Origin: Streptomyces sp. CB02261
GTDB lineage: Bacteria > Actinomycetota > Actinomycetes > Streptomycetales > Streptomycetaceae
Assembly: GCF_001905665.1 (NCBI RefSeq)
Contig: NZ_LIVX01000013.1
Coordinates: forward strand, 62,001 to 126,000
DNA: 64,000 bases
Direction: 5' to 3'
The translations under genes and the position numbers were made by a program. The number at the start of each line of letters is the position of its first letter. Positions within the stretch are counted from its first letter, which is position 1. The notes beneath the pieces are model-generated. The model had not been told where the DNA came from, searched no databases, and worked only from the letters and a program-made list of their open reading frames with translations. Below are positions 1 through 64,000 of the stretch, piece after piece.

Positions 1-1
1 G

Positions 2-31
2 ACCGCGGCCACCGCGCTGCCCGAGACCTGA
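2..31 (+). CDS. Possible C-terminal tail of a truncated gene
   Basis: The first bases read in frame 2 as a short Ala/Thr-rich tail (TAATALPET) followed by TGA at 29-31. Almost every codon ends in G or C, as expected for Streptomyces coding DNA. Only nine codons are inside the window, so product and family cannot be named. It may equally be chance. Confidence 0.25.
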   Translation, partial: TAATALPET

Positions 32-597
32 GCCACGCTCAGGTCGATCCTCCTCCTGCCGCCTTCCTTCTCCTCCGCTGCCTCAGCGTCGCCTTCCGGC
101 CTGTGGCGCATCTCCAACCCCTGACGGCTCTTCCGTTGCCCTTGCACCCAGAAGGGACAAATGGGCGAAGCGAAAAGTTCCGTTTCTGCTGTTTCTGTGA
201 AGAGCGACACGTAAGAGGGAAGATCGCGGACACTCAACTCCCGTACCGCCCGAGAAGTTGGGCGGCGCGCCGGTCCACCCAGGTGGCCCGAATGGAGTAC
301 ATTGACGAACCCTGGGTCCGGACGCCTTCACGGGTGCCCGGGATCAAGGGGAGGGGGCCGGACACGGCACTCGAACCGGCGACGCCGCGGCAGCGCACGG
401 GAACCGACTGCACAGAGTGACCGCCTGTCACTCCGGGTAGCCAACAGGTCACCGTGTCATAACGGCGTTCCAGGGTCCACGCCCGACACGCCGGGCAACT
501 CGGCAAGGTAGTGGCAGGCTGCACCCGGGCAGGCCACACTCGACTAGCGGAAGCAGCGACGCACGTGACGTCGGCAGGCACCACCCGGGAGGTCCCC
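32..597. other. Non-coding stretch upstream of sepH
   Basis: About 566 bases with no convincing gene. The overlapping open frames here are short, Arg/Ser-rich and unlike known proteins. No tRNA fold or strong terminator was found. The last part must hold the sepH promoter, but I could not single out a -35/-10 pair. Confidence 0.5.
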
Positions 598-1638
598 ATG
601 CCCGAACTGCGTGTCGTGGCCGTCTCCAACGACGGCACACGACTGGTGCTGAAGGCTGCTGACAGCACGGAGTACACACTTCCGATCGACGAGCGGCTGC
701 GCGCCGCCGTGCGCAACGACCGCGCGCGCCTCGGCCAGATCGAGATCGAGGTGGAGAGCCACCTCCGCCCCCGTGACATCCAGGCGCGGATACGAGCCGG
801 TGCCTCCGCCGAGGAGGTCGCCCAGCTCGCCGGAATCCCCGTCGACCGCGTGCGCCGCTTCGAGGGCCCCGTGCTCGCCGAGCGCGCCTTCATGGCGGAG
901 CGGGCCCGCAAGACCCCGGTCCGCAGGCCCGGCGAGAACAGCGGCCCGCAGCTCGGCGAGGCCGTGCAGGAGCGGCTGCTGCTGCGCGGCGCCGAGAAGG
1001 ACACCGTGCAGTGGGACTCCTGGCGGCGTGACGACGGCACCTGGGAGGTGCTGCTCGTCTACCGGGTCGCCGGCGAGGTCCACACGGCCAGCTGGACGTA
1101 CGACCCGCCCCGGCGGCTCGTCCAGGCCGTGGACGACGAGGCCCGTGCCCTGATCGGCGAGACGGACGACACGATCGCCGCCGCGCCGGAGCCGAGCTTC
1201 CCCTTCGTGCCGCGCATCGCACGGCTGCCCCGGGACAGGCCGCTCGATCGTGCCCTGGACCGCCAGATCGACCGGTCGGACCGCCAGCTGGAGCGGGCGT
1301 CCGCGTCCGCCGAGCCGGAGGACGAGCGGGACTCCCTGACGAGCCTCCTGGAGGCGGTACCGAGCTTCCGCGGCGACATGGTCGTACCGGAGCAGCCCGA
1401 CTCGGAGCCCTCGGACGAGGCCGAGACGGAGGAGCCCCCGGCCCCGGCCGCCTCGGCGGGCGCGGGCTCCGCGTACGCCGACGTCCTGATGCCGCGCGCG
1501 GTGTCGGGTCACCGCGACCGGCTGACCGGCACCACGGACCGCCAGGCGGAGGCGGACGGCGTCCGTCCGGGCCGCCGCGCGGCCGTACCCAGCTGGGACG
1601 AGATCGTCTTCGGCACGCGGCGGAAGAAGCAGGACTGA
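598..1638 (+). CDS. sepH: Cell division regulator SepH (DUF3071)
   Basis: Actinobacterial cell-division protein of 346 residues, known in Streptomyces and Mycobacterium to bind FtsZ and stimulate its assembly at septa. The conserved DUF3071 part comes first (start MPELRVVAVSNDG). It includes a helix-turn-helix-like stretch around residues 65-90 (EEVAQLAGIPVDRVRRFEGP) and a WDSWRRDDGTWEV block near 140. The C-terminal 130 residues are acidic, Arg/Asp/Pro-rich and probably disordered, ending in a basic tail RRKKQD. The reading frame is open upstream to 511, but ATG 598 is preceded by GGGAGG at good spacing and gives the normal family N-terminus. The gene is monocistronic: a 16-bp perfect hairpin follows, and the next gene converges on it. 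Identification is firm. Function is from the family. Confidence 0.95.
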   Translation: MPELRVVAVSNDGTRLVLKAADSTEYTLPIDERLRAAVRNDRARLGQIEIEVESHLRPRDIQARIRAGASAEEVAQLAGIPVDRVRRFEGPVLAERAFMAERARKTPVRRPGENSGPQLGEAVQERLLLRGAEKDTVQWDSWRRDDGTWEVLLVYRVAGEVHTASWTYDPPRRLVQAVDDEARALIGETDDTIAAAPEPSFPFVPRIARLPRDRPLDRALDRQIDRSDRQLERASASAEPEDERDSLTSLLEAVPSFRGDMVVPEQPDSEPSDEAETEEPPAPAASAGAGSAYADVLMPRAVSGHRDRLTGTTDRQAEADGVRPGRRAAVPSWDEIVFGTRRKKQD

Positions 1639-1737
1639 CGAAGGCGACGGACGTGGCCGTACGAGGGCGTGCCCGCGGCGGACACGGCGGTCGTACGGGA
1701 CGGAACCGCGCCGGCGACGGCTGCCGCAGTGCCATGG

Positions 1738-1772
1738 GAAGGGGCCCGCACCGCATCGGTGCGGGCCCCTTC
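1738..1772. terminator. Bidirectional terminator between sepH and sulfurtransferase
   Basis: Perfect 16-bp inverted repeat (left arm 1738-1753, right arm 1757-1772, loop CAT), very GC-rich, with GAA/TTC at the base so that either strand can terminate. It sits between two convergent genes. Confidence 0.85.
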
Positions 1773-1793
1773 GGCGTGTGGCGCCCGGCCGCG

Positions 1794-2621
1794 TTACTGC
1801 GGGTCGGGCCCCGTCGCCACCGGACGGGCGGGGTCGGCGGACCACTCCGACCAGGAGCCCGCGTACAGGGCGGCGGGGATGCCCGCGACCTCCAGGGCCA
1901 GGACCTCGTGGGCGCCGGAGACGCCGGAGCCGCAGTAGACCGCGACCGGGGTCCCCTCGGCCGCGCCCAGGGCGGCGAAGCGGCTCCTCAGGACGTCGGC
2001 GCCCAGGAAACGCCCCTCCGTGTCGACGTTCTCGGTCGTCGGGGCCGAGACCGCGCCGGGGATGTGGCCGCCCACCCGGTCGATCGGCTCCACGTCCCCT
2101 CGGTAGCGCTCGGCCGCCCGCGCGTCCAGGAGCAGCCCCGCGCGCGCGTGGGCCGCCGCGCCGTCGGCGTCGAGCAGTCCGAGCGCGCCCGGCTCCGGCC
2201 GGAAGTCGCCCGGGTCCGGCACGGGCACCTTCTCCGTCAGCTCGCCCTCCCAGGCCGCGAGGCCCCCGTCCAGGACCCGCACGTCCCGGTGGCCCGCCCA
2301 GCGGAGCAGCCACCAGGCGCGGGCCGCGGCCCAGCCGAGGCCTCCGTCGTAGACGACGACCGGTGTGCCCGCCGAGACGCCCGCCCGGCGCATCGCGGCC
2401 CCGAAGACCTCCGGGTCGGGCAGCGGGTGCCGCCCCCCGCTGCCGGCGGGCCCCGCCAGTTCGGTGTCCAGGTCGACGTAGACCGCGCCGGGGAGGTGTC
2501 CGGCCTCGTACGCCGGGCGGCCGGGCGGACCGCCCAGCGTCCAGCGGACGTCGAGGAGGACCGGCGGCCGGGCCCCGGCCGACTCGCTCAGCAGTTCGCT
2601 TGCGGAGATGATGGGCTTCAT
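1794..2621 (-). CDS. Rhodanese-type sulfurtransferase (mercaptopyruvate/thiosulfate type)
   Basis: Two-domain sulfurtransferase of 275 residues, which moves sulfane sulfur from thiosulfate or 3-mercaptopyruvate to an acceptor thiol. The N-terminal rhodanese domain (about 1-125) lacks a catalytic Cys. The C-terminal domain (about 150-275) carries the active loop C-G-S-G-V-S with Cys230 as predicted persulfide carrier. A CGSGV loop is nearer to mercaptopyruvate sulfurtransferases than to the CRKGVT/CRSGKT loops of thiosulfate enzymes, so substrate is open. Also seen are LLDVRW, AGHLPGAVYVDLD and the second-domain repeat GGHIPGAVSAP. ATG 2621 has GAGG at 9 bases. The in-frame ATG at 2630 has its purine tract too close. 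The gene is divergent from the VOC gene. Confidence 0.9.
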   Translation of the reverse strand: MKPIISASELLSESAGARPPVLLDVRWTLGGPPGRPAYEAGHLPGAVYVDLDTELAGPAGSGGRHPLPDPEVFGAAMRRAGVSAGTPVVVYDGGLGWAAARAWWLLRWAGHRDVRVLDGGLAAWEGELTEKVPVPDPGDFRPEPGALGLLDADGAAAHARAGLLLDARAAERYRGDVEPIDRVGGHIPGAVSAPTTENVDTEGRFLGADVLRSRFAALGAAEGTPVAVYCGSGVSGAHEVLALEVAGIPAALYAGSWSEWSADPARPVATGPDPQ

Positions 2622-2794
2622 GGGTGCCATCCTCGCGCAGCCGCACGGCCGCCGAGGACGAACCCGGCGTCCTCCCCACGTCCGTCACCGCGGGGCACGC
2701 CGCTCGTTGGTGCGACCGGGGCACGCCACGGCCCCGTCGGTGTCACCATCGGACAGGGGCACGGGCACGACGACGGTCCGAGGAGAGAGTCACG

Positions 2795-3568
2795 ATGACC
2801 GAGGCGACTCGGCGCAGACCCGGCACACCGTGCTGGGTGAGTCTGATGGTGCACGGGCTTGACGCGACGCTGGAGTTCTACCACGAGCTCTTCGGCTGGG
2901 AGTTCGTGCCCGGTCCGCAGCAGCTCGGCCCGTACGTGCGCGCGCTGCTCGACGGCAAGGAGGTGGCGGGCATCGGCCAGCTGCCACCGGACCGGCATCT
3001 GAGGATCGCCTGGACCCCGTATCTGGCCACCGCCGACGCCGATGAGACCGCCGAGGCCATCCGTGGCTGCGGCGGCACCGTGGCGGTGGGCCCGCTGGAC
3101 GCGGGCGAGGCCGGCCGGCTCGCGATCTGTTCCGACCCGACCGGTGCGGTGTTCGGCCTCTGGCAGGCGGAGGCGCACCACGGCACGGCGACGGCCGGCC
3201 CGCCGGGGACCCCCGTCTGGAACGAGCTCCTCACGTACGAGACGACGATCGGCAAGTTCTACCGGTCGGTCTTCGGCTACGAGGTGGGGTCGGTCGAGTC
3301 CGACGACCAGGACTTCGCGACGCTGCACGTGGAGGGCGTCCCGGTGGCCTCCCTGCACGGCGTCGGCAACGCGCTGCCCCGGGACCGGGGCCCGCACTGG
3401 ATGACGTACTTCGAGGTCGCGGACACGGACGCGGCCGCGCGGCTCGTCGTGGAGCTCGGCGGTCATGTGCTGCGCCCGCCGCGCGAGGGCACGGCGGGGC
3501 GGCTCGCCCTGGTGACGGACCCGGAGGGCGCTGTCTTCACCCTCGTCAGGTCCGCCGCCGGACGGTGA
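2795..3568 (+). CDS. VOC family protein (tandem glyoxalase-fold domains)
   Basis: 257-residue protein with two vicinal-oxygen-chelate modules (about 10-125 and 135-255). Each module starts with a substrate-domain signature (GTPCWVSLMVHGLDATLEFYH and GTPVWNELLTYETTIGKFY) and ends in a DPTGAVFGLWQ or DPEGAVFTLVR strand. Streptomyces has many such proteins, annotated as hydroxylases, glyoxalase/bleomycin-resistance or dioxygenase-like. The sequence does not show which reaction is catalysed or whether a metal is kept. ATG 2795 follows AGGAGAGA. The frame is open upstream to 2624, but that part overlaps the divergent sulfurtransferase start and is not VOC-like. Confidence 0.85.
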   Translation: MTEATRRRPGTPCWVSLMVHGLDATLEFYHELFGWEFVPGPQQLGPYVRALLDGKEVAGIGQLPPDRHLRIAWTPYLATADADETAEAIRGCGGTVAVGPLDAGEAGRLAICSDPTGAVFGLWQAEAHHGTATAGPPGTPVWNELLTYETTIGKFYRSVFGYEVGSVESDDQDFATLHVEGVPVASLHGVGNALPRDRGPHWMTYFEVADTDAAARLVVELGGHVLRPPREGTAGRLALVTDPEGAVFTLVRSAAGR

Positions 3569-3603
3569 CGCGGTGACGCGGCGGGGCTGAGGGCCGCCGG
3601 TTC

Positions 3604-3629
3604 GGCCCCCGGCGCTCCCGCCGGGGCCC
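3604..3629. terminator. Probable terminator between VOC gene and polyST gene
   Basis: GC-rich inverted repeat (GGCCCCCGGCG / CGCCGGGGCC) with a tetraloop and one bulged C, between two convergent genes. Confidence 0.5.
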
Positions 3630-3661
3630 GGTGGCCGGGCGGAGCCCCCTGGCTCGCGCGG

Positions 3662-5074
3662 TCAGCCGCGCCGGGACCGTACGAGACTCCGGCCGAAGCG
3701 GAACGCCGCGCCGGCCTGCGGCGGGGCCACCGTTCCGCCCGGAAGGCCGAGCTGTGTCAGTCGTTCGGTGGAGAAGTGGTGCGCGACGCCGGGATCGGCG
3801 TGGTGCGCGGCCAGGAAGCCCGTGGCCTCCTCCCGCATCCCCGGGTGGCTCTTGTGCCGCATGCAGTAGCCGACGGCGCGGACGAGGGGCGTGAGCGAGT
3901 CCGGCGCGGGACCGGGGACCGCGGGCTCCTCGCCCACCTCCAGGTCCGCGACCAGGTGGTCGACGACCGTCAGCGGGATGCGGTTGCTGTTCTCGAACGG
4001 GGTGAGCCGTTCCAGGACCTCGGCCGTGCCCACGCGCGCGATGGGGACCCCGTAGTAGACGGCGGCGGTGAACAGGGCCGTGGAGAAGCAGCCGACGACG
4101 AGCCGGAGTGCGCACCGCTCGTAGAAGGTCTCGGCCAGCAGCGGCCCGTCGAGGACGGTGAGCCGCACGCCGGACCGTTCCGCCTCCTCGTGGAGCGCCT
4201 GCGAGTAGCCGGCGGGCGCGCTCGGGTGCGGCTTGAAGACGACCGAGCGGTGCCCGGCCGCGACCGCCCCGCGCAGCATCCGCACATGGAGCTCCTCTTC
4301 CTCCTCCGTGGTCAGGAGGGAGAGGGCCGCGAGGTACTGGCCGAGCAGGAGCGCCGTGGGCCCGGCCGCCGCCGCGCGGGTGATGTCCGGATCGCCGGCC
4401 GCCGCCTCGGCGATCTCGGCGAGGACCGCGCGGAAGGCGTCGTCCGGGACGAGTTCGGGCTCGACGCCGTACTCGCTCAGGAGGAGGGGCCGCAGGCCGG
4501 GCACGAGGTCGAGGTGGAGGACCCGCCGGATGCGGCAGGCGAGGGACTGCGCGAGGTCGTTACGGGTCGGCCCGTAGCTCATGAGGCCGTCCGCGTAGAC
4601 GTGGAGCGCGCTCTCGGGGAACGTGCCGGCCAGCGCCTTCGCGGGGTTGACCTGGATGGATTCCACGATCAGCTCGACCGGGACGCTCCCCAGGTCCCAC
4701 GCCGTGCGCAGCACACGCTGCCAGAGCGGCGCCTCCTCGGGGCGAGGGGCCCAGGCGGCGGGGTGGTACGGGTGGATCGTCTCGTTCCAGTCGAGGGTCC
4801 CGTCGAAGCGGGCGGCGATCCGCTCGTACCCGGTCATGGTCTCCAGGCGCAGCGCCGTCTCCGGGATCTCGGCGTTGCGCGAGATCAGCAGGAGTCGGCG
4901 GGCGTCCTCGCGGGGCCCGAACTGACCGGCGTCCAGGGAGGCGGCGAGGGTGGCGGCGCCGTACAGGGTGGAGACCTGGAAGATCTGCACCGGCCGGGTG
5001 TCGGTGACCGGGGCGGCGGGGCGGGCCCGGTCGGCGGCGGCCGTGGCCTCGGCGGGGGCCTTGTCGGGGGCCAT
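3662..5074 (-). CDS. Polysialyltransferase-family protein (PF07388-like)
   Basis: 470-residue predicted glycosyltransferase of the alpha-2,8-polysialyltransferase family. The N-terminal 28 residues are Ala/Pro/Asp-rich. The first folded domain starts at VQIFQVSTLYGAATLAA. The three short signatures of bacterial sialyltransferases are recognisable: an acidic-x-Gly motif in VYADGLMSYG (residues 159-168), a His-Pro motif in FKPHPSAP (283-284), and a Ser/Thr pair in GCFSTALF further on. There is no signal peptide or membrane segment, so it probably works at the inner face of the membrane on a lipid-linked or nucleotide-activated sugar. It lies 3 bases behind the glycosyltransferase gene, so the two are surely co-translated. 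Neither the sugar nor the polymer can be told from sequence. Kdn/sialic-like wall polymers are known in some streptomycetes, but no nonulosonate synthesis genes are in this window. Confidence 0.8.
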   Translation of the reverse strand: MAPDKAPAEATAAADRARPAAPVTDTRPVQIFQVSTLYGAATLAASLDAGQFGPREDARRLLLISRNAEIPETALRLETMTGYERIAARFDGTLDWNETIHPYHPAAWAPRPEEAPLWQRVLRTAWDLGSVPVELIVESIQVNPAKALAGTFPESALHVYADGLMSYGPTRNDLAQSLACRIRRVLHLDLVPGLRPLLLSEYGVEPELVPDDAFRAVLAEIAEAAAGDPDITRAAAAGPTALLLGQYLAALSLLTTEEEEELHVRMLRGAVAAGHRSVVFKPHPSAPAGYSQALHEEAERSGVRLTVLDGPLLAETFYERCALRLVVGCFSTALFTAAVYYGVPIARVGTAEVLERLTPFENSNRIPLTVVDHLVADLEVGEEPAVPGPAPDSLTPLVRAVGYCMRHKSHPGMREEATGFLAAHHADPGVAHHFSTERLTQLGLPGGTVAPPQAGAAFRFGRSLVRSRRG

Positions 5075-5077
5075 GGG

Positions 5078-6043
5078 TCAGGCGGTCCTTCCGGTGTCGC
5101 GCAGGCTCCGGAGGAGGGTGCTGCGGGGGGTGTCCATGGTGGCCAGGGTCTCGTCGAGGACGTGCTGCGGCATCCGGTGCAGCGCGTCGGCCACGTCGGC
5201 GCGGAGCCGCTCGGCGACGGCGGGGTCGTACTTGCCGACCTTGCCCATGTGGAAGGCGATCATCGCGCAATAGGTGCGGACCGCCTTCGGCAGGAAACGG
5301 TCCGCCTCCTCGTCCTTGGAGACGTCGTCGAGCAGGAGGTCGTACGAAGGAATGAAGTCCAGCTGCCGGTTGTCGGTGATCTGCGTGAGCGAGGTGGTGA
5401 CGCCTCGCCGGTAGAAGACCCCGTGCAGGGAAAGCGCCGCGAAGGTACGGGCCTTGAGGTGCAGTCGCCAGATCCAGAGCCGGTCCTCGGCTGTTCTCAG
5501 GGAGGTCTCGAAACGTGAGGCGCCGTTCTCGAAAAGCCGTGCGCTGTAGATTCCGAAGGGGACGAACGGATAGTCCACCATCGTGACCATACTGGCGGGC
5601 GAGATGCCGTCCCTGGGATCCATCAGCGTGTCGCGGCGCTTGGCGGGGGCATAACGGATCTGCCTTTTGCGGCCTTCCGAGAGGACGTGGTCGGTCCGCG
5701 CGAAATCGCAGCCCAGACGGTCCATCCCGGCCACCGTGGCGGCGAGGTGGCCCGGTGCGTACCAGTCGTCTCCGTCGAGGAAGGTGAGGTGGTCGCCGCG
5801 CGCGGCGTCGATTCCCGTGTTGCGCGCCTGGGCGACGCCGAGATTCGTCTCGTGCCGAATGACGGTGGCGTTCGGCAGGCGGTCGCGCCAGCGGTCGAGG
5901 ATTTCCGGGGTGTCGTCCGTCGAACAGTCGTCGATCAGCAGGAACTCGAATTCCGGATCCGCGTTGTTCGCGAGACTGCGCAGGGTGTCGGGGGCGTATG
6001 CCCCGACATTGTGGAACGGTACGACGACGGACAGTTTCGGCAC
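5078..6043 (-). CDS. Family 2 glycosyltransferase
   Basis: 321-residue GT2 (GT-A fold) enzyme. It begins with the first Rossmann strand PKLSVVVPFHNVGAYAPDTLR, then LLIDDCSTDDTPEIL for nucleotide-sugar binding. The metal-binding DXD-type motif is in HLTFLDGDDWYAPG and the acceptor region in DRLWIWRLHLK. The C-terminus (ending RTA) has no membrane anchor. I chose GTG 6043 rather than the upstream in-frame codon at 6070: GGGGA lies 6-7 bases before it, and the fold starts at the next residue. It leads a two-gene unit with the polysialyltransferase-like gene. A GTTCACC-type direct repeat lies about 80 bases upstream. Donor and acceptor are unknown. Confidence 0.88.
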   Translation of the reverse strand: MPKLSVVVPFHNVGAYAPDTLRSLANNADPEFEFLLIDDCSTDDTPEILDRWRDRLPNATVIRHETNLGVAQARNTGIDAARGDHLTFLDGDDWYAPGHLAATVAGMDRLGCDFARTDHVLSEGRKRQIRYAPAKRRDTLMDPRDGISPASMVTMVDYPFVPFGIYSARLFENGASRFETSLRTAEDRLWIWRLHLKARTFAALSLHGVFYRRGVTTSLTQITDNRQLDFIPSYDLLLDDVSKDEEADRFLPKAVRTYCAMIAFHMGKVGKYDPAVAERLRADVADALHRMPQHVLDETLATMDTPRSTLLRSLRDTGRTA

Positions 6044-6124
6044 GCGGAATCCCCATACTGGATCGAACAATTAAACGCCGCTACGGCGGGCACAGTAACG
6101 TCCCGTTTCTCCGGGCGAACGATC

Positions 6125-6146
6125 CGAGCGTGCACTCCGGGTGAAC
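6125..6146 (-). promoter_or_regulatory. Putative PHO-box-like direct repeat upstream of GT2
   Basis: Read on the minus strand: GTTCACCCGGA followed directly by GTGCACGCTCG, two 11-mers in tandem. Streptomyces PhoP binds 11-nt direct-repeat units of the type GTTCACC. The first unit fits well, the second only partly. The preceding bases give GAGTTCACCCG, identical to the element upstream of the YfhO gene at 8857-8878. Confidence 0.4.
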
Positions 6147-6211
6147 TCTTGTCGTCCCCCGTGGAAAGTCCGTGCGGAGACGGCCGCTTGTGAGGCGCCG
6201 AAGGTCCCCGG

Positions 6212-8839
6212 TCACCGGCGGGCCCGCCGCCGGTGCAGGACTCCCGTCACCACCAGGGCGAGGAGCGCGGCCGCTCCGGCGGCGCCGCCGAGGCGGAGCC
6301 CCGGAGGCCGGAAGGAGCAGGTGACCGTGGTCGCCCGGCCGTCGAGCGGCACGGCGACAAGGCCCTCGTACGCGCGCGCGGGCCGGAGCTCCGCGTCACC
6401 GGCGGAGCACCGCCAGCCGGAGATGCGGGGGACCGCGAGGACGGCGGTGCCCGTGCTGCCGGGGGGCAGTTCGGCCGTGACCGTGTGGCCGCTCGCGCGT
6501 ACCCGCGAGGCGCCGGTGGCGGTCAACTGCCGTACGGCGTCGTCGAGCCGGGCTCGGAGCAGACAGCCCACCGGCCGGCCGGGCAGCCGCAGCTTCGCCT
6601 CGGGGCTCAGCTCGATCCGTACCTCACCGGACGCGGGCACGGTGCCGAGGGCCCGCATGGGGGCGCGGACGGCGGGCGGTTTGCCCTCGAAGTCCACGGG
6701 GCGCTCCCCCGCGAGGGTCGCCGCGCCCCGGTACTCGGGCGCCCAGAACCAGACCTGGGAGCCCGCCGGGCAGCGGGCGGTGAGGGTGCGTCCGGTACGG
6801 GCGGGGGCGGGCAGTTCGTACACCTCGGCGCCGAGCAGGCGCTCCTGCCGCGCGAAGGCCGAGTCCCCGGGGTGGGTGGCCGGGCGTCCCGGCGGACGGA
6901 CGGTGACCAGCGGCGGCACGGGGGTGGTCGTGACGGAGACCCAGGCGCGGGGCGCCGCGTCCTGCCGTACCCGTTCCGTGGGCCGCGAACGGATCCGGGT
7001 GCCGATGGAGAACAGGGCGTCGGTCACCGGGTTGTCGAGCGTGACCGGGTGCCGGCCCTTGGCGTAGTAGCCGAACCCCAGGGACGCGAGGGTGCGGGAG
7101 GTCACCTCGGCGGTGAGGCTGCTGTAGTAGTCGGGTCCCTGACCGCCGACGAGGAGTACGTCGTTGCCGCCGGGGACCTCTCCGGGGTCCGTACGGTGGC
7201 GGGGCCAGGCGTCGGCCCGGGCCACCTCCTCGGCGACGGACGTGTGCCAGGGGCCCAGCCGGGGGGACCAGGAGACCTCGCTCCGCTGCTGCTCCTCGAT
7301 CCGCATCCCCGTGACGGCCGCCTCACCGGCCTGCGCGACGACGAACAGGACCAGGGCCAGGACGGGCAGGACGCGCGCGGTGGTCCGGCGGGCGTGCGGC
7401 CGTGCGAGGAGCACGGCGGCGAGGGCGAGGACCGCGGCCGCGCCGGATGCGGGGTAGGTCCACCGGTCGATGTCGACGCTCCCCCGGGCCGCCCAGGCGA
7501 GCAGCCCGAGCAGGGCACCGCCGCCGAGGAGCGCGGCCGGCCGCGGGACGCCCCGGGCAGCCGAGAACCAGGCGGCGATCAGCAGCAGCCCGCACAGGAC
7601 GAAGGTCTGACGGTACGGAATGCCGTTGGGCGAGGCCCCGGCGTGCCAGAGGAGATGGGTCGGCTCCCACTGGAGGGAGAGCGTCACGAGGACGATCGCG
7701 GCCGCCCAGCCGGCACGCACGCGCGTGGCGACGGCCCGGTTGAACGGCAGGGTGAGGGCGAGCGCCAGCGCGGGCGTTCCGATGAAGAGGGCGGGGCTGG
7801 CCACACTGGCGGTGGCGGGCAGGAACCGGGCGAGGACGTCCGTCCAGGCGGCGGCCGCGAACGTGGTCTCCGGGGTGGGGTCGGCGACCTTGGTGCCGAG
7901 GAAGACGACCACGACGAGCGGGGCGGCGAGCCCGACGCCGATGAGGACGCCCCGCGCGGCGCGGAACAGCCCGGCGAGGCGAAGGCGGGCGGAGGCCGTC
8001 TCGTCGGCGGTGAGGAGGCGTACGACGAGGACGACGGCGGCCCCGAGGGTGGCCATGTACGCCGTGTAGAAGTTGGCGATCCAGGCCAGGGCGACGACGA
8101 GGGGCCCGAGGACGGGGCGGCGCCCGGTGCGGGCCCACTCCCCGACCAGGCAGAGCAGCGGGAAGGCGACGAGTCCGTCGAGCCACATCGGGACGGACGC
8201 GCCGAAGTTGAAGGTCCAGCCGGAGAGCGCGTACGCGGTGCCGAGCACGGCGGCGACCGGCCAGGGTCCGGGGCGCAGCCGCAGGAGCAGCAGCGCCATC
8301 GCGGCCCCGGCCGCCGTGATCTTGACCGCGGTGACCACGTACAGGGCGAGTTCGATGCGGTCGGCGGGGAAGAGCACGACGAGCAGGTCGAAGGGGCTGC
8401 TCAGATAGGTGCCGATGTCCCCGAGGAAGTTGGAGCCGAAACCGGAGTTCCAGTTGAGGAAGGCGTCCCCGTGCGTCTCGCCGTGGAGGAGGGCGCGCCA
8501 GTAGGCGTGGAACGGCAGGTACTGCTGGCCGAGGTCGACGATGTTCCTGGTCACCGGCCCGAAGGGGTGGCTGCGGGAGAGCCGGGTCGCGAGGCAGAGC
8601 AGCACGGCGGTGAGCAGGGCGGCGGAGAGCGGCCCGGCGACGGCCGGGGCGCGCAGCCCCCGTGCGGGGGCGCCGGCCCTGAGCGGGGGCGCGCCCTTCC
8701 CCTCCTCGCCGTCGACCTCGTCGAGCACGGTGTCGGCGGCGGGGGGCACACGTCCTCCAGGGGGCGCACGGAACGGGGAACGCCCGGGGTGAGGTGTCAC
8801 GGGCCGACCGCCATTACCGCCGAGTCGGGCGACCCGCAA
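6212..8839 (-). CDS. YfhO-family multispanning membrane protein
   Basis: 875-residue (longest reading) integral membrane protein of the YfhO / GT-C-like group. In Gram-positive bacteria this group helps glycosylate cell-wall polymers such as lipoteichoic acid. A disordered Pro/Gly-rich N-terminus of 50 or so residues precedes about a dozen hydrophobic helices (roughly 55-490). The first outer loop carries the family block NIVDLGQQYLPFHAYWRALLHG and the NWNSGFGSNFLGD motif. The C-terminal third (about 500-840) is a soluble extracytoplasmic domain, closed by one more helix and a basic RRRARR tail. The start is uncertain. In-frame GTG codons at 8800 and 8749 (the latter after GGAGG) are alternatives, and they would leave room for the regulatory element at 8857-8878. 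It is the first gene of the envelope island and lies 168 bases before the glycosyltransferase. Confidence 0.85.
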   Translation of the reverse strand: MRVARLGGNGGRPVTPHPGRSPFRAPPGGRVPPAADTVLDEVDGEEGKGAPPLRAGAPARGLRAPAVAGPLSAALLTAVLLCLATRLSRSHPFGPVTRNIVDLGQQYLPFHAYWRALLHGETHGDAFLNWNSGFGSNFLGDIGTYLSSPFDLLVVLFPADRIELALYVVTAVKITAAGAAMALLLLRLRPGPWPVAAVLGTAYALSGWTFNFGASVPMWLDGLVAFPLLCLVGEWARTGRRPVLGPLVVALAWIANFYTAYMATLGAAVVLVVRLLTADETASARLRLAGLFRAARGVLIGVGLAAPLVVVVFLGTKVADPTPETTFAAAAWTDVLARFLPATASVASPALFIGTPALALALTLPFNRAVATRVRAGWAAAIVLVTLSLQWEPTHLLWHAGASPNGIPYRQTFVLCGLLLIAAWFSAARGVPRPAALLGGGALLGLLAWAARGSVDIDRWTYPASGAAAVLALAAVLLARPHARRTTARVLPVLALVLFVVAQAGEAAVTGMRIEEQQRSEVSWSPRLGPWHTSVAEEVARADAWPRHRTDPGEVPGGNDVLLVGGQGPDYYSSLTAEVTSRTLASLGFGYYAKGRHPVTLDNPVTDALFSIGTRIRSRPTERVRQDAAPRAWVSVTTTPVPPLVTVRPPGRPATHPGDSAFARQERLLGAEVYELPAPARTGRTLTARCPAGSQVWFWAPEYRGAATLAGERPVDFEGKPPAVRAPMRALGTVPASGEVRIELSPEAKLRLPGRPVGCLLRARLDDAVRQLTATGASRVRASGHTVTAELPPGSTGTAVLAVPRISGWRCSAGDAELRPARAYEGLVAVPLDGRATTVTCSFRPPGLRLGGAAGAAALLALVVTGVLHRRRARR

Positions 8840-8856
8840 CCGATCACCAGGCGGTC

Positions 8857-8878
8857 TTCCGGTACACCTCGGGTGAAC
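8857..8878 (-). promoter_or_regulatory. Putative PHO-box-like direct repeat upstream of YfhO gene
   Basis: On the minus strand: GTTCACCCGAG then GTGTACCGGAA, two adjacent 11-mers. Together with the preceding GA it shares GAGTTCACCCG exactly with the site upstream of the GT2 gene. Its closeness to codon 8839 argues that translation starts further downstream (8800 or 8749). Confidence 0.4.
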
Positions 8879-8923
8879 TCCCGGTGCGGGTCGGCCGGAG
8901 GCCGTGGGGGCCGGCGTGCCGGG

Positions 8924-9535
8924 TCAGGTCGCCGGGGCGACGAGTTCGTCGACCGTCCCGGCCACCGTGCCGAACAGGTCCGCGACCGTCGTCAGGCTCG
9001 CGGTCCGCAGCACGGCCGACGGGAGCACGGTTCCGTCCGGCGCCTCCAGGGGCCGGGTCGCGGTGGCCTCGGCGACCACGGTCGGACGGTAGCCGCGGTG
9101 GAAGGCGCCCTGGGCGGTGAAGAGGACGCACAGGTGCGTCATGAACCCGGCGATGACCAGGTCCCCGCCGGCGCCGAGGCCCTTCAGGGTCTCTTCCAGG
9201 TCCGTGGCGTGGAAGGCGTCGGGGAACTGCTTGACGACCACCTTCTCGCCCTCGATCGGGGCGACTTCGTCGCTGATCGCACCGATCTCCGCACGGATGT
9301 CGTACGGGGTGCCCTCCCCGCCGTCGTTGACGACGTGGACGACGGGGATCCCGGCTGCGCGGGCGGCGGCGAGCAGGCGCGCGCCGGCGGCCACGGCTTC
9401 CTCGGCCTCGTCGAGCAGCATGACGCCGCGGCGGTAGGTGTTCTGGAAGTCGATCATGATCAGGGCCGATTCGCTCAGGAGCGGCAGCTCCCGAGGAAGG
9501 CCGATCACTTCACGCAGGGTGGTGGACACGGTCAT
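8924..9535 (-). CDS. Cysteine hydrolase, isochorismatase superfamily
   Basis: 203-residue isochorismatase-fold hydrolase. The catalytic triad is visible: Asp29 (ALIMIDFQNTY), Lys102 (VVVKQFPDAF) and Cys136 in GFMTHLCVLFT. A Cys in that loop points to a nicotinamidase/amidohydrolase-type mechanism rather than true isochorismatase chemistry. The substrate is unknown. ATG 9535 has AAAGGA at 7 bases. The gene is divergent from a TetR regulator, with palindromes between them, so it is probably that regulator's target. The following gene on this strand is the YfhO gene, with no sign of cotranscription. Confidence 0.88.
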   Translation of the reverse strand: MTVSTTLREVIGLPRELPLLSESALIMIDFQNTYRRGVMLLDEAEEAVAAGARLLAAARAAGIPVVHVVNDGGEGTPYDIRAEIGAISDEVAPIEGEKVVVKQFPDAFHATDLEETLKGLGAGGDLVIAGFMTHLCVLFTAQGAFHRGYRPTVVAEATATRPLEAPDGTVLPSAVLRTASLTTVADLFGTVAGTVDELVAPAT

Positions 9536-9564
9536 GACGGTTCCTTTCGCGATGCGACGTTTTC

Positions 9565-9632
9565 AACGCTAACACATCACGTAATCATCGATTACACAGC
9601 GGGGATCCGCCCAGGTCCGGACTGTTAGCGCT
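9565..9632. promoter_or_regulatory. Operator region between cysteine hydrolase and TetR genes
   Basis: Two nested symmetric elements. The inner one is a perfect 6-bp inverted repeat GTAATC-ATC-GATTAC at 9581-9595. The outer one is AACGCTAACA at 9565-9574 facing TGTTAGCGCT at 9623-9632 (9 of 10 bases complementary). Both lie between the two divergent starts, the usual place for a TetR operator. The binding itself is inferred. Confidence 0.55.
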
Positions 9633-9647
9633 GTTATCGTGAGTCGC

Positions 9648-10337
9648 ATGTCGTCGGCACGAGAGCGCATCCTGCAAGCCACCGAGGAACTCCTCGCCGA
9701 CAAGGACGCGCTGGCGATCTCCACCCGCGCGATCTGCGACCGGGCGAAGGTCGGCATGCCCGAGATCTACCGCCAGTTCGGTGACAAGCAGGGGCTGCTC
9801 ACGGCGGTCGCCGACATCGGTTTCGAGCGCTTCCTCGACGCCAAGCGGCAGAACCCGCTCACCGACGATCCGGTCGCGGACCTGCGGACGGCCTGGGACA
9901 GCCACGTGGCGTTCGCGCTCCGCAACCCGTACCTCTACCGCCTGATGTTCACGCCGACCGGCGACGCGAAGCCGCAGGCCATCAAGGAGGCGCAGGCGAT
10001 CCTCCTGACGGCCGTGGAGCGCTGCCGCGACGCCGGGCGGCTGCGGATGGCCCCCGAGCTCGCGGGGCAGTCGATCCTCTCCGCGAACGTGGGCGTCTGC
10101 ATGATGGCGCTGTCGTTCCCGGACCTGTTCGGTGGCTCCGACATCTCACCGGCGGTACGGGACGCGGTGATCGGACAGGCCACGGGTGACGAGCGCGAGG
10201 ACGCCCGGATCGGCACGGCGACCGTGCTCGCCCAGGCGCTCGTCGGCACCCTCACCGGCACGGCTCCCGTGAGCGCCGCGACCCTCGACCTGCTGAAGGG
10301 CGCGCCGCGGCCGCCGGCCGGGACCTCGGAGGCGTGA
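9648..10337 (+). CDS. TetR/AcrR family transcriptional regulator
   Basis: 229-residue repressor-type protein. The N-terminal TetR helix-turn-helix spans about residues 5-50, with ARERILQATEEL then ISTRAICDRAKVGMPEIYRQFGDKQGLL. The C-terminal ligand domain (about 60-220) is not assignable to a known effector. ATG 9648 and GTG 9639 are both possible and differ by three residues. The divergent neighbour is a cysteine hydrolase, and palindromes fill the gap, so autoregulation plus control of the hydrolase is the simplest model. It converges on the NudK-like gene. Confidence 0.9.
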   Translation: MSSARERILQATEELLADKDALAISTRAICDRAKVGMPEIYRQFGDKQGLLTAVADIGFERFLDAKRQNPLTDDPVADLRTAWDSHVAFALRNPYLYRLMFTPTGDAKPQAIKEAQAILLTAVERCRDAGRLRMAPELAGQSILSANVGVCMMALSFPDLFGGSDISPAVRDAVIGQATGDEREDARIGTATVLAQALVGTLTGTAPVSAATLDLLKGAPRPPAGTSEA

Positions 10338-10391
10338 CACCCCTGGCCGCGACCGGTGTTCCGCCGCCTCGCGCGGACGAGGAGGCCTTCG

Positions 10392-11093
10392 TCAGGCCCG
10401 TGTCGCGTCGCCCCTCGCACGGAAGGGTCCGTCCAGAGCCGCCCATTGCAGGAGCATGATGGTCTTGCCGTCGACAATGCGCCCGTCGCGGGTCATGGCG
10501 AGGGCCTCGGCGAACGGCAGCTCCAGGACCTCGATGTCCTCACCCTCCTCCTCGAGTCCGCCCCCGGGCCCGCTCCGGTCGGCCGGGGTGTACGGCGCGG
10601 CGAAGAAGTGCAGGCGCTCGGTGACGGAGCCGGGGCTCATGTAGGCGGCGAACACAGGGGTGAGCGGGCCCAGGGTGACGCCGAGCTCCTCGGCGCTCTC
10701 GCGCCGGACGGCGGCCGGCGCGTCGTCCGCGTCGAGCAGCCCCGCGGCGGCTTCGACCAGCATGCCGTCGGGGTGGTCGTTGACGTAGGCGGGGTAGCGG
10801 AACTGACGGGTGAGCAGGACGCAGCCGCGCTCGGTGTCGTAGGGCAGGACCACGGCGCCGTCGCCGCGGTCGTAGGTCTCGCGCGTCTGGGTCTCCCAGC
10901 GTCCGTCGCGACGGCGGCGGTCGAAGGTCGTGCGGCGCAGCACGTGCCAGCCCTGGGACGTGAGCTCGACCTCGCGGACCACGACGTCGGGGTTGCGGGC
11001 CAGGTCACGTCCGGCCCGGTCGAGCCCGGTGCGGCCGCGGTGGTCGGGGACGTCGATGCCGGGGCGGGGCGGCGGAGGTGTGTCGGCGGTCAT
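10392..11093 (-). CDS. NudK-like Nudix hydrolase (GDP-mannose pyrophosphatase type)
   Basis: 233-residue Nudix enzyme. The Nudix box GLLDADDAP...RRESAEELGV keeps the REx2EExG core with the one-residue-shorter spacing and Asp-for-Glu pattern of Escherichia coli NudK. After the box, FAAYMSPGSVTERLHFFAA and the DIEVLELPFAEALAM...IVDGKTIMLLQW tail are typical of NudK, which hydrolyses GDP-mannose. About 65 N-terminal residues before the Nudix fold include VVVREVELTSQGWHVLRRTTF, also as in NudK. A role in nucleotide-sugar turnover is inferred from the family. It diverges from the DeoR-type regulator with only about 50 bases between. Confidence 0.88.
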   Translation of the reverse strand: MTADTPPPPRPGIDVPDHRGRTGLDRAGRDLARNPDVVVREVELTSQGWHVLRRTTFDRRRRDGRWETQTRETYDRGDGAVVLPYDTERGCVLLTRQFRYPAYVNDHPDGMLVEAAAGLLDADDAPAAVRRESAEELGVTLGPLTPVFAAYMSPGSVTERLHFFAAPYTPADRSGPGGGLEEEGEDIEVLELPFAEALAMTRDGRIVDGKTIMLLQWAALDGPFRARGDATRA

Positions 11094-11142
11094 GGGGAGT
11101 TAGAGTACAGGCGACAACGTGCAAGAACAGGAGAGAACGTGC

Positions 11143-11901
11143 ATGCTGGCTGCTGAACGACGTGAGTACCTGCTCGGCCTGCTCGCCCGCGAGGGCAAGA
11201 TCGTCGCCAAGGACGTCGCCGCCGCGCTGGGCATCTCGGAGGACAGCGTGCGGCGCGACCTGCGCGATCTCGCCGCGGAGGGACGGTGCCAGCGGGTCTA
11301 CGGGGGCGCGTTGCCCGTCTCGCCGGCCGTGGTCGACTACGCCGCCCGGCGGAACGTGTCGCCGCACGGCAAGCAGAAGGTCGCCGCGGTGGCGGCGGGG
11401 CTGGTACGGCCGGGAGGTACGGTGATCCTCGACGGCGGCACCACCGCCCTCGCCGTCGCCCGGACCCTGCCCCGGGACCTCGCCTGCACGGTGATCACCC
11501 ACAGCCCGACGATCGCCGCGGCCCTGCTCGACCACCCGCGGGCGGACCTCTTCCTGCTCGGTGGGCGCGTCTTCAAGCACTCAGCGGTCACCTGCGGCGC
11601 CGCCGCGGTCGAGGCCGCGCAGAACGTCTCCGCCGACCTCTGCCTCCTCGGCGTCACCGGTGTGCACCCCGAGATCGGCCTGACCACCGGAGACGCCGAG
11701 GAGGCGGCGATGAAGCGCGCCCTGTCGGCGCGAGCGGCGGAGACCTTCGTCCTCGCCTCGTCGGAGAAGATCGGCACGGCTTCGCGGTACCGGGTCCTGC
11801 CCTGGGAGAAGGTCAGCGGAGTGATCACCGACGCCGACCCCCACGACGCGGTCGTCGAGAGCGTCAAGGCACTCGGCGTGGAGATCCTGGCGGCGGGGTG
11901 A
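11143..11901 (+). CDS. DeoR/GlpR family transcriptional regulator
   Basis: 252-residue DeoR-family repressor. The N-terminal winged helix is at about 5-58 (RREYLLGLLAREGKIVAKDVAAALGISEDSVRRDLRDL), ending in RVYGGALP. The C-terminal sugar-phosphate-sensing domain (about 75-230) includes VILDGGTTALAVARTL, TVITHSPTIAAAL and LGGRVFKHSA. These proteins normally repress sugar or nucleoside catabolic genes, but no such gene is adjacent. The start is ATG 11143, with GGAGAG at 8 bases. An in-frame GTG at 11119 lacks a ribosome site. A direct repeat AACGTGCA occurs at about 11116 and 11137 and could be part of an operator. Confidence 0.9.
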   Translation: MLAAERREYLLGLLAREGKIVAKDVAAALGISEDSVRRDLRDLAAEGRCQRVYGGALPVSPAVVDYAARRNVSPHGKQKVAAVAAGLVRPGGTVILDGGTTALAVARTLPRDLACTVITHSPTIAAALLDHPRADLFLLGGRVFKHSAVTCGAAAVEAAQNVSADLCLLGVTGVHPEIGLTTGDAEEAAMKRALSARAAETFVLASSEKIGTASRYRVLPWEKVSGVITDADPHDAVVESVKALGVEILAAG

Positions 11902-11964
11902 CCTCCCGCCGTCCGGGGGCCGCATCCACTGCCCGGAAGGGCGGGCCGACGGACCGGCAGGCCG

Positions 11965-12615
11965 TCAGGCGTGGTTGACGGGGAGGACGTCCGGGGAGAG
12001 CGCGCCCGCGTGGGCGGAGGCCGAGGTCATCCGCTTGCGGTGGTGGCGGCGGCACAGCACCTCGTAGCCGACCTCCTCGGCCGGGCGGTTCACGTCGCCG
12101 ACGACGACCTGCTCGCCCTCGACGACCATCTCGCCGCCGACCGTACGGGCGTTGTGCGTGGCGCGGGCGCCGCACCAGCACAGCGCCTCGACCTGGAGCT
12201 GCTCGATCCGGTCCGCGAGTTCGATCAGGCGCTGCGAGCCCGGGAAGAGCTTGGTCCGGAAGTCGGTGGTGATGCCGAAGGCGAAGACGTCGAGGCCGAG
12301 GTCGTCGACGACGCGTGCGAGCTGGTCGATCTGTTCCGGGGCGAGGAACTGCGCCTCGTCGACGATCACGTAGTCCGCCTTGCCGCCCTGCGAGAACTGC
12401 GCGACCAGATACGCGTACAGGTCCATGCCCTGCGGCGCCTCGACCGCCTCCGTCACCAGCCCGAGCCTCGAAGACAGCTTGCCCTCGCCCGCCCTGTCGT
12501 CACGGGTGAAGATCACGCCCTGCAGCCCCCGCGCGTCGCGGTTGTGGGCGATCTGGAGGGCCAGGGTGCTCTTCCCGCAGTCCATGGTTCCGGAGAAGAA
12601 GACCAGCTCGGGCAT
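11965..12615 (-). CDS. tdk: Thymidine kinase (type II)
   Basis: 216-residue cytosolic thymidine kinase, which phosphorylates thymidine with ATP in the pyrimidine salvage pathway. It has the P-loop GTMDCGKST (residues 9-17), the DEAQFL Walker B/lid segment, the lasso-type thymidine-binding loop and structural zinc ligands in CWCGARA and CRRHHRKR. It is followed by convergent deoR, and preceded 67 bases upstream by the phosphodiesterase gene. It is therefore probably last in a transcript DUF5998 - phosphodiesterase - tdk. Confidence 0.95.
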   Translation of the reverse strand: MPELVFFSGTMDCGKSTLALQIAHNRDARGLQGVIFTRDDRAGEGKLSSRLGLVTEAVEAPQGMDLYAYLVAQFSQGGKADYVIVDEAQFLAPEQIDQLARVVDDLGLDVFAFGITTDFRTKLFPGSQRLIELADRIEQLQVEALCWCGARATHNARTVGGEMVVEGEQVVVGDVNRPAEEVGYEVLCRRHHRKRMTSASAHAGALSPDVLPVNHA

Positions 12616-12682
12616 GACGGGTCGGGACCTTTCAGGTCGTCGGAGGCTCGCGGGAGGGTCGCGGGAAGGGAGGGAGCAGGGG

Positions 12683-13888
12683 TCAGGAACGGACTTCGAG
12701 CAGCGGTACGAGCTGCTCCGCAGCGGTCATCGACCCGTGCATGCCCACCATCGCGGATTCGTGCGGCTCGTTGACGGAGGCGGTGATCGCCACGTCGTCG
12801 TGGGCCGCGGCGACGACGTCGCCGATCCGGCCGTACACCCGCTCGTCGATCTCGTCGCCGAACCAGCCCAGGGAGATGGCCTCGTCACGGCTCGCCACCC
12901 AGAACTGCTCGCCGAGCACCTCGCGCCAGCAGGTGAGGACGTCCGCCTCGGCGCCGGGCACGGCGTAGACGTGCCGGGCGCGTCCCTCGCCGCCGAGGAG
13001 GGCGACGCCCGCGCGCAGCTCCCAGTCCTCGTCGAAGTCGATGCGGTGCTGCTCGTCGAAGGGGATGTCGACCATGCCGTGGTCCGCCGTGACGTACAGG
13101 GCGGAGCGCGGCGGCAACTGCTCGGCGAGCCGCTGCACGAGCCGGTCGACGAACATCAGCTGGCCGCGCCAGGCGTCGGAGTCGACACCGAAGCGGTGTC
13201 CGGCGCCGTCGAGTTCGCTGTAGTACGTGTAGACCAGCGAGCGGTCGCCGGCGGCGAGCTGCTCGGCGGAGAAGTCCATCCGCTCCTCGCCGGAGAGCCG
13301 CCCGTGGAACGTTCCGCCGCTGAGGGCGACCTTGGTGAGCGGGGTCTGCTCGAAGATCGGGGAGGACACCTGGGCGGTGTGGATCCCGGCCTCGTGCGCG
13401 AGCTGGAAGACCGTGGGGTACGGCTGCCAGACGTGCGGCGCGGTCCACGGCTTCCAGCGCAGCTGGTTCATCAGCTCGCCGGTCGAGGGGTCGCGCACGG
13501 TGTAGCCGGGCAGCCCGTGCGTGCCGGGGTAGCGGCCGGTGCCGACGGAGGCCAGCGAGGTCGCCGTGGTGGCGGGGAAGCCCGCGGTGACCGGGCGGCC
13601 CGTGCCGCCGCGCGAGGAGCCGAGGAGCGAAGTCAGGAAGGGCGCCTCGTCCGGGTGGGCCTTGATCTGCTCCCAGCCGAGCCCGTCGATCAGGAAGAGG
13701 CAGTTGCGGTCGGCCGGGTCCAGCTCCGCGATCCGCGGTGTGAATCCGGGCACGCCCTGGCCGGCGACGAGCGTCGGCAGGACGTCGCCGAGGGAGCCCG
13801 AGGCGTACTCGGGGACCGGCGCGGTCTCCAGGGCGAGCGGAACGGGGTCGTCGGGCCAGCCGTGGTTCATGGTGGCGGGCTGCACCAT
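12683..13888 (-). CDS. Alkaline-phosphatase-superfamily phosphodiesterase/nucleotide pyrophosphatase
   Basis: 401-residue metal-dependent enzyme of the type I phosphodiesterase/nucleotide pyrophosphatase group. The metal-binding Asp lies in CLFLIDGLGWEQ, and the Thr nucleophile region in VTAGFPATTATSLASVGTGRYPGTHG. A second metal-binding His/Asp set occurs in YYSELDGAGHRFG and YVTADHGMVDIP. There is no signal peptide, so the enzyme is probably cytoplasmic. Its substrate is unknown. The start ATG at 13888 overlaps the stop of the DUF5998 gene by one base (TGATG), so the two are translationally coupled. Confidence 0.9.
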   Translation of the reverse strand: MVQPATMNHGWPDDPVPLALETAPVPEYASGSLGDVLPTLVAGQGVPGFTPRIAELDPADRNCLFLIDGLGWEQIKAHPDEAPFLTSLLGSSRGGTGRPVTAGFPATTATSLASVGTGRYPGTHGLPGYTVRDPSTGELMNQLRWKPWTAPHVWQPYPTVFQLAHEAGIHTAQVSSPIFEQTPLTKVALSGGTFHGRLSGEERMDFSAEQLAAGDRSLVYTYYSELDGAGHRFGVDSDAWRGQLMFVDRLVQRLAEQLPPRSALYVTADHGMVDIPFDEQHRIDFDEDWELRAGVALLGGEGRARHVYAVPGAEADVLTCWREVLGEQFWVASRDEAISLGWFGDEIDERVYGRIGDVVAAAHDDVAITASVNEPHESAMVGMHGSMTAAEQLVPLLEVRS

Positions 13889-14484
13889 CAGCGGGTGGGA
13901 GCGGCGGTGGCCGCGATGGCTTCGGAGAGGGCCTGGGCGAAGGCGAGCGTCTGCCGCACGGTGTCGGGCCCGTCGCCGGCCTCGCTCACGCGCAGGCTGA
14001 GGTCGTCGGCGGTGGCGTTGCCGGTGTAGCCGTGGTCGGCGTCGCAGTTGGAGTCGCCGCAGGCGGCGGGCTCCAGGTCGATCCGGGAGACGGCGCCCCA
14101 GCCGATGGTGAGGACCACCTCGCGGGGAAGGGTGCCCGGCGTGTACGACTCCGGGTTGGCGACCACGCGGCTGACGACGACGGACGAAATCCGGTCGAGC
14201 TTCACGGACTCGGTCGACGTCGTGGCGTACGGGGTCGGGGAGCTGGTGTCGGCGGCCTGCTCGTCGGTGTGGCTGACGATGAAGCGGTGCGGCGTCAGGA
14301 CGAGGACGGTGACGTGGCGCCGGACCTCGTTCGCGTCGAAGGTGGTCTCCTGGTGCACCACGTACGACGCGACGGCCTCGCCGCCGACAGCGGCCTCCAC
14401 CGCCTCGGCCACGAGGGCCGGGTAGTAGCCGCTGCGCTCGATCGCCGCGCGCAGCCCCTGGGTCGTCGTACCGGTCTTCGCCAT
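13888..14484 (-). CDS. DUF5998 family protein
   Basis: 198-residue actinobacterial protein of unknown function. It begins MAKTGTTTQGLRAAIERSGYYPALVAEAVEAAV. A mostly beta middle follows with THRY-like strands (VTVLVLTPHRFIVSHTDEQ, TESVKLDRISSVVVSRVV), then CGDSNCDADHGYTG, a possible metal or disulphide loop, and a C-terminal helix. The fold resembles PH/bPH-like lipid- or protein-binding domains by pattern only. ATG 14484 is preferred, with AGGA at about 8 bases. The frame stays open upstream to 14826, but that part is the antisense of the acetyltransferase gene. It is coupled to the phosphodiesterase gene, suggesting shared function. Confidence 0.85.
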   Translation of the reverse strand: MAKTGTTTQGLRAAIERSGYYPALVAEAVEAAVGGEAVASYVVHQETTFDANEVRRHVTVLVLTPHRFIVSHTDEQAADTSSPTPYATTSTESVKLDRISSVVVSRVVANPESYTPGTLPREVVLTIGWGAVSRIDLEPAACGDSNCDADHGYTGNATADDLSLRVSEAGDGPDTVRQTLAFAQALSEAIAATAAPTR

Positions 14485-14524
14485 GGACTCCATCCTACGG
14501 GGCGGTGGGGGCCCCTCAGGCCCT

Positions 14525-17500
14525 TCAGTAACTCGGCAGGCTGCGCGGGCCGAGGTCGGTCCGGGGCGGCGGCGGCGCCAGTCGGACGGTGGCGCCGAGC
14601 ACGGAGAGTCCGCGTGGCGCCACGACCACCGGCTCCAGGGAGACGGCGACCACCTCGGGATGGTCGTCGACGAGCCGGGAGACCCTGAGCAGGACCTCTT
14701 CGAGGGCCGGGGTGTCGACGGGGGCGGAGCCGCGCCAGCCGAAGAGCAGCGGGGCGGTACGGAGGGAGCGGACGAGATCGGCGACGTCCCGGTCCGTGGC
14801 CGGAACCAGCCGGTGGGCCATGTCACCGAGCAGCTCGGACGCGGCGCCCGAGAGGCCGAAGGAGAGGACGGCGCCGACGGCCGGGTCGATGGCGGACCGG
14901 ACGACCGTGTCGACGCCCCGGGGCACCATGGCCTGCACGACCGGCTGGAGCTCCTCGGGCTTGCCGAGGACCTCGGTCAGCTCGGCGTACGCGGTGCGCA
15001 GCTGCTCCTCGGTCGCCAGGTCGAGCCGTACGCCGCCGAGGTCGGGGCGGTGGCGCAGGTGCGGGGCGGTCGTCTTGAGCGCGACCGGGTAGCCGAGCCG
15101 GGCGGCGGCCGCGACGGCGGCGTCGGGCGTGGGCGCGGGCAGGGTCGGCAGGACGGCGATCCCGTACCGCGCCAGCAGCTCCCCGGCCTGCTCGGTGCCG
15201 AGCGTCACCCCCCGGGGATCGACCTCGTCGCCGAGCACCCGCTCGATGAGCGCGGCGGCCCCGGCCTCGTCGATGTCCTCGTACTCGGGCACCCGCCCGG
15301 GCTCGGCCGCCCGCCGCCGCCACTGCCCGTACCGCACAGCCTCGGCCAACGCCCGCACGGCCCGCTCGGCGGCGGGGTAGGCGGGGATGGTGGTGCTGGG
15401 GGTGTGGGGGGTGCCGGGGGCCCCGGCCGTTCCTGCGGTGCCGGAGGTGCTGGCGGTACCGGAAGCTCCGGAGGCGCCGACGGTCGCGGAGGTGCCGGCG
15501 GTCGCGGCCGTGCCGGCGGTCGCGGCCGTGCCGGCCGGCCCGGGCCGGGTCGCGCCCGGCGTTCCCGGCGCGGTCGGCGCGGTCGGCGTCCCGGACGCGG
15601 ACGCGCCCGGCGTCCCCGGCCCGGCGCCGGTCAGGTTCGGCGGGGCGACGCGCGCCGGCGGTCCGGGCGGCGACCCGGCCGCGGTACCCGTACCCGTATC
15701 CGCACTCGTACCCGTACCGACACCCCCGCTCCTCCCCGGCACAGCCGGTCGCGTGCTCGTCGCGATGGCGAGGGCCTCCGCGAGGCCGCCCATCTCGACG
15801 TGGACGACGACGACCGGCTTCGTCGGGGCCGGGGCGGAGGCGACGGCCTCGCGGAGGGAGGCCGCGAGGACCTCGCCGTCGCCGAACTCGGTGGCGCCGT
15901 TCTCGCCGACCCACGGGATCGCGGTCACGACGACCGCGTCGGAGGTCTCGTCCGCGAGCGCCGCCGCCAGCGCGTCCCGGAAGTCCGGCGGTTCCGCCGC
16001 CGTCGTCAGGTCGAGCGGCCGCAGCGGGCGCAGCCCCTCCGTCAGGCAGGCGTCGTACGTGAGGAGGCCGAGGGACTCGGAGTTGCCGAGGATCGCGACC
16101 CGGGGCCCGGCGGGCAGGGGCTGGGCGGCCAGGAGCAGCCCCGCGTCGACGAGTTCGGTGACGGTGTCGACGCGGATGACCCCGGCCTGGCGGAGCAGGG
16201 CGGAGACCGTGGCGTGCGGGATGCGAGTGACGGGCACCCGGTGGCCGGGCGGGGCGCTGCCGCTGTGCCGGGCGCCCTTGACGACGACGACCGGCTTGAC
16301 GGCGGCGGTGCGGCGGGCCAGCCGGGTGAACTTGCGGGGGTTGCCGATCGACTCCAGGTAGAGGAGGACGACGTCGGTTCCGGGGTCGTCGTACCAGTGC
16401 TGGAGGAAGTCGTTGCCGGAGACGTCGGCGCGGTTGCCCGCCGAGATGAAGGAGGAGAGGCCCGCCCCCCGCCGGTGCAGTCCGGCGAGGAGGGCGATGC
16501 CGATCGCGCCGGACTGGGTGAAGAGCCCGATGCGGCCGGCGGCCGGCATCTGCGGTGCGAGGGAGGCGTTGAGCCGGACGTCGTCGGTGGTGTTGATGAT
16601 CCCGAAGGCGTTCGGGCCGATGATCCGCATCCCGTACGAGCGTGCCTGACGGACCAGCTGGCGCTGCCGCTCGCGGCCGTCGGCCCCGCTCTCCGCGTAT
16701 CCGGCGGAGAGGACGACGAGTCCGCGCACGCCGTGCTCGCCGCAGTCCGCGACGGCTTCCGGCACCCGTTCGGCGGGGACCGCGACGATCGCGAGGTCGA
16801 CGGGTTCCCCGATGGCGCCGACGGAGGGGTACGCGGGGACGCCGTCGAGCTCCGCCGTCTCGCCGGCGGGGAGCGCCGCGTTGACCGCGTACACCCGGCC
16901 CGAGAAGTCGGCCCCGATGAGGTTGCGGAGGACCGTGCGGCCGACGCCGCCGGGGGCGCGCCCGGCTCCGACGACGGCGACGGACCGGGGGGTGAGGAGG
17001 CGCTGCACGGAGCGCGCCTCGGCCCGCTGCTCCCGTGCGCGCTGGACGGCGAGGGACCGGTCGGTGGGTTCGAGGTCGAGGTGGAGCCGTACGGAGCCGT
17101 CCTCGAAGCTGCGCTTCTGGGTGTAGCCGGCGTCCGTGAAGACCTTGATCATCTTGGTGTTGGCGGGCAGGACCTCGGCGGCGAAGCGCCGGATGTCCCG
17201 TTCCCGTGCGACCGCCGCGATGTGTTCCAGCAGGGCGGAGGCGACTCCGCGTCCCTGGTGGGCGTCCTGGACGAGGAAGGCGACCTCGGCCTCGTCGGCG
17301 GGCGCGGAGGCGGGCAGGCCGCGGTCGTCGATGCGGTCGTAGCGCACGGTGGCGATGAACTCCCCGCCCACCGTCGCCGCGAGCCCGACCCGGTCCACGA
17401 AGTCGTGGTGGGTGAAGCGGTGGACGTCCTTGGCGGAGAGCCGGGGGTAGGGGGCGAAGAAGCGGTAGTACTTCGACTCGTCCGAGACCTGCTCGTAGAA

Positions 17501-17674
17501 GCTGACGAGGCGGTCGGCGTCGTCGGCGGTGATGGGCCTGATGCGCGCGGTGCCGCCGTCGCGGAGCACCACGTCGGCTTCCCAGTGGTCGGGGTAATCG
17601 TGGTCCGGTGGTGCCGGACGCGCCTGTGGTGCCGGGTGTCCCGCCGCTTCCGACTGCTCCGACGCGCTCTCCAT
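14525..17674 (-). CDS. GNAT acetyltransferase fused to NDP-forming acyl-CoA synthetase-like protein (Pat-type)
   Basis: 1049-residue fusion. Residues about 30-195 are a GNAT domain with the acetyl-CoA loop HQGRGVASALLEHI. About 215-640 are a CoA-binding plus ligase CoA domain of the NDP-forming acyl-CoA synthetase type (SVAVVGAGRAPGGVGRTVLRNL, GPNAFGIINT, FTQSGAIG, and the ligase block GPRVAILGNSESLG). About 765-1049 are an ATP-grasp domain (LARYGIAVLPT, YPVALKTTAPHLRHRPDLGGVRLDL). This is the architecture of actinobacterial protein lysine acetyltransferases such as the Streptomyces lividans Pat homologue, which acetylates acetyl-CoA synthetase and senses acyl-CoA. Many members have lost ligase activity, and that cannot be decided here. 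The 125-residue Gly/Thr/Ala/Pro linker (about 640-764) is unusually long and repetitive. ptsH lies divergently. Confidence 0.9.
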   Translation of the reverse strand: MESASEQSEAAGHPAPQARPAPPDHDYPDHWEADVVLRDGGTARIRPITADDADRLVSFYEQVSDESKYYRFFAPYPRLSAKDVHRFTHHDFVDRVGLAATVGGEFIATVRYDRIDDRGLPASAPADEAEVAFLVQDAHQGRGVASALLEHIAAVARERDIRRFAAEVLPANTKMIKVFTDAGYTQKRSFEDGSVRLHLDLEPTDRSLAVQRAREQRAEARSVQRLLTPRSVAVVGAGRAPGGVGRTVLRNLIGADFSGRVYAVNAALPAGETAELDGVPAYPSVGAIGEPVDLAIVAVPAERVPEAVADCGEHGVRGLVVLSAGYAESGADGRERQRQLVRQARSYGMRIIGPNAFGIINTTDDVRLNASLAPQMPAAGRIGLFTQSGAIGIALLAGLHRRGAGLSSFISAGNRADVSGNDFLQHWYDDPGTDVVLLYLESIGNPRKFTRLARRTAAVKPVVVVKGARHSGSAPPGHRVPVTRIPHATVSALLRQAGVIRVDTVTELVDAGLLLAAQPLPAGPRVAILGNSESLGLLTYDACLTEGLRPLRPLDLTTAAEPPDFRDALAAALADETSDAVVVTAIPWVGENGATEFGDGEVLAASLREAVASAPAPTKPVVVVHVEMGGLAEALAIATSTRPAVPGRSGGVGTGTSADTGTGTAAGSPPGPPARVAPPNLTGAGPGTPGASASGTPTAPTAPGTPGATRPGPAGTAATAGTAATAGTSATVGASGASGTASTSGTAGTAGAPGTPHTPSTTIPAYPAAERAVRALAEAVRYGQWRRRAAEPGRVPEYEDIDEAGAAALIERVLGDEVDPRGVTLGTEQAGELLARYGIAVLPTLPAPTPDAAVAAAARLGYPVALKTTAPHLRHRPDLGGVRLDLATEEQLRTAYAELTEVLGKPEELQPVVQAMVPRGVDTVVRSAIDPAVGAVLSFGLSGAASELLGDMAHRLVPATDRDVADLVRSLRTAPLLFGWRGSAPVDTPALEEVLLRVSRLVDDHPEVVAVSLEPVVVAPRGLSVLGATVRLAPPPPRTDLGPRSLPSY
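15380..15757. repeat. Low-complexity repeat inside the Pat-type gene
   Basis: GC-saturated tract encoding the Gly/Thr/Ala/Pro linker. It contains an 18-base unit (GTGCCGGCGGTCGCGGCC) in about 2.4 tandem copies near 15493-15537, plus degenerate copies on either side. Such tracts expand and contract by replication slippage. Confidence 0.75.
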
Positions 17675-17895
17675 GGGGCCAGCCTAGGGGGTGTCCTGGC
17701 GATCGGGCCGGATCGGGTGGCGGTGGCCCGGGGCCGCGACACGTGGGTGGCGCGGCTCGCGCGAAGGGTGTACGCGATGCATGGTGGGGTCACTCCGTGC
17801 AAGGTGGTGAGCACACCGGGTAGGGCGGGAGTGGGCCGAAAGGCGCTCCGGTCCGGGCCGATGGTCGGCCGCGAGCACGGAGCATCCCGTGAGAC
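17675..17895. other. Intergenic region between Pat-type gene and ptsH
   Basis: About 220 bases holding the divergent promoters of the acetyltransferase and ptsH genes. A small inverted repeat GGGCCGATGGTCGGCC lies at about 17857-17872. No gene was seen. Confidence 0.4.
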
Positions 17896-17911
17896 ACTGG
17901 TCTAGACAACC
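17896..17911 (+). promoter_or_regulatory. dre site (DasR operator) upstream of ptsH
   Basis: ACTGGTCTAGACAACC matches the DasR-responsive element consensus ACTGGTCTAGACCACT at 14 of 16 positions, with the palindromic core GGTCTAGACA intact. DasR, a GntR repressor released by glucosamine-6-phosphate, is known to control the pts genes in Streptomyces coelicolor. The site ends 24 bases before the ptsH start, where bound protein would block the promoter. Confidence 0.88.
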
Positions 17912-17935
17912 CCTTAAGACTTGAAGGGCAACACC

Positions 17936-18217
17936 ATGGCTGAGCGCCGCGTCAACGTCGGCTGGGCCGAGGGCCTGCACGCCCGCCCCGCGTCCATCTT
18001 CGTCCGTGCCGCCACGGCTTCCGGCGTGCCGGTGACGATCGCCAAGTCCGACGGCACCCCCGTGAACGCCGCCTCCATGCTCGCGGTGCTCGGTCTGGGC
18101 GCGCAGGGCGGCGAGGAGATCGTCCTCGCTTCGGAGGCCGACGGTGCCGAGGCCGCTCTGGACCGTCTGGCGAAGCTGGTCGCCGAGGGTCTCGACGAGC
18201 TCCCCGAGACCGTCTGA
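17936..18217 (+). CDS. ptsH: HPr, phosphocarrier protein of the PTS
   Basis: 93-residue HPr. It takes a phosphoryl group from Enzyme I on His15 (EGLHARPAS) and hands it to EIIA components. The regulatory-serine position is Ser47 in NAASMLAVLGLG. The typical Gram-positive KS-M context is absent, in line with the lack of an HPr kinase in streptomycetes. ATG 17936 has GAAGG at 7-8 bases. A TTG at 17921 is in frame but unlikely. The gene is monocistronic, with its own dre operator and terminator. Confidence 0.96.
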   Translation: MAERRVNVGWAEGLHARPASIFVRAATASGVPVTIAKSDGTPVNAASMLAVLGLGAQGGEEIVLASEADGAEAALDRLAKLVAEGLDELPETV

Positions 18218-18240
18218 TCCGGGTCACCCCGCACGGCAAT

Positions 18241-18287
18241 GGCCGTGGCTGCCGAATTCCGGCGGTCACGGCCTTTCTCTTTTCTTA
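18241..18287 (+). terminator. ptsH terminator
   Basis: GGCCGTGGCTGCCG / CGGCGGTCACGGCC stem with an AATT loop and internal mismatch, followed by a T-rich run (TTTCTCTTTTCTT). This is a rare U-tract terminator for this genome. Confidence 0.8.
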
Positions 18288-18353
18288 CCGCCCTGTTTTC
18301 GGGCAGCACGAAAGAACCCCGCCTATTTCAATTCTTTGTATACGGTGTGCGCG

Positions 18354-19037
18354 TTAATTCCGTGCACTCGCCGTGTTGACGACATGTTGCGAAACCCTCA
18401 CACGACCGCGCTCCGGCCTTTTGAGCCGGTGCAGCGGCTGCGAGCGTTCCGCGTGCAGCGCGGTCAGCGCCCTCGCCCGCTCGGCGTCACCGCGGGCCAC
18501 GGCGTCCACGATCGCGCCGTGCTCGGCCCAGGCGTCCACCGGCTGCGCCGGCTGCTCGACCGCGTACATCCAGGCGATCTTGTGGCGCAGCTGGGTCAGC
18601 AGCGCCGTCAGGGCCGGGCTGCCCGAGGCCTGCGCCAGCGTCTCGTGGAACCAGCCGCCGAGCGACCGCAGATCCTCGCCCTGGCCGCGCCTGGCCCGCT
18701 CCTGACCCAGCCTGACCAGGCCCCGCAGCACCTTGAGGTGGGCCTCGGTGCGCCGCTGGGCGGCCCGCGCGGCGCCGAGCGGTTCGAGCAGCGCCCGCAT
18801 GTCGAGCAGGTCGGCCGCCTCCTGCTCGGTGGGCTCGGCGACGTGCGCGCCCGCGTGGCGGCGGGTGACGACGAAGCCCTCGGACTCCAGGGTGCGCAGG
18901 GACTCGCGGACCGGGACCCGGGAGACCCCGTACCGGCGGGCGAGCTGTTCCTCGGTCAGCCGGCTGCCCCGCTCGAAGACCCCGGAGACGATGTCGTCCC
19001 GGATCGCCGTGCATACCGAGTGCGCGGGAATGCGCAT
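18354..19037 (-). CDS. GntR family regulator (FadR subfamily, FCD domain)
   Basis: 227-residue regulator. The winged helix at about 5-70 reads VCTAIRDDIVSGVFERGSRLTEEQLARRYGVSRVPVRESLRTLESEGFV. An all-helical FCD ligand domain follows (about 75-210), including AEHGAIVDAVARGDAERARAL. FCD regulators bind small carboxylic acids, often with a metal. The effector and targets here are unknown. It lies between ptsH and the M23 peptidase, with no operon partner. Confidence 0.9.
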   Translation of the reverse strand: MRIPAHSVCTAIRDDIVSGVFERGSRLTEEQLARRYGVSRVPVRESLRTLESEGFVVTRRHAGAHVAEPTEQEAADLLDMRALLEPLGAARAAQRRTEAHLKVLRGLVRLGQERARRGQGEDLRSLGGWFHETLAQASGSPALTALLTQLRHKIAWMYAVEQPAQPVDAWAEHGAIVDAVARGDAERARALTALHAERSQPLHRLKRPERGRVRVSQHVVNTASARN

Positions 19038-19166
19038 GTCCGACCTCCGCCTTGGTCTGCGCGAGACAATTCCTGAGGCGCCTGTTCCACGCCCGAAACG
19101 CGACTCTATTGCAGCGCACCGGAATTTCCGATGCCTCAGCGGAATATGGACGCCTTTTGACCGACG

Positions 19167-19199
19167 AAAAGCCCCGGCTCAGTACGAGCCGGGGCTTTT
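19167..19199. terminator. Terminator downstream of the M23 peptidase gene
   Basis: Perfect 14-bp stem AAAAGCCCCGGCTC / GAGCCGGGGCTTTT with a 5-base loop. On the minus strand it ends the M23 peptidase transcript in a short U run. Confidence 0.85.
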
Positions 19200-19245
19200 G
19201 CGACGTGACACGGTGCCCCCGGGGGGCAGCGAGGGCGCCGACGCG

Positions 19246-20016
19246 TCAGACGCTGACGCCGCGGGCCCGGAGGTAGGAGATCGGGTTGATGTCGGAGCCG
19301 TACTCGGAGCTGGTACGCGCCTCGAAGTGCAGGTGCGGGCCGGTCGAGTTGCCGGTCGAGCCGGAGATGCCTATCTGCTGGCCCGGTTCGACGCTCTGGC
19401 CGACGTAGACGCCGATGGAGGAGAGGTGCCCGTACTGGGTGTACGTGCCGTCGTTCATCCGGATGACGATGTTGTTGCCGTACGCGCCGCCCCAGCCGGC
19501 CTCGACGACGGTGCCGGAGCCGACGGAGACCACGCTGCTGCCGTAGCCGGCGTGGAAGTCGACGCCCGAGTGGCTGCCGGAGGACCAGAGCGAGCCGCCG
19601 GTCTGGTAGCCGGTGGACACGTACGAGCCGGCGACGGGGAGCTGGAAGGAGTTCAGCCGGCGGCGCTCGGCCTCACGGGCGGCGCGCTCCGCGGCCTCAC
19701 GGATCTCCTTGGCGCGGGCCTCGGCCTTGCGCTTCGCCTCGGCCTCGGCCTTCGCCTTGGCGGCGGCCTCGAAGGCCTCCTGCTCCTGGGCGGCGGCCTG
19801 GGCGCTGATCCGGTCCACGAGGGAGTCCTCGGTGATGACCTGGGTGAGACCGGTGTCCTCCACGGAACGATTGTCCGCGTCGGCCGCGAGCGCCGGGGAG
19901 GCGAGGGTTCCGATGACGCCGGTGGTGGCGAGGGTCGCGGCGCCGGCGATGCCCACGCTGCGGCGCGCCATCCGGCTCGAACCACGATGCTTCCCGGTGG
20001 CACGGGTGAACGCCAT
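19246..20016 (-). CDS. Secreted M23 family metallopeptidase (cell-wall endopeptidase)
   Basis: 256-residue secreted peptidase. A signal peptide-like N-terminus (basic RRSVG then GAATLATTGVIGTLASPALAA) is followed by an Ala/Glu/Lys/Arg-rich coiled-coil segment (about 80-120). The LytM/M23 domain (about 125-245) has zinc ligands His and Asp in SGVDFHAGYGS and the HLH pair in TGPHLHFEA. These enzymes cut peptidoglycan cross-bridges or stems during growth and cell separation. The start at 20016 has AAAGGA 11 bases ahead. The 5' leader contains a c-di-AMP riboswitch, so expression should fall or rise with c-di-AMP, as for other Streptomyces wall hydrolases. Confidence 0.93.
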   Translation of the reverse strand: MAFTRATGKHRGSSRMARRSVGIAGAATLATTGVIGTLASPALAADADNRSVEDTGLTQVITEDSLVDRISAQAAAQEQEAFEAAAKAKAEAEAKRKAEARAKEIREAAERAAREAERRRLNSFQLPVAGSYVSTGYQTGGSLWSSGSHSGVDFHAGYGSSVVSVGSGTVVEAGWGGAYGNNIVIRMNDGTYTQYGHLSSIGVYVGQSVEPGQQIGISGSTGNSTGPHLHFEARTSSEYGSDINPISYLRARGVSV

Positions 20017-20042
20017 GTAGGGGCTGATCCTTTCCTTCCCTC

Positions 20043-20192
20043 TCGCCTACCGGGTTAGCTGACGGGTTCGGAGCAGGAAGGTCTCCTACGAGCCCCTCCG
20101 TACGAGACGAAGGCGCCCGATTCACCCCAGGGACTACATGTGGGTCCCCGGCTCCCCAGGCTCGCGCCTGACGGGGACTCGGCGATGTCTGT
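20043..20192 (-). ncRNA. c-di-AMP riboswitch (ydaO-yuaA class)
   Basis: On the minus strand the leader holds the conserved blocks of this class in order: GCCGAGTCCC, GGGGAGCCGGGGACCCA, GGGGTGAATC, and the 3' block CCGAACCCGTCAGCTAACC then GGTAGGCG. The last block is nearly invariant in actinobacterial members. It ends 26 bases before the M23 peptidase start. No clear terminator lies between aptamer and start codon, so either an overlapping hairpin or ribosome-site masking is likely. Confidence 0.9.
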
Positions 20193-20336
20193 CCGGATGC
20201 CGCGGGTGCGGCGGGTGCAACTGCCGAACAGACGCACCGACGCTATGCGGATCGCCTGTCGATCACCAACCGGACTCGCCAGTTTGTAAGACATGCCACA
20301 GGGCAAACGATCACCCTTGCCACCAATACGGACAAA

Positions 20337-20376
20337 GGGGAGGGCCCCGACGAAGGATGTCGTCGGGGCCCTCCCC
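20337..20376. terminator. Terminator of the M16 peptidase operon
   Basis: Perfect 17-bp stem GGGGAGGGCCCCGACGA / TCGTCGGGGCCCTCCCC, loop AGGATG. It lies 57 bases past the stop of the second M16 gene on the minus strand. Confidence 0.85.
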
Positions 20377-20432
20377 GTGCCCCCGTCAGGAGCCGGGCTG
20401 GAGCCGGTCCGAAACGGGGTCAGGAGCCGGAA

Positions 20433-21830
20433 TCAACCGGTCACGACGGTGACTTCACCGATGCCGAGCGCGCGCACCGGCTCGGCGATCTGCGCCGCGT
20501 CACCCACGAGCACGGTGACGAGCCGGTCCACCGGGAAGGCGCTGACCACGGCCGCGGTGGCCTCGACCGTGCCGGTCTCGGCCAGGCGCGCGTACAACTG
20601 GGCCTGGTAGTCGTCCGGGAGGTGCTGCTCGACCTGGTCGGCGAGCGTCCCGGCGACCGACGCGGCCGTCTCGTACTTCAGCGGCGCGACCCCGACCAGG
20701 TTCTGCACGGCCGTCTCGCGCTCGGCGTCCGTCAGACCCTCGGCCGCCAGCGTGCGCAGCACCTTCCACAGGTCGTCGAGCGCCGGGCCGGTGTTGGGCG
20801 TGTCGATGGAGCCGCTGATGGCGAGCATCGCGGCGCCGTTGCCCTGGCTGTCGGAGCGGAGCACCTGCCCGAAGGCGCGCACCCCGTACGTGTAGCCCTT
20901 CTCCTCGCGCAGCACCCGGTCGAGTCGCGAGGTGAGGGTGCCACCGAGGCAGTACGTGCCCAGGACCTGGGCCGGCCAGACGCGGTCGTGGCGGTCGGAA
21001 CCGATCCGGCCGATCAGCAACTGGGTCTGGACGGCGCCGGGTCGGTCCACGATGACGACGCGTCCGGTGTCGTCGGCGGTGATCGGCGGCATCGGCAGCG
21101 GCTCGGCCGGCTCGCCGGTCCAGGCGCCGAGGGTCTCGGCGAGCACCTTGTCCAGGTCGACGCCGGTCAGGTCGCCGACGACCACCGCGGTGGCCGTGGC
21201 GGGCCGCACGTACGCCTCGTAGAAGGCGCGGACCGCGGCCGCGTCGATCGCCGCGACGGTCTCCTCGGTGCCCTGGCGCGGCCGCGACATCCGCGACTCG
21301 GCAGGGAACAGCTCCTTGGAGAGCTGCTTGGCGGCGCGACGGGCCGGGTTGGCCGTCTCGTGCGGGATCTCGTCGAGACGGTTGCGCACCAGGCGCTCGA
21401 TCTCGGTCTCCAGGAACGCCGGGGCGATCAGCGCCTCGGAGAGCAGCCCGAGCGCCTTGGGCAGCCGGGAGACCGGGACCTCCAGGGAGACCCGTACGCC
21501 CGGGTGGTCGGCGTGCGCGTCGAGCGTGGCGCCACAGCGCTCCAGCTCGGCCGCGAACTCCTCGGCGCCGCGCTGGTCCGTGCCCTCGGAGAGCGCGCGG
21601 GCCATGATGGTGGCGACGCCGTCGAGACCGGCGGGCTCGGCGTCCAGCGGGGCCGGCAGGAACAGCTCCACGGCCACGACCTGCTGGCCGGGGCGGTGAC
21701 TGGTCAGCAGGGTCAGGCCGTTGTCCAGCTTCCCGCGGTCCGGGGCGGGGAAAGCCCAGGGCCTGGCGGCGCCGGGCGCCGGCTGCGGGTGGAAGTCCAT
21801 GCTGGTCAAAGCCGCGGCAGCGTCGGTCAC
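20433..21830 (-). CDS. M16 family protein, non-catalytic partner subunit
   Basis: 465-residue M16 (pitrilysin-like) protein with the two-lobed fold (DNGLTLLTSHRPGQQVVAVELFLPA start). The zinc motif HxxEH is missing: the corresponding helix reads GVATIMARALSEGT. The Arg/Tyr pair used by non-catalytic M16 subunits is present in SRLDRVLREEKGYTYGVRAF. It should pair with the product of the preceding gene as an active/inactive heterodimer. GTG 21830 overlaps the upstream stop by four bases (GTGA). The frame is open upstream to 22346, but that is antisense-like and not M16. Confidence 0.92.
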   Translation of the reverse strand: MTDAAAALTSMDFHPQPAPGAARPWAFPAPDRGKLDNGLTLLTSHRPGQQVVAVELFLPAPLDAEPAGLDGVATIMARALSEGTDQRGAEEFAAELERCGATLDAHADHPGVRVSLEVPVSRLPKALGLLSEALIAPAFLETEIERLVRNRLDEIPHETANPARRAAKQLSKELFPAESRMSRPRQGTEETVAAIDAAAVRAFYEAYVRPATATAVVVGDLTGVDLDKVLAETLGAWTGEPAEPLPMPPITADDTGRVVIVDRPGAVQTQLLIGRIGSDRHDRVWPAQVLGTYCLGGTLTSRLDRVLREEKGYTYGVRAFGQVLRSDSQGNGAAMLAISGSIDTPNTGPALDDLWKVLRTLAAEGLTDAERETAVQNLVGVAPLKYETAASVAGTLADQVEQHLPDDYQAQLYARLAETGTVEATAAVVSAFPVDRLVTVLVGDAAQIAEPVRALGIGEVTVVTG

Positions 21831-23173
21831 TGGTCCGCTCCCTCTTCGTCGTCGCTGTCGCTCTGCTCGGTCGCCAGGGGCTCGTAGACGAGCACCGCGC
21901 GGTTGTCGGGGCGCAGCGTGGCCGCGGCGGCCGCCCGCACCTCCTCGGCGGTGATGTCCAGGATCCGGTCGACGGCCGTCAGGGCGAGCTGGGGGTCGCC
22001 GAACAGCACGGCGTACCGGCACAGTTCGTCGGCGCGGCCCGCGACCGTGCCGAGGCGGTCGAGCCACTCGCGCTCCAACTGGGCCTGCGCGCGCTCCATC
22101 TCCTCCGGCGTGGGGCCGTCGGCGGCGAACCGGGCGAGCTCCTCGTCGACGGCCGCCTCGATCTGCGGGACCTCGACGCCGCCGGACGTCTTGACGTCCA
22201 GCCAGCCGAGCGAGGGCGCTCCCGCGAGCCGCAGCAGGCCGAAACCGGCGGCGACGGCCGTACGGTCGCGGCGGACCAGACGGTTGTGCAGGCGGGACGA
22301 CTCGCCACCGCCCAGCACCGTCAGGGCCAGGTCGGCGGCGTCGCACTCGCGCGTGCCGTCGTGGGGCAGCCGGTAGGCGGCCATCAGCGCGCGGGCCGGG
22401 ACCTCCTCCTCGACGACCTCACGCAGCTGCTCGCCGATGATCTCGGGCAGCGAGCCGTCCCGCGGGGGCAGCTTGCCGTCGTGGGACGGGATCGAGCCGA
22501 AGTACTTCTCGATCCAGGCGAGGGTCTGCGCCGGGTCGATGTCGCCGACGACCGACAGCACCGCGTTGTTCGGGGCGTAGTACGTGCGGAAGAAGTTCCG
22601 CGCGTCCTCCAGGGTGGCCGCGTCCAGGTCGGCCATGGAGCCGATCGGCGTGTGGTGGTACGGGTGGCCCTCCGGGTAGGCGAGGGCGGTCAGCTTCTCG
22701 AACGCCGTGCCGTACGGCACGTTGTCGTAACGCTGGCGGCGCTCGTTCTTGACGACGTCCCGCTGGTTCTCCATGGACTCGTCGTCCAGGGCGGCGAGCA
22801 GCGAGCCCATGCGGTCGGCCTCCAGCCAGAGCGCGAGCTCCAGCTGGTGCGTGGGCATGGTCTCGAAGTAGTTGGTGCGCTCGAAGCTCGTCGTGCCGTT
22901 GAGCGAGCCGCCCGCACCCTGCACCAGCTCGAAGTGCCCGTTGCCGTGGACCTGCTTCGAGCCCTGGAACATCAGGTGCTCGAAGAGGTGGGCCAGGCCC
23001 GTGCGGCCCGGGACCTCGTGACGCGAGCCGACGTCGTACCAGAGGCAGACCGCGGCGACCGGGGTCAGGTGGTCCTCCGAGAGCACCACGCGCAGGCCGT
23101 TCGCCAACCGGTGCTCGGTCGCTGTCAGGCCGCCGGAGCCGGCCTCGGCCGTGGCCGTGTGACCCATGGGCAT
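21827..23173 (-). CDS. M16 family zinc metallopeptidase, catalytic subunit
   Basis: 448-residue zinc peptidase. The inverted zinc motif HLFEH (His62, Glu65, His66) is followed by the downstream Glu ligand in ENQRDVVKNERRQRYDNVPYG. The rest has the usual FFRTYYAPNNAVLSVVGDID strand of the family. No signal peptide was seen, so it is cytoplasmic or acts on peptides near the membrane. The substrate is unknown. Start ATG 23173 has GAAGGG at 7 bases. The frame is open further up to 23308. It is divergent from parC with about 180 bases between, and forms a two-gene operon with the inactive partner. Confidence 0.93.
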   Translation of the reverse strand: MPMGHTATAEAGSGGLTATEHRLANGLRVVLSEDHLTPVAAVCLWYDVGSRHEVPGRTGLAHLFEHLMFQGSKQVHGNGHFELVQGAGGSLNGTTSFERTNYFETMPTHQLELALWLEADRMGSLLAALDDESMENQRDVVKNERRQRYDNVPYGTAFEKLTALAYPEGHPYHHTPIGSMADLDAATLEDARNFFRTYYAPNNAVLSVVGDIDPAQTLAWIEKYFGSIPSHDGKLPPRDGSLPEIIGEQLREVVEEEVPARALMAAYRLPHDGTRECDAADLALTVLGGGESSRLHNRLVRRDRTAVAAGFGLLRLAGAPSLGWLDVKTSGGVEVPQIEAAVDEELARFAADGPTPEEMERAQAQLEREWLDRLGTVAGRADELCRYAVLFGDPQLALTAVDRILDITAEEVRAAAAATLRPDNRAVLVYEPLATEQSDSDDEEGADQ

Positions 23174-23354
23174 GTACGTCCCTTCGATCGCGATGTGAAA
23201 AGGTCCTGCCACTGTATGCAAGCGCGCCGACACCTGACGAAGTTCCCATCCCGTCGAGATGTCCCTCTTCCGGGTCGCGGTCGGCGTTGTCGGTGGCACG
23301 GTCCACAATGGTCCGCGTCAGATCAACCTTGTTGGTGAAGGAGCCGCAGCCGCG

Positions 23355-25814
23355 ATGGCCCGCCGCAGCACGAAGACACCGCCGCCGGACGACGCGTTCG
23401 AGGAGCGAATCCTCGACATCGACGTCGTCGACGAGATGCAGGGCTCCTTCCTCGAGTACGCGTACTCGGTGATCTACTCGCGTGCCCTCCCCGACGCCCG
23501 GGACGGCATGAAGCCCGTCCAGCGCCGCATCGTGTTCCAGATGAACGAGATGGGGCTGCGGCCCGAGCGCGGCTTCGTCAAGTGCGCCCGTGTCGTCGGC
23601 GAGGTGATGGGCAAGCTGCACCCGCACGGTGACGCGTCCATCTACGACGCCATGGTCCGCATGGCCCAGCCGTTCTCCATGCGCCTCCCCCTCGTCGACG
23701 GCCACGGCAACTTCGGATCCCTGGGGAACGACGACCCGCCGGCCGCCATGCGGTACACCGAGTCGCGGATGGCCCCGGCCGCGCTCCTCATGACCGAGTC
23801 CATCGACGAGGACACGGTCGACTTCGCGCCGAACTACGACGGCCAGGAGCGGGAGCCGGCGGCACTGCCCGCCGCCTACCCGAACCTGCTGGTCAACGGC
23901 GCGTCCGGCATCGCGGTCGGCATGGCGACCAACATGCCCCCGCACAACCTCGGCGAGGTCATCGCCGCCGCCCGCCACCTGATCCGCCACCCGGGCGCCG
24001 ACCTCGAGACGCTGATGCGCTTCGTGCCCGGCCCCGACCTGCCGACCGGCGGCCGGATCGTCGGCCTGTCCGGGATCAAGGACGCGTACGAGTCGGGCCG
24101 CGGCTCGTTCAAGATCCGCGCCACGACGAGCGTGGAGACGGTGACGGCGCGCCGGAAGGGCATCGTCGTGACCGAGCTGCCCTTCACGGTGGGCCCCGAG
24201 AAGGTCATCTCCAAGATCAAGGACCTGGTCGGTTCCAAGAAGCTCCAGGGCATCGCGGACGTCAAGGACCTCACCGACCGCAACCACGGGCTGCGTCTGG
24301 TCATCGAGATCAAGAACGGCTTCGTGCCGGAGGCGGTCCTGGAGCAGCTCTACAAGCTGACGCCGATGGAGGAGTCCTTCGGCATCAACAACGTGGCGCT
24401 GGTCGACGGCCAGCCGCTCACCCTCGGTCTGAAGGAGCTCCTGGAGGTCTACCTCGACCACCGCTTCGAGGTGGTCCGGCGCCGCTCCGAGTTCCGCAGG
24501 ACCAAGAAGCGCGACCGGCTCCACCTCGTGCTCGGTCTGCTCATCGCGCTGCTCGACATCGACGAGGTCATCCGCCTCATCCGGGAGAGCGACAACTCCG
24601 CGCAGGCCAAGGAGCGCCTGATGGAGCGCTTCTCGCTGAGCGAGGTCCAGACGCAGTACATCCTGGACACCCCGCTGCGCCGTCTCACCCGGTTCGACCG
24701 CATTGAACTGGAGAGCGAGCGCGACCGGCTCAACGGCGAGATCGACGAGCTGACCGGGATCCTGGACTCCGACGCGGAGCTGCGCAAGCTGGTCTCTGCG
24801 GAACTGGCCGCGGTCGCCAAGAAGTTCGCCACCGACCGGCGGACAGTCCTGCTGGAGTCGGCGGGCGCGCCCGTCGCGGCCGTGTCCCTGGAGGTCGCGG
24901 ACGACCCGTGCCGGGTGCTGCTGTCCTCGACCGGGCTGCTCGCCCGTACGGCGACGGCGGAGCTGCCGGAGACCGACCCGGACGCGACCCGCGTCAAGCA
25001 CGACGTGATCCTGTCGGCGGTGGCCGCGACGCAGCGCGGCGACGTCGGCGCGGTGACCTCGGCAGGTCGGCTGCTGCGGATCGCGGTCATCGACCTGCCG
25101 CAGCTCCCCGACACGGCGAGCGCCCCGAACCTGGCGGGCGGCGCGCCCCTGTCCGAGTTCCTGACCCTGGAGGCCGACGAGACCGTGGTGTGCCTCACCA
25201 CGCTCGACGAGTCCTCGCCGGGGCTCGCCCTCGGCACGCTCCAGGGCGTGGTGAAGCGCGTGGTGCCGGACTATCCGGCGAACAAGGACGAGCTGGAGGT
25301 CATCACGCTCAAGGAGGGTGACCGGATCGTCGGCGCGACCGAACTGCGCACGGGCGAGGAGGACCTGGTCTTCATCACCTCCGACGCCCAGCTGCTTCGC
25401 TACCCGGCCGCGCAGGTACGGCCCCAGGGCCGCCCGGCCGGCGGCATGGCGGGCGTCAAGCTGTCGGCGGGCGCCGAGGTGCTCTCGTTCACGGCCGTCG
25501 ACCCGGCGGCGGACGCCGTCGTCTTCACCGTCGCGGGCTCCACGGGCACCCTGGACTCCTCGGCGGGTACGTCGGCGAAGCTGACGCCCTTCGACCAGTA
25601 CCCGCGCAAGGGCCGGGCGACCGGCGGCGTCCGCTGCCAGCGCTTCCTGCGGGGCGAGGACGTGCTGATCCTGGCGTGGGCGGGTGCCGCGCCGGCCCGC
25701 GCCGCCCAGAAGACCGGCACCCCGGTGGAACTCCCGGACCTGGACCCGCGCCGCGACGGCTCGGGCACCCCCCTCCCCCGCCCGGTGGACGTGGTGGCGG
25801 GGCCGCCGAGCTAG
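23355..25814 (+). CDS. parC: DNA topoisomerase IV subunit A (ParC)
   Basis: 819-residue type IIA topoisomerase A subunit. The N-terminal breakage-reunion domain has the quinolone-region motif [13 protein letters not shown] (residues 89-100) and the catalytic Tyr134 in [10 protein letters not shown] coiled-coil gate follows ([26 protein letters not shown]). A C-terminal beta-pinwheel (about 510-800) lacks the canonical GyrA box, which favours ParC over GyrA. Its partner parE lies 8 kb away on the other strand. ATG 23355 follows GAAGGAG at a rather long spacing. The reading frame is open upstream to 23259. Confidence 0.95.
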
Positions 25815-25822
25815 CGCGTCGC

Positions 25823-25854
25823 GAGCCCGAGGCGCCCTAGGGCGCCTCGGGCTC
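25823..25854. terminator. Bidirectional terminator overlapping the CobW stop codon
   Basis: Perfect 32-base palindrome (GAGCCCGAGGCGCCCT and its complement) centred at 25838/25839. It encodes the last residues and stop (TAG) of the CobW gene while serving the convergent parC transcript. Confidence 0.85.
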
Positions 25855-26895
25855 CTCCTCCGTCTGCTGTACGTACCGCAGGACGCCCCACATGCTGTGC
25901 TCGTCGGGGGCGTCCTGCGGGCCGTTCTGCTCGCACTGGGCCAGTTCCTTGCGCAGGCCGGCCGCGTCCACGCCGGAACCGATCAGGACGAGCTGGGTGA
26001 GCCGCTCCTCGCCCTCGGGCCACCGCTCGGGGTAGAAGCGCAGGAAGCGGCCCACCGCGTGGACGGTGTAGCGGTTGTCCGGGTCCGCGGCGCCGAAGTC
26101 GACGAAGCCCTTGATCCGGTAGAGGCCCTCGGGGCGGGCGTCCAGGAAGGCCATCAGGCGGCGCGGGTGGAGCGGGGTCGCGGCCGTCAGGGACACGGTC
26201 TCGTACGCCGTGTGCGGGTGGCTGTGCCGGGCGTCCTCGCCCTCCTCGCCGTACAGGATGTCCTCGATGGACATCTGCCCCTCGATCTCCCCCTCGGGGA
26301 CCACCCGGTCGAAGAGCAGCTCCGGGTCGATCCTTCCGTGCGTGGCCTCGACCACGACGGCCTTGCCGGCCAGCCCGGCCACCGTCTCGTGGACGGCGCG
26401 CAGCTCGTCCTCGGGGACCCGGTCGGCCTTGTTCACGACCACGAGGTCGGCGATCGGCAGCTGCCGGTCGGTCTCGGGGTGCCGCTGCCGGGTGGCGGAG
26501 AACTCGGCCGCGTCGACGACCTGGACGAGCCCTCCGTACACGATCCGCTCGTTCTCGCTGGCGAGCACCATGCGGACCAGCTCCTGCGGCTCCGCGAGCC
26601 CGCTCGCCTCGATCACGATGACGTCGAGGCGGGACTCGGGGCGGGTGAGGACCTCCAGGTACTCGTCGAGTTCGCCGGCGTCGACGGCGCAGCAGAGGCA
26701 GCCGTTGCCGAGGGAGACGGTGGAGCCGACCTGCCCGGCGACGCTCATCGCGTCGATGCCGATGTCACCGAAGTCGTTGACCATGACGCCGATGCGGGTG
26801 CCCCGAGCGCTGCGCAGCAGGTGGTTCAGGAGTGTGGTCTTCCCCGCCCCGAGGAACCCGGCCAGGACGACGACGGGGATCTGCTGCGTGGTCAA
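25837..26895 (-). CDS. CobW-family GTPase (metallochaperone-type)
   Basis: 352-residue G3E GTPase of the CobW/COG0523 group. It has the P-loop VVLAGFLGAGKTTLLNHLL, the metal-binding GNGCLCC (CxCC) motif, EASGLAEP for the switch region and NKAD as guanine-specificity motif. A His-rich patch DARHSHPHT and a C-terminal domain (about 230-340) follow. Members deliver zinc or cobalt to target proteins. No Zur-type operator was seen upstream. I place the start at TTG 26895 because GGAGG lies 8 bases before it. The upstream GTG 26931 has no ribosome site. Confidence 0.9.
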   Translation of the reverse strand: MTTQQIPVVVLAGFLGAGKTTLLNHLLRSARGTRIGVMVNDFGDIGIDAMSVAGQVGSTVSLGNGCLCCAVDAGELDEYLEVLTRPESRLDVIVIEASGLAEPQELVRMVLASENERIVYGGLVQVVDAAEFSATRQRHPETDRQLPIADLVVVNKADRVPEDELRAVHETVAGLAGKAVVVEATHGRIDPELLFDRVVPEGEIEGQMSIEDILYGEEGEDARHSHPHTAYETVSLTAATPLHPRRLMAFLDARPEGLYRIKGFVDFGAADPDNRYTVHAVGRFLRFYPERWPEGEERLTQLVLIGSGVDAAGLRKELAQCEQNGPQDAPDEHSMWGVLRYVQQTEEEPEAP

Positions 26896-27011
26896 GGGAC
26901 GTGCCTCCGGTTCTCCTGCGTGCGTGCCCACGGCTGTGGGAAACCCCCAGGATAGGCACCCGCTCCCTCGCCGTTTCCGGTCCTGGCGCGTCGCCCCTTA
27001 CCTTTTCCCTC

Positions 27012-28694
27012 ATGAGCCCCGCAGACACCAGCCCCCCTCGCCCCGGCGCGCGCCGACGGCGGTTCGGGTGGCCTCGGCGGGTGTTCTCGCAGGTCCTGCT
27101 GATGCAGCTGGTCATCGCGACCGGTGTGACCGTGCTCGCCACCGGGCTCTTCCTCGCCCCGCTCAGCGCCCAGCTCGACGACCAGGCGATGCGGCGGGCC
27201 CTGGCCATCGCCGGGTCCACCGCGTCCCCCCGACTGGCCGCGGACCTCACCACGACCCCGCCGTCCGCGCGGGGCCCGGTGCAGACCGAGGCCGAGCGGA
27301 TCCGTGTCTCGACGGGCGCCGAGTACGTCGTGGTCATGGACACACGCGGGGTGCGCTGGTCGCACACCGATCCCGCCGAGATCGGCAGGCGGGTCTCCAC
27401 GGACCCGAGCACCGTCCTCGCCGGGCGCGAGGTGATGGAGATCGACAGCGGCACCCTGGGCCGGTCGGCGCGCGGCAAGACGCCACTGCGGGACGCGGAC
27501 GGGCGGATCGTCGGCGCGATCTCGGTGGGCATCGAGTACGACAGCGTCCGCGACCGGCTCCTCGCCGCGATCCCGGGTCTCCTCGCCTACGCGGGCGGGG
27601 CGCTCGCGGCCGGCGCCCTGGCCGCGTACCTGATCTCGCGGCGCCTCCAGCGGCAGACCCACGACCTGGCCTTCTCCGACATCTCCGCGCTGCTCGCCGA
27701 ACGTGAGGCCATGCTGCACGGCATCCGCGAGGGCGTCGTGGCCCTGGACCGCCACGGCTCCGTGAGGCTCATGAACGACGAGGCGCAGCGGCTTCTCGGC
27801 CTCGGTCCCGAGGCGACGGGCCGGCCGCTCGACGAGGTCCTCGGCCGGGGCCGTACCGCCGACGTCCTCGCGGGTCGGGTGACCGGCGAGGACCTGGTCA
27901 CCGTGCGGGGGCACCGGGTGCTGATCGCCAACCGGATGCCGACCGACGACGGCGGCGCCGTGGCGACCCTCCGCGACCGCACCGAGCTGGAGCGGCTGGG
28001 GCGCGAGCTGGACTCCACCCGGGGGCTGATCGACGCCCTCCGCGCCCAGGACCACGAGCACGCCAACCGCATGCACACCCTGCTCGGTCTCCTGGAGCTG
28101 GAGATGCACGAGGAGGCGGTGGAGTTCGTCACGGAGGTGGTCGGCGTGCACCGGGCGACCGCCGAGCAGGTCACGGAGAAGGTCCACGACCCGCTGCTCG
28201 CGGCACTGCTGGTCGGCAAGGCCACGGTCGCCGCCGAGCGGGGCGTCTCGCTGCGGATCGCCCCGGGCTCGCTGCTGCCGAACCGGCTCGTCGACCCGCG
28301 TGAGCTGGTCACCGTCGTCGGGAACCTGGTCGACAACGCCCTGGACGCCGCGGCGGGCACTCCCGGCGCCCGGATCGACGTCTCCTTCCGCGCCGAGGCC
28401 CGTACGGTCGTGCTGCGGGTCACGGACAGCGGCCCGGGGGTTCCGGAGGAGAGCCGCGAGCTGATCTTCACCGAGGGATGGACGACGAAGGCGCTTCCGT
28501 CCCACGGGAAGCGCGGCCTCGGTCTCGCCCTCGTCCGCCGGCTCGCCGAGCGCCGTGGCGGCTCCGCCCGCGTGGCCGGGGGCCCCGAGGGAGGCGCCGA
28601 GTTCACGGTCGTCCTCCCGGACGCCCTGAGCGAGCCGGAACCCCACCCCTACCCGACGTCGCCGGAACCGGAAGCGGTCGAGGGGGCACGATGA
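27012..28694 (+). CDS. CitA/DcuS-type sensor histidine kinase
   Basis: 560-residue membrane kinase. The first transmembrane helix is at about 28-50. An extracytoplasmic PASC sensor domain follows (about 55-190, with VVVMDTRGVRWSHTDPAEIG and GRIVGAISVGIEY), then a second helix at about 193-213 and a cytoplasmic PAS domain (about 235-330, IREGVVALDRHGSVRLMNDEAQRLLG). The kinase core has the phospho-acceptor His348 in QDHEHANRMH and ATP-binding motifs VVGNLVDNALDAA, DSGPGVP and KRGLGLALVRR. Such kinases sense external C4-dicarboxylates or citrate. The ligand here is unknown. The stop overlaps the regulator gene start by four bases (ATGA). Confidence 0.93.
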   Translation: MSPADTSPPRPGARRRRFGWPRRVFSQVLLMQLVIATGVTVLATGLFLAPLSAQLDDQAMRRALAIAGSTASPRLAADLTTTPPSARGPVQTEAERIRVSTGAEYVVVMDTRGVRWSHTDPAEIGRRVSTDPSTVLAGREVMEIDSGTLGRSARGKTPLRDADGRIVGAISVGIEYDSVRDRLLAAIPGLLAYAGGALAAGALAAYLISRRLQRQTHDLAFSDISALLAEREAMLHGIREGVVALDRHGSVRLMNDEAQRLLGLGPEATGRPLDEVLGRGRTADVLAGRVTGEDLVTVRGHRVLIANRMPTDDGGAVATLRDRTELERLGRELDSTRGLIDALRAQDHEHANRMHTLLGLLELEMHEEAVEFVTEVVGVHRATAEQVTEKVHDPLLAALLVGKATVAAERGVSLRIAPGSLLPNRLVDPRELVTVVGNLVDNALDAAAGTPGARIDVSFRAEARTVVLRVTDSGPGVPEESRELIFTEGWTTKALPSHGKRGLGLALVRRLAERRGGSARVAGGPEGGAEFTVVLPDALSEPEPHPYPTSPEPEAVEGAR

Positions 28695-29380
28695 TCGATG
28701 TGCTCGTCGTGGACGACGATGTGCGGGTGGCCCGGATCAACGCCGCCTACGCCGCCAAGGTGCCCGGCTTCCGGGTCGCCGCCACCGCCCACTCGACCGC
28801 CGAGGCGCTCGCCGCCCTGGACGCGCACCCGGTGGACCTGATCCTCCTCGACCACTACCTCCCGGACGAGAACGGACTCGCGGCCGTACGGGAGCTCCGC
28901 GCCCGTGGCCACCAGTGCGACGTGATCATGGTGACGGCGGCCCGGGACGTGGCCACGGTGCAGGCGGCGATGCGGCACGGCGCCCTCCAGTACCTGGTCA
29001 AACCGTTCAACTTCGCCGGACTGCGAGCCAAGCTGGAGGCGTACGCGACGCTCCGCCACACCCTGGAGAGCGGCGGAGAGGCGGAACAGGCCGAGGTGGA
29101 CCGCATCTTCGGAGCCCTGTCCGCCGGCTCCGTCACCCCGGATCTGCCCAAGGGACACTCCCCCACCACGGCCGAACTGGTCCGTCAGGTCCTGCTCGCC
29201 GCCGACACTCCGCTGTCCGCGCAGGAGATCGCCGAGCGGGCCGGCGTCAGCCGCCAGACGGCCCAGCGCTATCTCAAGCTCCTCGAACGCACCGATCGCG
29301 TCCGTCTCTCGCTCCGGTACGGGGAGACGGGCCGCCCCGAACACCGCTACGTCTGGGTGAGCTCCCCACCCCGCGGCTGA
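28691..29380 (+). CDS. CitB/DcuR-type response regulator
   Basis: 229-residue regulator. The receiver domain (1-120) has the acidic pocket VVDDD (8-10), phospho-Asp54 in LILLDHYLPDENG, and Lys in YLVKPFNF. The C-terminal helix-turn-helix (about 175-215) reads LSAQEIAERAGVSRQTAQRYLKLLE, the CitB class. It is co-translated with the kinase. Genes of this class often control a transporter nearby, and the convergent symporter gene (29411-31003) is the obvious candidate. Confidence 0.93.
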   Translation: MIDVLVVDDDVRVARINAAYAAKVPGFRVAATAHSTAEALAALDAHPVDLILLDHYLPDENGLAAVRELRARGHQCDVIMVTAARDVATVQAAMRHGALQYLVKPFNFAGLRAKLEAYATLRHTLESGGEAEQAEVDRIFGALSAGSVTPDLPKGHSPTTAELVRQVLLAADTPLSAQEIAERAGVSRQTAQRYLKLLERTDRVRLSLRYGETGRPEHRYVWVSSPPRG

Positions 29381-29410
29381 TCCGGCCGATCCGGCCTCCG
29401 AGCCGACCCG

Positions 29411-31003
29411 TCAGACGGCTCCCGCGCCGGTGAGGGCCCGCACCTCGGTCTCGGCGTGCCGTGCCTCGTCGGGCGGCTCCGTCGAGGTGACCGTCCCGAT
29501 CCAGCCCGCGAGGAAGCCGAGCGGGATGGAGACCACTCCCGGGTTCTGCAGCGGGAACAGCTGGAAGTCGACGCCGGGGAAGAGCGCTTCGGGACTGCCG
29601 GAGACGACCGGGGACACCAGCACCAGCAGCACCGCGGGGATCAGTCCGCCGTACACCGACCACACCGCCCCCCGTGTGGTGAACCGCCGCCAGAACAGCG
29701 TGTAGAGCAGCACCGGCAGATTGGCCGAGGCCGCCACCGCGAAGGCGAGGCCCACGAGGAACGCCACGTTGAGGTCGCGGGCGAGCAGCCCCAGGCCGAT
29801 GGCGGCCGCCCCGATCACCGCCGCGGCGATCCGCGCCACGGTCACCTCGCTGTACTGCTTCGCGTGCCGGCGGCGCAGCGAGGCGTACAGGTCGTGGGCG
29901 ACCGAGGCCGATGAGGCGAGGGTGATCCCCGCGACGACGGCCAGGATGGTCGCGAACGCGACGGCGGCGACGATCGCGAAGAGAACGGTGCCACCGGTCG
30001 AGCCCGCTCCCCCGCCGAGTTCGAGGGCGAGCAGCGGTACGGCGGTGTTCCCGGACGCGTTGGAGGCGCGGACCTCGTCGGAGCCGATCAGGGCCGCCGC
30101 GCCGAAGCCGAGCACGATGGTCATCAGGTAGAAGCTGCCGATGAGCCCGATGGCCCAGACGACGGAGCGACGGGCGGCCCTGGCGGTCGGCACGGTGTAG
30201 AAGCGCGCCAGGATGTGCGGCAGTCCCGCCGTGCCGAGCACCAGGGCGATGCCGAGGCTGATGAAGTCGAGGCGTGCCGTCCAGTCCCCGCCGTAGCGGA
30301 GTCCGGGGGCGAGGAACCCCAGTCCGTGACCGCTGCGTTCGGCCGCGGTGGACAGCAGGTTGTTCACGTCGCCGTGGAACCGGAGCAGCACGAGAACGGT
30401 GAGCGCGATCGTGCCCGCCATGAGCAGGACGGCCTTGACGATCTGGATCCAGGTGGTGGCCCGCATGCCGCCCAGCGACACGTAGACCACCATGAGCGCG
30501 CCCACGCCGATCACCGTCCACGAGCGGGCCGCCTCACCGGTGCCGCCGAGCAACAGGGCGACCAGACTCCCGGCGCCGACCATCTGGGCGACGAGGTACA
30601 GCACGGAGACGGCCACCGAGGACGTCCCGGCGGCGATCCGCACCGGTCGCTCGGCCATCCGGGCGGCGACGACGTCGGCCAGCGTGAACCGGCCGCAGTT
30701 GCGCACCAGTTCGGCCACCAGCAGCAGCACGACCAGCCAGGCGACCAGGAATCCCACCGAGTACAGCATGCCGTCGTAGCCGTAGAGCGCGATCAGCCCG
30801 GAGATGCCGAGGAAGGAGGCCGCGGACATGTAGTCACCGGCGATGGCGAAACCGTTCTCCAGGGGCGAGAACAGCCTGCCCCCGGCATAGAACTCCTCCG
30901 CCGAACCGTGCCGGTTGCGGCTCACCCAGGTGGTGATGCCCAGGGTGACGGCGATGAAGGCACTGAACAACAGCAGCGCCAGGGTCTGGTGGTCTCCGGT
31001 CAC
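29411..31003 (-). CDS. Sodium/solute symporter (ActP-like cation-acetate symporter)
   Basis: 530-residue transporter of the sodium:solute symporter family with about 13 hydrophobic helices. Typical stretches are SAEEFYAGGRLFSPLENGFAIAGDYMSAASFLG, ELVRNCGRFTLADVVAARM, and GLPHILARFYTVP with the ion-coupling region. ActP-type carriers bring in acetate or other short monocarboxylates. The start GTG 31003 overlaps the stop of the DUF485 gene by four bases (GTGA), the common arrangement for actP. It is convergent with the CitAB-type system. Confidence 0.92.
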   Translation of the reverse strand: MTGDHQTLALLLFSAFIAVTLGITTWVSRNRHGSAEEFYAGGRLFSPLENGFAIAGDYMSAASFLGISGLIALYGYDGMLYSVGFLVAWLVVLLLVAELVRNCGRFTLADVVAARMAERPVRIAAGTSSVAVSVLYLVAQMVGAGSLVALLLGGTGEAARSWTVIGVGALMVVYVSLGGMRATTWIQIVKAVLLMAGTIALTVLVLLRFHGDVNNLLSTAAERSGHGLGFLAPGLRYGGDWTARLDFISLGIALVLGTAGLPHILARFYTVPTARAARRSVVWAIGLIGSFYLMTIVLGFGAAALIGSDEVRASNASGNTAVPLLALELGGGAGSTGGTVLFAIVAAVAFATILAVVAGITLASSASVAHDLYASLRRRHAKQYSEVTVARIAAAVIGAAAIGLGLLARDLNVAFLVGLAFAVAASANLPVLLYTLFWRRFTTRGAVWSVYGGLIPAVLLVLVSPVVSGSPEALFPGVDFQLFPLQNPGVVSIPLGFLAGWIGTVTSTEPPDEARHAETEVRALTGAGAV

Positions 31004-31485
31004 CGCTGCGCCACCCCCCGGGTCATCTCCTGCGTGTCCCACCGCAGGTCCAGCGCGGCCCGGTCCCTGCGCAGCCGCGCATGGCGTGCGTAGGCCCAGG
31101 TGAGCAGGAAGGTGGTGAGGAACTGTCCCAGCCCCGCGACCATCGCCACGTTCACCACTCCGGCGACCGGCCGGGCCATGAGCCCCGGTGCGGCGGTCGC
31201 CGCCACGACGTAGGCGAGGTACCAGAGGAGGAACGCGAGGGCGGCGGGGAACACGAACCGGCGGTAGCGGCTGCGCACTTCCTGGAAGGCGGGGCTCCGC
31301 TGCACTTCCAGATAGATCTCCGCCGTGCTGTGGACCCACTGCCGCGGCACCGCGCCGGGGCGGCCGTCGCCGGGCGCCCCGGCCTCGGCCCGCTCGTCGC
31401 GGCCGGAGGCCGTCGCGTCGTACCAGGGGTCGTCGACCGGCATCGCCGGAACGCCGAGCCCCTCCTGCTTGTCCACCTGCTCCAC
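31000..31485 (-). CDS. DUF485 family membrane protein
   Basis: 161-residue protein. About 65 disordered N-terminal residues precede the DUF485 domain (EIYLEVQRSPAFQEVRSRYRRFVFPAALAFLLWYLAYVV), which has two transmembrane helices. It ends in a basic cytoplasmic tail. DUF485 proteins are regularly encoded directly ahead of ActP-type symporters and are thought to be accessory subunits. GTG 31485 is preferred because AAGGAGAG stands 7 bases before it. The frame continues to a TTG at 31530 with no ribosome site. Confidence 0.9.
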   Translation of the reverse strand: MEQVDKQEGLGVPAMPVDDPWYDATASGRDERAEAGAPGDGRPGAVPRQWVHSTAEIYLEVQRSPAFQEVRSRYRRFVFPAALAFLLWYLAYVVAATAAPGLMARPVAGVVNVAMVAGLGQFLTTFLLTWAYARHARLRRDRAALDLRWDTQEMTRGVAQR

Positions 31486-31583
31486 CGGCCAACTCTCCTT
31501 GTCAGCGAACCGTTTCGGCCGCGTGCCCAAGGATGGACAGAGCGGGAAGATCCCGGACTCTTCTCCTCCTCCTGTTCACCCCA

Positions 31584-32501
31584 TCAGGTGACTCTTCTCC
31601 CAGGTGCCCTGACCAGACCGTGCTGATATGCGTACCGCACGGCCTGTGCCCGGTCGCGGACTCCCGTCTTGGCGAAGAGATTGTTGATGTGGGTCTTCAC
31701 CGTGGCCGTGGAGATCCGCAGCCGACCCGCGATCTCCTGGTTGGAGAGCCCGTCGGCGACGAGCACGAGCACCTCGGTCTCCCGCTCCGTGAGCCCGTCG
31801 GCCCCCGGAACGACAGGCGCACCAGGCGCCGGGACCCCCTCCGTACCCGCCCCCGGAGCTCCGGAGGACTTGGGCCACCGGTAGCGGTCGTTCCGCTCCG
31901 TCTCCTCGGCCGACCGGACTCCGCCGACGGGCCGGGCTCCGCCGGCCCGCAAGGTCTCCTCCGGCGGCTCGGTCCGCTGGGTCCGCCCACCGGTCCGCTC
32001 GGTGGACCCACCGATCCGCTCGCCGGTCAGCTCGGTCCGCTCGCCGGTCCGCTCAGGCCTCTCCAACAACTGCTCCAGCAGCCGCCGCTGCACGGTGGGC
32101 GAGAGGCCCGCTCGCCCGTCGGTCACGTCACGCAGGGCCCGTACGATCTCCTCCCCGCCGGCGTCCTTGGTCAGGTACCCCCGCGCTCCCGCCCGCAGTG
32201 CCGGGAACAGCGAGTCGTCGTCGGCGTACGTGGTGAGCACGACGATCTCCGTCCCGGGGTGCCGCTCACGGATCCGGCGGGTGGCCTCGACCCCGTCGCA
32301 CCGGGGCATCCGCAGATCCATCAGGACCACGTCAGGTGTGAGTTCGGCGGTCAGTGCCACCGCCTCCTCCCCGTCCCGCGCCGCTCCGACGACCTCGACC
32401 CCGGGAAGCAGCCCCAGGAGCATCACGATCCCCTCACGAACCACGGCCTGGTCGTCGGCGACCACCACCCGCACGACCGGCGTCGTCTCGTCGCCGCTCA
32501 T
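31584..32501 (-). CDS. NarL/LuxR-type response regulator with extended linker
   Basis: 305-residue regulator. The receiver domain (about 8-125) has ADDQ and phospho-Asp62 in VVLMDLRMPRCDG, then the Thr/Lys switch in VVLTTYADDD and YLTKDAG. The LuxR helix-turn-helix is at about 235-295 (GLTERETEVLVLVADGLSNQEIAGRLRISTATVKTHINNLFAKT). Usual NarL proteins are near 215-225 residues. The excess lies in a 90-residue Arg/Thr/Glu/Pro-rich linker (about 145-235). Its start overlaps the stop of the kinase gene by four bases (ATGA). Confidence 0.92.
   Translation of the reverse strand: MSGDETTPVVRVVVADDQAVVREGIVMLLGLLPGVEVVGAARDGEEAVALTAELTPDVVLMDLRMPRCDGVEATRRIRERHPGTEIVVLTTYADDDSLFPALRAGARGYLTKDAGGEEIVRALRDVTDGRAGLSPTVQRRLLEQLLERPERTGERTELTGERIGGSTERTGGRTQRTEPPEETLRAGGARPVGGVRSAEETERNDRYRWPKSSGAPGAGTEGVPAPGAPVVPGADGLTERETEVLVLVADGLSNQEIAGRLRISTATVKTHINNLFAKTGVRDRAQAVRYAYQHGLVRAPGRRVT
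31970..32065. repeat. Degenerate short repeats encoding the regulator linker
   Basis: A run of imperfect units close to CGGTCCGCTCGC, recurring about every 12-15 bases, encodes the TGER/TERTG-like linker of the response regulator. It looks like slippage-driven expansion. Confidence 0.6.
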
Positions 32502-33709
32502 GCCGGCACCCGCAGCCGCACGGCGAACCCCTGGCCCTCGGGCCCCGCGTCCAGGCTGCCGCCGAGGAGTTCGGCCCGCTCTCTCATACCGAGCAGCCCG
32601 TACCCGGAGCCGGAGGAGCCGAGCCCGTGGCCCGCCGGTGTCCCCTGGGCCGTCGGCGGCCCCGAGTCGCGTATCTCCAGGGAGATCCCGTCCGCCTCGT
32701 AGACGAACCGGATGCGGGTCCGTGCGCCCGGGGCGTGCTTGCGCACGTTCGTCAGGGCTTCCTGCGCGACCCGCCGCACCGCCTGGGAGGCCTCGACGGG
32801 CAGGTGCCGACGCTCGCCGCTGACGTCGACCTCCGCGTGGTCCTCCCGCGCCAGCTCCCGCAGGTAGTCCTCGACGGGCACCATGTCGCCTCGCAGCGCC
32901 GACAGCGCGTGTCGGGTCTCGGCAAGGCCCTCTCTGGCCATCAGCCGGGCGGACGTCACATGCTGGAGGATCTCCGCCCGGTCCGCTCCCGCCTCGATCT
33001 GCAGCCGGGCGACCTCCAGGTGCACCATCTGGGCGGAGAGGCTGTGGGCGAGCACGTCATGTATCTCCCGGGCGATCCTCGCCCGCTCGGCGAGCGCCGC
33101 CGAAGCGGCCTCGGCCTCTCGGGCCAGCCTCTCCTGGGCGAGAAGCTGGAACCCCGCACCCCGCGCCTGGGCGTCCAGTCTCAGCGAGTAGCCGGCGAGC
33201 AGCACGGCCCCGGTCGTCAGGGCGGCCCCCAGGACGCCGCTCTCGTCGGCCTGCACGAACCCGGGCACGAGCACCGCCACGGTGGCCAGGGCGGCCGGCA
33301 GCGGCAGCCGCTCCATCGCCATGATCGAGACGACTATCCACATCACGGTCGCCGGTGTCGGGGCGCCGGCCGCGTGTGCCCCGAGCCCGCAGAGCGCCAT
33401 CGCCCCGAGGAGCCCCAGGGACGCCGCCACCCGGTGGTCGAGGGTCGCGTGGTGATAGCCCAGGCCGGCCGCCACGCAGAGCCCGAAGCCGATCGGCGGC
33501 AGAGCCGCGTACCAGCCGTCGAACGCCCCCGACGTGTAACAGCCGGCCACCATCCAGACGCTCAGGCCCGCGATGATGCTGTAGTCGATGACGACACGGC
33601 CCCGAGGCACGCCCACGCGGGTGAGCGCCTCCCGTGAGGGCCAGGCCCTCCAAGAGCTCTGCTGGTCCGCGTCGCCCCTCGTAGGCGCTCGGCCGCGCTT
33701 CTCGTCCAT
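32498..33709 (-). CDS. NarX/LiaS-type sensor histidine kinase
   Basis: 403-residue kinase with five or six N-terminal membrane helices (about 38-175) and almost no extracytoplasmic domain. A HisKA_3 dimerisation domain follows with His217 in RIAREIHDVLAHSLSAQMVHLEVAR, then a C-terminal HATPase (AQEALTNVRKHAPGA, DSGPP, GLLGMRERAELLGGSL). The architecture suggests sensing within the membrane. ATG 33709 follows GGGGGA. It is upstream of, and coupled to, its NarL-type regulator. Confidence 0.92.
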   Translation of the reverse strand: MDEKRGRAPTRGDADQQSSWRAWPSREALTRVGVPRGRVVIDYSIIAGLSVWMVAGCYTSGAFDGWYAALPPIGFGLCVAAGLGYHHATLDHRVAASLGLLGAMALCGLGAHAAGAPTPATVMWIVVSIMAMERLPLPAALATVAVLVPGFVQADESGVLGAALTTGAVLLAGYSLRLDAQARGAGFQLLAQERLAREAEAASAALAERARIAREIHDVLAHSLSAQMVHLEVARLQIEAGADRAEILQHVTSARLMAREGLAETRHALSALRGDMVPVEDYLRELAREDHAEVDVSGERRHLPVEASQAVRRVAQEALTNVRKHAPGARTRIRFVYEADGISLEIRDSGPPTAQGTPAGHGLGSSGSGYGLLGMRERAELLGGSLDAGPEGQGFAVRLRVPA

Positions 33710-33764
33710 GCCCGTCCCCCTCCGTCACCTCGATGCTACGGAGAGTCGGCGGTCCTGTGATCGG

Positions 33765-33797
33765 CCCGTGGGTGGAGCGTTCGGCTCCACCCACGGG
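33765..33797. terminator. parE terminator
   Basis: Perfect 14-bp stem CCCGTGGGTGGAGC / GCTCCACCCACGGG with a 5-base loop, 10 bases past the parE stop on the minus strand. Confidence 0.8.
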
Positions 33798-33806
33798 TGG
33801 AGTGAC

Positions 33807-35924
33807 TCAGGCGTCGATGCGCGAGCGGTCGAGGGTCGCCGCCGAGCCGGTGATGAACTCCTTGCGCGGAGCGACGTCATTGCCCATGAGGAGGTCGAAG
33901 ACCTGCTCCGCCGCGTCCAGGTCGCCGATGTTGATCCGGCGCAGGGTGCGGTGACGCGGGTCCATCGTGGTCTCCGCGAGCTGGTCGGCGTCCATCTCGC
34001 CCAGACCCTTGTAGCGCTGGATGGCGTCCTTGTAGCGGACCCCCTTGCGCTGGTACTCCAGCAGGGTCTGCCGCAGCTCGTTGTCCGAGTACGTGTAGAC
34101 GTACTTGTCCTGGCCCTTCTTGGGCTGGACGAGCTCGATCCGGTGCAGCGGGGGCACGGCCGCGAAGACCCGCCCCGCCTCCACCATGGGCCGCATGTAG
34201 CGCTGGAAGAGCGTCAGCAGCAGGCACCGGATGTGGGCGCCGTCGACGTCGGCGTCGACGAGGAGGACGATCTTCCCGTAGCGGGCCGCGTCGATGTCGA
34301 AGGTGCGGCCCGAGCCCGCTCCTATGACCTGGATGATCGCCCCGCACTCGGCGTTCTTCAGCATGTCCGAGACGGACGACTTCTGGACGTTGAGGATCTT
34401 GCCGCGGATGGGCAGCAGCGCCTGGAACTCGCTGTTGCGGGCGAGCTTCGCCGTGCCGAGGGCGGAGTCGCCCTCGACGATGAAGAGTTCGCTGCGCTCC
34501 ACGTCGTCGCTGCGGCAGTCGGCCAGCTTGGCCGGCAGCGAGGAGGACTCGAGCGCGGTCTTCCGGCGCTGCGCCTCCTTGTGCTGCCGCGCCGCGATCC
34601 GGGTACGGGCCGCGGCGACGGCCTTCTCCAGGACGGCGCGCGCCTGCGCCTTGGCGTCGCGCTTGGTGGAGGTGAGGAAGGCCTTGAGCTCCTTGGCGAC
34701 CACGTTCGCCACGATCCGGCGCGCGGCGGACGTGCCGAGGACCTCCTTGGTCTGCCCCTCGAACTGCGGCTCGGCGAGGCGGACCGTCACGACGGCGGTG
34801 AGCCCTTCGAGGGCGTCGTCCTTGACGATGTCGTCCTCGGCGACGCGCAGCATCTTCGCCGAGCGCAGCACCTCGTTCACCGTCTTGGTGACGGCCTGCT
34901 CGAAGCCCGAGACGTGGGTGCCGCCCTTCGGCGTGGCGATGATGTTGACGAAGGACTTGACCAGGGAGTCGTAGCCGGTGCCCCAGCGCAGCGCGATGTC
35001 GACGGCGAGCTCGCGGGTGACCTCGGTCGGGGTCATGTGGCCCCGCTCGTCGAGGACGGGGACGGTCTCCTTGAAGGTGCCGTGGCCGGTCAGACGCTGG
35101 ATGTCGCAGACGGCCTTGTCCTGCGCGAGGTACTCGCAGAATTCGCTGATGCCTCCGTCGAAGCGGAAGGTCTCCTCGCTCTTGCCGACGCCCGCGAGGT
35201 CGCGCTCGTCGCGGACGACGATGGTGAGACCGGGCACGAGGAAGGCGGTCTGCCGGGCACGCTGGTGCAGCGTCTCCAGGGAGAGCTTGGCGTCCTTGAG
35301 GAAGATCTGCCGGTCCGCCCAGTAGCGGACGCGGGTGCCGGTGCGGGTCTTGGGGACCCGCTTGCCCTTGAGGAGGCCGTTGGCCGGGTCGAAGGGGCTG
35401 TCGGGGCCCTGCTCCGTGAAGATGCCCGGGACACCGCGGCGGAAGCTGATCGAGTGCGTGGCGCTGTTCCGGTCCACCTCGACGTCCAGGCGCGCCGACA
35501 GGGCGTTGACCACGGACGCGCCGACGCCGTGGAGGCCGCCGGAGGCCGCGTACGACCCACCGCCGAACTTTCCGCCGGCGTGGAGCTTCGTCATGACGAC
35601 CTCGACTCCGGAGAGCCCGGTCTTCGGCTCGACGTCGACGGGGATGCCGCGGCCGTTGTCCCGGACCTCCACGGATCCGTCGTCGTGGAGGATGACCTCG
35701 ATGTGGTCGCAGTAGCCACCGAGAGCCTCGTCGACCGAGTTGTCGATGATCTCCCAGATGCAGTGCATCAGGCCGCGGCTGTCGGTGGACCCGATGTACA
35801 TACCGGGGCGCTTGCGGACCGCTTCGAGCCCTTCGAGTACGAGCAGGTGCCGCGCGGTGTAGTTGGAACCGTCACGGTCTGCGGTCAGCAGCGCACTGGA
35901 CGGCACGGACGTTTCGGCGGTCAC
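33807..35924 (-). CDS. parE: DNA topoisomerase IV subunit B (ParE)
   Basis: 705-residue ATPase subunit. The GHKL ATPase domain has EIIDNSVDEALGG, the Gly-rich DNGRGIPVD, and SGGLHGVGASVVNALS. The transducer domain follows, then the TOPRIM domain with LFIVEGDSALGTAKLARN and DADVDGAHIRCLLL (metal-binding acidic residues). It ends in the short C-terminal part common to ParE and GyrB. GTG 35924 has GAGGAG at about 8 bases and gives the normal N-terminus. The frame is open upstream to 36155. It lies on the opposite strand from parC. Confidence 0.95.
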   Translation of the reverse strand: MTAETSVPSSALLTADRDGSNYTARHLLVLEGLEAVRKRPGMYIGSTDSRGLMHCIWEIIDNSVDEALGGYCDHIEVILHDDGSVEVRDNGRGIPVDVEPKTGLSGVEVVMTKLHAGGKFGGGSYAASGGLHGVGASVVNALSARLDVEVDRNSATHSISFRRGVPGIFTEQGPDSPFDPANGLLKGKRVPKTRTGTRVRYWADRQIFLKDAKLSLETLHQRARQTAFLVPGLTIVVRDERDLAGVGKSEETFRFDGGISEFCEYLAQDKAVCDIQRLTGHGTFKETVPVLDERGHMTPTEVTRELAVDIALRWGTGYDSLVKSFVNIIATPKGGTHVSGFEQAVTKTVNEVLRSAKMLRVAEDDIVKDDALEGLTAVVTVRLAEPQFEGQTKEVLGTSAARRIVANVVAKELKAFLTSTKRDAKAQARAVLEKAVAAARTRIAARQHKEAQRRKTALESSSLPAKLADCRSDDVERSELFIVEGDSALGTAKLARNSEFQALLPIRGKILNVQKSSVSDMLKNAECGAIIQVIGAGSGRTFDIDAARYGKIVLLVDADVDGAHIRCLLLTLFQRYMRPMVEAGRVFAAVPPLHRIELVQPKKGQDKYVYTYSDNELRQTLLEYQRKGVRYKDAIQRYKGLGEMDADQLAETTMDPRHRTLRRINIGDLDAAEQVFDLLMGNDVAPRKEFITGSAATLDRSRIDA

Positions 35925-36357
35925 GCGGTTCGCTCCTCGCTGAATTTGAAATCCGGCCCGATGGGGTAAGGCCCGGCGTCGTTCGACGGTCAGAGGGTAC
36001 CGATGCCTGGTAGAGCCGTTGTAACGCCACCCTCCCCGATTCCTCATGCTAGTCCAGGGTCGCATGGATGTTCGATCCCTCGATGGGGTGACGCGCACAT
36101 CACGTTCCCTTCCAGGCATGAACCATTTAGGCTCCGGGCACGTCCTCATCAACAACCGGCAACCACGCCGGGAGGGCTAACCGATACAAGCAACGCGAAA
36201 TCCGTAGAGCGAAGCAATACGGCTCATTCGCCGCCAACCGGCAGCAGACAGCCACCTTGGGAAGAAGTTTCAAGGAAAAGCCACGAGCGGGAACGTTTTC
36301 GGCCTGGTTGGATGTTGACCCTGGTACGACAGCTCGTCGAGCTAGAGAAGAGGCGAC
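35925..36357. other. Divergent regulatory region between parE and DUF7455 gene
   Basis: 433 bases with no convincing gene. A 132-codon open frame at 36003-36401 has no recognisable protein character and runs into DUF7455. The base composition is lower in GC than the flanks (for example 36180-36300), as expected for promoters. I could not fix a -35/-10 pair with normal spacing. Confidence 0.5.
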
Positions 36358-36588
36358 GTGACTACTGTTCTGACCCCCGCGAGCCCCCTGACGGCCGCTG
36401 ACCGCTGCGACCGCTGCGGCGCCCAGGCATACCTGCGTGTCGTCCTGACCAGCGGAGGTGACTTGCTCTTCTGCGCCCACCACGGACGCAAGTTCGAGCC
36501 GGAACTCAAGAAGATCGCCGTTGAGATACAGGATGAGACGGACCGGCTGACGGACGTGCCGGCCCGCACTGTGGGCGACGAGCACTGA
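36358..36588 (+). CDS. DUF7455 family small zinc-ribbon-like protein
   Basis: 76-residue protein conserved next to hrdB and parE in actinobacteria. It has one probable zinc site, CDRCGAQAY and LLFCAHHGRKF, and an acidic C-terminus. Function is unknown. GTG 36358 has GAAGAGG at 6-7 bases. The product is small enough to be a protein-binding adaptor, but that is a guess. A strong hairpin separates it from the convergent protease. Confidence 0.85.
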   Translation: MTTVLTPASPLTAADRCDRCGAQAYLRVVLTSGGDLLFCAHHGRKFEPELKKIAVEIQDETDRLTDVPARTVGDEH

Positions 36589-36634
36589 CGCTTCGCAACC
36601 ACGACGAGCCCAGATCCGGCCAATGACCGGACGG

Positions 36635-36674
36635 CGGGCGGTCACCCCCGCGTTCCCAGGGGGGTGACCGCCCG
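36635..36674. terminator. Bidirectional terminator between DUF7455 and protease genes
   Basis: Perfect 15-bp stem CGGGCGGTCACCCCC / GGGGGTGACCGCCCG with a 10-base loop, between convergent genes. Confidence 0.85.
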
Positions 36675-36694
36675 TTCTCGTATCCGAGCGCGTG

Positions 36695-37513
36695 TCAGAT
36701 GCGTGCCGGCAGGACCGTCGAGACGCGGGTGTAGACGCCCGGGTTCTCGGCCTGCGCGCAGCCGCTGCCCCAGGACACCAGGCCGATGAGAAGCCCCTTG
36801 GCCACCAGGGGCCCTCCGCTGTCGCCCTGGCACGCGTCCCTGCTGCCCCGCGGATCCCCCGCGCACAGCATCGTGTCGCTCCGGTAGGGGACCCCGGGTC
36901 CGCCCGGGTACGCCCGCCCGCACGAGCTGTCCGGCAGCACCTGCACCCGCGCCGTCCGCAGCGCGGAGGCGTAGGTCCCGTTGCCGGTCGTATCGCCCCA
37001 GCCGAACACGTCCGCCTCCGTGCCGGGGGCCTCGGCCTCGTCGCCCGGGCGGGCGACGCCGATCACGTACGACTGCGGGAGCGCGCGTACCAGTGTCAGC
37101 ACCGCGAGATCGCCCGAGTTGGTCGTCGGGTCGTAGTCGGGGTTGACCCAGGTGTCCGAGATCCGCACCTCCTGCCCGCCCTGCCCGCGCAGCGCCGCGC
37201 GGCCCGCGATGACCACGAAGTCCCGGACCTCCCACGGATCGCCGCCCAGTACCTCCCGGCCCAGGCAGTGGGCCGCCGTGAGCACCTTGGTCGGCGCGAC
37301 GACCACACCCCCGCAGAACTGCCCCGCGCGCGTACCCCCGAACCGGTCACGACTGGACAGTGCCACGACCCAGGGCGCGTCCCGGATCTGGGCGGGACGC
37401 CCACCCACTACGACACTGTCGGCGGCCGCGGGGGCGCCGGTGGCGACCTGGCCCGCCGTGGCGGCGATCAGGCCCAGAGCACCCGCCAATGCTCGGGTGA
37501 GAGAACCACGCAT
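36695..37513 (-). CDS. Secreted trypsin-like serine protease (S1 family)
   Basis: 272-residue secreted protease. A signal peptide (MRGSLTRALAGALGLIAA...GAPAAADS) leads straight into the mature start VVVGGRP, without an obvious propeptide of alpha-lytic type. The catalytic triad is visible: His in VLTAAHCLG, Asp in GDLAVLTL, Ser in CQGDSGGPL. An Asp six residues before the Ser (SRDACQGDSGG) predicts cleavage after Lys/Arg. Six Cys could form three disulphides. Conserved next to hrdB in streptomycetes. Confidence 0.92.
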   Translation of the reverse strand: MRGSLTRALAGALGLIAATAGQVATGAPAAADSVVVGGRPAQIRDAPWVVALSSRDRFGGTRAGQFCGGVVVAPTKVLTAAHCLGREVLGGDPWEVRDFVVIAGRAALRGQGGQEVRISDTWVNPDYDPTTNSGDLAVLTLVRALPQSYVIGVARPGDEAEAPGTEADVFGWGDTTGNGTYASALRTARVQVLPDSSCGRAYPGGPGVPYRSDTMLCAGDPRGSRDACQGDSGGPLVAKGLLIGLVSWGSGCAQAENPGVYTRVSTVLPARI

Positions 37514-37590
37514 GAAGCCTCCTGACTCTCCGGTGATGTCGGTTCACCCAGAGTCCAGCACGCGCGCCCGGCGTGCACCCCAACACAGCC

Positions 37591-37628
37591 GGAGGGCCCG
37601 GCTCCCTCTGGGGGAACCGGGCCCTTCC
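37591..37628 (-). terminator. hrdB terminator
   Basis: Inverted repeat AGGGCCCGG / CCGGGCCCT, extended by imperfect pairs, with a 15-base loop, 40 bases past the hrdB stop. Confidence 0.65.
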
Positions 37629-37667
37629 GTCTACCGCTCCGCGCACCGCGACCGCGGCGCGTACGAC

Positions 37668-39215
37668 TCAGTCGAGGTAGTCGCGCAGAACCTGCGAACG
37701 CGACGGGTGACGCAGCTTCGACATCGTCTTCGACTCGATCTGACGGATCCGCTCGCGGGTCACGCCGTAGACCTTGCCGATCTCGTCCAGCGTCTTCGGC
37801 TGACCGTCGGTGAGACCGAAGCGCATCGAGACGACGCCCGCCTCACGCTCGGACAGCGTGTCGAGGACGGAGTGCAGCTGCTCCTGGAGGAGCGTGAAGC
37901 TCACCGCGTCGGCCGGGACGACCGCCTCGGAGTCCTCGATCAGGTCGCCGAACTCGCTGTCGCCGTCCTCACCCAGCGGGGTGTGGAGGGAGATCGGCTC
38001 ACGACCGTACTTCTGGACCTCGATGACCTTCTCAGGGGTCATGTCGAGCTCCTTGGCCAGCTCCTCCGGGGTGGGCTCACGGCCCAGGTCCTGGAGCATC
38101 TGACGCTGCACGCGCGCGAGCTTGTTGATGACCTCGACCATGTGCACCGGGATACGGATGGTGCGGGCCTGGTCGGCCATGGCGCGGGTGATCGCCTGAC
38201 GGATCCACCAGGTGGCGTACGTGGAGAACTTGTAGCCCTTGGTGTAGTCGAACTTCTCGACGGCACGGATCAGACCGAGGTTGCCCTCCTGGATCAGGTC
38301 CAGGAAGAGCATGCCGCGGCCGGTGTAGCGCTTGGCCAGGGAGACCACCAGGCGGAGGTTGGCCTCCAGGAGGTGGTTCTTGGCCCGCCGGCCGTCCTCG
38401 GCGATGATCTCCAGCTCGCGCTTGAGCTTCGGAGCGAGCTTGTCCGAGTTCGCCAGCTTGTCCTCGGCGAACAGACCGGCCTCGATGCGCTTGGCGAGCT
38501 CGACCTCCTGCTCGGCGTTGAGCAGCGGGACCTTGCCGATCTGCTTCAGGTAGTCCTTGACCGGGTCGGCGGTGGCACCGGCGACGGCGACCTGCTGCGC
38601 CGGAGCGTCGTCCTCGTCCTCGTCGGACAGGACGAAGCCCTTGCTCTCGCCCTCGGTCTCCTCTTCCTCGCCCTTGCCGGGCGCGACGTCCTCGAGCAGC
38701 TCTTCGCCCTCGACGATCTCGTCGGCGTCCTTCTTGGACGTGGTCTTCTTGGCCGCCGTCTTCTTCGCGACGGTCTTCTTGGCCACCGCCTTCTTGGCGA
38801 CGGTCTTCTTCGCGGCCGCCTTCTTGGCGACGGATCCGGCCTCGTCGGCCGGGTCGGCGCCCTCTGCCGCAGAGGCCGCGGCGGCCGGGACGCTGGTCTT
38901 CGTCACGGTCGTCCTGGCGGTGACGGTCTTGGTGGCGGTGCGCTTGGCCGGGCTCTTCGCTGCGACGCTCTTACGGGCGCGCTTCGGCGACTCCGCTGCA
39001 CTGACCATCAGCGTCACACCCTCTTCCTCGAGGATCTGATTGAGGCTGCGCAGAACATTCTTCCACTGGGTTGGCGGAATCTGGTCAGCCTCGAAGGCCC
39101 GACGCACGTCATCGCCGGCGATCTGCCCATCAGCCTTTCCCCGCTCGATGAGCGCCATCACAGACTCGGACTCGGCGATCTCCGGCGGGAGCGTACGGGA
39201 TGTGCTGGCCGACAC
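37668..39215 (-). CDS. hrdB: Principal RNA polymerase sigma factor HrdB
   Basis: 515-residue sigma-70. The N-terminal region 1.1-like part ([25 protein letters not shown]) is followed by an acidic and Lys/Ala-rich stretch with KKTVAKK-type repeats (about 125-170) typical of streptomycete HrdB. Region 1.2 is at [25 protein letters not shown]. Region 2 has [32 protein letters not shown] and region 4.2 has [25 protein letters not shown] 39215 follows GAGAGG at 7 bases and matches the known HrdB start. Unusually, the frame stays open for another 52 codons to a GTG at 39371. The gene is monocistronic, with its own hairpin. Confidence 0.97.
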
Positions 39216-39594
39216 GAACAACCTCTCGGAACGATGGAAACGGCTTCCGGCCCCGCCCTGGATCGGGCTGGAGCCGACGACCGTCGACGGGGAATGTGCC
39301 GACGGCGCGGGCTGGACCGGGGAACTGCACAGCGCCTCCATCGGCTGCTGTATTCCTTCCTCGGCTGTCACCTCTTAGGTCATCGCACGGCTCGGAGGAG
39401 TGTTACGCCCAATCTTCGTGGCCCGAGTCACACCTCATGCACGACAAAGCGACTCAAAGGGGTAGATCAGCGTACATCCGTGCCGCCGGAACCCTGGCGC
39501 CACCCGGGGAATCCCTGCCGGACCCCCCGGGTGGCGCTCGGACCCGGCGGCACGCGATGCCGTCGCCTGCGCGCTCCCGACCACGGCCCGCGGG
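39216..39594. other. hrdB promoter region and whiH 3' flank
   Basis: 379 bases between hrdB and whiH, both on the minus strand. It includes the whiH terminator hairpin and about 100 bases of lower GC (39378-39480) likely to hold the hrdB promoters. hrdB is known in streptomycetes to depend on the ECF sigma factor ShbA. I could not assign the -35/-10 with confidence. Confidence 0.5.
39497..39537 (-). terminator. whiH terminator
   Basis: Perfect 13-bp stem GCGCCACCCGGGG / CCCCGGGTGGCGC with a 15-base loop, downstream of whiH on the minus strand. Confidence 0.8.
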
Positions 39595-40482
39595 TCAGTG
39601 TTCGCGGGGGGCGGGGACGACGCGCTCCACCTCGGGGTGGACGATGAGCAGCTGCCGCATGGCCGATTCGGCGCCGAGCGCGTCTCCCGCCGCGAGCGCG
39701 TCCACGATCCGGGCGTGGTGGGCGATACAGGCTTCACTCGGTCGGTCGCAGCCCGTGACCGGGCCGCCGGAGACCTGGAGCGCGGACGCGACGATGCCGG
39801 AGAGGTGTTCCAGCATCCGGTTCCCGGCGAGCTGGATGAGCAGCGAGTGGAACTCGGTGTCGGCGCGGGAGAAGGTGATGCCGTCCCCCTGGGCGAACGC
39901 GTGGCCCATGATCTCGACCATGTCGGCGAGACGCTGCTGGACGTCCTCCCGGCCGTGCCCGGCGGCCAGGCGGGCGGCCAGCGGCTCGATCGTCCAGCGG
40001 AGCTCGTTCAGCTCACGGCGCTGGTCGTCGCGCTGCGGGCCGAAGGCACGCCACTCGATGATGTCGGGGTCCAGGAGGTTCCAGTCGCTGACGGGCCTGA
40101 CCCGCGTGCCGACGTTGGGGCGGGCACTGACGAGCCCCTTGGCCTCCAGCACGCGCAGCGACTCGCGCACCACCGTGCGCGAGACCTCGAACCGCTGACC
40201 GATCTCTTCCGGGACGAGCGGACGGTCCGCCCCGAGGTCGCCGGAGACGATCATCTGGCCGAGCTGCTGGACGAGCTGCCCGTGCAGCCCACGGCCCCGG
40301 TTGCCGGTGCTCCGGCGGCCGACACGGCCCAGGTCGGTGTCCACACCGTCCCAGGAGGACGGGCCCGCGCGGCCGGCGGCGGGCGCCTCCGCGTAGGGGT
40401 AGCGGTCGAGATCGCCCGGGGCGCCGAGGCCGGAGTCGACGGAGCGGGCGGCGGTCATCATGGTGTGCGCAAGGGTACTCAC
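39595..40482 (-). CDS. whiH: Sporulation regulator WhiH (GntR family)
   Basis: 295-residue GntR/FadR-type regulator needed for sporulation septation in Streptomyces aerial hyphae. A long disordered N-terminus (STLAHTMMTAARSVDSGLGA...) precedes the winged helix at about 70-130 (LHGQLVQQLGQMIVSGDLGADRPLVPEEIGQRFEVSRTVVRESLRVLEAKG). The FCD ligand domain follows (about 150-285, GPVTGCDRPSEACIAHHARIVDAL). Its place beside hrdB and near-identity to remembered WhiH sequence support the name. GTG 40482 has AGGA only 3 bases ahead. The ATG codons 7-8 residues further have no ribosome site. Confidence 0.93.
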   Translation of the reverse strand: MSTLAHTMMTAARSVDSGLGAPGDLDRYPYAEAPAAGRAGPSSWDGVDTDLGRVGRRSTGNRGRGLHGQLVQQLGQMIVSGDLGADRPLVPEEIGQRFEVSRTVVRESLRVLEAKGLVSARPNVGTRVRPVSDWNLLDPDIIEWRAFGPQRDDQRRELNELRWTIEPLAARLAAGHGREDVQQRLADMVEIMGHAFAQGDGITFSRADTEFHSLLIQLAGNRMLEHLSGIVASALQVSGGPVTGCDRPSEACIAHHARIVDALAAGDALGAESAMRQLLIVHPEVERVVPAPREH

Positions 40483-40611
40483 GCATCCTTTGTCGGCGTT
40501 GCCTCCGTGCCCCTTGAGGTCTTTGGTGAAAAGCACACGAAAGGGTGATCGGCACCCCCTACACAATTGACGATTTATCGGACATATGAGGCAGTTTTAA
40601 GGGAGTTGACA

Positions 40612-40635
40612 GCGGACCGGAATCTTTCGGTCCGC
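40612..40635 (-). terminator. Terminator downstream of the ABC fusion gene
   Basis: 8-bp stem GCGGACCG / CGGTCCGC with an 8-base loop, just past the stop of the ABC gene on the minus strand. It separates that gene from whiH. Confidence 0.6.
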
Positions 40636-40641
40636 AAGTGA

Positions 40642-42447
40642 TCACCAACGTGCCTTACGACGAAGGCCAGTGAGCACATAGGCGCAGAGCAAGCCGGTCA
40701 ACGTCAGCGAGAGGGCCACCCCTGCGGGCTGCCCGAGCACTCTCAGCCCCCCGCTCAGCCAGCGGTCCGCCGCCGGGGACCACTGTGGACCGGCGAACTC
40801 GCGCAATCGTGCGGGCAGTCCCGCGGCCGAGCGCACCGAGGGGCCCGTCAGCGCCTTCTGCAACAGCGGGACGAAGGCGACCGGGACCGCGAGGACCGCC
40901 GCCACACCGGCCGCCGCGGCCCGGAACACCCCGGCGCCGAGCACTCCGGCCCAGGCGCAGCCGACGAGAAGCCCCAGCCAACTCGCGCAGAGCGTGGGCC
41001 AGTTCCTCGGTACGGCGATCAACTCGGCGCCGTAGACGAACCTCAGGGCCTCCAGGTCGGCCACCACGACGGCCGCCCCCAGCACGAGGGCGACCACCGC
41101 CGCCACGGCGAGCTTGGCGAAGAGCAGGCCCGGCCTGCGGGGGACGGCACCGCGGCCCGAGGTGAGCGCGGGGTAGCGGTACTCCTCCCCGAAGGAGAAG
41201 GCGCCGAGCAGCCCGGCTCCGAGGGCCGCGGGCGGCAGCGGGGAGATCGCGGGCCAGCCGGCCAGGACGGCGGGCAGCGCGGCGCGGCCGCCTCGCCCGA
41301 GGAGCAGGGCGAGCGCCACGGAGACGAGCAGGACGGCCGCCACGACCAGCGGAGTGGACGGCACCCCCAGGAGCCGACGGATCTCGTACCGCAACGGACG
41401 CAGGGGCGAGCGGGCCGGCCTACGGACACGACCCGACCCGCCGTCCGCGGCGTCACGCGGCGCCGGCACGGCGGGCGGCGGCACGGCGCCGGAGGACACC
41501 GCGCCGGTGGCGCCCCCCGACATGTTCCCCTCCGGGGAGCTTGCGGCGGGACCGGTGTCGCCGGTCTCGGCGGCGAGTCGGTGGATCGGCACCCCGTGGC
41601 GGAACGCCGTGTCCCCGACGGCCGCGCAGTCGCTGCCGTACACGGACAGGCGGCTTCCGCCCTCGGCCACCACTTCGACCGGGCGACGCGCGGCCCTGGC
41701 CTCCTGGGTCACTGCTGCGGCGAGCCTCGCGGCCTGCGGGGTGCGGACGGCGACCCGGGGGCGCAGCCGGGTGCGGGCGAACTCGGTGGCGCCCTGGTCC
41801 GCGACGAGCCGGCCGCCGGCGAGGGTGACGACCCTGTCGGCGTTACGGGCGGCGCCCTTCGCGTCCTCCGTGGTGTAGAGCACGGTCCCCCCGTCGGCCG
41901 CGTGCGCACGCAGGAGCTCGTGCAGCCATGCGCTCTCGGATACGGAGAGGCCGGCGCCGGGCTCGTCGAGCAGCAGGGTGTGGGGAGCGCCCAACAAGGC
42001 CGCGGCGAGGCCGAGTCTGCGGTCGGCGCCGATCGGGAGCGTGCCGAGCCGTCGGCGCTCCAGTCCGGTGAGGCCCACGGCCCGCGTCAGGTCGTCGGCC
42101 CGCGAGGCGGGTACCCCCGCGGCGGCGCAGAGCATGCGCAGGTGGCCCCGGAGCGTCCTGGACGGGTGCCCGGGGATGTCACCGAACAGGACGCCGACCT
42201 CGCGCGGGGGGTGCGCGATGCGGTGCAGGGGCCGGCCGCGGAAGTAGGTGATCCCGCGGCCCGGCTCGAGTTCGAGCATGAGCCGGAGCGCCGTCGTCTT
42301 ACCCGCACCCGCAGGGCCGAGGAGAGCGGTCACGGAGCCCGGCGGGGCTTCGAAGGTCAGATCGTCCACAGCGGGCGGGCGATCGCGGCGGGGCATGCTG
42401 GTCAGTCCGATTGCCTGGAGCATCGCTTCTCTCGCGGTAGGTGACAC
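40642..42447 (-). CDS. ABC ATPase fused to a membrane permease domain, with divergent signature motif
   Basis: 601-residue fusion. The ATPase (about 10-230) has Walker A LLGPAGAGKTTALRL, Q-loop region VGVLFGD, and Walker B HTLLLDEPGAGLSVSES. The usual LSGGQ is replaced by LPIGADRRLG, and the switch His region reads TVLYTTED (Thr where His is normal), so ATP hydrolysis may be weak. A 60-residue Ser/Gly/Pro linker leads to a permease-like part (about 365-600) with six or so hydrophobic helices of ABC-2 type. Bacitracin/antibiotic-efflux or morphogenetic roles are possible. The substrate is unknown. Start is GTG 42447 or ATG 42423, neither with a strong ribosome site. Confidence 0.8.
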   Translation of the reverse strand: MSPTAREAMLQAIGLTSMPRRDRPPAVDDLTFEAPPGSVTALLGPAGAGKTTALRLMLELEPGRGITYFRGRPLHRIAHPPREVGVLFGDIPGHPSRTLRGHLRMLCAAAGVPASRADDLTRAVGLTGLERRRLGTLPIGADRRLGLAAALLGAPHTLLLDEPGAGLSVSESAWLHELLRAHAADGGTVLYTTEDAKGAARNADRVVTLAGGRLVADQGATEFARTRLRPRVAVRTPQAARLAAAVTQEARAARRPVEVVAEGGSRLSVYGSDCAAVGDTAFRHGVPIHRLAAETGDTGPAASSPEGNMSGGATGAVSSGAVPPPAVPAPRDAADGGSGRVRRPARSPLRPLRYEIRRLLGVPSTPLVVAAVLLVSVALALLLGRGGRAALPAVLAGWPAISPLPPAALGAGLLGAFSFGEEYRYPALTSGRGAVPRRPGLLFAKLAVAAVVALVLGAAVVVADLEALRFVYGAELIAVPRNWPTLCASWLGLLVGCAWAGVLGAGVFRAAAAGVAAVLAVPVAFVPLLQKALTGPSVRSAAGLPARLREFAGPQWSPAADRWLSGGLRVLGQPAGVALSLTLTGLLCAYVLTGLRRKARW

Positions 42448-42545
42448 CGCTCCGCGGCAGGGCGGCGCTACCGCAGCAAGATAACGCTACATTTCGGACT
42501 TTCGGTGCAGGTTTGGCGCACTGGGGCGCCGAACGCACCGGCCTG

Positions 42546-43472
42546 TCAGACCTCGGGGCGCAGCATCGGCGGATTGAGAAGAGTGGCCCCACCCGCCCTG
42601 AACAGCTGGGCGGGACGCCCACCCTGACGGGTCGTCGTGCCACCGGCCGGAACCAGGAAGCCGGGCGTGCCGGTCACCTTCCGGTGGAAGTTGCGCGGGT
42701 CGAGGGACACGCCCCACACGGCCTCGTACACCCGCCGCAGCTCCCCGACCGTGAACTCCGGCGGACAGAAGGCCGTGGCCAGGGAGGAGTACTCGATCTT
42801 GGAACGGGCGCGCTCCACCCCGTCGGCGAGGATCCGGGCGTGATCGAAGGCGAGCGCCTCCGGACCCCCGCTCTTCCCCGTGCCCTCGGGGTCGTCGCCC
42901 GCTTCGGCGCCATCCGCGCTCACGACCGTCCCGGCGATCATGTCCTCGCCGAGCAGTTCCTCGACGGGGGCCCAGCGGGCGCTGTTCGCGTCGCCTCCGG
43001 CCCTCGGCGCGGGAAGGTCGGGAGCCAGCGCGAGGTGCGCGACGCTGACGACCCGCATGCGGGGGTCACGGTCGGGCGCACCGTAGGTCGCGAGCTGCTC
43101 CAGGTGCGCGCCGTTGCTCGGGACCGGCGGCGGAGCGGCGGGGTCGTGGGCGCAGAGACCGGTCTCCTCGACCAGCTCGCGCGCCGCAGCGGCGCCGAGG
43201 TCCTCGTCCGCGCGCACGAAGCCGCCGGGCAGCGCCCAACGCCCCTGATACGGCGCTTCTCCCCGACGTACGACCAGGGTGCAGAGCGCGTGGCGGCGCA
43301 CGGTGAGCACGACCAGATCGACAGTGACGGCGAAAGGCGGAAAGGCCGACGGGTCGTAGGGAGGCATGCCGCGATCATAGTCGTCTTCCTGACGATAAAC
43401 ACGCCCCTCGGGAGCGACGGCGACGACTTCCTCGCCCTGCCGCGAAGCTTCCCTCGTGTCTGTGTCCGGCAT
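42546..43472 (-). CDS. NrtR-type regulator (Nudix domain plus winged helix)
   Basis: 308-residue protein of the NrtR family, which in other bacteria represses NAD synthesis genes and is released by ADP-ribose. The Nudix domain (about 45-190) keeps a full Nudix box, GGFVRADEDLG...RELVEETGL, so it may also hydrolyse its ligand. The C-terminal winged helix (about 225-300) reads FTVGELRRVYEAVWGVSLDPRNFHRKV. ATG 43472 lies 4 bases after the stop of the debranching-like gene, with GGGGGT ahead of it. No NAD genes are adjacent. An insert of about 30 residues (ADGAEAGDDPEGTGKSGG) lies between the two domains. Confidence 0.82.
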   Translation of the reverse strand: MPDTDTREASRQGEEVVAVAPEGRVYRQEDDYDRGMPPYDPSAFPPFAVTVDLVVLTVRRHALCTLVVRRGEAPYQGRWALPGGFVRADEDLGAAAARELVEETGLCAHDPAAPPPVPSNGAHLEQLATYGAPDRDPRMRVVSVAHLALAPDLPAPRAGGDANSARWAPVEELLGEDMIAGTVVSADGAEAGDDPEGTGKSGGPEALAFDHARILADGVERARSKIEYSSLATAFCPPEFTVGELRRVYEAVWGVSLDPRNFHRKVTGTPGFLVPAGGTTTRQGGRPAQLFRAGGATLLNPPMLRPEV

Positions 43473-43476
43473 CCCG

Positions 43477-45543
43477 TCATACCCCCAGTTGAAGGCCCTC
43501 TGCGGCCTGCTCGACCATACCGAGACCGAGCCTGCCGACCCGCGCGGCGAACGGCTCACCGGCGACCACGAGCCCCGAGAACCGGATCGCACCCAGCGGG
43601 GCCGACCGCAGGGGGTGTGTCGACACAGAGCGGCCCGGCGCGTCGGGACGGATCCCGGCGAGGGCCAGCAGGGCGTGCACCGCGCCGGCGGCCGCAATGG
43701 CCGCAGGCCGGCACGCGGCCGGGTGCGGCACCGGGCGCCCGCCCGCCGTGCGCTGTTCCCCGGCGTACATCTCGGGCAGGCGATGGGCGAAGGCCTCCGA
43801 CGCGTCGATCAGCCCGCGCAGCAGGGAGGCGGCCTCCTTCTCGTGCCCGGCGGCGGCGAGGCCGGCCACCGCGACCGCCGTCTCGTGCACCCGCACCGCG
43901 CCCGCCCGGTGGCCGAACGGGTTGTGGCCCGGTTCCTTGGTGCCGAGGCCGCGCAGCCCCCAGCCGGAGTCCAGGGCGGGGGTGCCGAGCAGCCTTGCCA
44001 CCTGCTCGGTCTCCGTCCCGTCCAGCAGGCCCTGTGCATGGATGCCGCCGCCGAGCAGCCCGGTGTCGAGCAGATGCGCGGCCCAGCCCCCCAGGTGGGA
44101 CAAGCTCCGGCCGTCGGGCAGGCGGGCCACGGCCGGGCGTCCCCCCGTCCGGTCGTCGAGCCAGAACTCCCGCCGGAAGCGCTCGCGCAGCGCCCGTGCC
44201 GAGTCCCGCAGCGGGTCTCCCCCGGGTCTCCCGCAGGCATCGAGCAGGTCCGCTCCGAGCAGGGCCGCCCGGTGTGCGTGCGCCTGCGTCTCGGCCCGCC
44301 AGGGCCCGGCGGGCCCCGGGTCCGGCACGAGGCCGTCTCCGGCGGCTGCCCGGCGCAGCCAGCCGAGGCAGCGCTCCGCCACGGGAAGCAGTTCCTCGAG
44401 GTCCGCCGTCGGGAGCCCCCAGCGACGGGCCTCGGCGAGAACGACCGGGAAGGCGAGGGTGGCCTCGATGCCCGTGCAGCGGGGCGGCAGATGCGGACCC
44501 GCGTCCCGGAGGGGACCCGGGATCCGGCCGGACTCGGGACCGGCACCGGAGAGCTGGGTACGTCCGAGGGCACGCAGGGTGGTGGCGGCGAGCCGGGTGC
44601 CGAGAGGGAGGACCATGCGGGCCGCCCAGAGCGCCTCGGCGGTGACCGGTCCGCAGCGCCAGGGGACGCCGGCCGCGAGATGCACGTCCGCCGGGTGTGC
44701 GGGGTCGCGCTGGAGCAGCGCCCGCAGGTCCTCGACGGAAGCGCGCAGGAGTTCTCCCGGGCGAGGGTCGTCGCCCTCGGCCTGCGCGTCGGCGAGCAGA
44801 TGGCCGCCGGGCCGTCCGGCGCCCGGGGAGGCGGAGGACCGGGTGGGCGAGTCCTCGCGTACACGTAGCTGGACCGAGAACGTGCCTCCGGGCGCCACCT
44901 CCGCCTCCCAGCGCAGTACTCCGGCGGCCGCCAGGGAGTCCGTGGGCGGCGGGTCCGCGGTGACGGCGACGGAGCTCCCGTCTCCGGTCCAGCGCAGGCC
45001 TGTGCCGTGGACGCTCGCGGTGAGCCCGGGTCCGGACCGGCCGGACGCCACCGCGCCCAGGTTCGCGAGATCCGTGCCCAGAGCGATCTCCACGGGGAGC
45101 CGGAGGGGGCGGGCGACTGCGCTGCGCAGCGTGATCCGCTCGGTTCCGTCGGCGCTCCGCGTGCGTTCGACGGTGATTCCGGGATCGGGCCCCATGTCTC
45201 CCGGGACACGGAGGACGCCGAGGAACACCGCCCGGTCCGCGGTCGCCATGCGGCCCTGAAGGGCGACGGGCTCGCGCCCCGCCACGCGCAGGACGCAGCG
45301 GGAGAGGAGCCGTCGGCCCGCCGCGTACACGCCCTCGAGCCCCTCGCCGGTGAGCTGGCCGTGCTCGGAGCAGATGGCGAGGGCGGGGAGAGCCACGCAG
45401 ATGAGCGCTCCGTGCACCGGGGGGAGCTCAGCGGGGCGCGCCCCGCGCGAGGGCGCGACGCCGCTGCCGGACGGGCGCCCGAGAGGGGGACCGGTCGTGG
45501 GTCCGGGTGGGCGGCCGGGGACAGGGACAGGGCTGGGGGCCAT
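43477..45543 (-). CDS. Glycogen-debranching-like protein (N-terminal domain plus alpha/alpha barrel)
   Basis: 688-residue protein. A Pro/Gly/Ser-rich disordered N-terminus of about 45 residues is followed by a glycogen-debranching N-terminal domain (about 50-260: EGVYAAGRRLLSRCVLRVAG, GITVERTRSADGTERITLRSAV, LPVEIALGTDL). A six-hairpin glycosidase-type barrel follows (about 300-650: WAARMVLPLGTRLAATTLRALGR, GIEATLAFPVVLAEARRWG, SLSHLGGWAAHLLDTGLL, GWGLRGLG, GAVRVHETAVAVAGL). Catalytic acids are not certain. The start is uncertain: ATG 45543 lacks a good ribosome site, and GTG 45690 is in frame. An ATG at 45663 overlaps the DUF4192 stop but is in another frame. Gene order DUF4192 - this - nrtR suggests one transcript. 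Confidence 0.8.
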   Translation of the reverse strand: MAPSPVPVPGRPPGPTTGPPLGRPSGSGVAPSRGARPAELPPVHGALICVALPALAICSEHGQLTGEGLEGVYAAGRRLLSRCVLRVAGREPVALQGRMATADRAVFLGVLRVPGDMGPDPGITVERTRSADGTERITLRSAVARPLRLPVEIALGTDLANLGAVASGRSGPGLTASVHGTGLRWTGDGSSVAVTADPPPTDSLAAAGVLRWEAEVAPGGTFSVQLRVREDSPTRSSASPGAGRPGGHLLADAQAEGDDPRPGELLRASVEDLRALLQRDPAHPADVHLAAGVPWRCGPVTAEALWAARMVLPLGTRLAATTLRALGRTQLSGAGPESGRIPGPLRDAGPHLPPRCTGIEATLAFPVVLAEARRWGLPTADLEELLPVAERCLGWLRRAAAGDGLVPDPGPAGPWRAETQAHAHRAALLGADLLDACGRPGGDPLRDSARALRERFRREFWLDDRTGGRPAVARLPDGRSLSHLGGWAAHLLDTGLLGGGIHAQGLLDGTETEQVARLLGTPALDSGWGLRGLGTKEPGHNPFGHRAGAVRVHETAVAVAGLAAAGHEKEAASLLRGLIDASEAFAHRLPEMYAGEQRTAGGRPVPHPAACRPAAIAAAGAVHALLALAGIRPDAPGRSVSTHPLRSAPLGAIRFSGLVVAGEPFAARVGRLGLGMVEQAAEGLQLGV

Positions 45544-45658
45544 GGCGGGTACGGGGTGCTCTCTCTGCGAACCGGGTGTCCGGCGGGATGTCGGCGGGAC
45601 GGCTCGGACGACTCCGCCAGAGAGCTGAACGCGCCTGTGGGCGGCCGGGTCACGGTCG

Positions 45659-47086
45659 TCATCGGCCGCTCCTGGAGCCGCGCTGCCCACCGTGCCTCGG
45701 AGCGCCGCTTCCCGGCTTCCCCGTCGCGGGGCCGCTGGGCCTGACCCCGGCCCCCGAGCGGCGCTCTCCTTCGCCGGTCTGGCGACCGGGCTTGCGGAGG
45801 GTCAGCCGGGTGCCCTGCGGGCGGGTGGCGCGCATCCGGACGCGTCGGGAGACGGACGGGGCGGAGGGGGCGGAGGGAGCGGTCCGGGCGTCCCGCTCGC
45901 TCCTCAGGCAGGAGCGGAGCGACTCGGGGTCGAGCCCCTCGTTGCAGGCCTGGTGCAGCAGCTGGGCGAAGACGTATTCGGGGTCGGCGTGGAGTGCGAG
46001 CCCGAGGGCGACCCGGGCGGTCGGCTCGTCGCCGGTGGACCAGGCGACCCATCCCGCAAGGGTGAGGGGCGCGGCGGCATGCTCCTGATAGGGGCTGACG
46101 CAGCGCCGGGCGAGGACCCGCCAGAGCCGCAGGGCGGCCGTGCCCTCCCAGCCTTCCATCCATTCGGCGGCGCGGTCCCGGGTGACCCGGTCCTGGAGGC
46201 CGATGATCAGCGCGGCCGCTTCGTCGGTCCCGACCAGGGCGTCGTCGGCCGCGTCGCCCTCGGCCGTCGCCGCGCCGGCCCTCGCCCCGCTCACCCGGCC
46301 CGTCCGATCCGTCGGCTCCACGGGGCTCTCCTTGCCGGGTCGCTTCGGGTTGGCGAAACGGCGGAGGACGTCACGGGCGAGTTTCAGCGTCGTCTCGCGC
46401 ACCTCTTCGCGGCCCTCGCCCGGGGCGCCTTCGATGATCCGGGGGACGATCGAGGCGGCGGTCGCGTCGAGTGCGGCGCGCTGCTCCTCTTCCCGTGGGC
46501 CGCCGGACGGCTTGAACCGGCTTTCCATGTCCCGCAGGGATCCCCGTACCTGGACTCCGGCGTACGCCGCGGCCGCCGCCATCACCGACGTGCCGCTGAG
46601 CGCGAGCGGGGTGCCGTCGGGTGGGCAGCAGCGCGCGTCGGGGCAGCAGTAGGAGAAGTAGAGGCCGTCGGAGATGCAGAGCGCTTCGTAGACGGGAATG
46701 TCGAGGGCGCCGCAGGCGATCCGCAGGTGCTGGGCGAAGGGGCGCAGCCGTTCCATGACCACCCGGCCCGTCTCGCCGGCCGCGGGGTCCTGGCAGAGGA
46801 AGACCACGATGCCGTCCGGTCGCGCACCCCCCTTGGCTCCTCCGTCGACGAGGCACTCGGCGAGGTGGTCGGCGGTGGACGCCCATTCGAGGGGCGAGCG
46901 CGGGATGCCGAGCCTGACCCTGCCGCCGAAACGGCCGCGCTCGCCGTTGAGGGCGACCAGGACGACGGAGTCGGTGGGGTGGAAGCCCAGCATGAACGGC
47001 AGGGCGTCGGCCAGTTCCGCCGGGCCACGCAGGGTGATCTGCTGAGTACGGGAGAGGTCGCTGGATTCACGGTGATTCGCGTTCAT
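45659..47086 (-). CDS. DUF4192 family protein
   Basis: 475-residue actinobacterial protein of unknown function. The conserved block begins [59 protein letters not shown] strand-helix unit follows, then a Cys cluster [16 protein letters not shown] (residues about 148-163) that could bind metal. The TPR-like helical part near 300-400 ([36 protein letters not shown]) resembles the DUF4192 C-terminal region. The last 70 residues are basic and disordered ([11 protein letters not shown]...). It is divergent from recQ across 141 bases. Confidence 0.9.
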
Positions 47087-47227
47087 GGTCAGGACGGTCT
47101 CGTGATCTCCCGAAATCCGAAACCCCTGTGGATAACTCCCGGAAACGGGTCATCCGCACCCCTTCGAGTTGTCCACAGGTTCGGCTCTCATTCGCGCGAT
47201 GTCCGAGGCATCGGGTTGCATGGAGGC

Positions 47228-49411
47228 ATGACCCACGTAGACCCCCTGGAAGATCGCGCCGCACTCCGGACCGCCGCCGATGCCGTGCTCGCCCGTCTCG
47301 TGTCGGACCCGACCGGCAGGGCGAGACTGCGCGAGGACCAGTGGCGGGCCATCGAGGCCCTGGTCGCCGACCGGCGCCGGGCCCTGGTGGTGCAGCGGAC
47401 CGGCTGGGGGAAGTCGGCGGTGTACTTCGTGGCGACCTCGCTGCTCCGTGAGCGCGGAAGCGGCCCGACCGTGATCGTCTCCCCGCTGCTCGCACTGATG
47501 CGCAACCAGGTGGAGGCGGCGGCGCGGGCGGGCATCCGCGCCCGGACGATCAACTCGTCGAACACCGAGGAGTGGGACACGGTCCAGGAGGAAGTGTCCG
47601 CGGGCGAGGTCGACGTGCTCCTGGTGAGCCCCGAGCGGCTCAACAATCCCGACTTCCGCGATCAGGTCCTCCCCCGGCTCGCGGCCGCCACCGGGCTCCT
47701 CGTGGTCGACGAGGCACACTGCATCTCGGACTGGGGGCACGACTTCCGGCCCGACTACCGCAGGCTGCGCACCATGCTGGCCGACCTGCCGTCCGGGGTG
47801 CCGGTGCTCGCCACCACGGCGACGGCGAACGCCCGGGTGACGGCGGACGTGGCCGAGCAGCTCGGCACGGGCGCCGGCACGGACGCGCTCGTGCTGCGCG
47901 GGCCGCTGGACCGGGAGAGCCTGAGTCTGGGCGTGGTCAGACTGCCCGACGCGGCCCACCGGCTGGCCTGGCTGGCCGATCATCTCGGCGAGCTGCCCGG
48001 TTCCGGGATCATCTACACGCTGACCGTCGCCGCGGCCGACGAAGTGACGGCCTATCTGCGCCAGTGCGGACACACGGTCTCGTCGTACACGGGCCGGACG
48101 GAGAACGCCGACCGGCAGCAGGCCGAGGACGACCTGCAGGCCAACCGGGTCAAGGCGCTGGTGGCGACGTCGGCGCTGGGCATGGGCTTCGACAAGCCGG
48201 ACCTGGGCTTCGTGGTGCATCTCGGTTCGCCTTCCTCCCCGATCGCGTACTACCAGCAGGTCGGCAGGGCCGGGCGAGGGGTGGAGCACGCGGAGGTGCT
48301 GCTGCTGCCGGGGCAGGAGGACGAGGCGATCTGGCGCTACTTCGCTTCGGTGGCCTTCCCGCCCGAGGAGCAGGTGCGCCGGACGATCGACGTGCTCGCG
48401 CAGGCGGGCCGGCCGTTGTCCCTGCCCGCTCTGGAGCCCTTGGTGGAGCTGCGCAGGACACGGCTCGAGACGATGCTCAAGGTTCTCGACGTCGACGGCG
48501 CGGTGCGGCGGGTGAAGGGCGGCTGGGAGAGCACGGGCCGGCCCTGGGTGTACGACACGGAGCGGTACGCGTGGGTGGCGCGGCAGCGGGAGACCGAGCA
48601 GCAGGCCATGCGGGACTACGCGGCGACGACGGGTTGCCGGATGGAGTTCCTGCGGCGTCAGCTGGACGACGAGGAGGCCGCCCCGTGCGGTCGCTGTGAC
48701 AATTGCGCGGGGAACCGGTTCGACCCGAAGGTGTCGGACGCCGCTCTGGACGCCGCCAAGGGCGAGTTGGGCCGACCGGGCGTGGAGGTGGAGCCCCGCA
48801 AGATGTGGCCGACCGGGCTCGCGGCGGTCGGGGTCGACCTGAAGGGCCGTATCCCGGCCGGTGAGCAGGCTTTCGGAGGACGGGCTCTGGGGCGGCTTTC
48901 GGACATCGGCTGGGGCAACCGGCTGCGTCCGCTGCTGGCCGACAGCGCCTCGGACGGGCCCGTGCCGGACGATGTCGTGCAGGCCGTGGTGCATGTCCTC
49001 GCCGACTGGGCCAAGGGGCCCGGTGGTTGGGCCTCCGGGGCGCCGGACGCGCCGGTCCGTCCCGCCGGGGTGGTCACCGTCGCCTCCCATCGCAGGCCGC
49101 GTCTGGTGGGGTCGTTGGGAGAGCGCATCGCCGAGATCGGCAGGATGCCTCTGCTCGGTGCGGTGGAGTACACGCCCGAGGCGGAGGAGTTGCGGCTCTC
49201 CCGGACCAACAGCGCCCAGCGGGTGATGGGTCTGCAGCGGACCCTGACGGTCTCCGCCGAGCTGGGCGGGCGGCTGGCCTCCGCGGGCGGGCCGGTTCTT
49301 CTCGTGGACGATCTCTCCGACAGCGGCTGGACGTTGGCGGTGGCGGCGCGGCTGCTGCGGCGGGCCGGAGCGGAAGGGGTGTTTCCGCTGGTGCTCGCCG
49401 TCCAGGGGTGA
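47228..49411 (+). CDS. RecQ-family DNA helicase with C-terminal ComF-like phosphoribosyltransferase domain
   Basis: 727-residue superfamily 2 helicase. It has motif [15 protein letters not shown], motif Ia [11 protein letters not shown], motif [19 protein letters not shown], motif III ATTATA, and motifs [16 protein letters not shown] and [10 protein letters not shown]. The zinc site is CGRCDNCAG after about residue 480. Beyond it, instead of HRDC, the last 110 residues look like ComF/GntX-type PRTase: [24 protein letters not shown], then [14 protein letters not shown], then the PRPP loop [23 protein letters not shown] 47228 has its GGAGG only one base away. In-frame TTG 47216 with GAGG at 7 bases is a real alternative. 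It is divergent from the DUF4192 gene. Confidence 0.9.
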
Positions 49412-49639
49412 GACAGGAGGGGGAACGGGGAGTGAACAATGGGCAACTGGGCAGGGATATGAGTGGCATACCAACTCATTCCCGTCAGCTGCCTCAATTG
49501 CTCGTTGCCGCTCGCGCACGGGCCAGCAAGAATTGGGAAACCGCCTCGCACGGCCCGTCAGCGGTCCGGAAGGACTGTGCCGTGGTGCGCACTCACCCGA
49601 CCTTGCCCGCCTCGCGGGCGCGTATCCGAAGGGAGGACC

Positions 49640-50269
49640 GTGACCCTCGGATTCGCTCCGCCCACAGCCGCCTCGCTCAGATCGTCGTCCGAGTCCGCCA
49701 GCCGCCTCGCTCGGATACTCGAACCGGCCGAGTGGTCAGCGGCGGAGATCCCGCTGCTGCGCAACCCCCGCGAGGTCGTCAGCGGCCTGCACTCCCGTCA
49801 TACGCCCACGCCCTCCATGGCCGTCCTGGCGGTGCTGGACCACGAGGAACGGCTCGCCGCCAGCGCCTCGTTCGTCCGGCGCCCCTCGCCGGCCGACGGC
49901 TGGGAATTCCGCAACGCGCTGCTGGCGCATCTGCGACGGGTCATCCCGCACGACCTGCGCAGGCGCACGCCGGTACGGACCGCGGTCCTGCTGTACTGCC
50001 GTGAGGGCGACGAGCGCTGGACGGAGGAGGACGGAGCCTGGATGTGGGGGCTCCGGGACGCCTGCACCTTGCACGGGCTCCGTTGCGGCGCGTACATCAC
50101 GCTGACCCGCGGCGGCTGGCAGGTGCTCGGCGAGGGCCGTGGCGGGCGGCGGCCGGACTCCGACTCGTCGCCGATGCCCCTCGGTGACGGGCCGGCCGAA
50201 CTCGGCCGGCTCACGCCCAGAACCGCGAGCGGCGCGACCGAGCCCCTGCGCAGGGCGGCCGCGCGCTGA
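49640..50269 (+). CDS. Conserved hypothetical protein
   Basis: 209-residue protein I cannot assign. It has a compact folded middle (residues about 15-160) with ILEPAEWSAAEIPLLRNPREVV, SMAVLAVLDHEERLAASASFVRR, TAVLLYCREGDERWTEEDGAWMWGLRDACTLHGLRCGAYITLTRGGW. This looks like an alternating helix-strand fold. The last 45 residues are basic and disordered. GTG 49640 follows GGGAGG at short spacing (3 bases). The frame is open upstream to 49463. It follows recQ at 228 bases with no clear terminator and could be expressed with it. Confidence 0.7.
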   Translation: MTLGFAPPTAASLRSSSESASRLARILEPAEWSAAEIPLLRNPREVVSGLHSRHTPTPSMAVLAVLDHEERLAASASFVRRPSPADGWEFRNALLAHLRRVIPHDLRRRTPVRTAVLLYCREGDERWTEEDGAWMWGLRDACTLHGLRCGAYITLTRGGWQVLGEGRGGRRPDSDSSPMPLGDGPAELGRLTPRTASGATEPLRRAAAR

Positions 50270-50284
50270 TCTTCCGCACGCCGA

Positions 50285-50315
50285 CCTCCGCCGGCCCGGT
50301 CCGGTCCGGCGGAGG
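50285..50315. terminator. Bidirectional terminator between two hypothetical genes
   Basis: Perfect 10-bp stem CCTCCGCCGG / CCGGCGGAGG with an 11-base loop between convergent genes. Confidence 0.65.
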
Positions 50316-50324
50316 GGTGGTCGG

Positions 50325-50963
50325 TCAGACCCCGGCGCCCACTCCGAGAAGCGCCGAGACGCGCTGCGGATCACCGCAGACGACGAGCAGGGCGCTCGCG
50401 CGTGCCATCGCCGACGGGAGGGCCTTGGCGGCCGTCTCGTCATCCCCGCCGTTCACGGCGACGATCACGACGGGACGGGAGTTCGCCCGTTCCACGGCGG
50501 CGGCGTGCGCGAAGAACACGTCGTCACCGGCGTCCTGCTGGGCCCAGTAGGCGGCCTCGCCGAAGGACAGTTCGTGCGTGGTCCAGGGGTGGGGGTCGCC
50601 GGTGGTGAGCACCAGGACCTCGCCGGGTGCCCGCCCGCTCTCCAGGAGCAGGTCCAGAGCCTCCTCGGCGGCGTCGAGCGCGCCGAGGACGGGGGCCGGG
50701 ATCAGCTGGAGCTGCGGCGTGGATCGCTGGTCGGAACGATTCTCCGGGGTGAGCGCCGGAGACGGGCCGGGACCGGGGTGCGGGCGCGGCTTCGGCGACG
50801 CGGGCCTGGCCGGGCCGGGAACGGGGCGTCCGGGCCGCGGAGAGGCCGCGGAACGCGGGCCGGGTACAGGACGGGGGGTCGACGCGGGACGGCCGGCGGC
50901 CGTGGTGGCGCGGGGACCCTGGGCGCTCTCGTGAATCTGAGGCTCCTCGGGAAACAGAGGCAT
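50325..50963 (-). CDS. Conserved hypothetical protein, Pro-rich N-terminus
   Basis: 212-residue protein. Residues 1-85 are Pro/Arg/Gly/Ser-rich and disordered. Residues about 90-212 form a compact domain: PAPVLGALDAAEEALDLLLESG, GEVLVLTTGDPHPWTTHELSFG, then DVFFAHAAAVERANSRPVVIVAVNGGDD and ALLVVCGDPQRVSALLGV. The alternation of strands and helices suggests a small Rossmann-like fold. I do not recognise a catalytic motif. ATG 50963 has no strong ribosome site. The frame is open upstream into the rnhB 3' flank. It is downstream of rnhB on the same strand, but a hairpin lies between. Confidence 0.65.
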   Translation of the reverse strand: MPLFPEEPQIHESAQGPRATTAAGRPASTPRPVPGPRSAASPRPGRPVPGPARPASPKPRPHPGPGPSPALTPENRSDQRSTPQLQLIPAPVLGALDAAEEALDLLLESGRAPGEVLVLTTGDPHPWTTHELSFGEAAYWAQQDAGDDVFFAHAAAVERANSRPVVIVAVNGGDDETAAKALPSAMARASALLVVCGDPQRVSALLGVGAGV

Positions 50964-51024
50964 GGGTGGATGTCTATCAAACGCCGCTGCGCGAGGCACC
51001 GGCGGGTGGGCACACATGTGCGCC

Positions 51025-51065
51025 CCGGTCGCGTGGGAGGCCCCTAGCCAGGGTCCCGCGACCGG
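51025..51065 (-). terminator. Putative terminator after rnhB
   Basis: Inverted repeat CCGGTCGCG / CGCGACCGG with a 23-base loop, starting at the rnhB stop on the minus strand. The loop is long, so efficiency is doubtful. Confidence 0.45.
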
Positions 51066-51069
51066 AAGT

Positions 51070-51783
51070 TCAGAAGTCGAAGCCGAGTTGGCCCCCGCTC
51101 TCCAGTGCGACCGCCTCGGCGGAGAGGCGGACCTTTTTGAGGTGGCGCCACCTGGGCATCGCGTCCAGGTACGACCAGGAGAGACGGTGGTGAGGGGTGG
51201 GCCCCAGCTCTTCGAGCGCCGCTTTGTGGACCGGCGAAGGGTAGCCCGCGTTGGCCCCGAAGGCATACGCCGCGTAGTCCTCGGCGCCGCCGGTCTGCAG
51301 CTCCGCCATGACGGCGTCCCGGCGGACCTTGGCGATGACGGAGGCGGCGGCCACGGCGATGCAGGACTGGTCGCCCTTGATCACCGTGCGGACCTGCCAG
51401 GGGCTGCCGAGGTAGTCGTGCTTGCCGTCGAGGATCACCGCGTCGGGCCGGACGGGGAGGCCTTCGAGGGCCCGGGTGGCCGCGAGCCGCAGTGCCGCGG
51501 TCATCCCGAGCTCGTCTATCTCCTGCGGAGTCGCGTCGCCGAGCGCGTACGCCGTGACCCACCGCTCCAGTTCGACGGCGAGCGCGGTGCGGCGCTTGAG
51601 GGTGAGCAGCTTGGAGTCGGTGAGCCCCTCGGGCGCCCGACGCAGGCCGGTGACGGCCGCGCACACCGTGACGGGGCCGGCCCAGGCCCCGCGCCCGACC
51701 TCGTCGACTCCGGCGACGATCTTGGCGCCGGTGGTGGCTCGGAGCGATCGCTCAACGGTGTGGGTGGGTGGTTCGTACGGCAT
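51070..51783 (-). CDS. rnhB: Ribonuclease HII
   Basis: 237-residue RNase HII, which nicks RNA in RNA-DNA hybrids and starts removal of misincorporated ribonucleotides. Active-site acids are in [14 protein letters not shown] and [12 protein letters not shown]. Supporting motifs are [36 protein letters not shown] and [11 protein letters not shown]. The N-terminus [14 protein letters not shown] is a little longer than usual. It is upstream of a hypothetical gene. Confidence 0.95.
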
Positions 51784-51909
51784 GGCGCCTGACAGGTTAC
51801 GCCGCCTGGTGCCGCATGCGATACCCGGTTTCCCCTCGGGGGCCGGGCGAGCTGCGCACCGGCCGCCCGAGTCCGTGCGAACCGCCCCCGCGGAGCGGCG
51901 CCCGCCGTG

Positions 51910-52527
51910 TCAGGGACGGAGCAACGGCACCATGATCCGGTCGACGAGATCGGCGATCTCGCGGTCCACCCATTCGCTGACGCACACCTTGGAGCGGTAC
52001 ATCATCATGGCGGGAATGACATCGACGACCAGGTCGTCGTCCGCGTCGGCCCGCACCTCACCCCGCGCGATTCCGCGCCTCAGGACAGCCCGGAAGAGCC
52101 GAGCCGAAGGCTCGACCACTCCCGTGACGATCAAGCTGTGGAACCTTGCGGCGGACTCGGCATCGCATTCGTGAAGCACGGCGCGCAGGGCGAGGCCGGG
52201 CCTCGAGTACATGACGTCCCGGAGCCGGCGGCACACTTCGTACAGATCCTCGCGCACACTCCCGAGGTCCGACGCCTCGTCGAGCGTCGGCAGTCCGGCC
52301 CGGAGCGCGTCCGCGACGAGGTCCTGCTTGGACGGCCAGCGCCGGTACACCGCGGCCTTACCCGTCTGCGCGCCGACCGCGACGCCTTCCATCGTCAGCC
52401 CGTTCCAGCCGACGCTTCCCAGCTGGTCGAGCGTGGCCTCCAGGATGGCCCGTTCGAGGACAGGGCCGCGGCGTCGCAGCGACGCCGCTCCCGGCCGGGC
52501 GGCGGCCGCGGAGCGCGAAGTAACCAT
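51910..52527 (-). CDS. TetR/AcrR family regulator, likely repressor of the adjacent MFS gene
   Basis: 205-residue regulator. A basic, Ala/Arg-rich N-terminus of 20 residues is followed by the TetR helix-turn-helix (about 22-75: LERAILEATLDQLGSVGWNGLTMEGVAVGAQTGKAAVYRRWPSKQDLV). A C-terminal TetR_C-type ligand domain completes it. ATG 52527 has GGAGAG at 7 bases. It is divergent from a DHA2 transporter, with two 20-bp palindromes of identical arms in the gap. This layout is the standard drug-efflux repressor pair. The inducer is unknown. Confidence 0.93.
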   Translation of the reverse strand: MVTSRSAAAARPGAASLRRRGPVLERAILEATLDQLGSVGWNGLTMEGVAVGAQTGKAAVYRRWPSKQDLVADALRAGLPTLDEASDLGSVREDLYEVCRRLRDVMYSRPGLALRAVLHECDAESAARFHSLIVTGVVEPSARLFRAVLRRGIARGEVRADADDDLVVDVIPAMMMYRSKVCVSEWVDREIADLVDRIMVPLLRP

Positions 52528-52570
52528 CAGGATCTCTCCGTTGAAGCGATGCGTATCGTCGGCAGCGCTC

Positions 52571-52590
52571 AGTGAACGGTTGCGTTCACT
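52571..52590. promoter_or_regulatory. TetR operator 1
   Basis: Palindrome AGTGAACG-GTTG-CGTTCACT with perfect 8-bp arms, 44 bases from the regulator start. The same arms recur at 52617-52636. Confidence 0.85.
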
Positions 52591-52616
52591 GAGGGGGACT
52601 CACTACCGTGATGAAC

Positions 52617-52636
52617 AGTGAACGGCTGCGTTCACT
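52617..52636. promoter_or_regulatory. TetR operator 2
   Basis: Palindrome AGTGAACG-GCTG-CGTTCACT, identical to operator 1 except one loop base, 24 bases before the transporter start. The centres are 46 bp apart, so each promoter of the divergent pair probably has its own operator. Confidence 0.85.
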
Positions 52637-52659
52637 AATTCTTCCGTGGGGGATCCATA

Positions 52660-54213
52660 GTGACAACTTCTCCGGTGGACACACAGACCAAGGACGGACC
52701 CGCTCGCGCCGGAGGTCGGCCGGGAATCGCCCTGACCGTCATCGCCGCCTGCCAGCTGATGGTCGTCCTCGACGCCACCATCGTGAACATCGCGCTCCCG
52801 CACATCCAGGACGCGCTCTCCTTCTCGACCACCGACCTGTCGTGGGTGCTCAGCGCCTACACCCTGACCTTCGGCGGGCTGCTGCTCCTCGGCGGGCGCG
52901 CGGGAGACATCCTGGGGCGCCGCCGGGTGTTCATGGCCGGCATCCTGCTCTTCACCTTCGCCTCACTGCTCGGAGGCTTCGCCCAGGAACCCTGGCATCT
53001 CCTCGCCGCGCGAGCCCTGCAGGGCGTGGGCGGCGCCATCGCCTCGCCCACCTCGCTCGCGCTCATCACCACGACGTTCCCCGAAGGGCCCGAACGCAAC
53101 CGGGCGTTCGGCGTGTTCGCCGCGGTCTCCGCCGGTGGCGGCGCCATCGGCCTGCTCGCCGGCGGCATGCTCACGGAGTGGCTGGACTGGCGCTGGGTCC
53201 TCTTCGTCAACGTCCCGATCGGCCTGCTGATCGCCTTCCTGGCTCCGCGCTACATAGCGGAGTCCGAGCGCCACCCCGGCCGGTTCGACATCGCGGGCGC
53301 GGCGACCTCGACACTCGGCATGGCCGCGCTGGTCTACGGGTTCATACGGGCGTCCGAGGAGGGCTGGAAGGACGAGCTGACCATCGGTTCCTTCGTCTCG
53401 GCGGTCATCCTGCTCGTGGCCTTCGCGGTCGTGGAGTCCCGCGCCAAGGAGCCGATCACCCCGCTCCGCATGTTCGCGGACCGCAACCGCTCCGGCACGT
53501 ACGTCATCATGCTCAGCCTGGCGGCCGCCATGTTCGGCATGTTCTTCTTCATCGTGCTGTGGGTCCAGGGCGTCCTGGGATACAGCCCCATCCAGTCCGG
53601 TCTCGCCTTCCTGCCGGTGACCGTCGCGATCGTCACCGGCGCGGGGCTCGCCCAGCGGCTGCTGCCGGCCCTCGGGCCCAAGCCGTTCATGGTGGCCGGT
53701 TCGGCGATCACGGGTGCCGGGCTGTTCTGGCTGACGTTCATCAGCTCGGAGAGCAGCTACGCGAGCGGCGTCCTGGGCCCCATGGTCCTGTTCGGCTTCG
53801 GTATGGGCCTCAACTTCGTGACGCTCACGCTCACGGCCGTCTCCGGCGTGGCCCAGCACGAGGCAGGCGCCGCGTCCGGCCTGCTCAACGCCACCCAGCA
53901 GGTGGGCGGTTCGCTCGGCCTGTCCATCCTGGTGACGGTCTTCGGCACGGCCAGCCGCGAGGAGAGCGAGAAGCAGATGCCCGGCTTCCTCAAGGCCGCG
54001 TCTCCCGAGCAGCAGGCCGAAGCCCTGAAGAACCAGGAGCTACCGGCGCCCTGGGGCCACGAGGTGCTCACCTCCGGCATCTCCTCGGCCTTCATGGCTG
54101 CCGTCGCGATGGTGCTGATCGCGCTGGTCACGGCCGTCCTGGTGATCCGGGTCCGCAAGAGTGACCTCGAAGCACTCAGCGGTCGTGCGGAGGCCGCCGG
54201 GCCGGTCGCCTGA
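52660..54213 (+). CDS. DHA2-type MFS drug efflux transporter (EmrB/QacA family)
   Basis: 517-residue proton-coupled antiporter with about 14 membrane helices. Helix 1 carries LMVVLDATIVNIALPHIQ (motif D1). Loop 2-3 has GGRAGDILGRRRVF (motif A), and helix 5 has GPERNRAFGVFAAVSAGGGAIGLLAGG (motif C, typical of exporters). GTG 52660 follows GGGGGA at 7 bases. The C-terminus ends in a cytoplasmic tail (RVRKSDLEALSGRAEAAG). It exports unknown amphipathic compounds and is controlled by the divergent TetR regulator. Confidence 0.93.
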   Translation: MTTSPVDTQTKDGPARAGGRPGIALTVIAACQLMVVLDATIVNIALPHIQDALSFSTTDLSWVLSAYTLTFGGLLLLGGRAGDILGRRRVFMAGILLFTFASLLGGFAQEPWHLLAARALQGVGGAIASPTSLALITTTFPEGPERNRAFGVFAAVSAGGGAIGLLAGGMLTEWLDWRWVLFVNVPIGLLIAFLAPRYIAESERHPGRFDIAGAATSTLGMAALVYGFIRASEEGWKDELTIGSFVSAVILLVAFAVVESRAKEPITPLRMFADRNRSGTYVIMLSLAAAMFGMFFFIVLWVQGVLGYSPIQSGLAFLPVTVAIVTGAGLAQRLLPALGPKPFMVAGSAITGAGLFWLTFISSESSYASGVLGPMVLFGFGMGLNFVTLTLTAVSGVAQHEAGAASGLLNATQQVGGSLGLSILVTVFGTASREESEKQMPGFLKAASPEQQAEALKNQELPAPWGHEVLTSGISSAFMAAVAMVLIALVTAVLVIRVRKSDLEALSGRAEAAGPVA

Positions 54214-54220
54214 GCACATC

Positions 54221-54261
54221 GATGTCCCCTGGCCCCCCGGCCGGGGGGGCCAGGGGACATC
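54221..54261. terminator. Bidirectional terminator between MFS and ADP-ribosylglycohydrolase genes
   Basis: About 20-bp stem GATGTCCCCTGGCCCCCCGG and its complement, almost without loop, with one extra G. It is the longest hairpin in the window and lies between convergent genes. Confidence 0.9.
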
Positions 54262-54269
54262 GCGCCGTT

Positions 54270-55178
54270 TCAGGCGGCCGTGACCGGAACCCACTCCGGA
54301 AGTGCCTCGGTCTGCCGCAGCCATTCCGCCGGCGGCGCTCCGTTCGCCGCGGCGGCCACCACGCCTCCGGCGATGGCACAGGTGGTGTCGACGTCGCCTC
54401 CGACCTGCGCGGTCGTCCAGAACACCCGCTCGAAATCACCGAGGCCACGAGCGGCCGACCAGAGGGCGAACGGAACCGTGTCGTGCGCGCTCGTCCGCCG
54501 ACCGCTGCCGAGCACCGCGGCGACTGTGCCGGCGTCGCCGTAGTCGAGCATGTCGCGGGCCCGGCGCAGCCCGGCGCCGACCGCGCTCCGCGGTACGAGG
54601 GCGATGACCCCGTCGAGCAGCGCCTCGGGCGTGGGCGGTCCCGCGGGGTCCGCGGCCAGCGCGGCGGCGGCGGCGACCGCCATCGCGCCCACCACGGCCT
54701 CACGGTGCTGATGAGTGGTGTACGCGGAGATCTCGGCCTGGTGCGTCGCCTGCTCCGGGTCCTCCGCGTACCAGGCCCCGAGCGGGGCGATCCGCATCGC
54801 GGCGCCGTTGCCCCAGGATCCCTGGCCCTTGAAGAGCGCGGCGGCCAGCTCCCGCCAGTCGCCGCCTTCCCGGATGAGCCGGAGCATGCGGTTGACGGCC
54901 GGGCCGTAGCCCCGGTCGAAGTCGTGGTGCTGGGCGAAGGACATGGCCAGGGCGTCCTGGTCGATCCGCTCATGGCGGGCGAGGACGGCCAGGACGGAGC
55001 AGGCCATCTCGGTGTCGTCGGTCCACTGCCAGGGGCCGTCGGGCAGCTCGCGCCGCTTCAGCAGGGGGTAGTGGGCGGGTACGAAGAACTGGGAGCCCAG
55101 GGCGTCTCCCACGGACAGCCCACGCAGGCTGGCCAGGGCGCGGTCGAAGCGCCGGTCGAATGAGGAGTCAGCGGTCAT
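54270..55178 (-). CDS. ADP-ribosylglycohydrolase (DraG) family protein
   Basis: 302-residue all-helical hydrolase. The paired magnesium-site motifs are WTDDTEMAC (near residue 52) and GGDVDTTCAIAGG (near 263), with LSVGDALGSQF at the N-terminus. The family removes ADP-ribose from Arg or Ser of proteins, or from small adducts. The target here is unknown. It sits 12 bases behind the histidine phosphatase gene and is probably cotranscribed with it. Confidence 0.92.
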   Translation of the reverse strand: MTADSSFDRRFDRALASLRGLSVGDALGSQFFVPAHYPLLKRRELPDGPWQWTDDTEMACSVLAVLARHERIDQDALAMSFAQHHDFDRGYGPAVNRMLRLIREGGDWRELAAALFKGQGSWGNGAAMRIAPLGAWYAEDPEQATHQAEISAYTTHQHREAVVGAMAVAAAAALAADPAGPPTPEALLDGVIALVPRSAVGAGLRRARDMLDYGDAGTVAAVLGSGRRTSAHDTVPFALWSAARGLGDFERVFWTTAQVGGDVDTTCAIAGGVVAAAANGAPPAEWLRQTEALPEWVPVTAA

Positions 55179-55190
55179 CGGTCTGCCACT

Positions 55191-55850
55191 CTATCCGGTA
55201 GGGCCGTACGGTTCCGGGGTACGCCAGCGTTCGAACGGCCGGTCCAGACGGTATCGCCCGTCCTCACCGAGCAGGAGGACACGGGTCTCGCCGTTGCCCG
55301 GGTTGGAGAGCGACTCGAAGTCCGCGACCGTCCAGTGGAACCAGCGCATGCAGAACAGGCGCATGGTCAGCCCATGGGTGACCAGCAGGACGTTGGGCGG
55401 ATGGTCGGGGGCCTCGAAGCTGCGGTACAGGCTCTCCAGGAACGCCCCGACGCGGTCGTAGACGTCCGCCCCCGACTCCCCCTGGGCGAACCGGTAGAAG
55501 AAGTGCCCGTACGCGTCCCGGTACGCCTTCTGCAGACGTACGTCGTCCCGCTCCTGCCAGTTGCCCCAGTCCTGCTCCCGAAGGCGTGGCTCCTCGCGCA
55601 CCCTGACCCTCTCCGGGGGCAGCCGGAAGGCGCGAAGGGTCTCATGGGTGCGGCGGTACGGCGAGACGTAGACACTGACGGCCTCCTCACCGAAGAGTTC
55701 GCGCAGCCACTCCCCCGTCTCCTCCGCCTGCCGCAACCCGGTCGCGGTCAGCCGCAGCGCGTGGTCCGGCTCCCGTTCGTACACCGTGTCATCGGCATTG
55801 CCCTCGGACTCTCCATGCCGTACGAGAACGATGCGCCGCGGTCGTGCCAT
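55191..55850 (-). CDS. Histidine phosphatase family protein (phosphoglycerate-mutase-like)
   Basis: 219-residue branch-1 histidine phosphatase. The RHGE motif is at residues 11-14 (IVLVRHGESEGNAD), with VSPYRRTHETLRAF for the second Arg/His set and VLLVTHGLTMRLFCMRWF for the third. The aromatic block FYRFAQGESGADVYDRVGAFLESLYR resembles broad-specificity phosphatases more than metabolic mutases. The substrate is unknown. It is the first gene of a pair with the ADP-ribosylglycohydrolase. Confidence 0.92.
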   Translation of the reverse strand: MARPRRIVLVRHGESEGNADDTVYEREPDHALRLTATGLRQAEETGEWLRELFGEEAVSVYVSPYRRTHETLRAFRLPPERVRVREEPRLREQDWGNWQERDDVRLQKAYRDAYGHFFYRFAQGESGADVYDRVGAFLESLYRSFEAPDHPPNVLLVTHGLTMRLFCMRWFHWTVADFESLSNPGNGETRVLLLGEDGRYRLDRPFERWRTPEPYGPTG

Positions 55851-55976
55851 ACCCCGACCCTAGATCCCCGGTTCCGAGCGGGCTCAGCCGAGGAGGTGCC
55901 CGGAGTCCATCCGGCGTATACGCCCGGTGGAGCGACGGCGCGGCTGGCCCGCGGAGAGACCGCCGACCGGCACGGT
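55851..55976. other. Intergenic region before the decayed block
   Basis: 126 bases upstream of the histidine phosphatase, likely holding its promoter. No gene or hairpin was recognised. Confidence 0.4.
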
Positions 55977-56277
55977 CAGGTCGGCCGGAACAGCCCGTAC
56001 GACAGGAGCAGTGCGGCCCGCTCGTCCTCGGGGAGGGCGAGCCCGCGTCCGAAGCAGGACAGCAGGCGCTCCTCCGGGCCTCGGACGATGACGTCTTGCG
56101 CCAGGTATCCGATCCTTCCGCTACGCCTCACCTCCCCGTCATCGGGCCGGAGGGTCCCTGCCAGTACCCGCAGCAGCGTGGATTTGCCCGTGCCGTTGCC
56201 ACCGCGGACGAGCAGCCGCTCTCCCGCACGGACGGCGAGCGAGTCGACGAGAAGACGGCCCGCGACCCGGTCCGCCG
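55977..56277 (-). pseudogene. ABC-F ATPase fragment (second nucleotide-binding domain)
   Basis: A minus-strand frame of about 100 codons, with no start and TGA at 55977-55979. It reads as part of an ABC-F type [23 protein letters not shown], then Walker [38 protein letters not shown] (Q-loop), and SYGLFRP. It stops before the signature and Walker B motifs, and at its 5' end it runs into TetR-like sequence. Intact ABC-F proteins are about 530-550 residues and protect ribosomes from antibiotics. This is a truncated remnant. Confidence 0.75.
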
Positions 56278-56812
56278 TGCGCGACGCCGTTCCGACCGGC
56301 CTGGCCGAGCACGGCTACCCCGCCCTCACCGTGGAGTACGTGGCGGAGCACTCGGGGGTCCACAAGACGACGCTACCGCCGCTGGGGCAGCGTCGAGGGA
56401 CTGCTCGCGGACGCGCTGGAACCGGCCGGCGAGGACGCCTGGACGCCTCCGGACACCGGCAGCCTCGCCGGGGATGCACGGGCTCTCACCCAGGAGGTCG
56501 TGAGGCGTTCGGTGATCACGCCGAGGCGGCCGCGCCGACCGCGTTCGTCGGGGCCGCCTTCCAGTCGCCGCGGGCCGCCGAAGCCCTCCACGGCTTCTCC
56601 GCCGACCGCTTCGGGCGATGCGAGGTCGTCGTCACCCGGGCCGTCGCCCGGGGCGAGGCGCCGAGACCGCGGGGGCGGTCGTCCGCGCGGTCTCGGCGCC
56701 TCTGTTCCTCCGGCTCTTCATCACCCCGGAACCGATCGACGGCGAAGTCGCCGACCAGACGGCGCGCGCGGTACTGGCGGCGGTCGACGCGGGCGCGTAC
56801 GTCGCGGAGTAG
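56270..56812 (+). pseudogene. Decayed TetR/AcrR family regulator
   Basis: TetR-like sequence in at least three frames. Frame A from about 56270: [30 protein letters not shown]. After an apparent 2-base loss near 56373 the reading continues in a second frame as YRRWGSVEGLLADALEPAGEDAW. It returns to frame A after about 56510 as AAAPTAFVGAAFQSPRAAEAL. A third shift near 56660 leads to VSAPLFLRLFITPEPIDGEV and a stop at about 56812. The start is missing. Order and content fit a TetR_C-type regulator, so this is a pseudogene unless the shifts are sequencing errors, which is unlikely for three. Confidence 0.8.
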
Positions 56813-56818
56813 GCCCTC

Positions 56819-57424
56819 TCAGACCGTCCAGGCCGATTCGAGCTGCACCACGTCCCCGGCCAGCGCCGCCACGTCGGCCGCGGTTCTGGCCCGCAGCCCG
56901 AGCCGCTCGATGCGTTCCGCCCGGTACTTCCCGTGCTCCGCGGCGGACTGCCACAGCGACAGCACCAGGAACTCGCTGCCGGGCGCCTCCCCGAACAGGC
57001 CCCGCAGCATGCCGGGAGACCCGGCCATGGCCGGGTTCCACACCTTCTCCTGCATGAGTGCGAAGTGTTCGGCACGGTCCTCATGGACACGGCAGTGCGC
57101 GACCCGCGCCACGTCGGCGTCGGAGAACCGCGGCTCGAACCCCGTCTTCACGTCGAAACGGTGGTCGAACAGCTTGACCTGGACGTCCTTGAACGTGCCG
57201 ACCTGCGCGGTCGCCAGCCGGTCGTGCGAGCGCGCCATGAACGAGTCGTAGAAGGCCCGGCTCTCCCAGAACGCGAAGATGTGGGCGACGTCCGGCCGAG
57301 CCCGGCTCCATCCGCCACCCTGCCCCCGGAACCCCGGCTCACCGAGCAGCCCCGCCCACTTCCGCTGCCCCCGCTCGAACCCTCGACGGTCCACCACGGT
57401 GCAGCGAATCCACTTGACCAGCAC
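56819..57424 (-). CDS. DUF4937 (YdbC-like) family protein
   Basis: 201-residue protein with two ferredoxin-like, antibiotic-monooxygenase-type halves. The N-terminal half (about 1-95) has VKWIRCTVVDRRGFERGQRKWAGL, ARPDVAHIFAFWESRAFYDSFM and HDRLATAQVGTF. The C-terminal half (about 105-200) has VARVAHCRVHEDRAEHFALMQEKVWNPAMAGSPGMLRGLF and EFLVLSLWQSAAEHGKYRAERIERL. Heme- or quinone-type oxidations are known in the fold, but no function can be assigned. The start is GTG 57424, without a strong ribosome site. It is downstream of the arylamine N-acetyltransferase on the same strand. Confidence 0.85.
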   Translation of the reverse strand: MLVKWIRCTVVDRRGFERGQRKWAGLLGEPGFRGQGGGWSRARPDVAHIFAFWESRAFYDSFMARSHDRLATAQVGTFKDVQVKLFDHRFDVKTGFEPRFSDADVARVAHCRVHEDRAEHFALMQEKVWNPAMAGSPGMLRGLFGEAPGSEFLVLSLWQSAAEHGKYRAERIERLGLRARTAADVAALAGDVVQLESAWTV

Positions 57425-57466
57425 CGCGCCATCGTACGGGGCCGACGACCGCCCCGGCAGACCCCT

Positions 57467-58297
57467 TCAGACTCCCGCCGGATGCATTCGCCGCACTCCC
57501 GCGCGCTCCTCCTCGTCCAGTTCGATCCCGAACTCGGTCTCCAGCGTCGCGATCAACCCGCCCGCGCGCACGATCCGTTCCTCGGTGACGCCGTCCGACC
57601 GCACCGACGAGAGCGTCGTGCGCACCAGTGCCCTGCGCACATCCGCGCCGGGCCGCTGGGCCACGACCTGGCCGAGGAAACGGGACTGCGGATGGCTGGA
57701 GCTGTAGTGGTTCATGACCGTGAAGTCGCCGGGGTAGAGCGTCTGCGGGGCGAAGGCGTACAGGTCGGTCCACCCCTGCGGCCGCAGGGAGCGCAGCACA
57801 TGGATGCCCTCCTCCTCCACGCCGACCGCGAACGTCCAGCCGCTCTGCTCGACCCGCGCCCCGTCACGCAGGGGCATGGGCTCCAGCAGCCCCTGCCAGC
57901 CGAAACCGACGTCGGTCAGCCATTGTTCGCCCTCGATCGTGACGGCGAGAAGCGCGTGCGTGACCGGCGGCAGCACCGCGCCCCGGGACCGGTTACGGGC
58001 TCCGCGCCCGGCGACCGTGAAGCCGATCCGTTCGAGGACGGCCGCGAACAGGGAGTTCTGCTCGTAGCAGTAGCCTCCCCTGCGCCGGTCGACGAGCTTG
58101 GACTGCAGGCTCTTCACGTCGAGGAGCACCGGCTTCCCGAGGGCGACGTCGAGGTTCTCGAACGGCACGGCCGCGACGTGCGCCCGGTGAAGGTACGTCA
58201 AGGTCCTTAGATCAGGGACGAGTTTTCCGTCGCGCTCGGGCTCGTATCCGATTCGAGCCAGATATGCGTCGAGATCCAGCTCCTCACCGCTCCACAA
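57467..58297 (-). CDS. nat: Arylamine N-acetyltransferase
   Basis: 276-residue NAT, which moves acetyl groups from acetyl-CoA to arylamines or hydrazines via a Cys thioester. The catalytic triad is Cys77 (RRGGYCYEQN), His114 (VTHALLAV) and Asp129 (WLTDVGFG). The substrate loop is at VPFENLDVALGK. In actinomycetes members can also act in antibiotic tailoring (amide synthase), but no cluster is nearby. The start is TTG 58297 with GGGGAG upstream. DUF4937 follows 42 bases downstream on the same strand. Confidence 0.93.
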   Translation of the reverse strand: MWSGEELDLDAYLARIGYEPERDGKLVPDLRTLTYLHRAHVAAVPFENLDVALGKPVLLDVKSLQSKLVDRRRGGYCYEQNSLFAAVLERIGFTVAGRGARNRSRGAVLPPVTHALLAVTIEGEQWLTDVGFGWQGLLEPMPLRDGARVEQSGWTFAVGVEEEGIHVLRSLRPQGWTDLYAFAPQTLYPGDFTVMNHYSSSHPQSRFLGQVVAQRPGADVRRALVRTTLSSVRSDGVTEERIVRAGGLIATLETEFGIELDEEERAGVRRMHPAGV

Positions 58298-58440
58298 ACC
58301 GCTCTCCCCCCTTCAACCCGCGGTCCACTGTCGTAGCCCCATGACACCATGAGTGATCGGCTCACGACCACGGGCTTTCGGACGGGTCGACGGTACGACG
58401 CGAGGCGTGCGCGGGGGCGCACCCGGAGAGGGGAAGCACC

Positions 58441-58971
58441 ATGAGCGGACTCAACAAGGGAGTGGGCAAGGTCGAGGTGACGCTCCGGTGGGACCCCGCC
58501 CCGACCGGTGCGCCAGCCCACGACCTGGACATCGTCGCCGGCGTCTTCGCGGCGGACGACCCGCACGGAGCGCCCGTCCACCTGGTGCACTTCGGCAGTC
58601 GCTCCCCCGACGGCACGATCACGCTCCACCGGGACAGCCGTACGGGCCAGGGGTTCGGCTACGACGAGGCCATGACCCTGGAACTGGAGAGGCTGGCGCC
58701 GCGGTACGCGCGCGTGGTGGTGGGCGTCGCCATACAGCAGGGCGGTGGGCGGCTGGCCTTCGGCGACATAGCGAACACGGGCGTACGGGTCCGCGAGGGC
58801 TACACGGACCTGTTGGTCCACGATTTCGCGGACGTGCCGGACGCCCTGTCGGCGACGGTCGTGGAGTTCACCCGCGACGGCACCGAGGGCTGGACGTACC
58901 GCCCGCTCAGCCAGGGCTTCGACGCCGATCCTCAGGACTTCGCCCGGCTGCTGGGCTCCGCGCGCCCCTGA
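58441..58971 (+). CDS. TerD family stress protein
   Basis: 176-residue TerD-type protein. It has strands LNKGVGKVEVTLRWDPAP and DLDIVAGVFAADDPHG, a calcium-site-like segment DSRTGQGFGYDEAMTLELERL (shorter in acidic residues than the classical GEGEGDDE form), and VGVAIQQ. Tellurite-resistance family members bind calcium and act in envelope stress or phage defence. This lone copy has no ter neighbours. ATG 58441 follows GGGGAAG. It ends at a strong hairpin before convergent nrdJ. Confidence 0.9.
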   Translation: MSGLNKGVGKVEVTLRWDPAPTGAPAHDLDIVAGVFAADDPHGAPVHLVHFGSRSPDGTITLHRDSRTGQGFGYDEAMTLELERLAPRYARVVVGVAIQQGGGRLAFGDIANTGVRVREGYTDLLVHDFADVPDALSATVVEFTRDGTEGWTYRPLSQGFDADPQDFARLLGSARP

Positions 58972-58996
58972 AACGCGCGCCTGGAACCGGGCACCG

Positions 58997-59030
58997 CGAA
59001 GGGGACCGGCCCCGAGGCCGGTCCCCTTCG
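58997..59030. terminator. Bidirectional terminator between terD and nrdJ
   Basis: Perfect 15-bp stem CGAAGGGGACCGGCC / GGCCGGTCCCCTTCG with a CCGA loop between convergent genes. Confidence 0.88.
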
Positions 59031-59096
59031 TGAACGCTGTTCAGTCACCCGCTCGGACCGCACCGGACATCACGTCCGGCACGGTCCCGCCAGGTG

Positions 59097-61991
59097 TCAG
59101 CTGCAGCCGCTGGTCGAGCCGCAGCCCTCGCAGATGTAGCAGGAGCCGGCGCGCTGCATCTTGGTGCCGCAGGAGAAGCAGAGCGGCGCGTCGGCGCTGA
59201 TGCCGAGCTGCATCTCGACGAGCTCCGCCGACGTGTGGGCCTGCTTCGGCGCCGGGACCTCGATCTTCGGGGCCGCGGGCGCGACGGCCTTCAGCTCCGG
59301 GGTGCGGGGCGCGGACTGGGCCAGGGCCTCGACGTCGACCTCGTCCTCTTCGGACTGCTCGTACGAGCCGGTGTCCAGGTGGCGCTGGCGCTCCTCGGCC
59401 GAGTGGATGCCGAGGGCGGAGCGGGTCTCGAAGGGCAGGAAGTCCAGGGCCAGGCGGCGGAAGATGTAGTCGACGATCGACTGCGCCATCCGCACGTCCG
59501 GGTCGTCCGTCATGCCGGCCGGCTCGAAGCGCATGTTGGTGAACTTCGAGACGTACGTCTCGAGCGGGACGCCGTACTGCAGACCGACGGAGACGGCGAT
59601 GGAGAAGGCGTCCATCATGCCGGCGAGCGTCGAGCCCTGCTTGGACATCTTCAGGAAGACCTCGCCGAGACCGTCGTCCGGGTAGGAGTTGGCGGTCATG
59701 TAGCCCTCGGCGCCACCGACGGTGAAGGAGGTGGTGATCCCCGGGCGGCCCTTGGGGAGGCGCTTGCGGACCGGACGGTACTCGACGACCTTCTCGACGG
59801 CCTCGCGGATCGTCGCCTCGGACTTCGCGGTGACCTCGGCCTTCTCCTCCTCCTTCTTCTTGGCGGAGAGCGGCTGGCCGACCTTGCAGTTGTCGCGGTA
59901 GATCGCGAGCGCCTTGACGCCCATCTTCCAGGCCTCGAAGTAGACCTCCTCGACGTCCTCGACCGTGGCCGTCTCCGGCAGGTTCACGGTCTTGGAGAGG
60001 GCGCCCGAGATCCACGGCTGGATGGCCGCCATCATGCGGACGTGGCCCATGGCGGAGATGGAGCGCTCGCCCATGGCGCAGTCGAAGACCTCGTAGTGCT
60101 CGGTCTTCAGGCCGGGGGCGTCGATCACATTGCCGTGCTCGGCGATGTGGGCGACGATCGCCTCGATCTGCTCCTCCTGGTAGCCCAGGCGGCGCAGGGC
60201 CTGCGGCACGGTGCCGTTGACGATCTGCATCGAGCCGCCGCCGACGAGCTTCTTGAACTTGACCAGGGCGAGGTCGGGCTCGAGACCGGTGGTGTCGCAG
60301 GACATCGCGAGACCGATGGTGCCGGTCGGGGCGATGACCGACGCCTGGGCGTTGCGGAAGCCGTTCTTGGCGCCGAGGCGGATCACGTCCTGCCAGGCCT
60401 CCGTGGCGGCGGCCCAGATCGGCGAGTCGAGGTCGTCCACGCGGACGGCCTTGGTGTTCTCGTCGGCGTGCTGGCGCATGACGCGCTGGTGCGGCTCGGC
60501 GTTGCGGGCGTAGCCGTCGTACGCGCCGACGACAGCGGCGAGCTCGGCGGAGCGCTTGTACGAGGTGCCGGTCATCAGGGAGGTGATGGCACCGGCGAGG
60601 GCGCGGCCGCCGTCGGAGTCGTACGCGTGGCCGGTCGCCATCAGCAGGGCGCCGAGGTTGGCGTAGCCGATGCCGAGCTGGCGGTAGGCGCGGGTGTTCT
60701 CACCGATCTTCTGGGTGGGGAAGTCGGCGAAGCAGATGGAGATGTCCATCGCGGTGATGACGAGCTCGACGACCTTGGCGAAGCGCTCGACCTCGAAGGA
60801 CTGGTTGCCCTTGCCGTCGTCCTTGAGGAACTTCATCAGGTTCAGCGAGGCGAGGTTGCAGGACGTGTTGTCCAGGTGCATGTACTCGCTGCACGGGTTC
60901 GAGCCGTTGATGCGGCCCGACTCGGGGCAGGTGTGCCAGTGGTTGATCGTGTCGTCGTACTGGATGCCCGGGTCGGCGCAGGCCCACGCGGCCTCGGCCA
61001 TCTTGCGGAAGAGCGACTTGGCGTCGACCTCCTCGATGACCTCACCGGTCATGCGGGAGGTGAGGCCGAACTTCCCGCCGGCCTCGACGGCCTTCATGAA
61101 GGTGTCGTTCACACGGACGGAGTTGTTGGCGTTCTGGTACTGGACGGACGTGATGTCGTCGCCGCCCAGGTCCATGTCGAAGCCCGCGTCGCGGAGGGCG
61201 CGGATCTTCTCCTCCTCCTTGACCTTGGTCTGGATGAAGTCCTCGATGTCGGGGTGGTCGACGTCGAGGATGACCATCTTGGCCGCGCGACGGGTCGCTC
61301 CGCCGGACTTGATCGTTCCCGCCGACGCGTCGGCGCCGCGCATGAAGGAGACCGGACCGGACGCGTTGCCGCCGGAGGAGAGCAGCTCCTTGGAGGAGCG
61401 GATGCGGGAGAGGTTCAGGCCGGCACCGGAGCCGCCCTTGAAGATCATGCCCTCTTCCTTGTACCAGTCGAGGATGGACTCCATGGAGTCGTCGACGGAC
61501 AGGATGAAGCAGGCGGAGACCTGCTGGGGCTGCGGCGTGCCGACGTTGAACCAGACCGGCGAGTTGAAGCTGAAGATCTGGTGCAGGAGGGCGTAGGCCA
61601 GCTCGTGCTCGAAGATCTCGGCGTCGGCGGGCGAGGCGAAGTAGCCGTACTCGTCGCCGGCCTTCGTGTACGTCTTCACGATCCGGTCGATGAGCTGCTT
61701 GAGACCGGTCTCGCGCTGCGGGGTGCCGACGGCACCCCGGAAGTACTTGCTGGTGACGATGTTGACCGCGTTCACCGACCAGAAGTCGGGGAACTCGACG
61801 CCACGCTGCTCGAAGTTGATCGAGCCGTCGCGCCAGTTGGTCATGACGACGTCACGGCGCTCCCACGCCACCTCGTCGTACGGATGCACGCCAGGGGTGG
61901 TGTGGATGCGCTCGATACGCAGGCCCTTGCTCGCCGCCTTGGTCCCCTTGGAACGAGAACCACGTGCCGGACCGCTCGCCGTCTCTGTCAT
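59097..61991 (-). CDS. nrdJ: Vitamin B12-dependent class II ribonucleotide reductase NrdJ
   Basis: 964-residue class II reductase, which makes dNTPs with adenosylcobalamin instead of oxygen. It has SFNSPVWFNVG near the start of the barrel, the substrate-site Cys in QVSACFILSVDDSM, and the radical-site loop NPCSEYMHLDNTSCNLASLNLMKF with the Asn-Cys-Glu triad. SVIAPTGTIGLAMSCDTTGLEP binds phosphates. The C-terminus ends with two CxxC pairs (LCFSCGTKM, CYICEGCGST), the redox or zinc tail. ATG 61991 has GGGAGG at 5 bases. It is downstream of nrdR, 172 bases away on the same strand, as in other streptomycetes. Confidence 0.96.
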   Translation of the reverse strand: MTETASGPARGSRSKGTKAASKGLRIERIHTTPGVHPYDEVAWERRDVVMTNWRDGSINFEQRGVEFPDFWSVNAVNIVTSKYFRGAVGTPQRETGLKQLIDRIVKTYTKAGDEYGYFASPADAEIFEHELAYALLHQIFSFNSPVWFNVGTPQPQQVSACFILSVDDSMESILDWYKEEGMIFKGGSGAGLNLSRIRSSKELLSSGGNASGPVSFMRGADASAGTIKSGGATRRAAKMVILDVDHPDIEDFIQTKVKEEEKIRALRDAGFDMDLGGDDITSVQYQNANNSVRVNDTFMKAVEAGGKFGLTSRMTGEVIEEVDAKSLFRKMAEAAWACADPGIQYDDTINHWHTCPESGRINGSNPCSEYMHLDNTSCNLASLNLMKFLKDDGKGNQSFEVERFAKVVELVITAMDISICFADFPTQKIGENTRAYRQLGIGYANLGALLMATGHAYDSDGGRALAGAITSLMTGTSYKRSAELAAVVGAYDGYARNAEPHQRVMRQHADENTKAVRVDDLDSPIWAAATEAWQDVIRLGAKNGFRNAQASVIAPTGTIGLAMSCDTTGLEPDLALVKFKKLVGGGSMQIVNGTVPQALRRLGYQEEQIEAIVAHIAEHGNVIDAPGLKTEHYEVFDCAMGERSISAMGHVRMMAAIQPWISGALSKTVNLPETATVEDVEEVYFEAWKMGVKALAIYRDNCKVGQPLSAKKKEEEKAEVTAKSEATIREAVEKVVEYRPVRKRLPKGRPGITTSFTVGGAEGYMTANSYPDDGLGEVFLKMSKQGSTLAGMMDAFSIAVSVGLQYGVPLETYVSKFTNMRFEPAGMTDDPDVRMAQSIVDYIFRRLALDFLPFETRSALGIHSAEERQRHLDTGSYEQSEEDEVDVEALAQSAPRTPELKAVAPAAPKIEVPAPKQAHTSAELVEMQLGISADAPLCFSCGTKMQRAGSCYICEGCGSTSGCS

Positions 61992-62163
61992 GCCGCCTCC
62001 CATATACGGGCAAAACACACTTTGGCGCCCAGATAGTCCCAGGGCACCGTCTTCTGTACGTCGTTCTGTACTGCTGCCACAAGCGTCACGAGGGATCACT
62101 CGTGGCACGTCTGCCAGGCCGCGCGGCGGCCGGCTGCCGGGCGCCGTCGGCCCGGACCGCCGG

Positions 62164-62673
62164 TCAGTCGGCGGCGGTGGCGGGAACGGGGACCTCAGGG
62201 GTCGCACCGGTCCCGCGGTTCTCAGCGGGAGGCCGCACGCGGAGTTCCACGATGGCGGCCTCGAAGTCTTCGAGGCTGTCGAAAGCCTTGTACACGGACG
62301 CGAAGCGCAGGTACGCGACGAGGTCGAGTTCCTGCAACGGGCCGAGGATGGCCAGACCCACGTCATGGGTGGTCAGCTCGGCGCTGCCGGTGGCGCGCAC
62401 CGCCTCCTCGACCCGCTGGCCGAGCTTGGCGAGGGCGTCCTCGGTGACCGGTCGCCCCTGGCACGCCTTGCGTACTCCGGAGATGACCTTGGTACGGCTG
62501 AAGGGCTCGGTGACTCCGGAGCGCTTCACCACCATGAGCGAGCACGTCTCCACCGTCGTGAAACGACGGGAGCAGTCAGGGCACTGGCGACGGCGCCGGA
62601 TCGACGTCCCGTCGTCGGTGGTGCGACTGTCGACGACACGACTGTCGGGGTGCCTGCAGAAGGGGCAGTGCAT
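62164..62673 (-). CDS. nrdR: Ribonucleotide reductase repressor NrdR
   Basis: 169-residue repressor. The N-terminal zinc ribbon is [17 protein letters not shown] with the second pair CPDCSRRF (Cys3, Cys6, Cys31, Cys34). An ATP-cone follows (about 48-138: [29 protein letters not shown]) that senses dATP/ATP. The last 30 residues ([14 protein letters not shown]...) are a non-conserved tail. ATG 62673 has GGGAGGG about 9-10 bases ahead. It represses its own operon and other reductase genes through NrdR boxes, two of which are seen at 62784-62830. Confidence 0.96.
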
Positions 62674-62783
62674 TGGTTCCGACCCTCCCTCACGGCACGA
62701 CTGGTGAACCTCGCCCGGCCCGTCAAGGCCCTGCGAAGCGACCACCAGCATAGGCGATGCGTGCACCCCCGGCAGACCGGGGA

Positions 62784-62830
62784 CCACTACCCCTGGGTGG
62801 CCGGTGCCATCCAACCACTAGATCTTGGGT
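62784..62830 (-). promoter_or_regulatory. Tandem NrdR boxes upstream of nrdRJ
   Basis: Two 16-bp elements at 62784-62799 (CCACTACCCCTGGGTG) and 62815-62830 (CCACTAGATCTTGGGT). Their left edges are 31 bp apart, the three-turn spacing characteristic of NrdR boxes (consensus near acaCwAtATaTwGtgt). The second fits the core well, the first only at its outer positions. Confidence 0.75.
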
Positions 62831-63030
62831 TGGAGGTGCTTCGAGGCACTCCGCGTGTCGCGGCGCGCCCACTCCCGGGATATCCGCCCCCGGGTGCGAC
62901 ACTGAAGGGGAGCACCGGATGCCCGCGGCCCAGCGGCGAAGGCTACCGTAGCGTCCGATTCGACCGACGGTGCGAGTGTGCTCATACACCCGTATGCGAA
63001 CAGACGTAAGGCAATCTGCGAATTTTCACT

Positions 63031-63044
63031 CGAACGTGTGTTTG
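63031..63044 (+). promoter_or_regulatory. LexA box (SOS box) of lexA
   Basis: CGAACGTGTGTTTG matches the actinobacterial/Bacillus SOS consensus CGAAC-N4-GTTCG with one mismatch in the right arm. It overlaps the predicted -35 of lexA, consistent with autorepression. Confidence 0.85.
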
Positions 63045-63071
63045 GCGCAACCTTTCGAAAGCCACTACCGT
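63042..63071 (+). promoter_or_regulatory. Predicted lexA promoter
   Basis: -35 TTGGCG (63042-63047) and -10 TACCGT (63066-63071), spacer 18, a normal HrdB-type pattern. The -35 lies partly inside the SOS box. This leaves a leader of about 35 bases to the GTG start. Confidence 0.65.
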
Positions 63072-63110
63072 TGTGCCAGCCAGGGAGACCATTCGAGAGG
63101 GGCCGACGAC

Positions 63111-63899
63111 GTGACCACCACCGCAGACAGTGCCACCATCACCGCCCAGGACCGCTCCCAGGGCCGACTCGAGCCGGTGCACGCCATGAATGAAGTGAGC
63201 ATGAACGGCGAGGAGCCCGGGCGACCTGCCCGCGCCCTCCCCGGGCGACCTCCAGGCATCCGCGCCGACAGCTCCGGTCTCACCGACCGGCAGCGCAGGG
63301 TCATCGAAGTCATCCGCGACTCGGTCCAGCGGCGCGGCTACCCGCCGTCGATGCGCGAGATCGGGCAGGCGGTCGGCCTCTCCAGCACCTCTTCGGTGGC
63401 GCACCAGCTCATGGCGCTGGAGCGCAAGGGCTTCCTCCGCCGCGACCCGCACCGGCCGCGCGCGTACGAAGTGCGGGGCTCCGACCAGCCGAGCACCCAG
63501 CCCACGGACACCACGGGCAAGCCCGCCGCCTCGTACGTACCTCTGGTCGGCCGGATCGCCGCCGGTGGTCCGATCCTGGCGGAGGAGTCCGTCGAGGACG
63601 TCTTCCCCCTGCCCCGGCAGCTGGTGGGGGACGGCGAGCTCTTCGTCCTCAAGGTCGTCGGCGACTCGATGATCGAGGCCGCCATCTGTGACGGCGACTG
63701 GGTCACCGTCCGCCGCCAGCCGGTCGCGGAGAACGGCGACATCGTGGCCGCCATGCTGGACGGCGAGGCCACGGTCAAGCGCTTCAAGCGCGAGGACGGC
63801 CACGTCTGGCTGCTGCCGCACAACGCGGCGTACCAGCCGATCCCCGGCGACGAGGCCACCATCCTCGGCAAGGTCGTGGCGGTGCTGCGGCGGGTCTGA
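63111..63899 (+). CDS. lexA: SOS repressor LexA
   Basis: 262-residue LexA with an extra N-terminal tail of about 55 residues compared with Escherichia coli. The winged helix (about 56-120) has [40 protein letters not shown]. The S24 peptidase part has its self-cleavage site Ala151-Gly152 (RIAAGGP), nucleophile Ser186 (VVGDSMIEA) and general-base Lys223 (ATVKRF). GTG 63111 has GAGAGG at about 10 bases. In-frame ATGs inside the tail (residues 26 and 31) are possible second starts. It is divergent from nrdR and ends at a strong hairpin. Confidence 0.95.
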
Positions 63900-63916
63900 C
63901 CTCGCCGGCTCTGACC

Positions 63917-63950
63917 GGGCCCCGGGACCCCTGCGCCGGTCCCGGGGCCC
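63917..63950 (+). terminator. lexA terminator
   Basis: Perfect 13-bp stem GGGCCCCGGGACC / GGTCCCGGGGCCC with an 8-base loop, 17 bases past the lexA stop. Nothing else was recognised up to the window end. Confidence 0.8.
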
Positions 63951-64000
63951 TGCCGTGTCCGGGCGGGCCCGGAGCGCGGCCCAGGGCCAGGCAGCGGGTG

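Follow-up and report, generated by a model that had tools for sequence, protein, structure and literature searches.

A putative PhoP-controlled satellite of the teichulosonic-acid system next to sepH in Streptomyces

The closest described counterpart of the locus analysed here is SCO4873-4882 of Streptomyces coelicolor, which has been described as making phosphate-free teichulosonic acid under the control of PhoP (PMC13011467, PMC8003754, PMC2267785, PMC2824715). The polymer is reported to consist of Gal and Kdn and frequently to bear GlcNAc or methyl groups (PMC11481543), a composition that suggests one transferase of each kind. Regulatory studies list SCO4877 (hypothetical), SCO4878 (GT2), SCO4879 (hypothetical) and SCO4880 (sialic acid synthase) as PhoP-activated (PMC8269224) and PhoP-SCO4878 as a curated strong interaction (PMC8857197); in one phosphate depletion series, SCO4876-4882 were reported as induced with the exception of SCO4877 (PMC2824715). 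Streptomyces PhoP sites are reported to be built of 11-nt direct repeats that share a conserved GTTCACC, and binding reportedly requires two such units (PMC6283541, PMC6988585). A second relevant system comes from Firmicutes, where YfhO proteins are reported to take sugars, in many cases GlcNAc, from a C55-P carrier and attach them to wall polymers (PMC8035078).

The window, by which we mean the whole 64,000-nt stretch of Streptomyces DNA that was analysed, contains three neighbouring genes on its minus strand, identified by Pfam profile search as a polysialyltransferase-family gene (polyST), a GT2 gene and a YfhO gene, in agreement with a preliminary description of this DNA. The features of this island are as follows:

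3662-5074, minus strand: polysialyltransferase-family gene (polyST), PF07388 (Pfam E 2.5e-28), 470 aa
5078-6043, minus strand: GT2 gene, soluble, PF00535 (E 2e-33)
6092-6097, minus strand: -10-like TACTGT of the putative GT2 promoter (TTA conserved in the 35-locus alignment)
6125-6146, minus strand: PHO-box-like tandem GTTCACCCGGA-GTGCACGCTCG before GT2 (motif scan and comparison)
6212-8749, minus strand: YfhO-family GT-C membrane glycosyltransferase, PF09586 (E 6.6e-68)
8811-8816, minus strand: -10-like TAATGG of the putative YfhO promoter (conserved in 32 loci)
8824-8878, minus strand: putative operator before YfhO (core invariant in 32 loci)
8878-8868, minus strand: YfhO operator unit 1, GTTCACCCGAG, a GTTCACC-type unit
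8867-8857, minus strand: YfhO operator unit 2, GTGTACCGGAA, 11 nt on from unit 1

The GT2 gene probably starts at the GTG at 6043, which was chosen from conservation (the listed frame begins with TTG at 6070), and its gap to polyST is 3 bases, so the two are probably transcribed together. The YfhO gene likely starts at the GTG at 8749, which follows GGAGG; the TTG that opens the listed frame, at 8839, lies on the upstream side of the -10-like site.

The 11-mer GAGTTCACCCG occurs exactly at 6138-6148 and 8870-8880 on the minus strand, the places given in the preliminary description, upstream of GT2 and YfhO, respectively, and each copy opens a tandem of 11-nt units of the form GTTCACC-N4-GTG. 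The repeat core GTTCACC starts two bases inside the 11-mer, and the weaker unit beginning GTG, also noted in the preliminary description, lies 11 nt after the core start. Before YfhO, three weaker units follow the second in the 11-nt register, reaching 8824; the GT2 promoter has an additional GTTCGCC off register at 6120-6114 (minus strand). With at most one mismatch, GAGTTCACCCG has 10 sites in the window, compared with 1.77 ± 1.34 in shuffled sequences, none of 100 of which reached 10. Since a third exact copy (58864-58874) is located within listed open frames, the 11-mer alone is not diagnostic. PHO-box-like sites were scored by counting mismatches against the published core GTTCACC. Scanning the 7.7 Mb of the strain's own genome (18 contigs) for GTTCACC-N4-GTTCACC with up to 2 mismatches returned 82 sites, and the reversed pattern returned 9. 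Both island tandems are among the 82, each with an exact first unit and 2 mismatches to the 7-base core in the second, and 10 sites in the genome are better (0 or 1 mismatch). A perfect tandem precedes a PstS-like gene (PF12849) by 84 nt and a 1-mismatch tandem precedes a PHO4 permease gene (PF01384) by 69 nt, which indicates that the consensus does pick out phosphate genes here. We rejected the interpretation of the entire excess of 82 over 9 as PhoP sites, because 19 of the 30 inspected sites are within GC3-rich open frames (stop to stop), including the pstS site, which precedes its start; codon usage may favour the motif. Perfect tandems were also observed 25 nt before a glutamate-synthase-like gene (PF00310; C1:247167-247184, L006) and 46 nt before an ArsR-family gene (C15:444536-444553, L008), both genes being divergent from the motif direction; the latter could connect phosphate control with arsenate handling. 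Further 2-mismatch tandem-like sites in the window are located at 37542-37559 (plus strand), between secreted-protease-like and RpoD/HrdB-like genes as read from the translations, and at 49420-49437 (minus strand).

Conservation of the elements was evaluated in the 200 nt upstream of each gene, on the same strand, in the window and 34 named island loci; the counts were confined to this set because some named and unnamed loci represent the same genomes. GTTCAYC was present before GT2 in 34 of 35 loci and GTTCACC in 32 of 35, the locus without GTTCAYC (L135) having ATTCATC. Before YfhO, GTTCACC was found in all 32 testable loci, a count that leaves out L126 (no YfhO match), L122 (contig starting inside YfhO) and L132 (match starting at residue 287). 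A tandem whose second unit agrees at 4 or more of 7 positions was found in 34/35 GT2 promoters and 26/32 YfhO promoters. In the same 200-nt interval, GTTCACC was absent before the neighbouring polyST, VOC and rhodanese genes (0/35 each), sepH (0/34), isochorismatase (0/20), tetR (0/19) and TK (0/16) genes, and GTTCAYC occurred only before tetR (2/19; 0 for the other six). As the loci come from related species, these counts measure conservation and are not independent trials. In the alignment of 32 YfhO promoters the seven core columns are invariant, compared with a mean column value of 0.746, and the -10 region is as well conserved as the PHO element (0.918 and 0.910). Mean agreement with GTTCACC downstream of unit 1 (out of 7) was 4.28 at +11, 3.59 at +22, 3.19 at +33 and 4.53 at +44, with high values also off register (3.84 at +19, 3.53 at +30, 3.62 at +45 and 3.38 at +48); the values in register look like those of a multi-unit operator, a reading tempered by the high off-register ones. 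For the GT2 promoter the values were 4.68 (+11) and 2.97 (+22), and the maximum, 5.15, was reached off register (+26). The GT2 column profile (core columns 0.77-0.80) spanned 140 nt and cut off elements located farther up, so the 200-nt counts were used for this promoter. In L126, which lacks YfhO, GT2 is directly preceded by a TK gene and retains its tandem. The resemblance to PhoP repeats that had been pointed out earlier thus holds for the 11-nt units, for their conservation upstream of orthologues, the lack of which the preliminary description had named as a refutation, for the occurrence of the consensus before PstS and PHO4 genes and for the core before most SCO4878 homologues (see below), and the island elements, which comprise at least two directly repeated 11-nt units with a GTTCACC core, are likely PHO boxes.

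We assign the predicted enzymes as follows. PF07388, which we take to be GT38 in CAZy, suggests that polyST is a nonulosonate (Kdn) transferase, the family by itself being no proof of a Kdn substrate. An AlphaFold2 model of polyST (pLDDT 88, pTM 0.85) was compared with 999 chains, and two bacterial polysialyltransferase entries came out on top (Z 18.1 and 17.8; rmsd 5.2 and 5.4 Å over 325 and 321 residues), three Z units above 2-epimerases and other GT-B enzymes; plain Foldseek placed a 2-epimerase first and a polysialyltransferase second. In an alignment of 27 sequences, YADG is invariant and KPHP nearly so, and motifs of this type are presumably catalytic in the polysialyltransferase group. 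The family profile and the modelled GT-B fold together argue for a bacterial polysialyltransferase. The only two sequence-profile matches of polyST in the PDB, both to CFAP115 over 34 positions, were taken as chance. The best solved relative of GT2 is GalT1 (5hea, E 3.5e-19). Hydropathy analysis indicated no membrane-like segment in GT2, and a CsbB-like donor synthase was rejected on this ground. YfhO has 10 membrane-like segments by hydropathy and, together with its profile match, belongs by sequence to the YfhO-family GT-C membrane proteins; its AlphaFold2 model (pLDDT 44.6) is too poor for judging the fold. The adjacent membrane GT-A that makes a lipid-linked sugar in YfhO systems has no counterpart next to YfhO in the island, the adjoining GT2 being the soluble protein described above.

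The genome has another PF07388 gene, on a different contig, which follows a GT2 gene and is divergent from genes for DUF6716, for a protein that fuses a cytidylyltransferase to a phosphatase, and for NeuB. Models of pseudaminate cytidylyltransferase and of Kdn-9-phosphatase match the fusion protein with scores short of their cut-offs, and this main nonulosonate cluster (contig C11) holds the sole NeuB of the genome. Its order fits SCO4877-SCO4880, assigned by order and annotation rather than by comparison with the S. coelicolor sequences; by gene order, SCO4877 would be polyST. The gene following neuB (L003:4406-5605, minus strand) has no Pfam or NCBIfam match at E 0.001, and a 64% identical homologue also follows neuB in L198. 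Within this genome the GT2 proteins of the window and the cluster are 59% identical and the polyST proteins 54-55%, and the window pair is, judged by sequence, a paralogue of the teichulosonic-acid cluster pair. Among 27 cluster-type GT2 promoters (SCO4878 homologues, some from the same genome or species), GTTCACC was found in 20, mostly 65 nt before the start; five of the other seven have variants at 65 and/or 87, and two have none. The island thus holds a GT2-polyST pair of the cluster family and lacks the nonulosonate synthase and activation genes of a teichulosonic-acid locus, and with the only NeuB at C11 it is a satellite and not a full locus. Earlier, the three genes had been regarded as a dedicated surface-polymer pathway; they do look like surface-glycan genes, and it is the word dedicated that the paralogy and the location of NeuB speak against. 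For the same reasons a self-contained new pathway was rejected. Nor does the suggestion of an undescribed phosphate-responsive polymer stand as a new class, as phosphate-free, PhoP-activated teichulosonic acid is already known (SCO4873-4882); it is weakened because the enzymes form an outlying part of that system. In the open-access literature searched we found no description of a satellite arrangement with YfhO.

Trees built from 160 polyST and 142 GT2 sequences, some of them duplicates from one genome, both separate the cluster pair from the window-like pair. The 42 island polyST sequences group in a single clade (support 0.885) whose sister is a set of 46 sequences (joint support 0.999) that include S. 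globisporus, S. anulatus, S. atratus and S. parvulus, and the 41 island GT2 sequences form one clade (0.932), sister to 37 that include S. griseus (joint support 1.0). The two trees disagree for some sequences: S. parvulus GT2 is outside the sister group, and S. griseus polyST was left out of the polyST tree. Among six named relatives that were mapped, three (L137, L141, L161) have the window-like pair flanked by a methylmalonyl-CoA mutase gene on one side and the cluster pair on the other, both pair types are within 8 kb in L180, and only the window-like pair is found within the available stretch in L167 and L168. Together, the trees and these flanks indicate that the island pair is a second type, here located away from the cluster. 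Second-type GT2 promoters elsewhere contain GTTCACC in 36/46 and GTTCAYC in 39/46, with a tandem (second unit at least 4/7) in only 8/46; L167 and L168 have perfect tandems.

A polyST search of 150 genomes of the genus, including the strain's own, gave matches in 141. Regions were examined from 40 of the 140 other matching genomes, the remaining 100 having best matches of at most 60% identity among the matches listed. Six of the 40 have the full order sepH-rhodanese-VOC-polyST-GT2-YfhO (L066-L071), and in G041 parts of the island are on two contigs (L090, L202), the polyST start not being found. A search of named genomes yielded 242 loci; in the best 80 of these 242, which were kept, the island is present in 34 (L106-L136, L142, L157, L166), its carriers including S. 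exfoliatus, S. zaomyceticus, S. gardneri and S. filamentosus. Three of these loci are incomplete: L126 is without YfhO, L123 stops before sepH and several genes are partial in L166. The island is also found in a record titled Microtetraspora glauca NRRL B-3735 (L125), which may be misnamed. YfhO matches were obtained in 47 of 121 genomes, the best outside the island being about 55% identical; most, including the genome's own other copy (L200), are away from polyST. The link of YfhO to the Kdn polymer is one of gene neighbourhood only, in the window, in G070 (YfhO directly after the cluster pair) and in G116 (YfhO about 3.5 kb beyond it), the latter two having been noticed from coordinate comparison and not from a systematic count. 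Four plasmid records contain YfhO matches, the best at 36.5% identity, which gives no hint of a mobile origin.

We favour the reading, with a probability of roughly 0.6, that the island is a PhoP-controlled satellite extending or decorating the teichulosonic-acid (Kdn) polymer. Upon phosphate exhaustion, PhoP would bind the tandem 11-nt units and activate two promoters, that of YfhO and that shared by GT2 and polyST. The latter two enzymes would act as a cytoplasmic hexose/Kdn transferase pair, supplied with CMP-nonulosonate by the main cluster on another contig, and would make or lengthen a second form of the phosphate-free polymer, to which the GT-C enzyme YfhO may add a side sugar from a lipid carrier at the outer face. 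The model rests on the gene families, on paralogy with a cluster that PhoP activates in S. coelicolor, on the conserved operators and on the presence of the sole NeuB in that cluster; PhoP binding, the donor and acceptor sugars and the action of YfhO on the same polymer are all inferred. Counting against this model are the SCO4877 exception, the two mismatches in the second units, the 8/46 tandems of the second type and the usual location of YfhO away from polyST.

That last observation also favours an alternative in which the island, still under PhoP, makes or modifies a non-Kdn product such as a teichuronic-acid-like chain on wall teichoic acid, an exopolysaccharide or glycoproteins. YfhO matches the Streptococcus protein-glycosylation enzymes PgfM1 and PgfM2 below cut-off, and variable teichuronic-acid-like chains on Streptomyces teichoic acid have been described (PMC13274773). 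We nevertheless consider such a product unlikely, since GT2-polyST is a paralogue of the pair in the nonulosonate cluster, and relatives carry the sister pair of GT2-polyST next to that cluster. The identity of the regulator could be questioned as well: AfsR and PhoP are reported to bind overlapping sequences at afsS, pstS, phoRP and glnR (PMC6988585), and the tandems might be used mainly by AfsR or another regulator with a similar site, so that the genes answer another signal. The PhoP activation of the homologous S. coelicolor cluster and the tandem consensus before phosphate genes in this genome are compatible with shared control, and together they make a mainly different regulator improbable. 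We give the least credence, and very little of it, to the idea that the island is a redundant copy of the cluster pair that is decaying and does little; the absence of YfhO in L126 and the split island of G041 would suit decay, but most of the 35 loci have retained the genes along with both operators, and the YfhO promoter core is invariant in 32.

If the satellite reading is correct, the low-phosphate wall switch of Streptomyces would be a modular system and not one cluster. As a more tentative extension, which we hold to be possible rather than probable, one Streptomyces group (S. exfoliatus, S. zaomyceticus, S. gardneri, S. filamentosus and others) might carry a second, starvation-specific nonulosonate wall polymer, made by a detached Kdn/hexose pair and a side-sugar GT-C enzyme under two PhoP operators of its own; a starved cell would then show a surface unlike that of a fed one, and phages or lectin toxins recognizing that surface might be affected. 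The GT2-polyST pair occurs in two types, and one species group has the second beside sepH, together with YfhO and conserved PhoP-type operators. The island opens to testing which enzymes make the Kdn polymer differ among species and whether the surface of starved hyphae is a different one, and it supplies many conserved operators for refinement of the PHO box.

Compared with SCO4873-SCO4882 (SLI_5146-SLI_5156 in S. lividans), the island shares a paralogous GT2-polyST pair, upstream GTTCACC cores and a predicted nonulosonate polymer; it differs in its position beside sepH, in having no NeuB, cytidylyltransferase or DUF6716 gene and in the addition of YfhO. The teichuronic acid of B. subtilis is built on a uronic and not a nonulosonic acid. 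Its operon resembles our model in that genes for a phosphate-free polymer are PhoP-induced (PMC4415409, PMC13274773), whereas the genes themselves are different. With the CsbB/GtcA/YfhO systems of Firmicutes the island has in common a YfhO-family GT-C enzyme beside glycosyltransferase genes, but its GT2 is not of the CsbB type, and both the polymer and the control differ.
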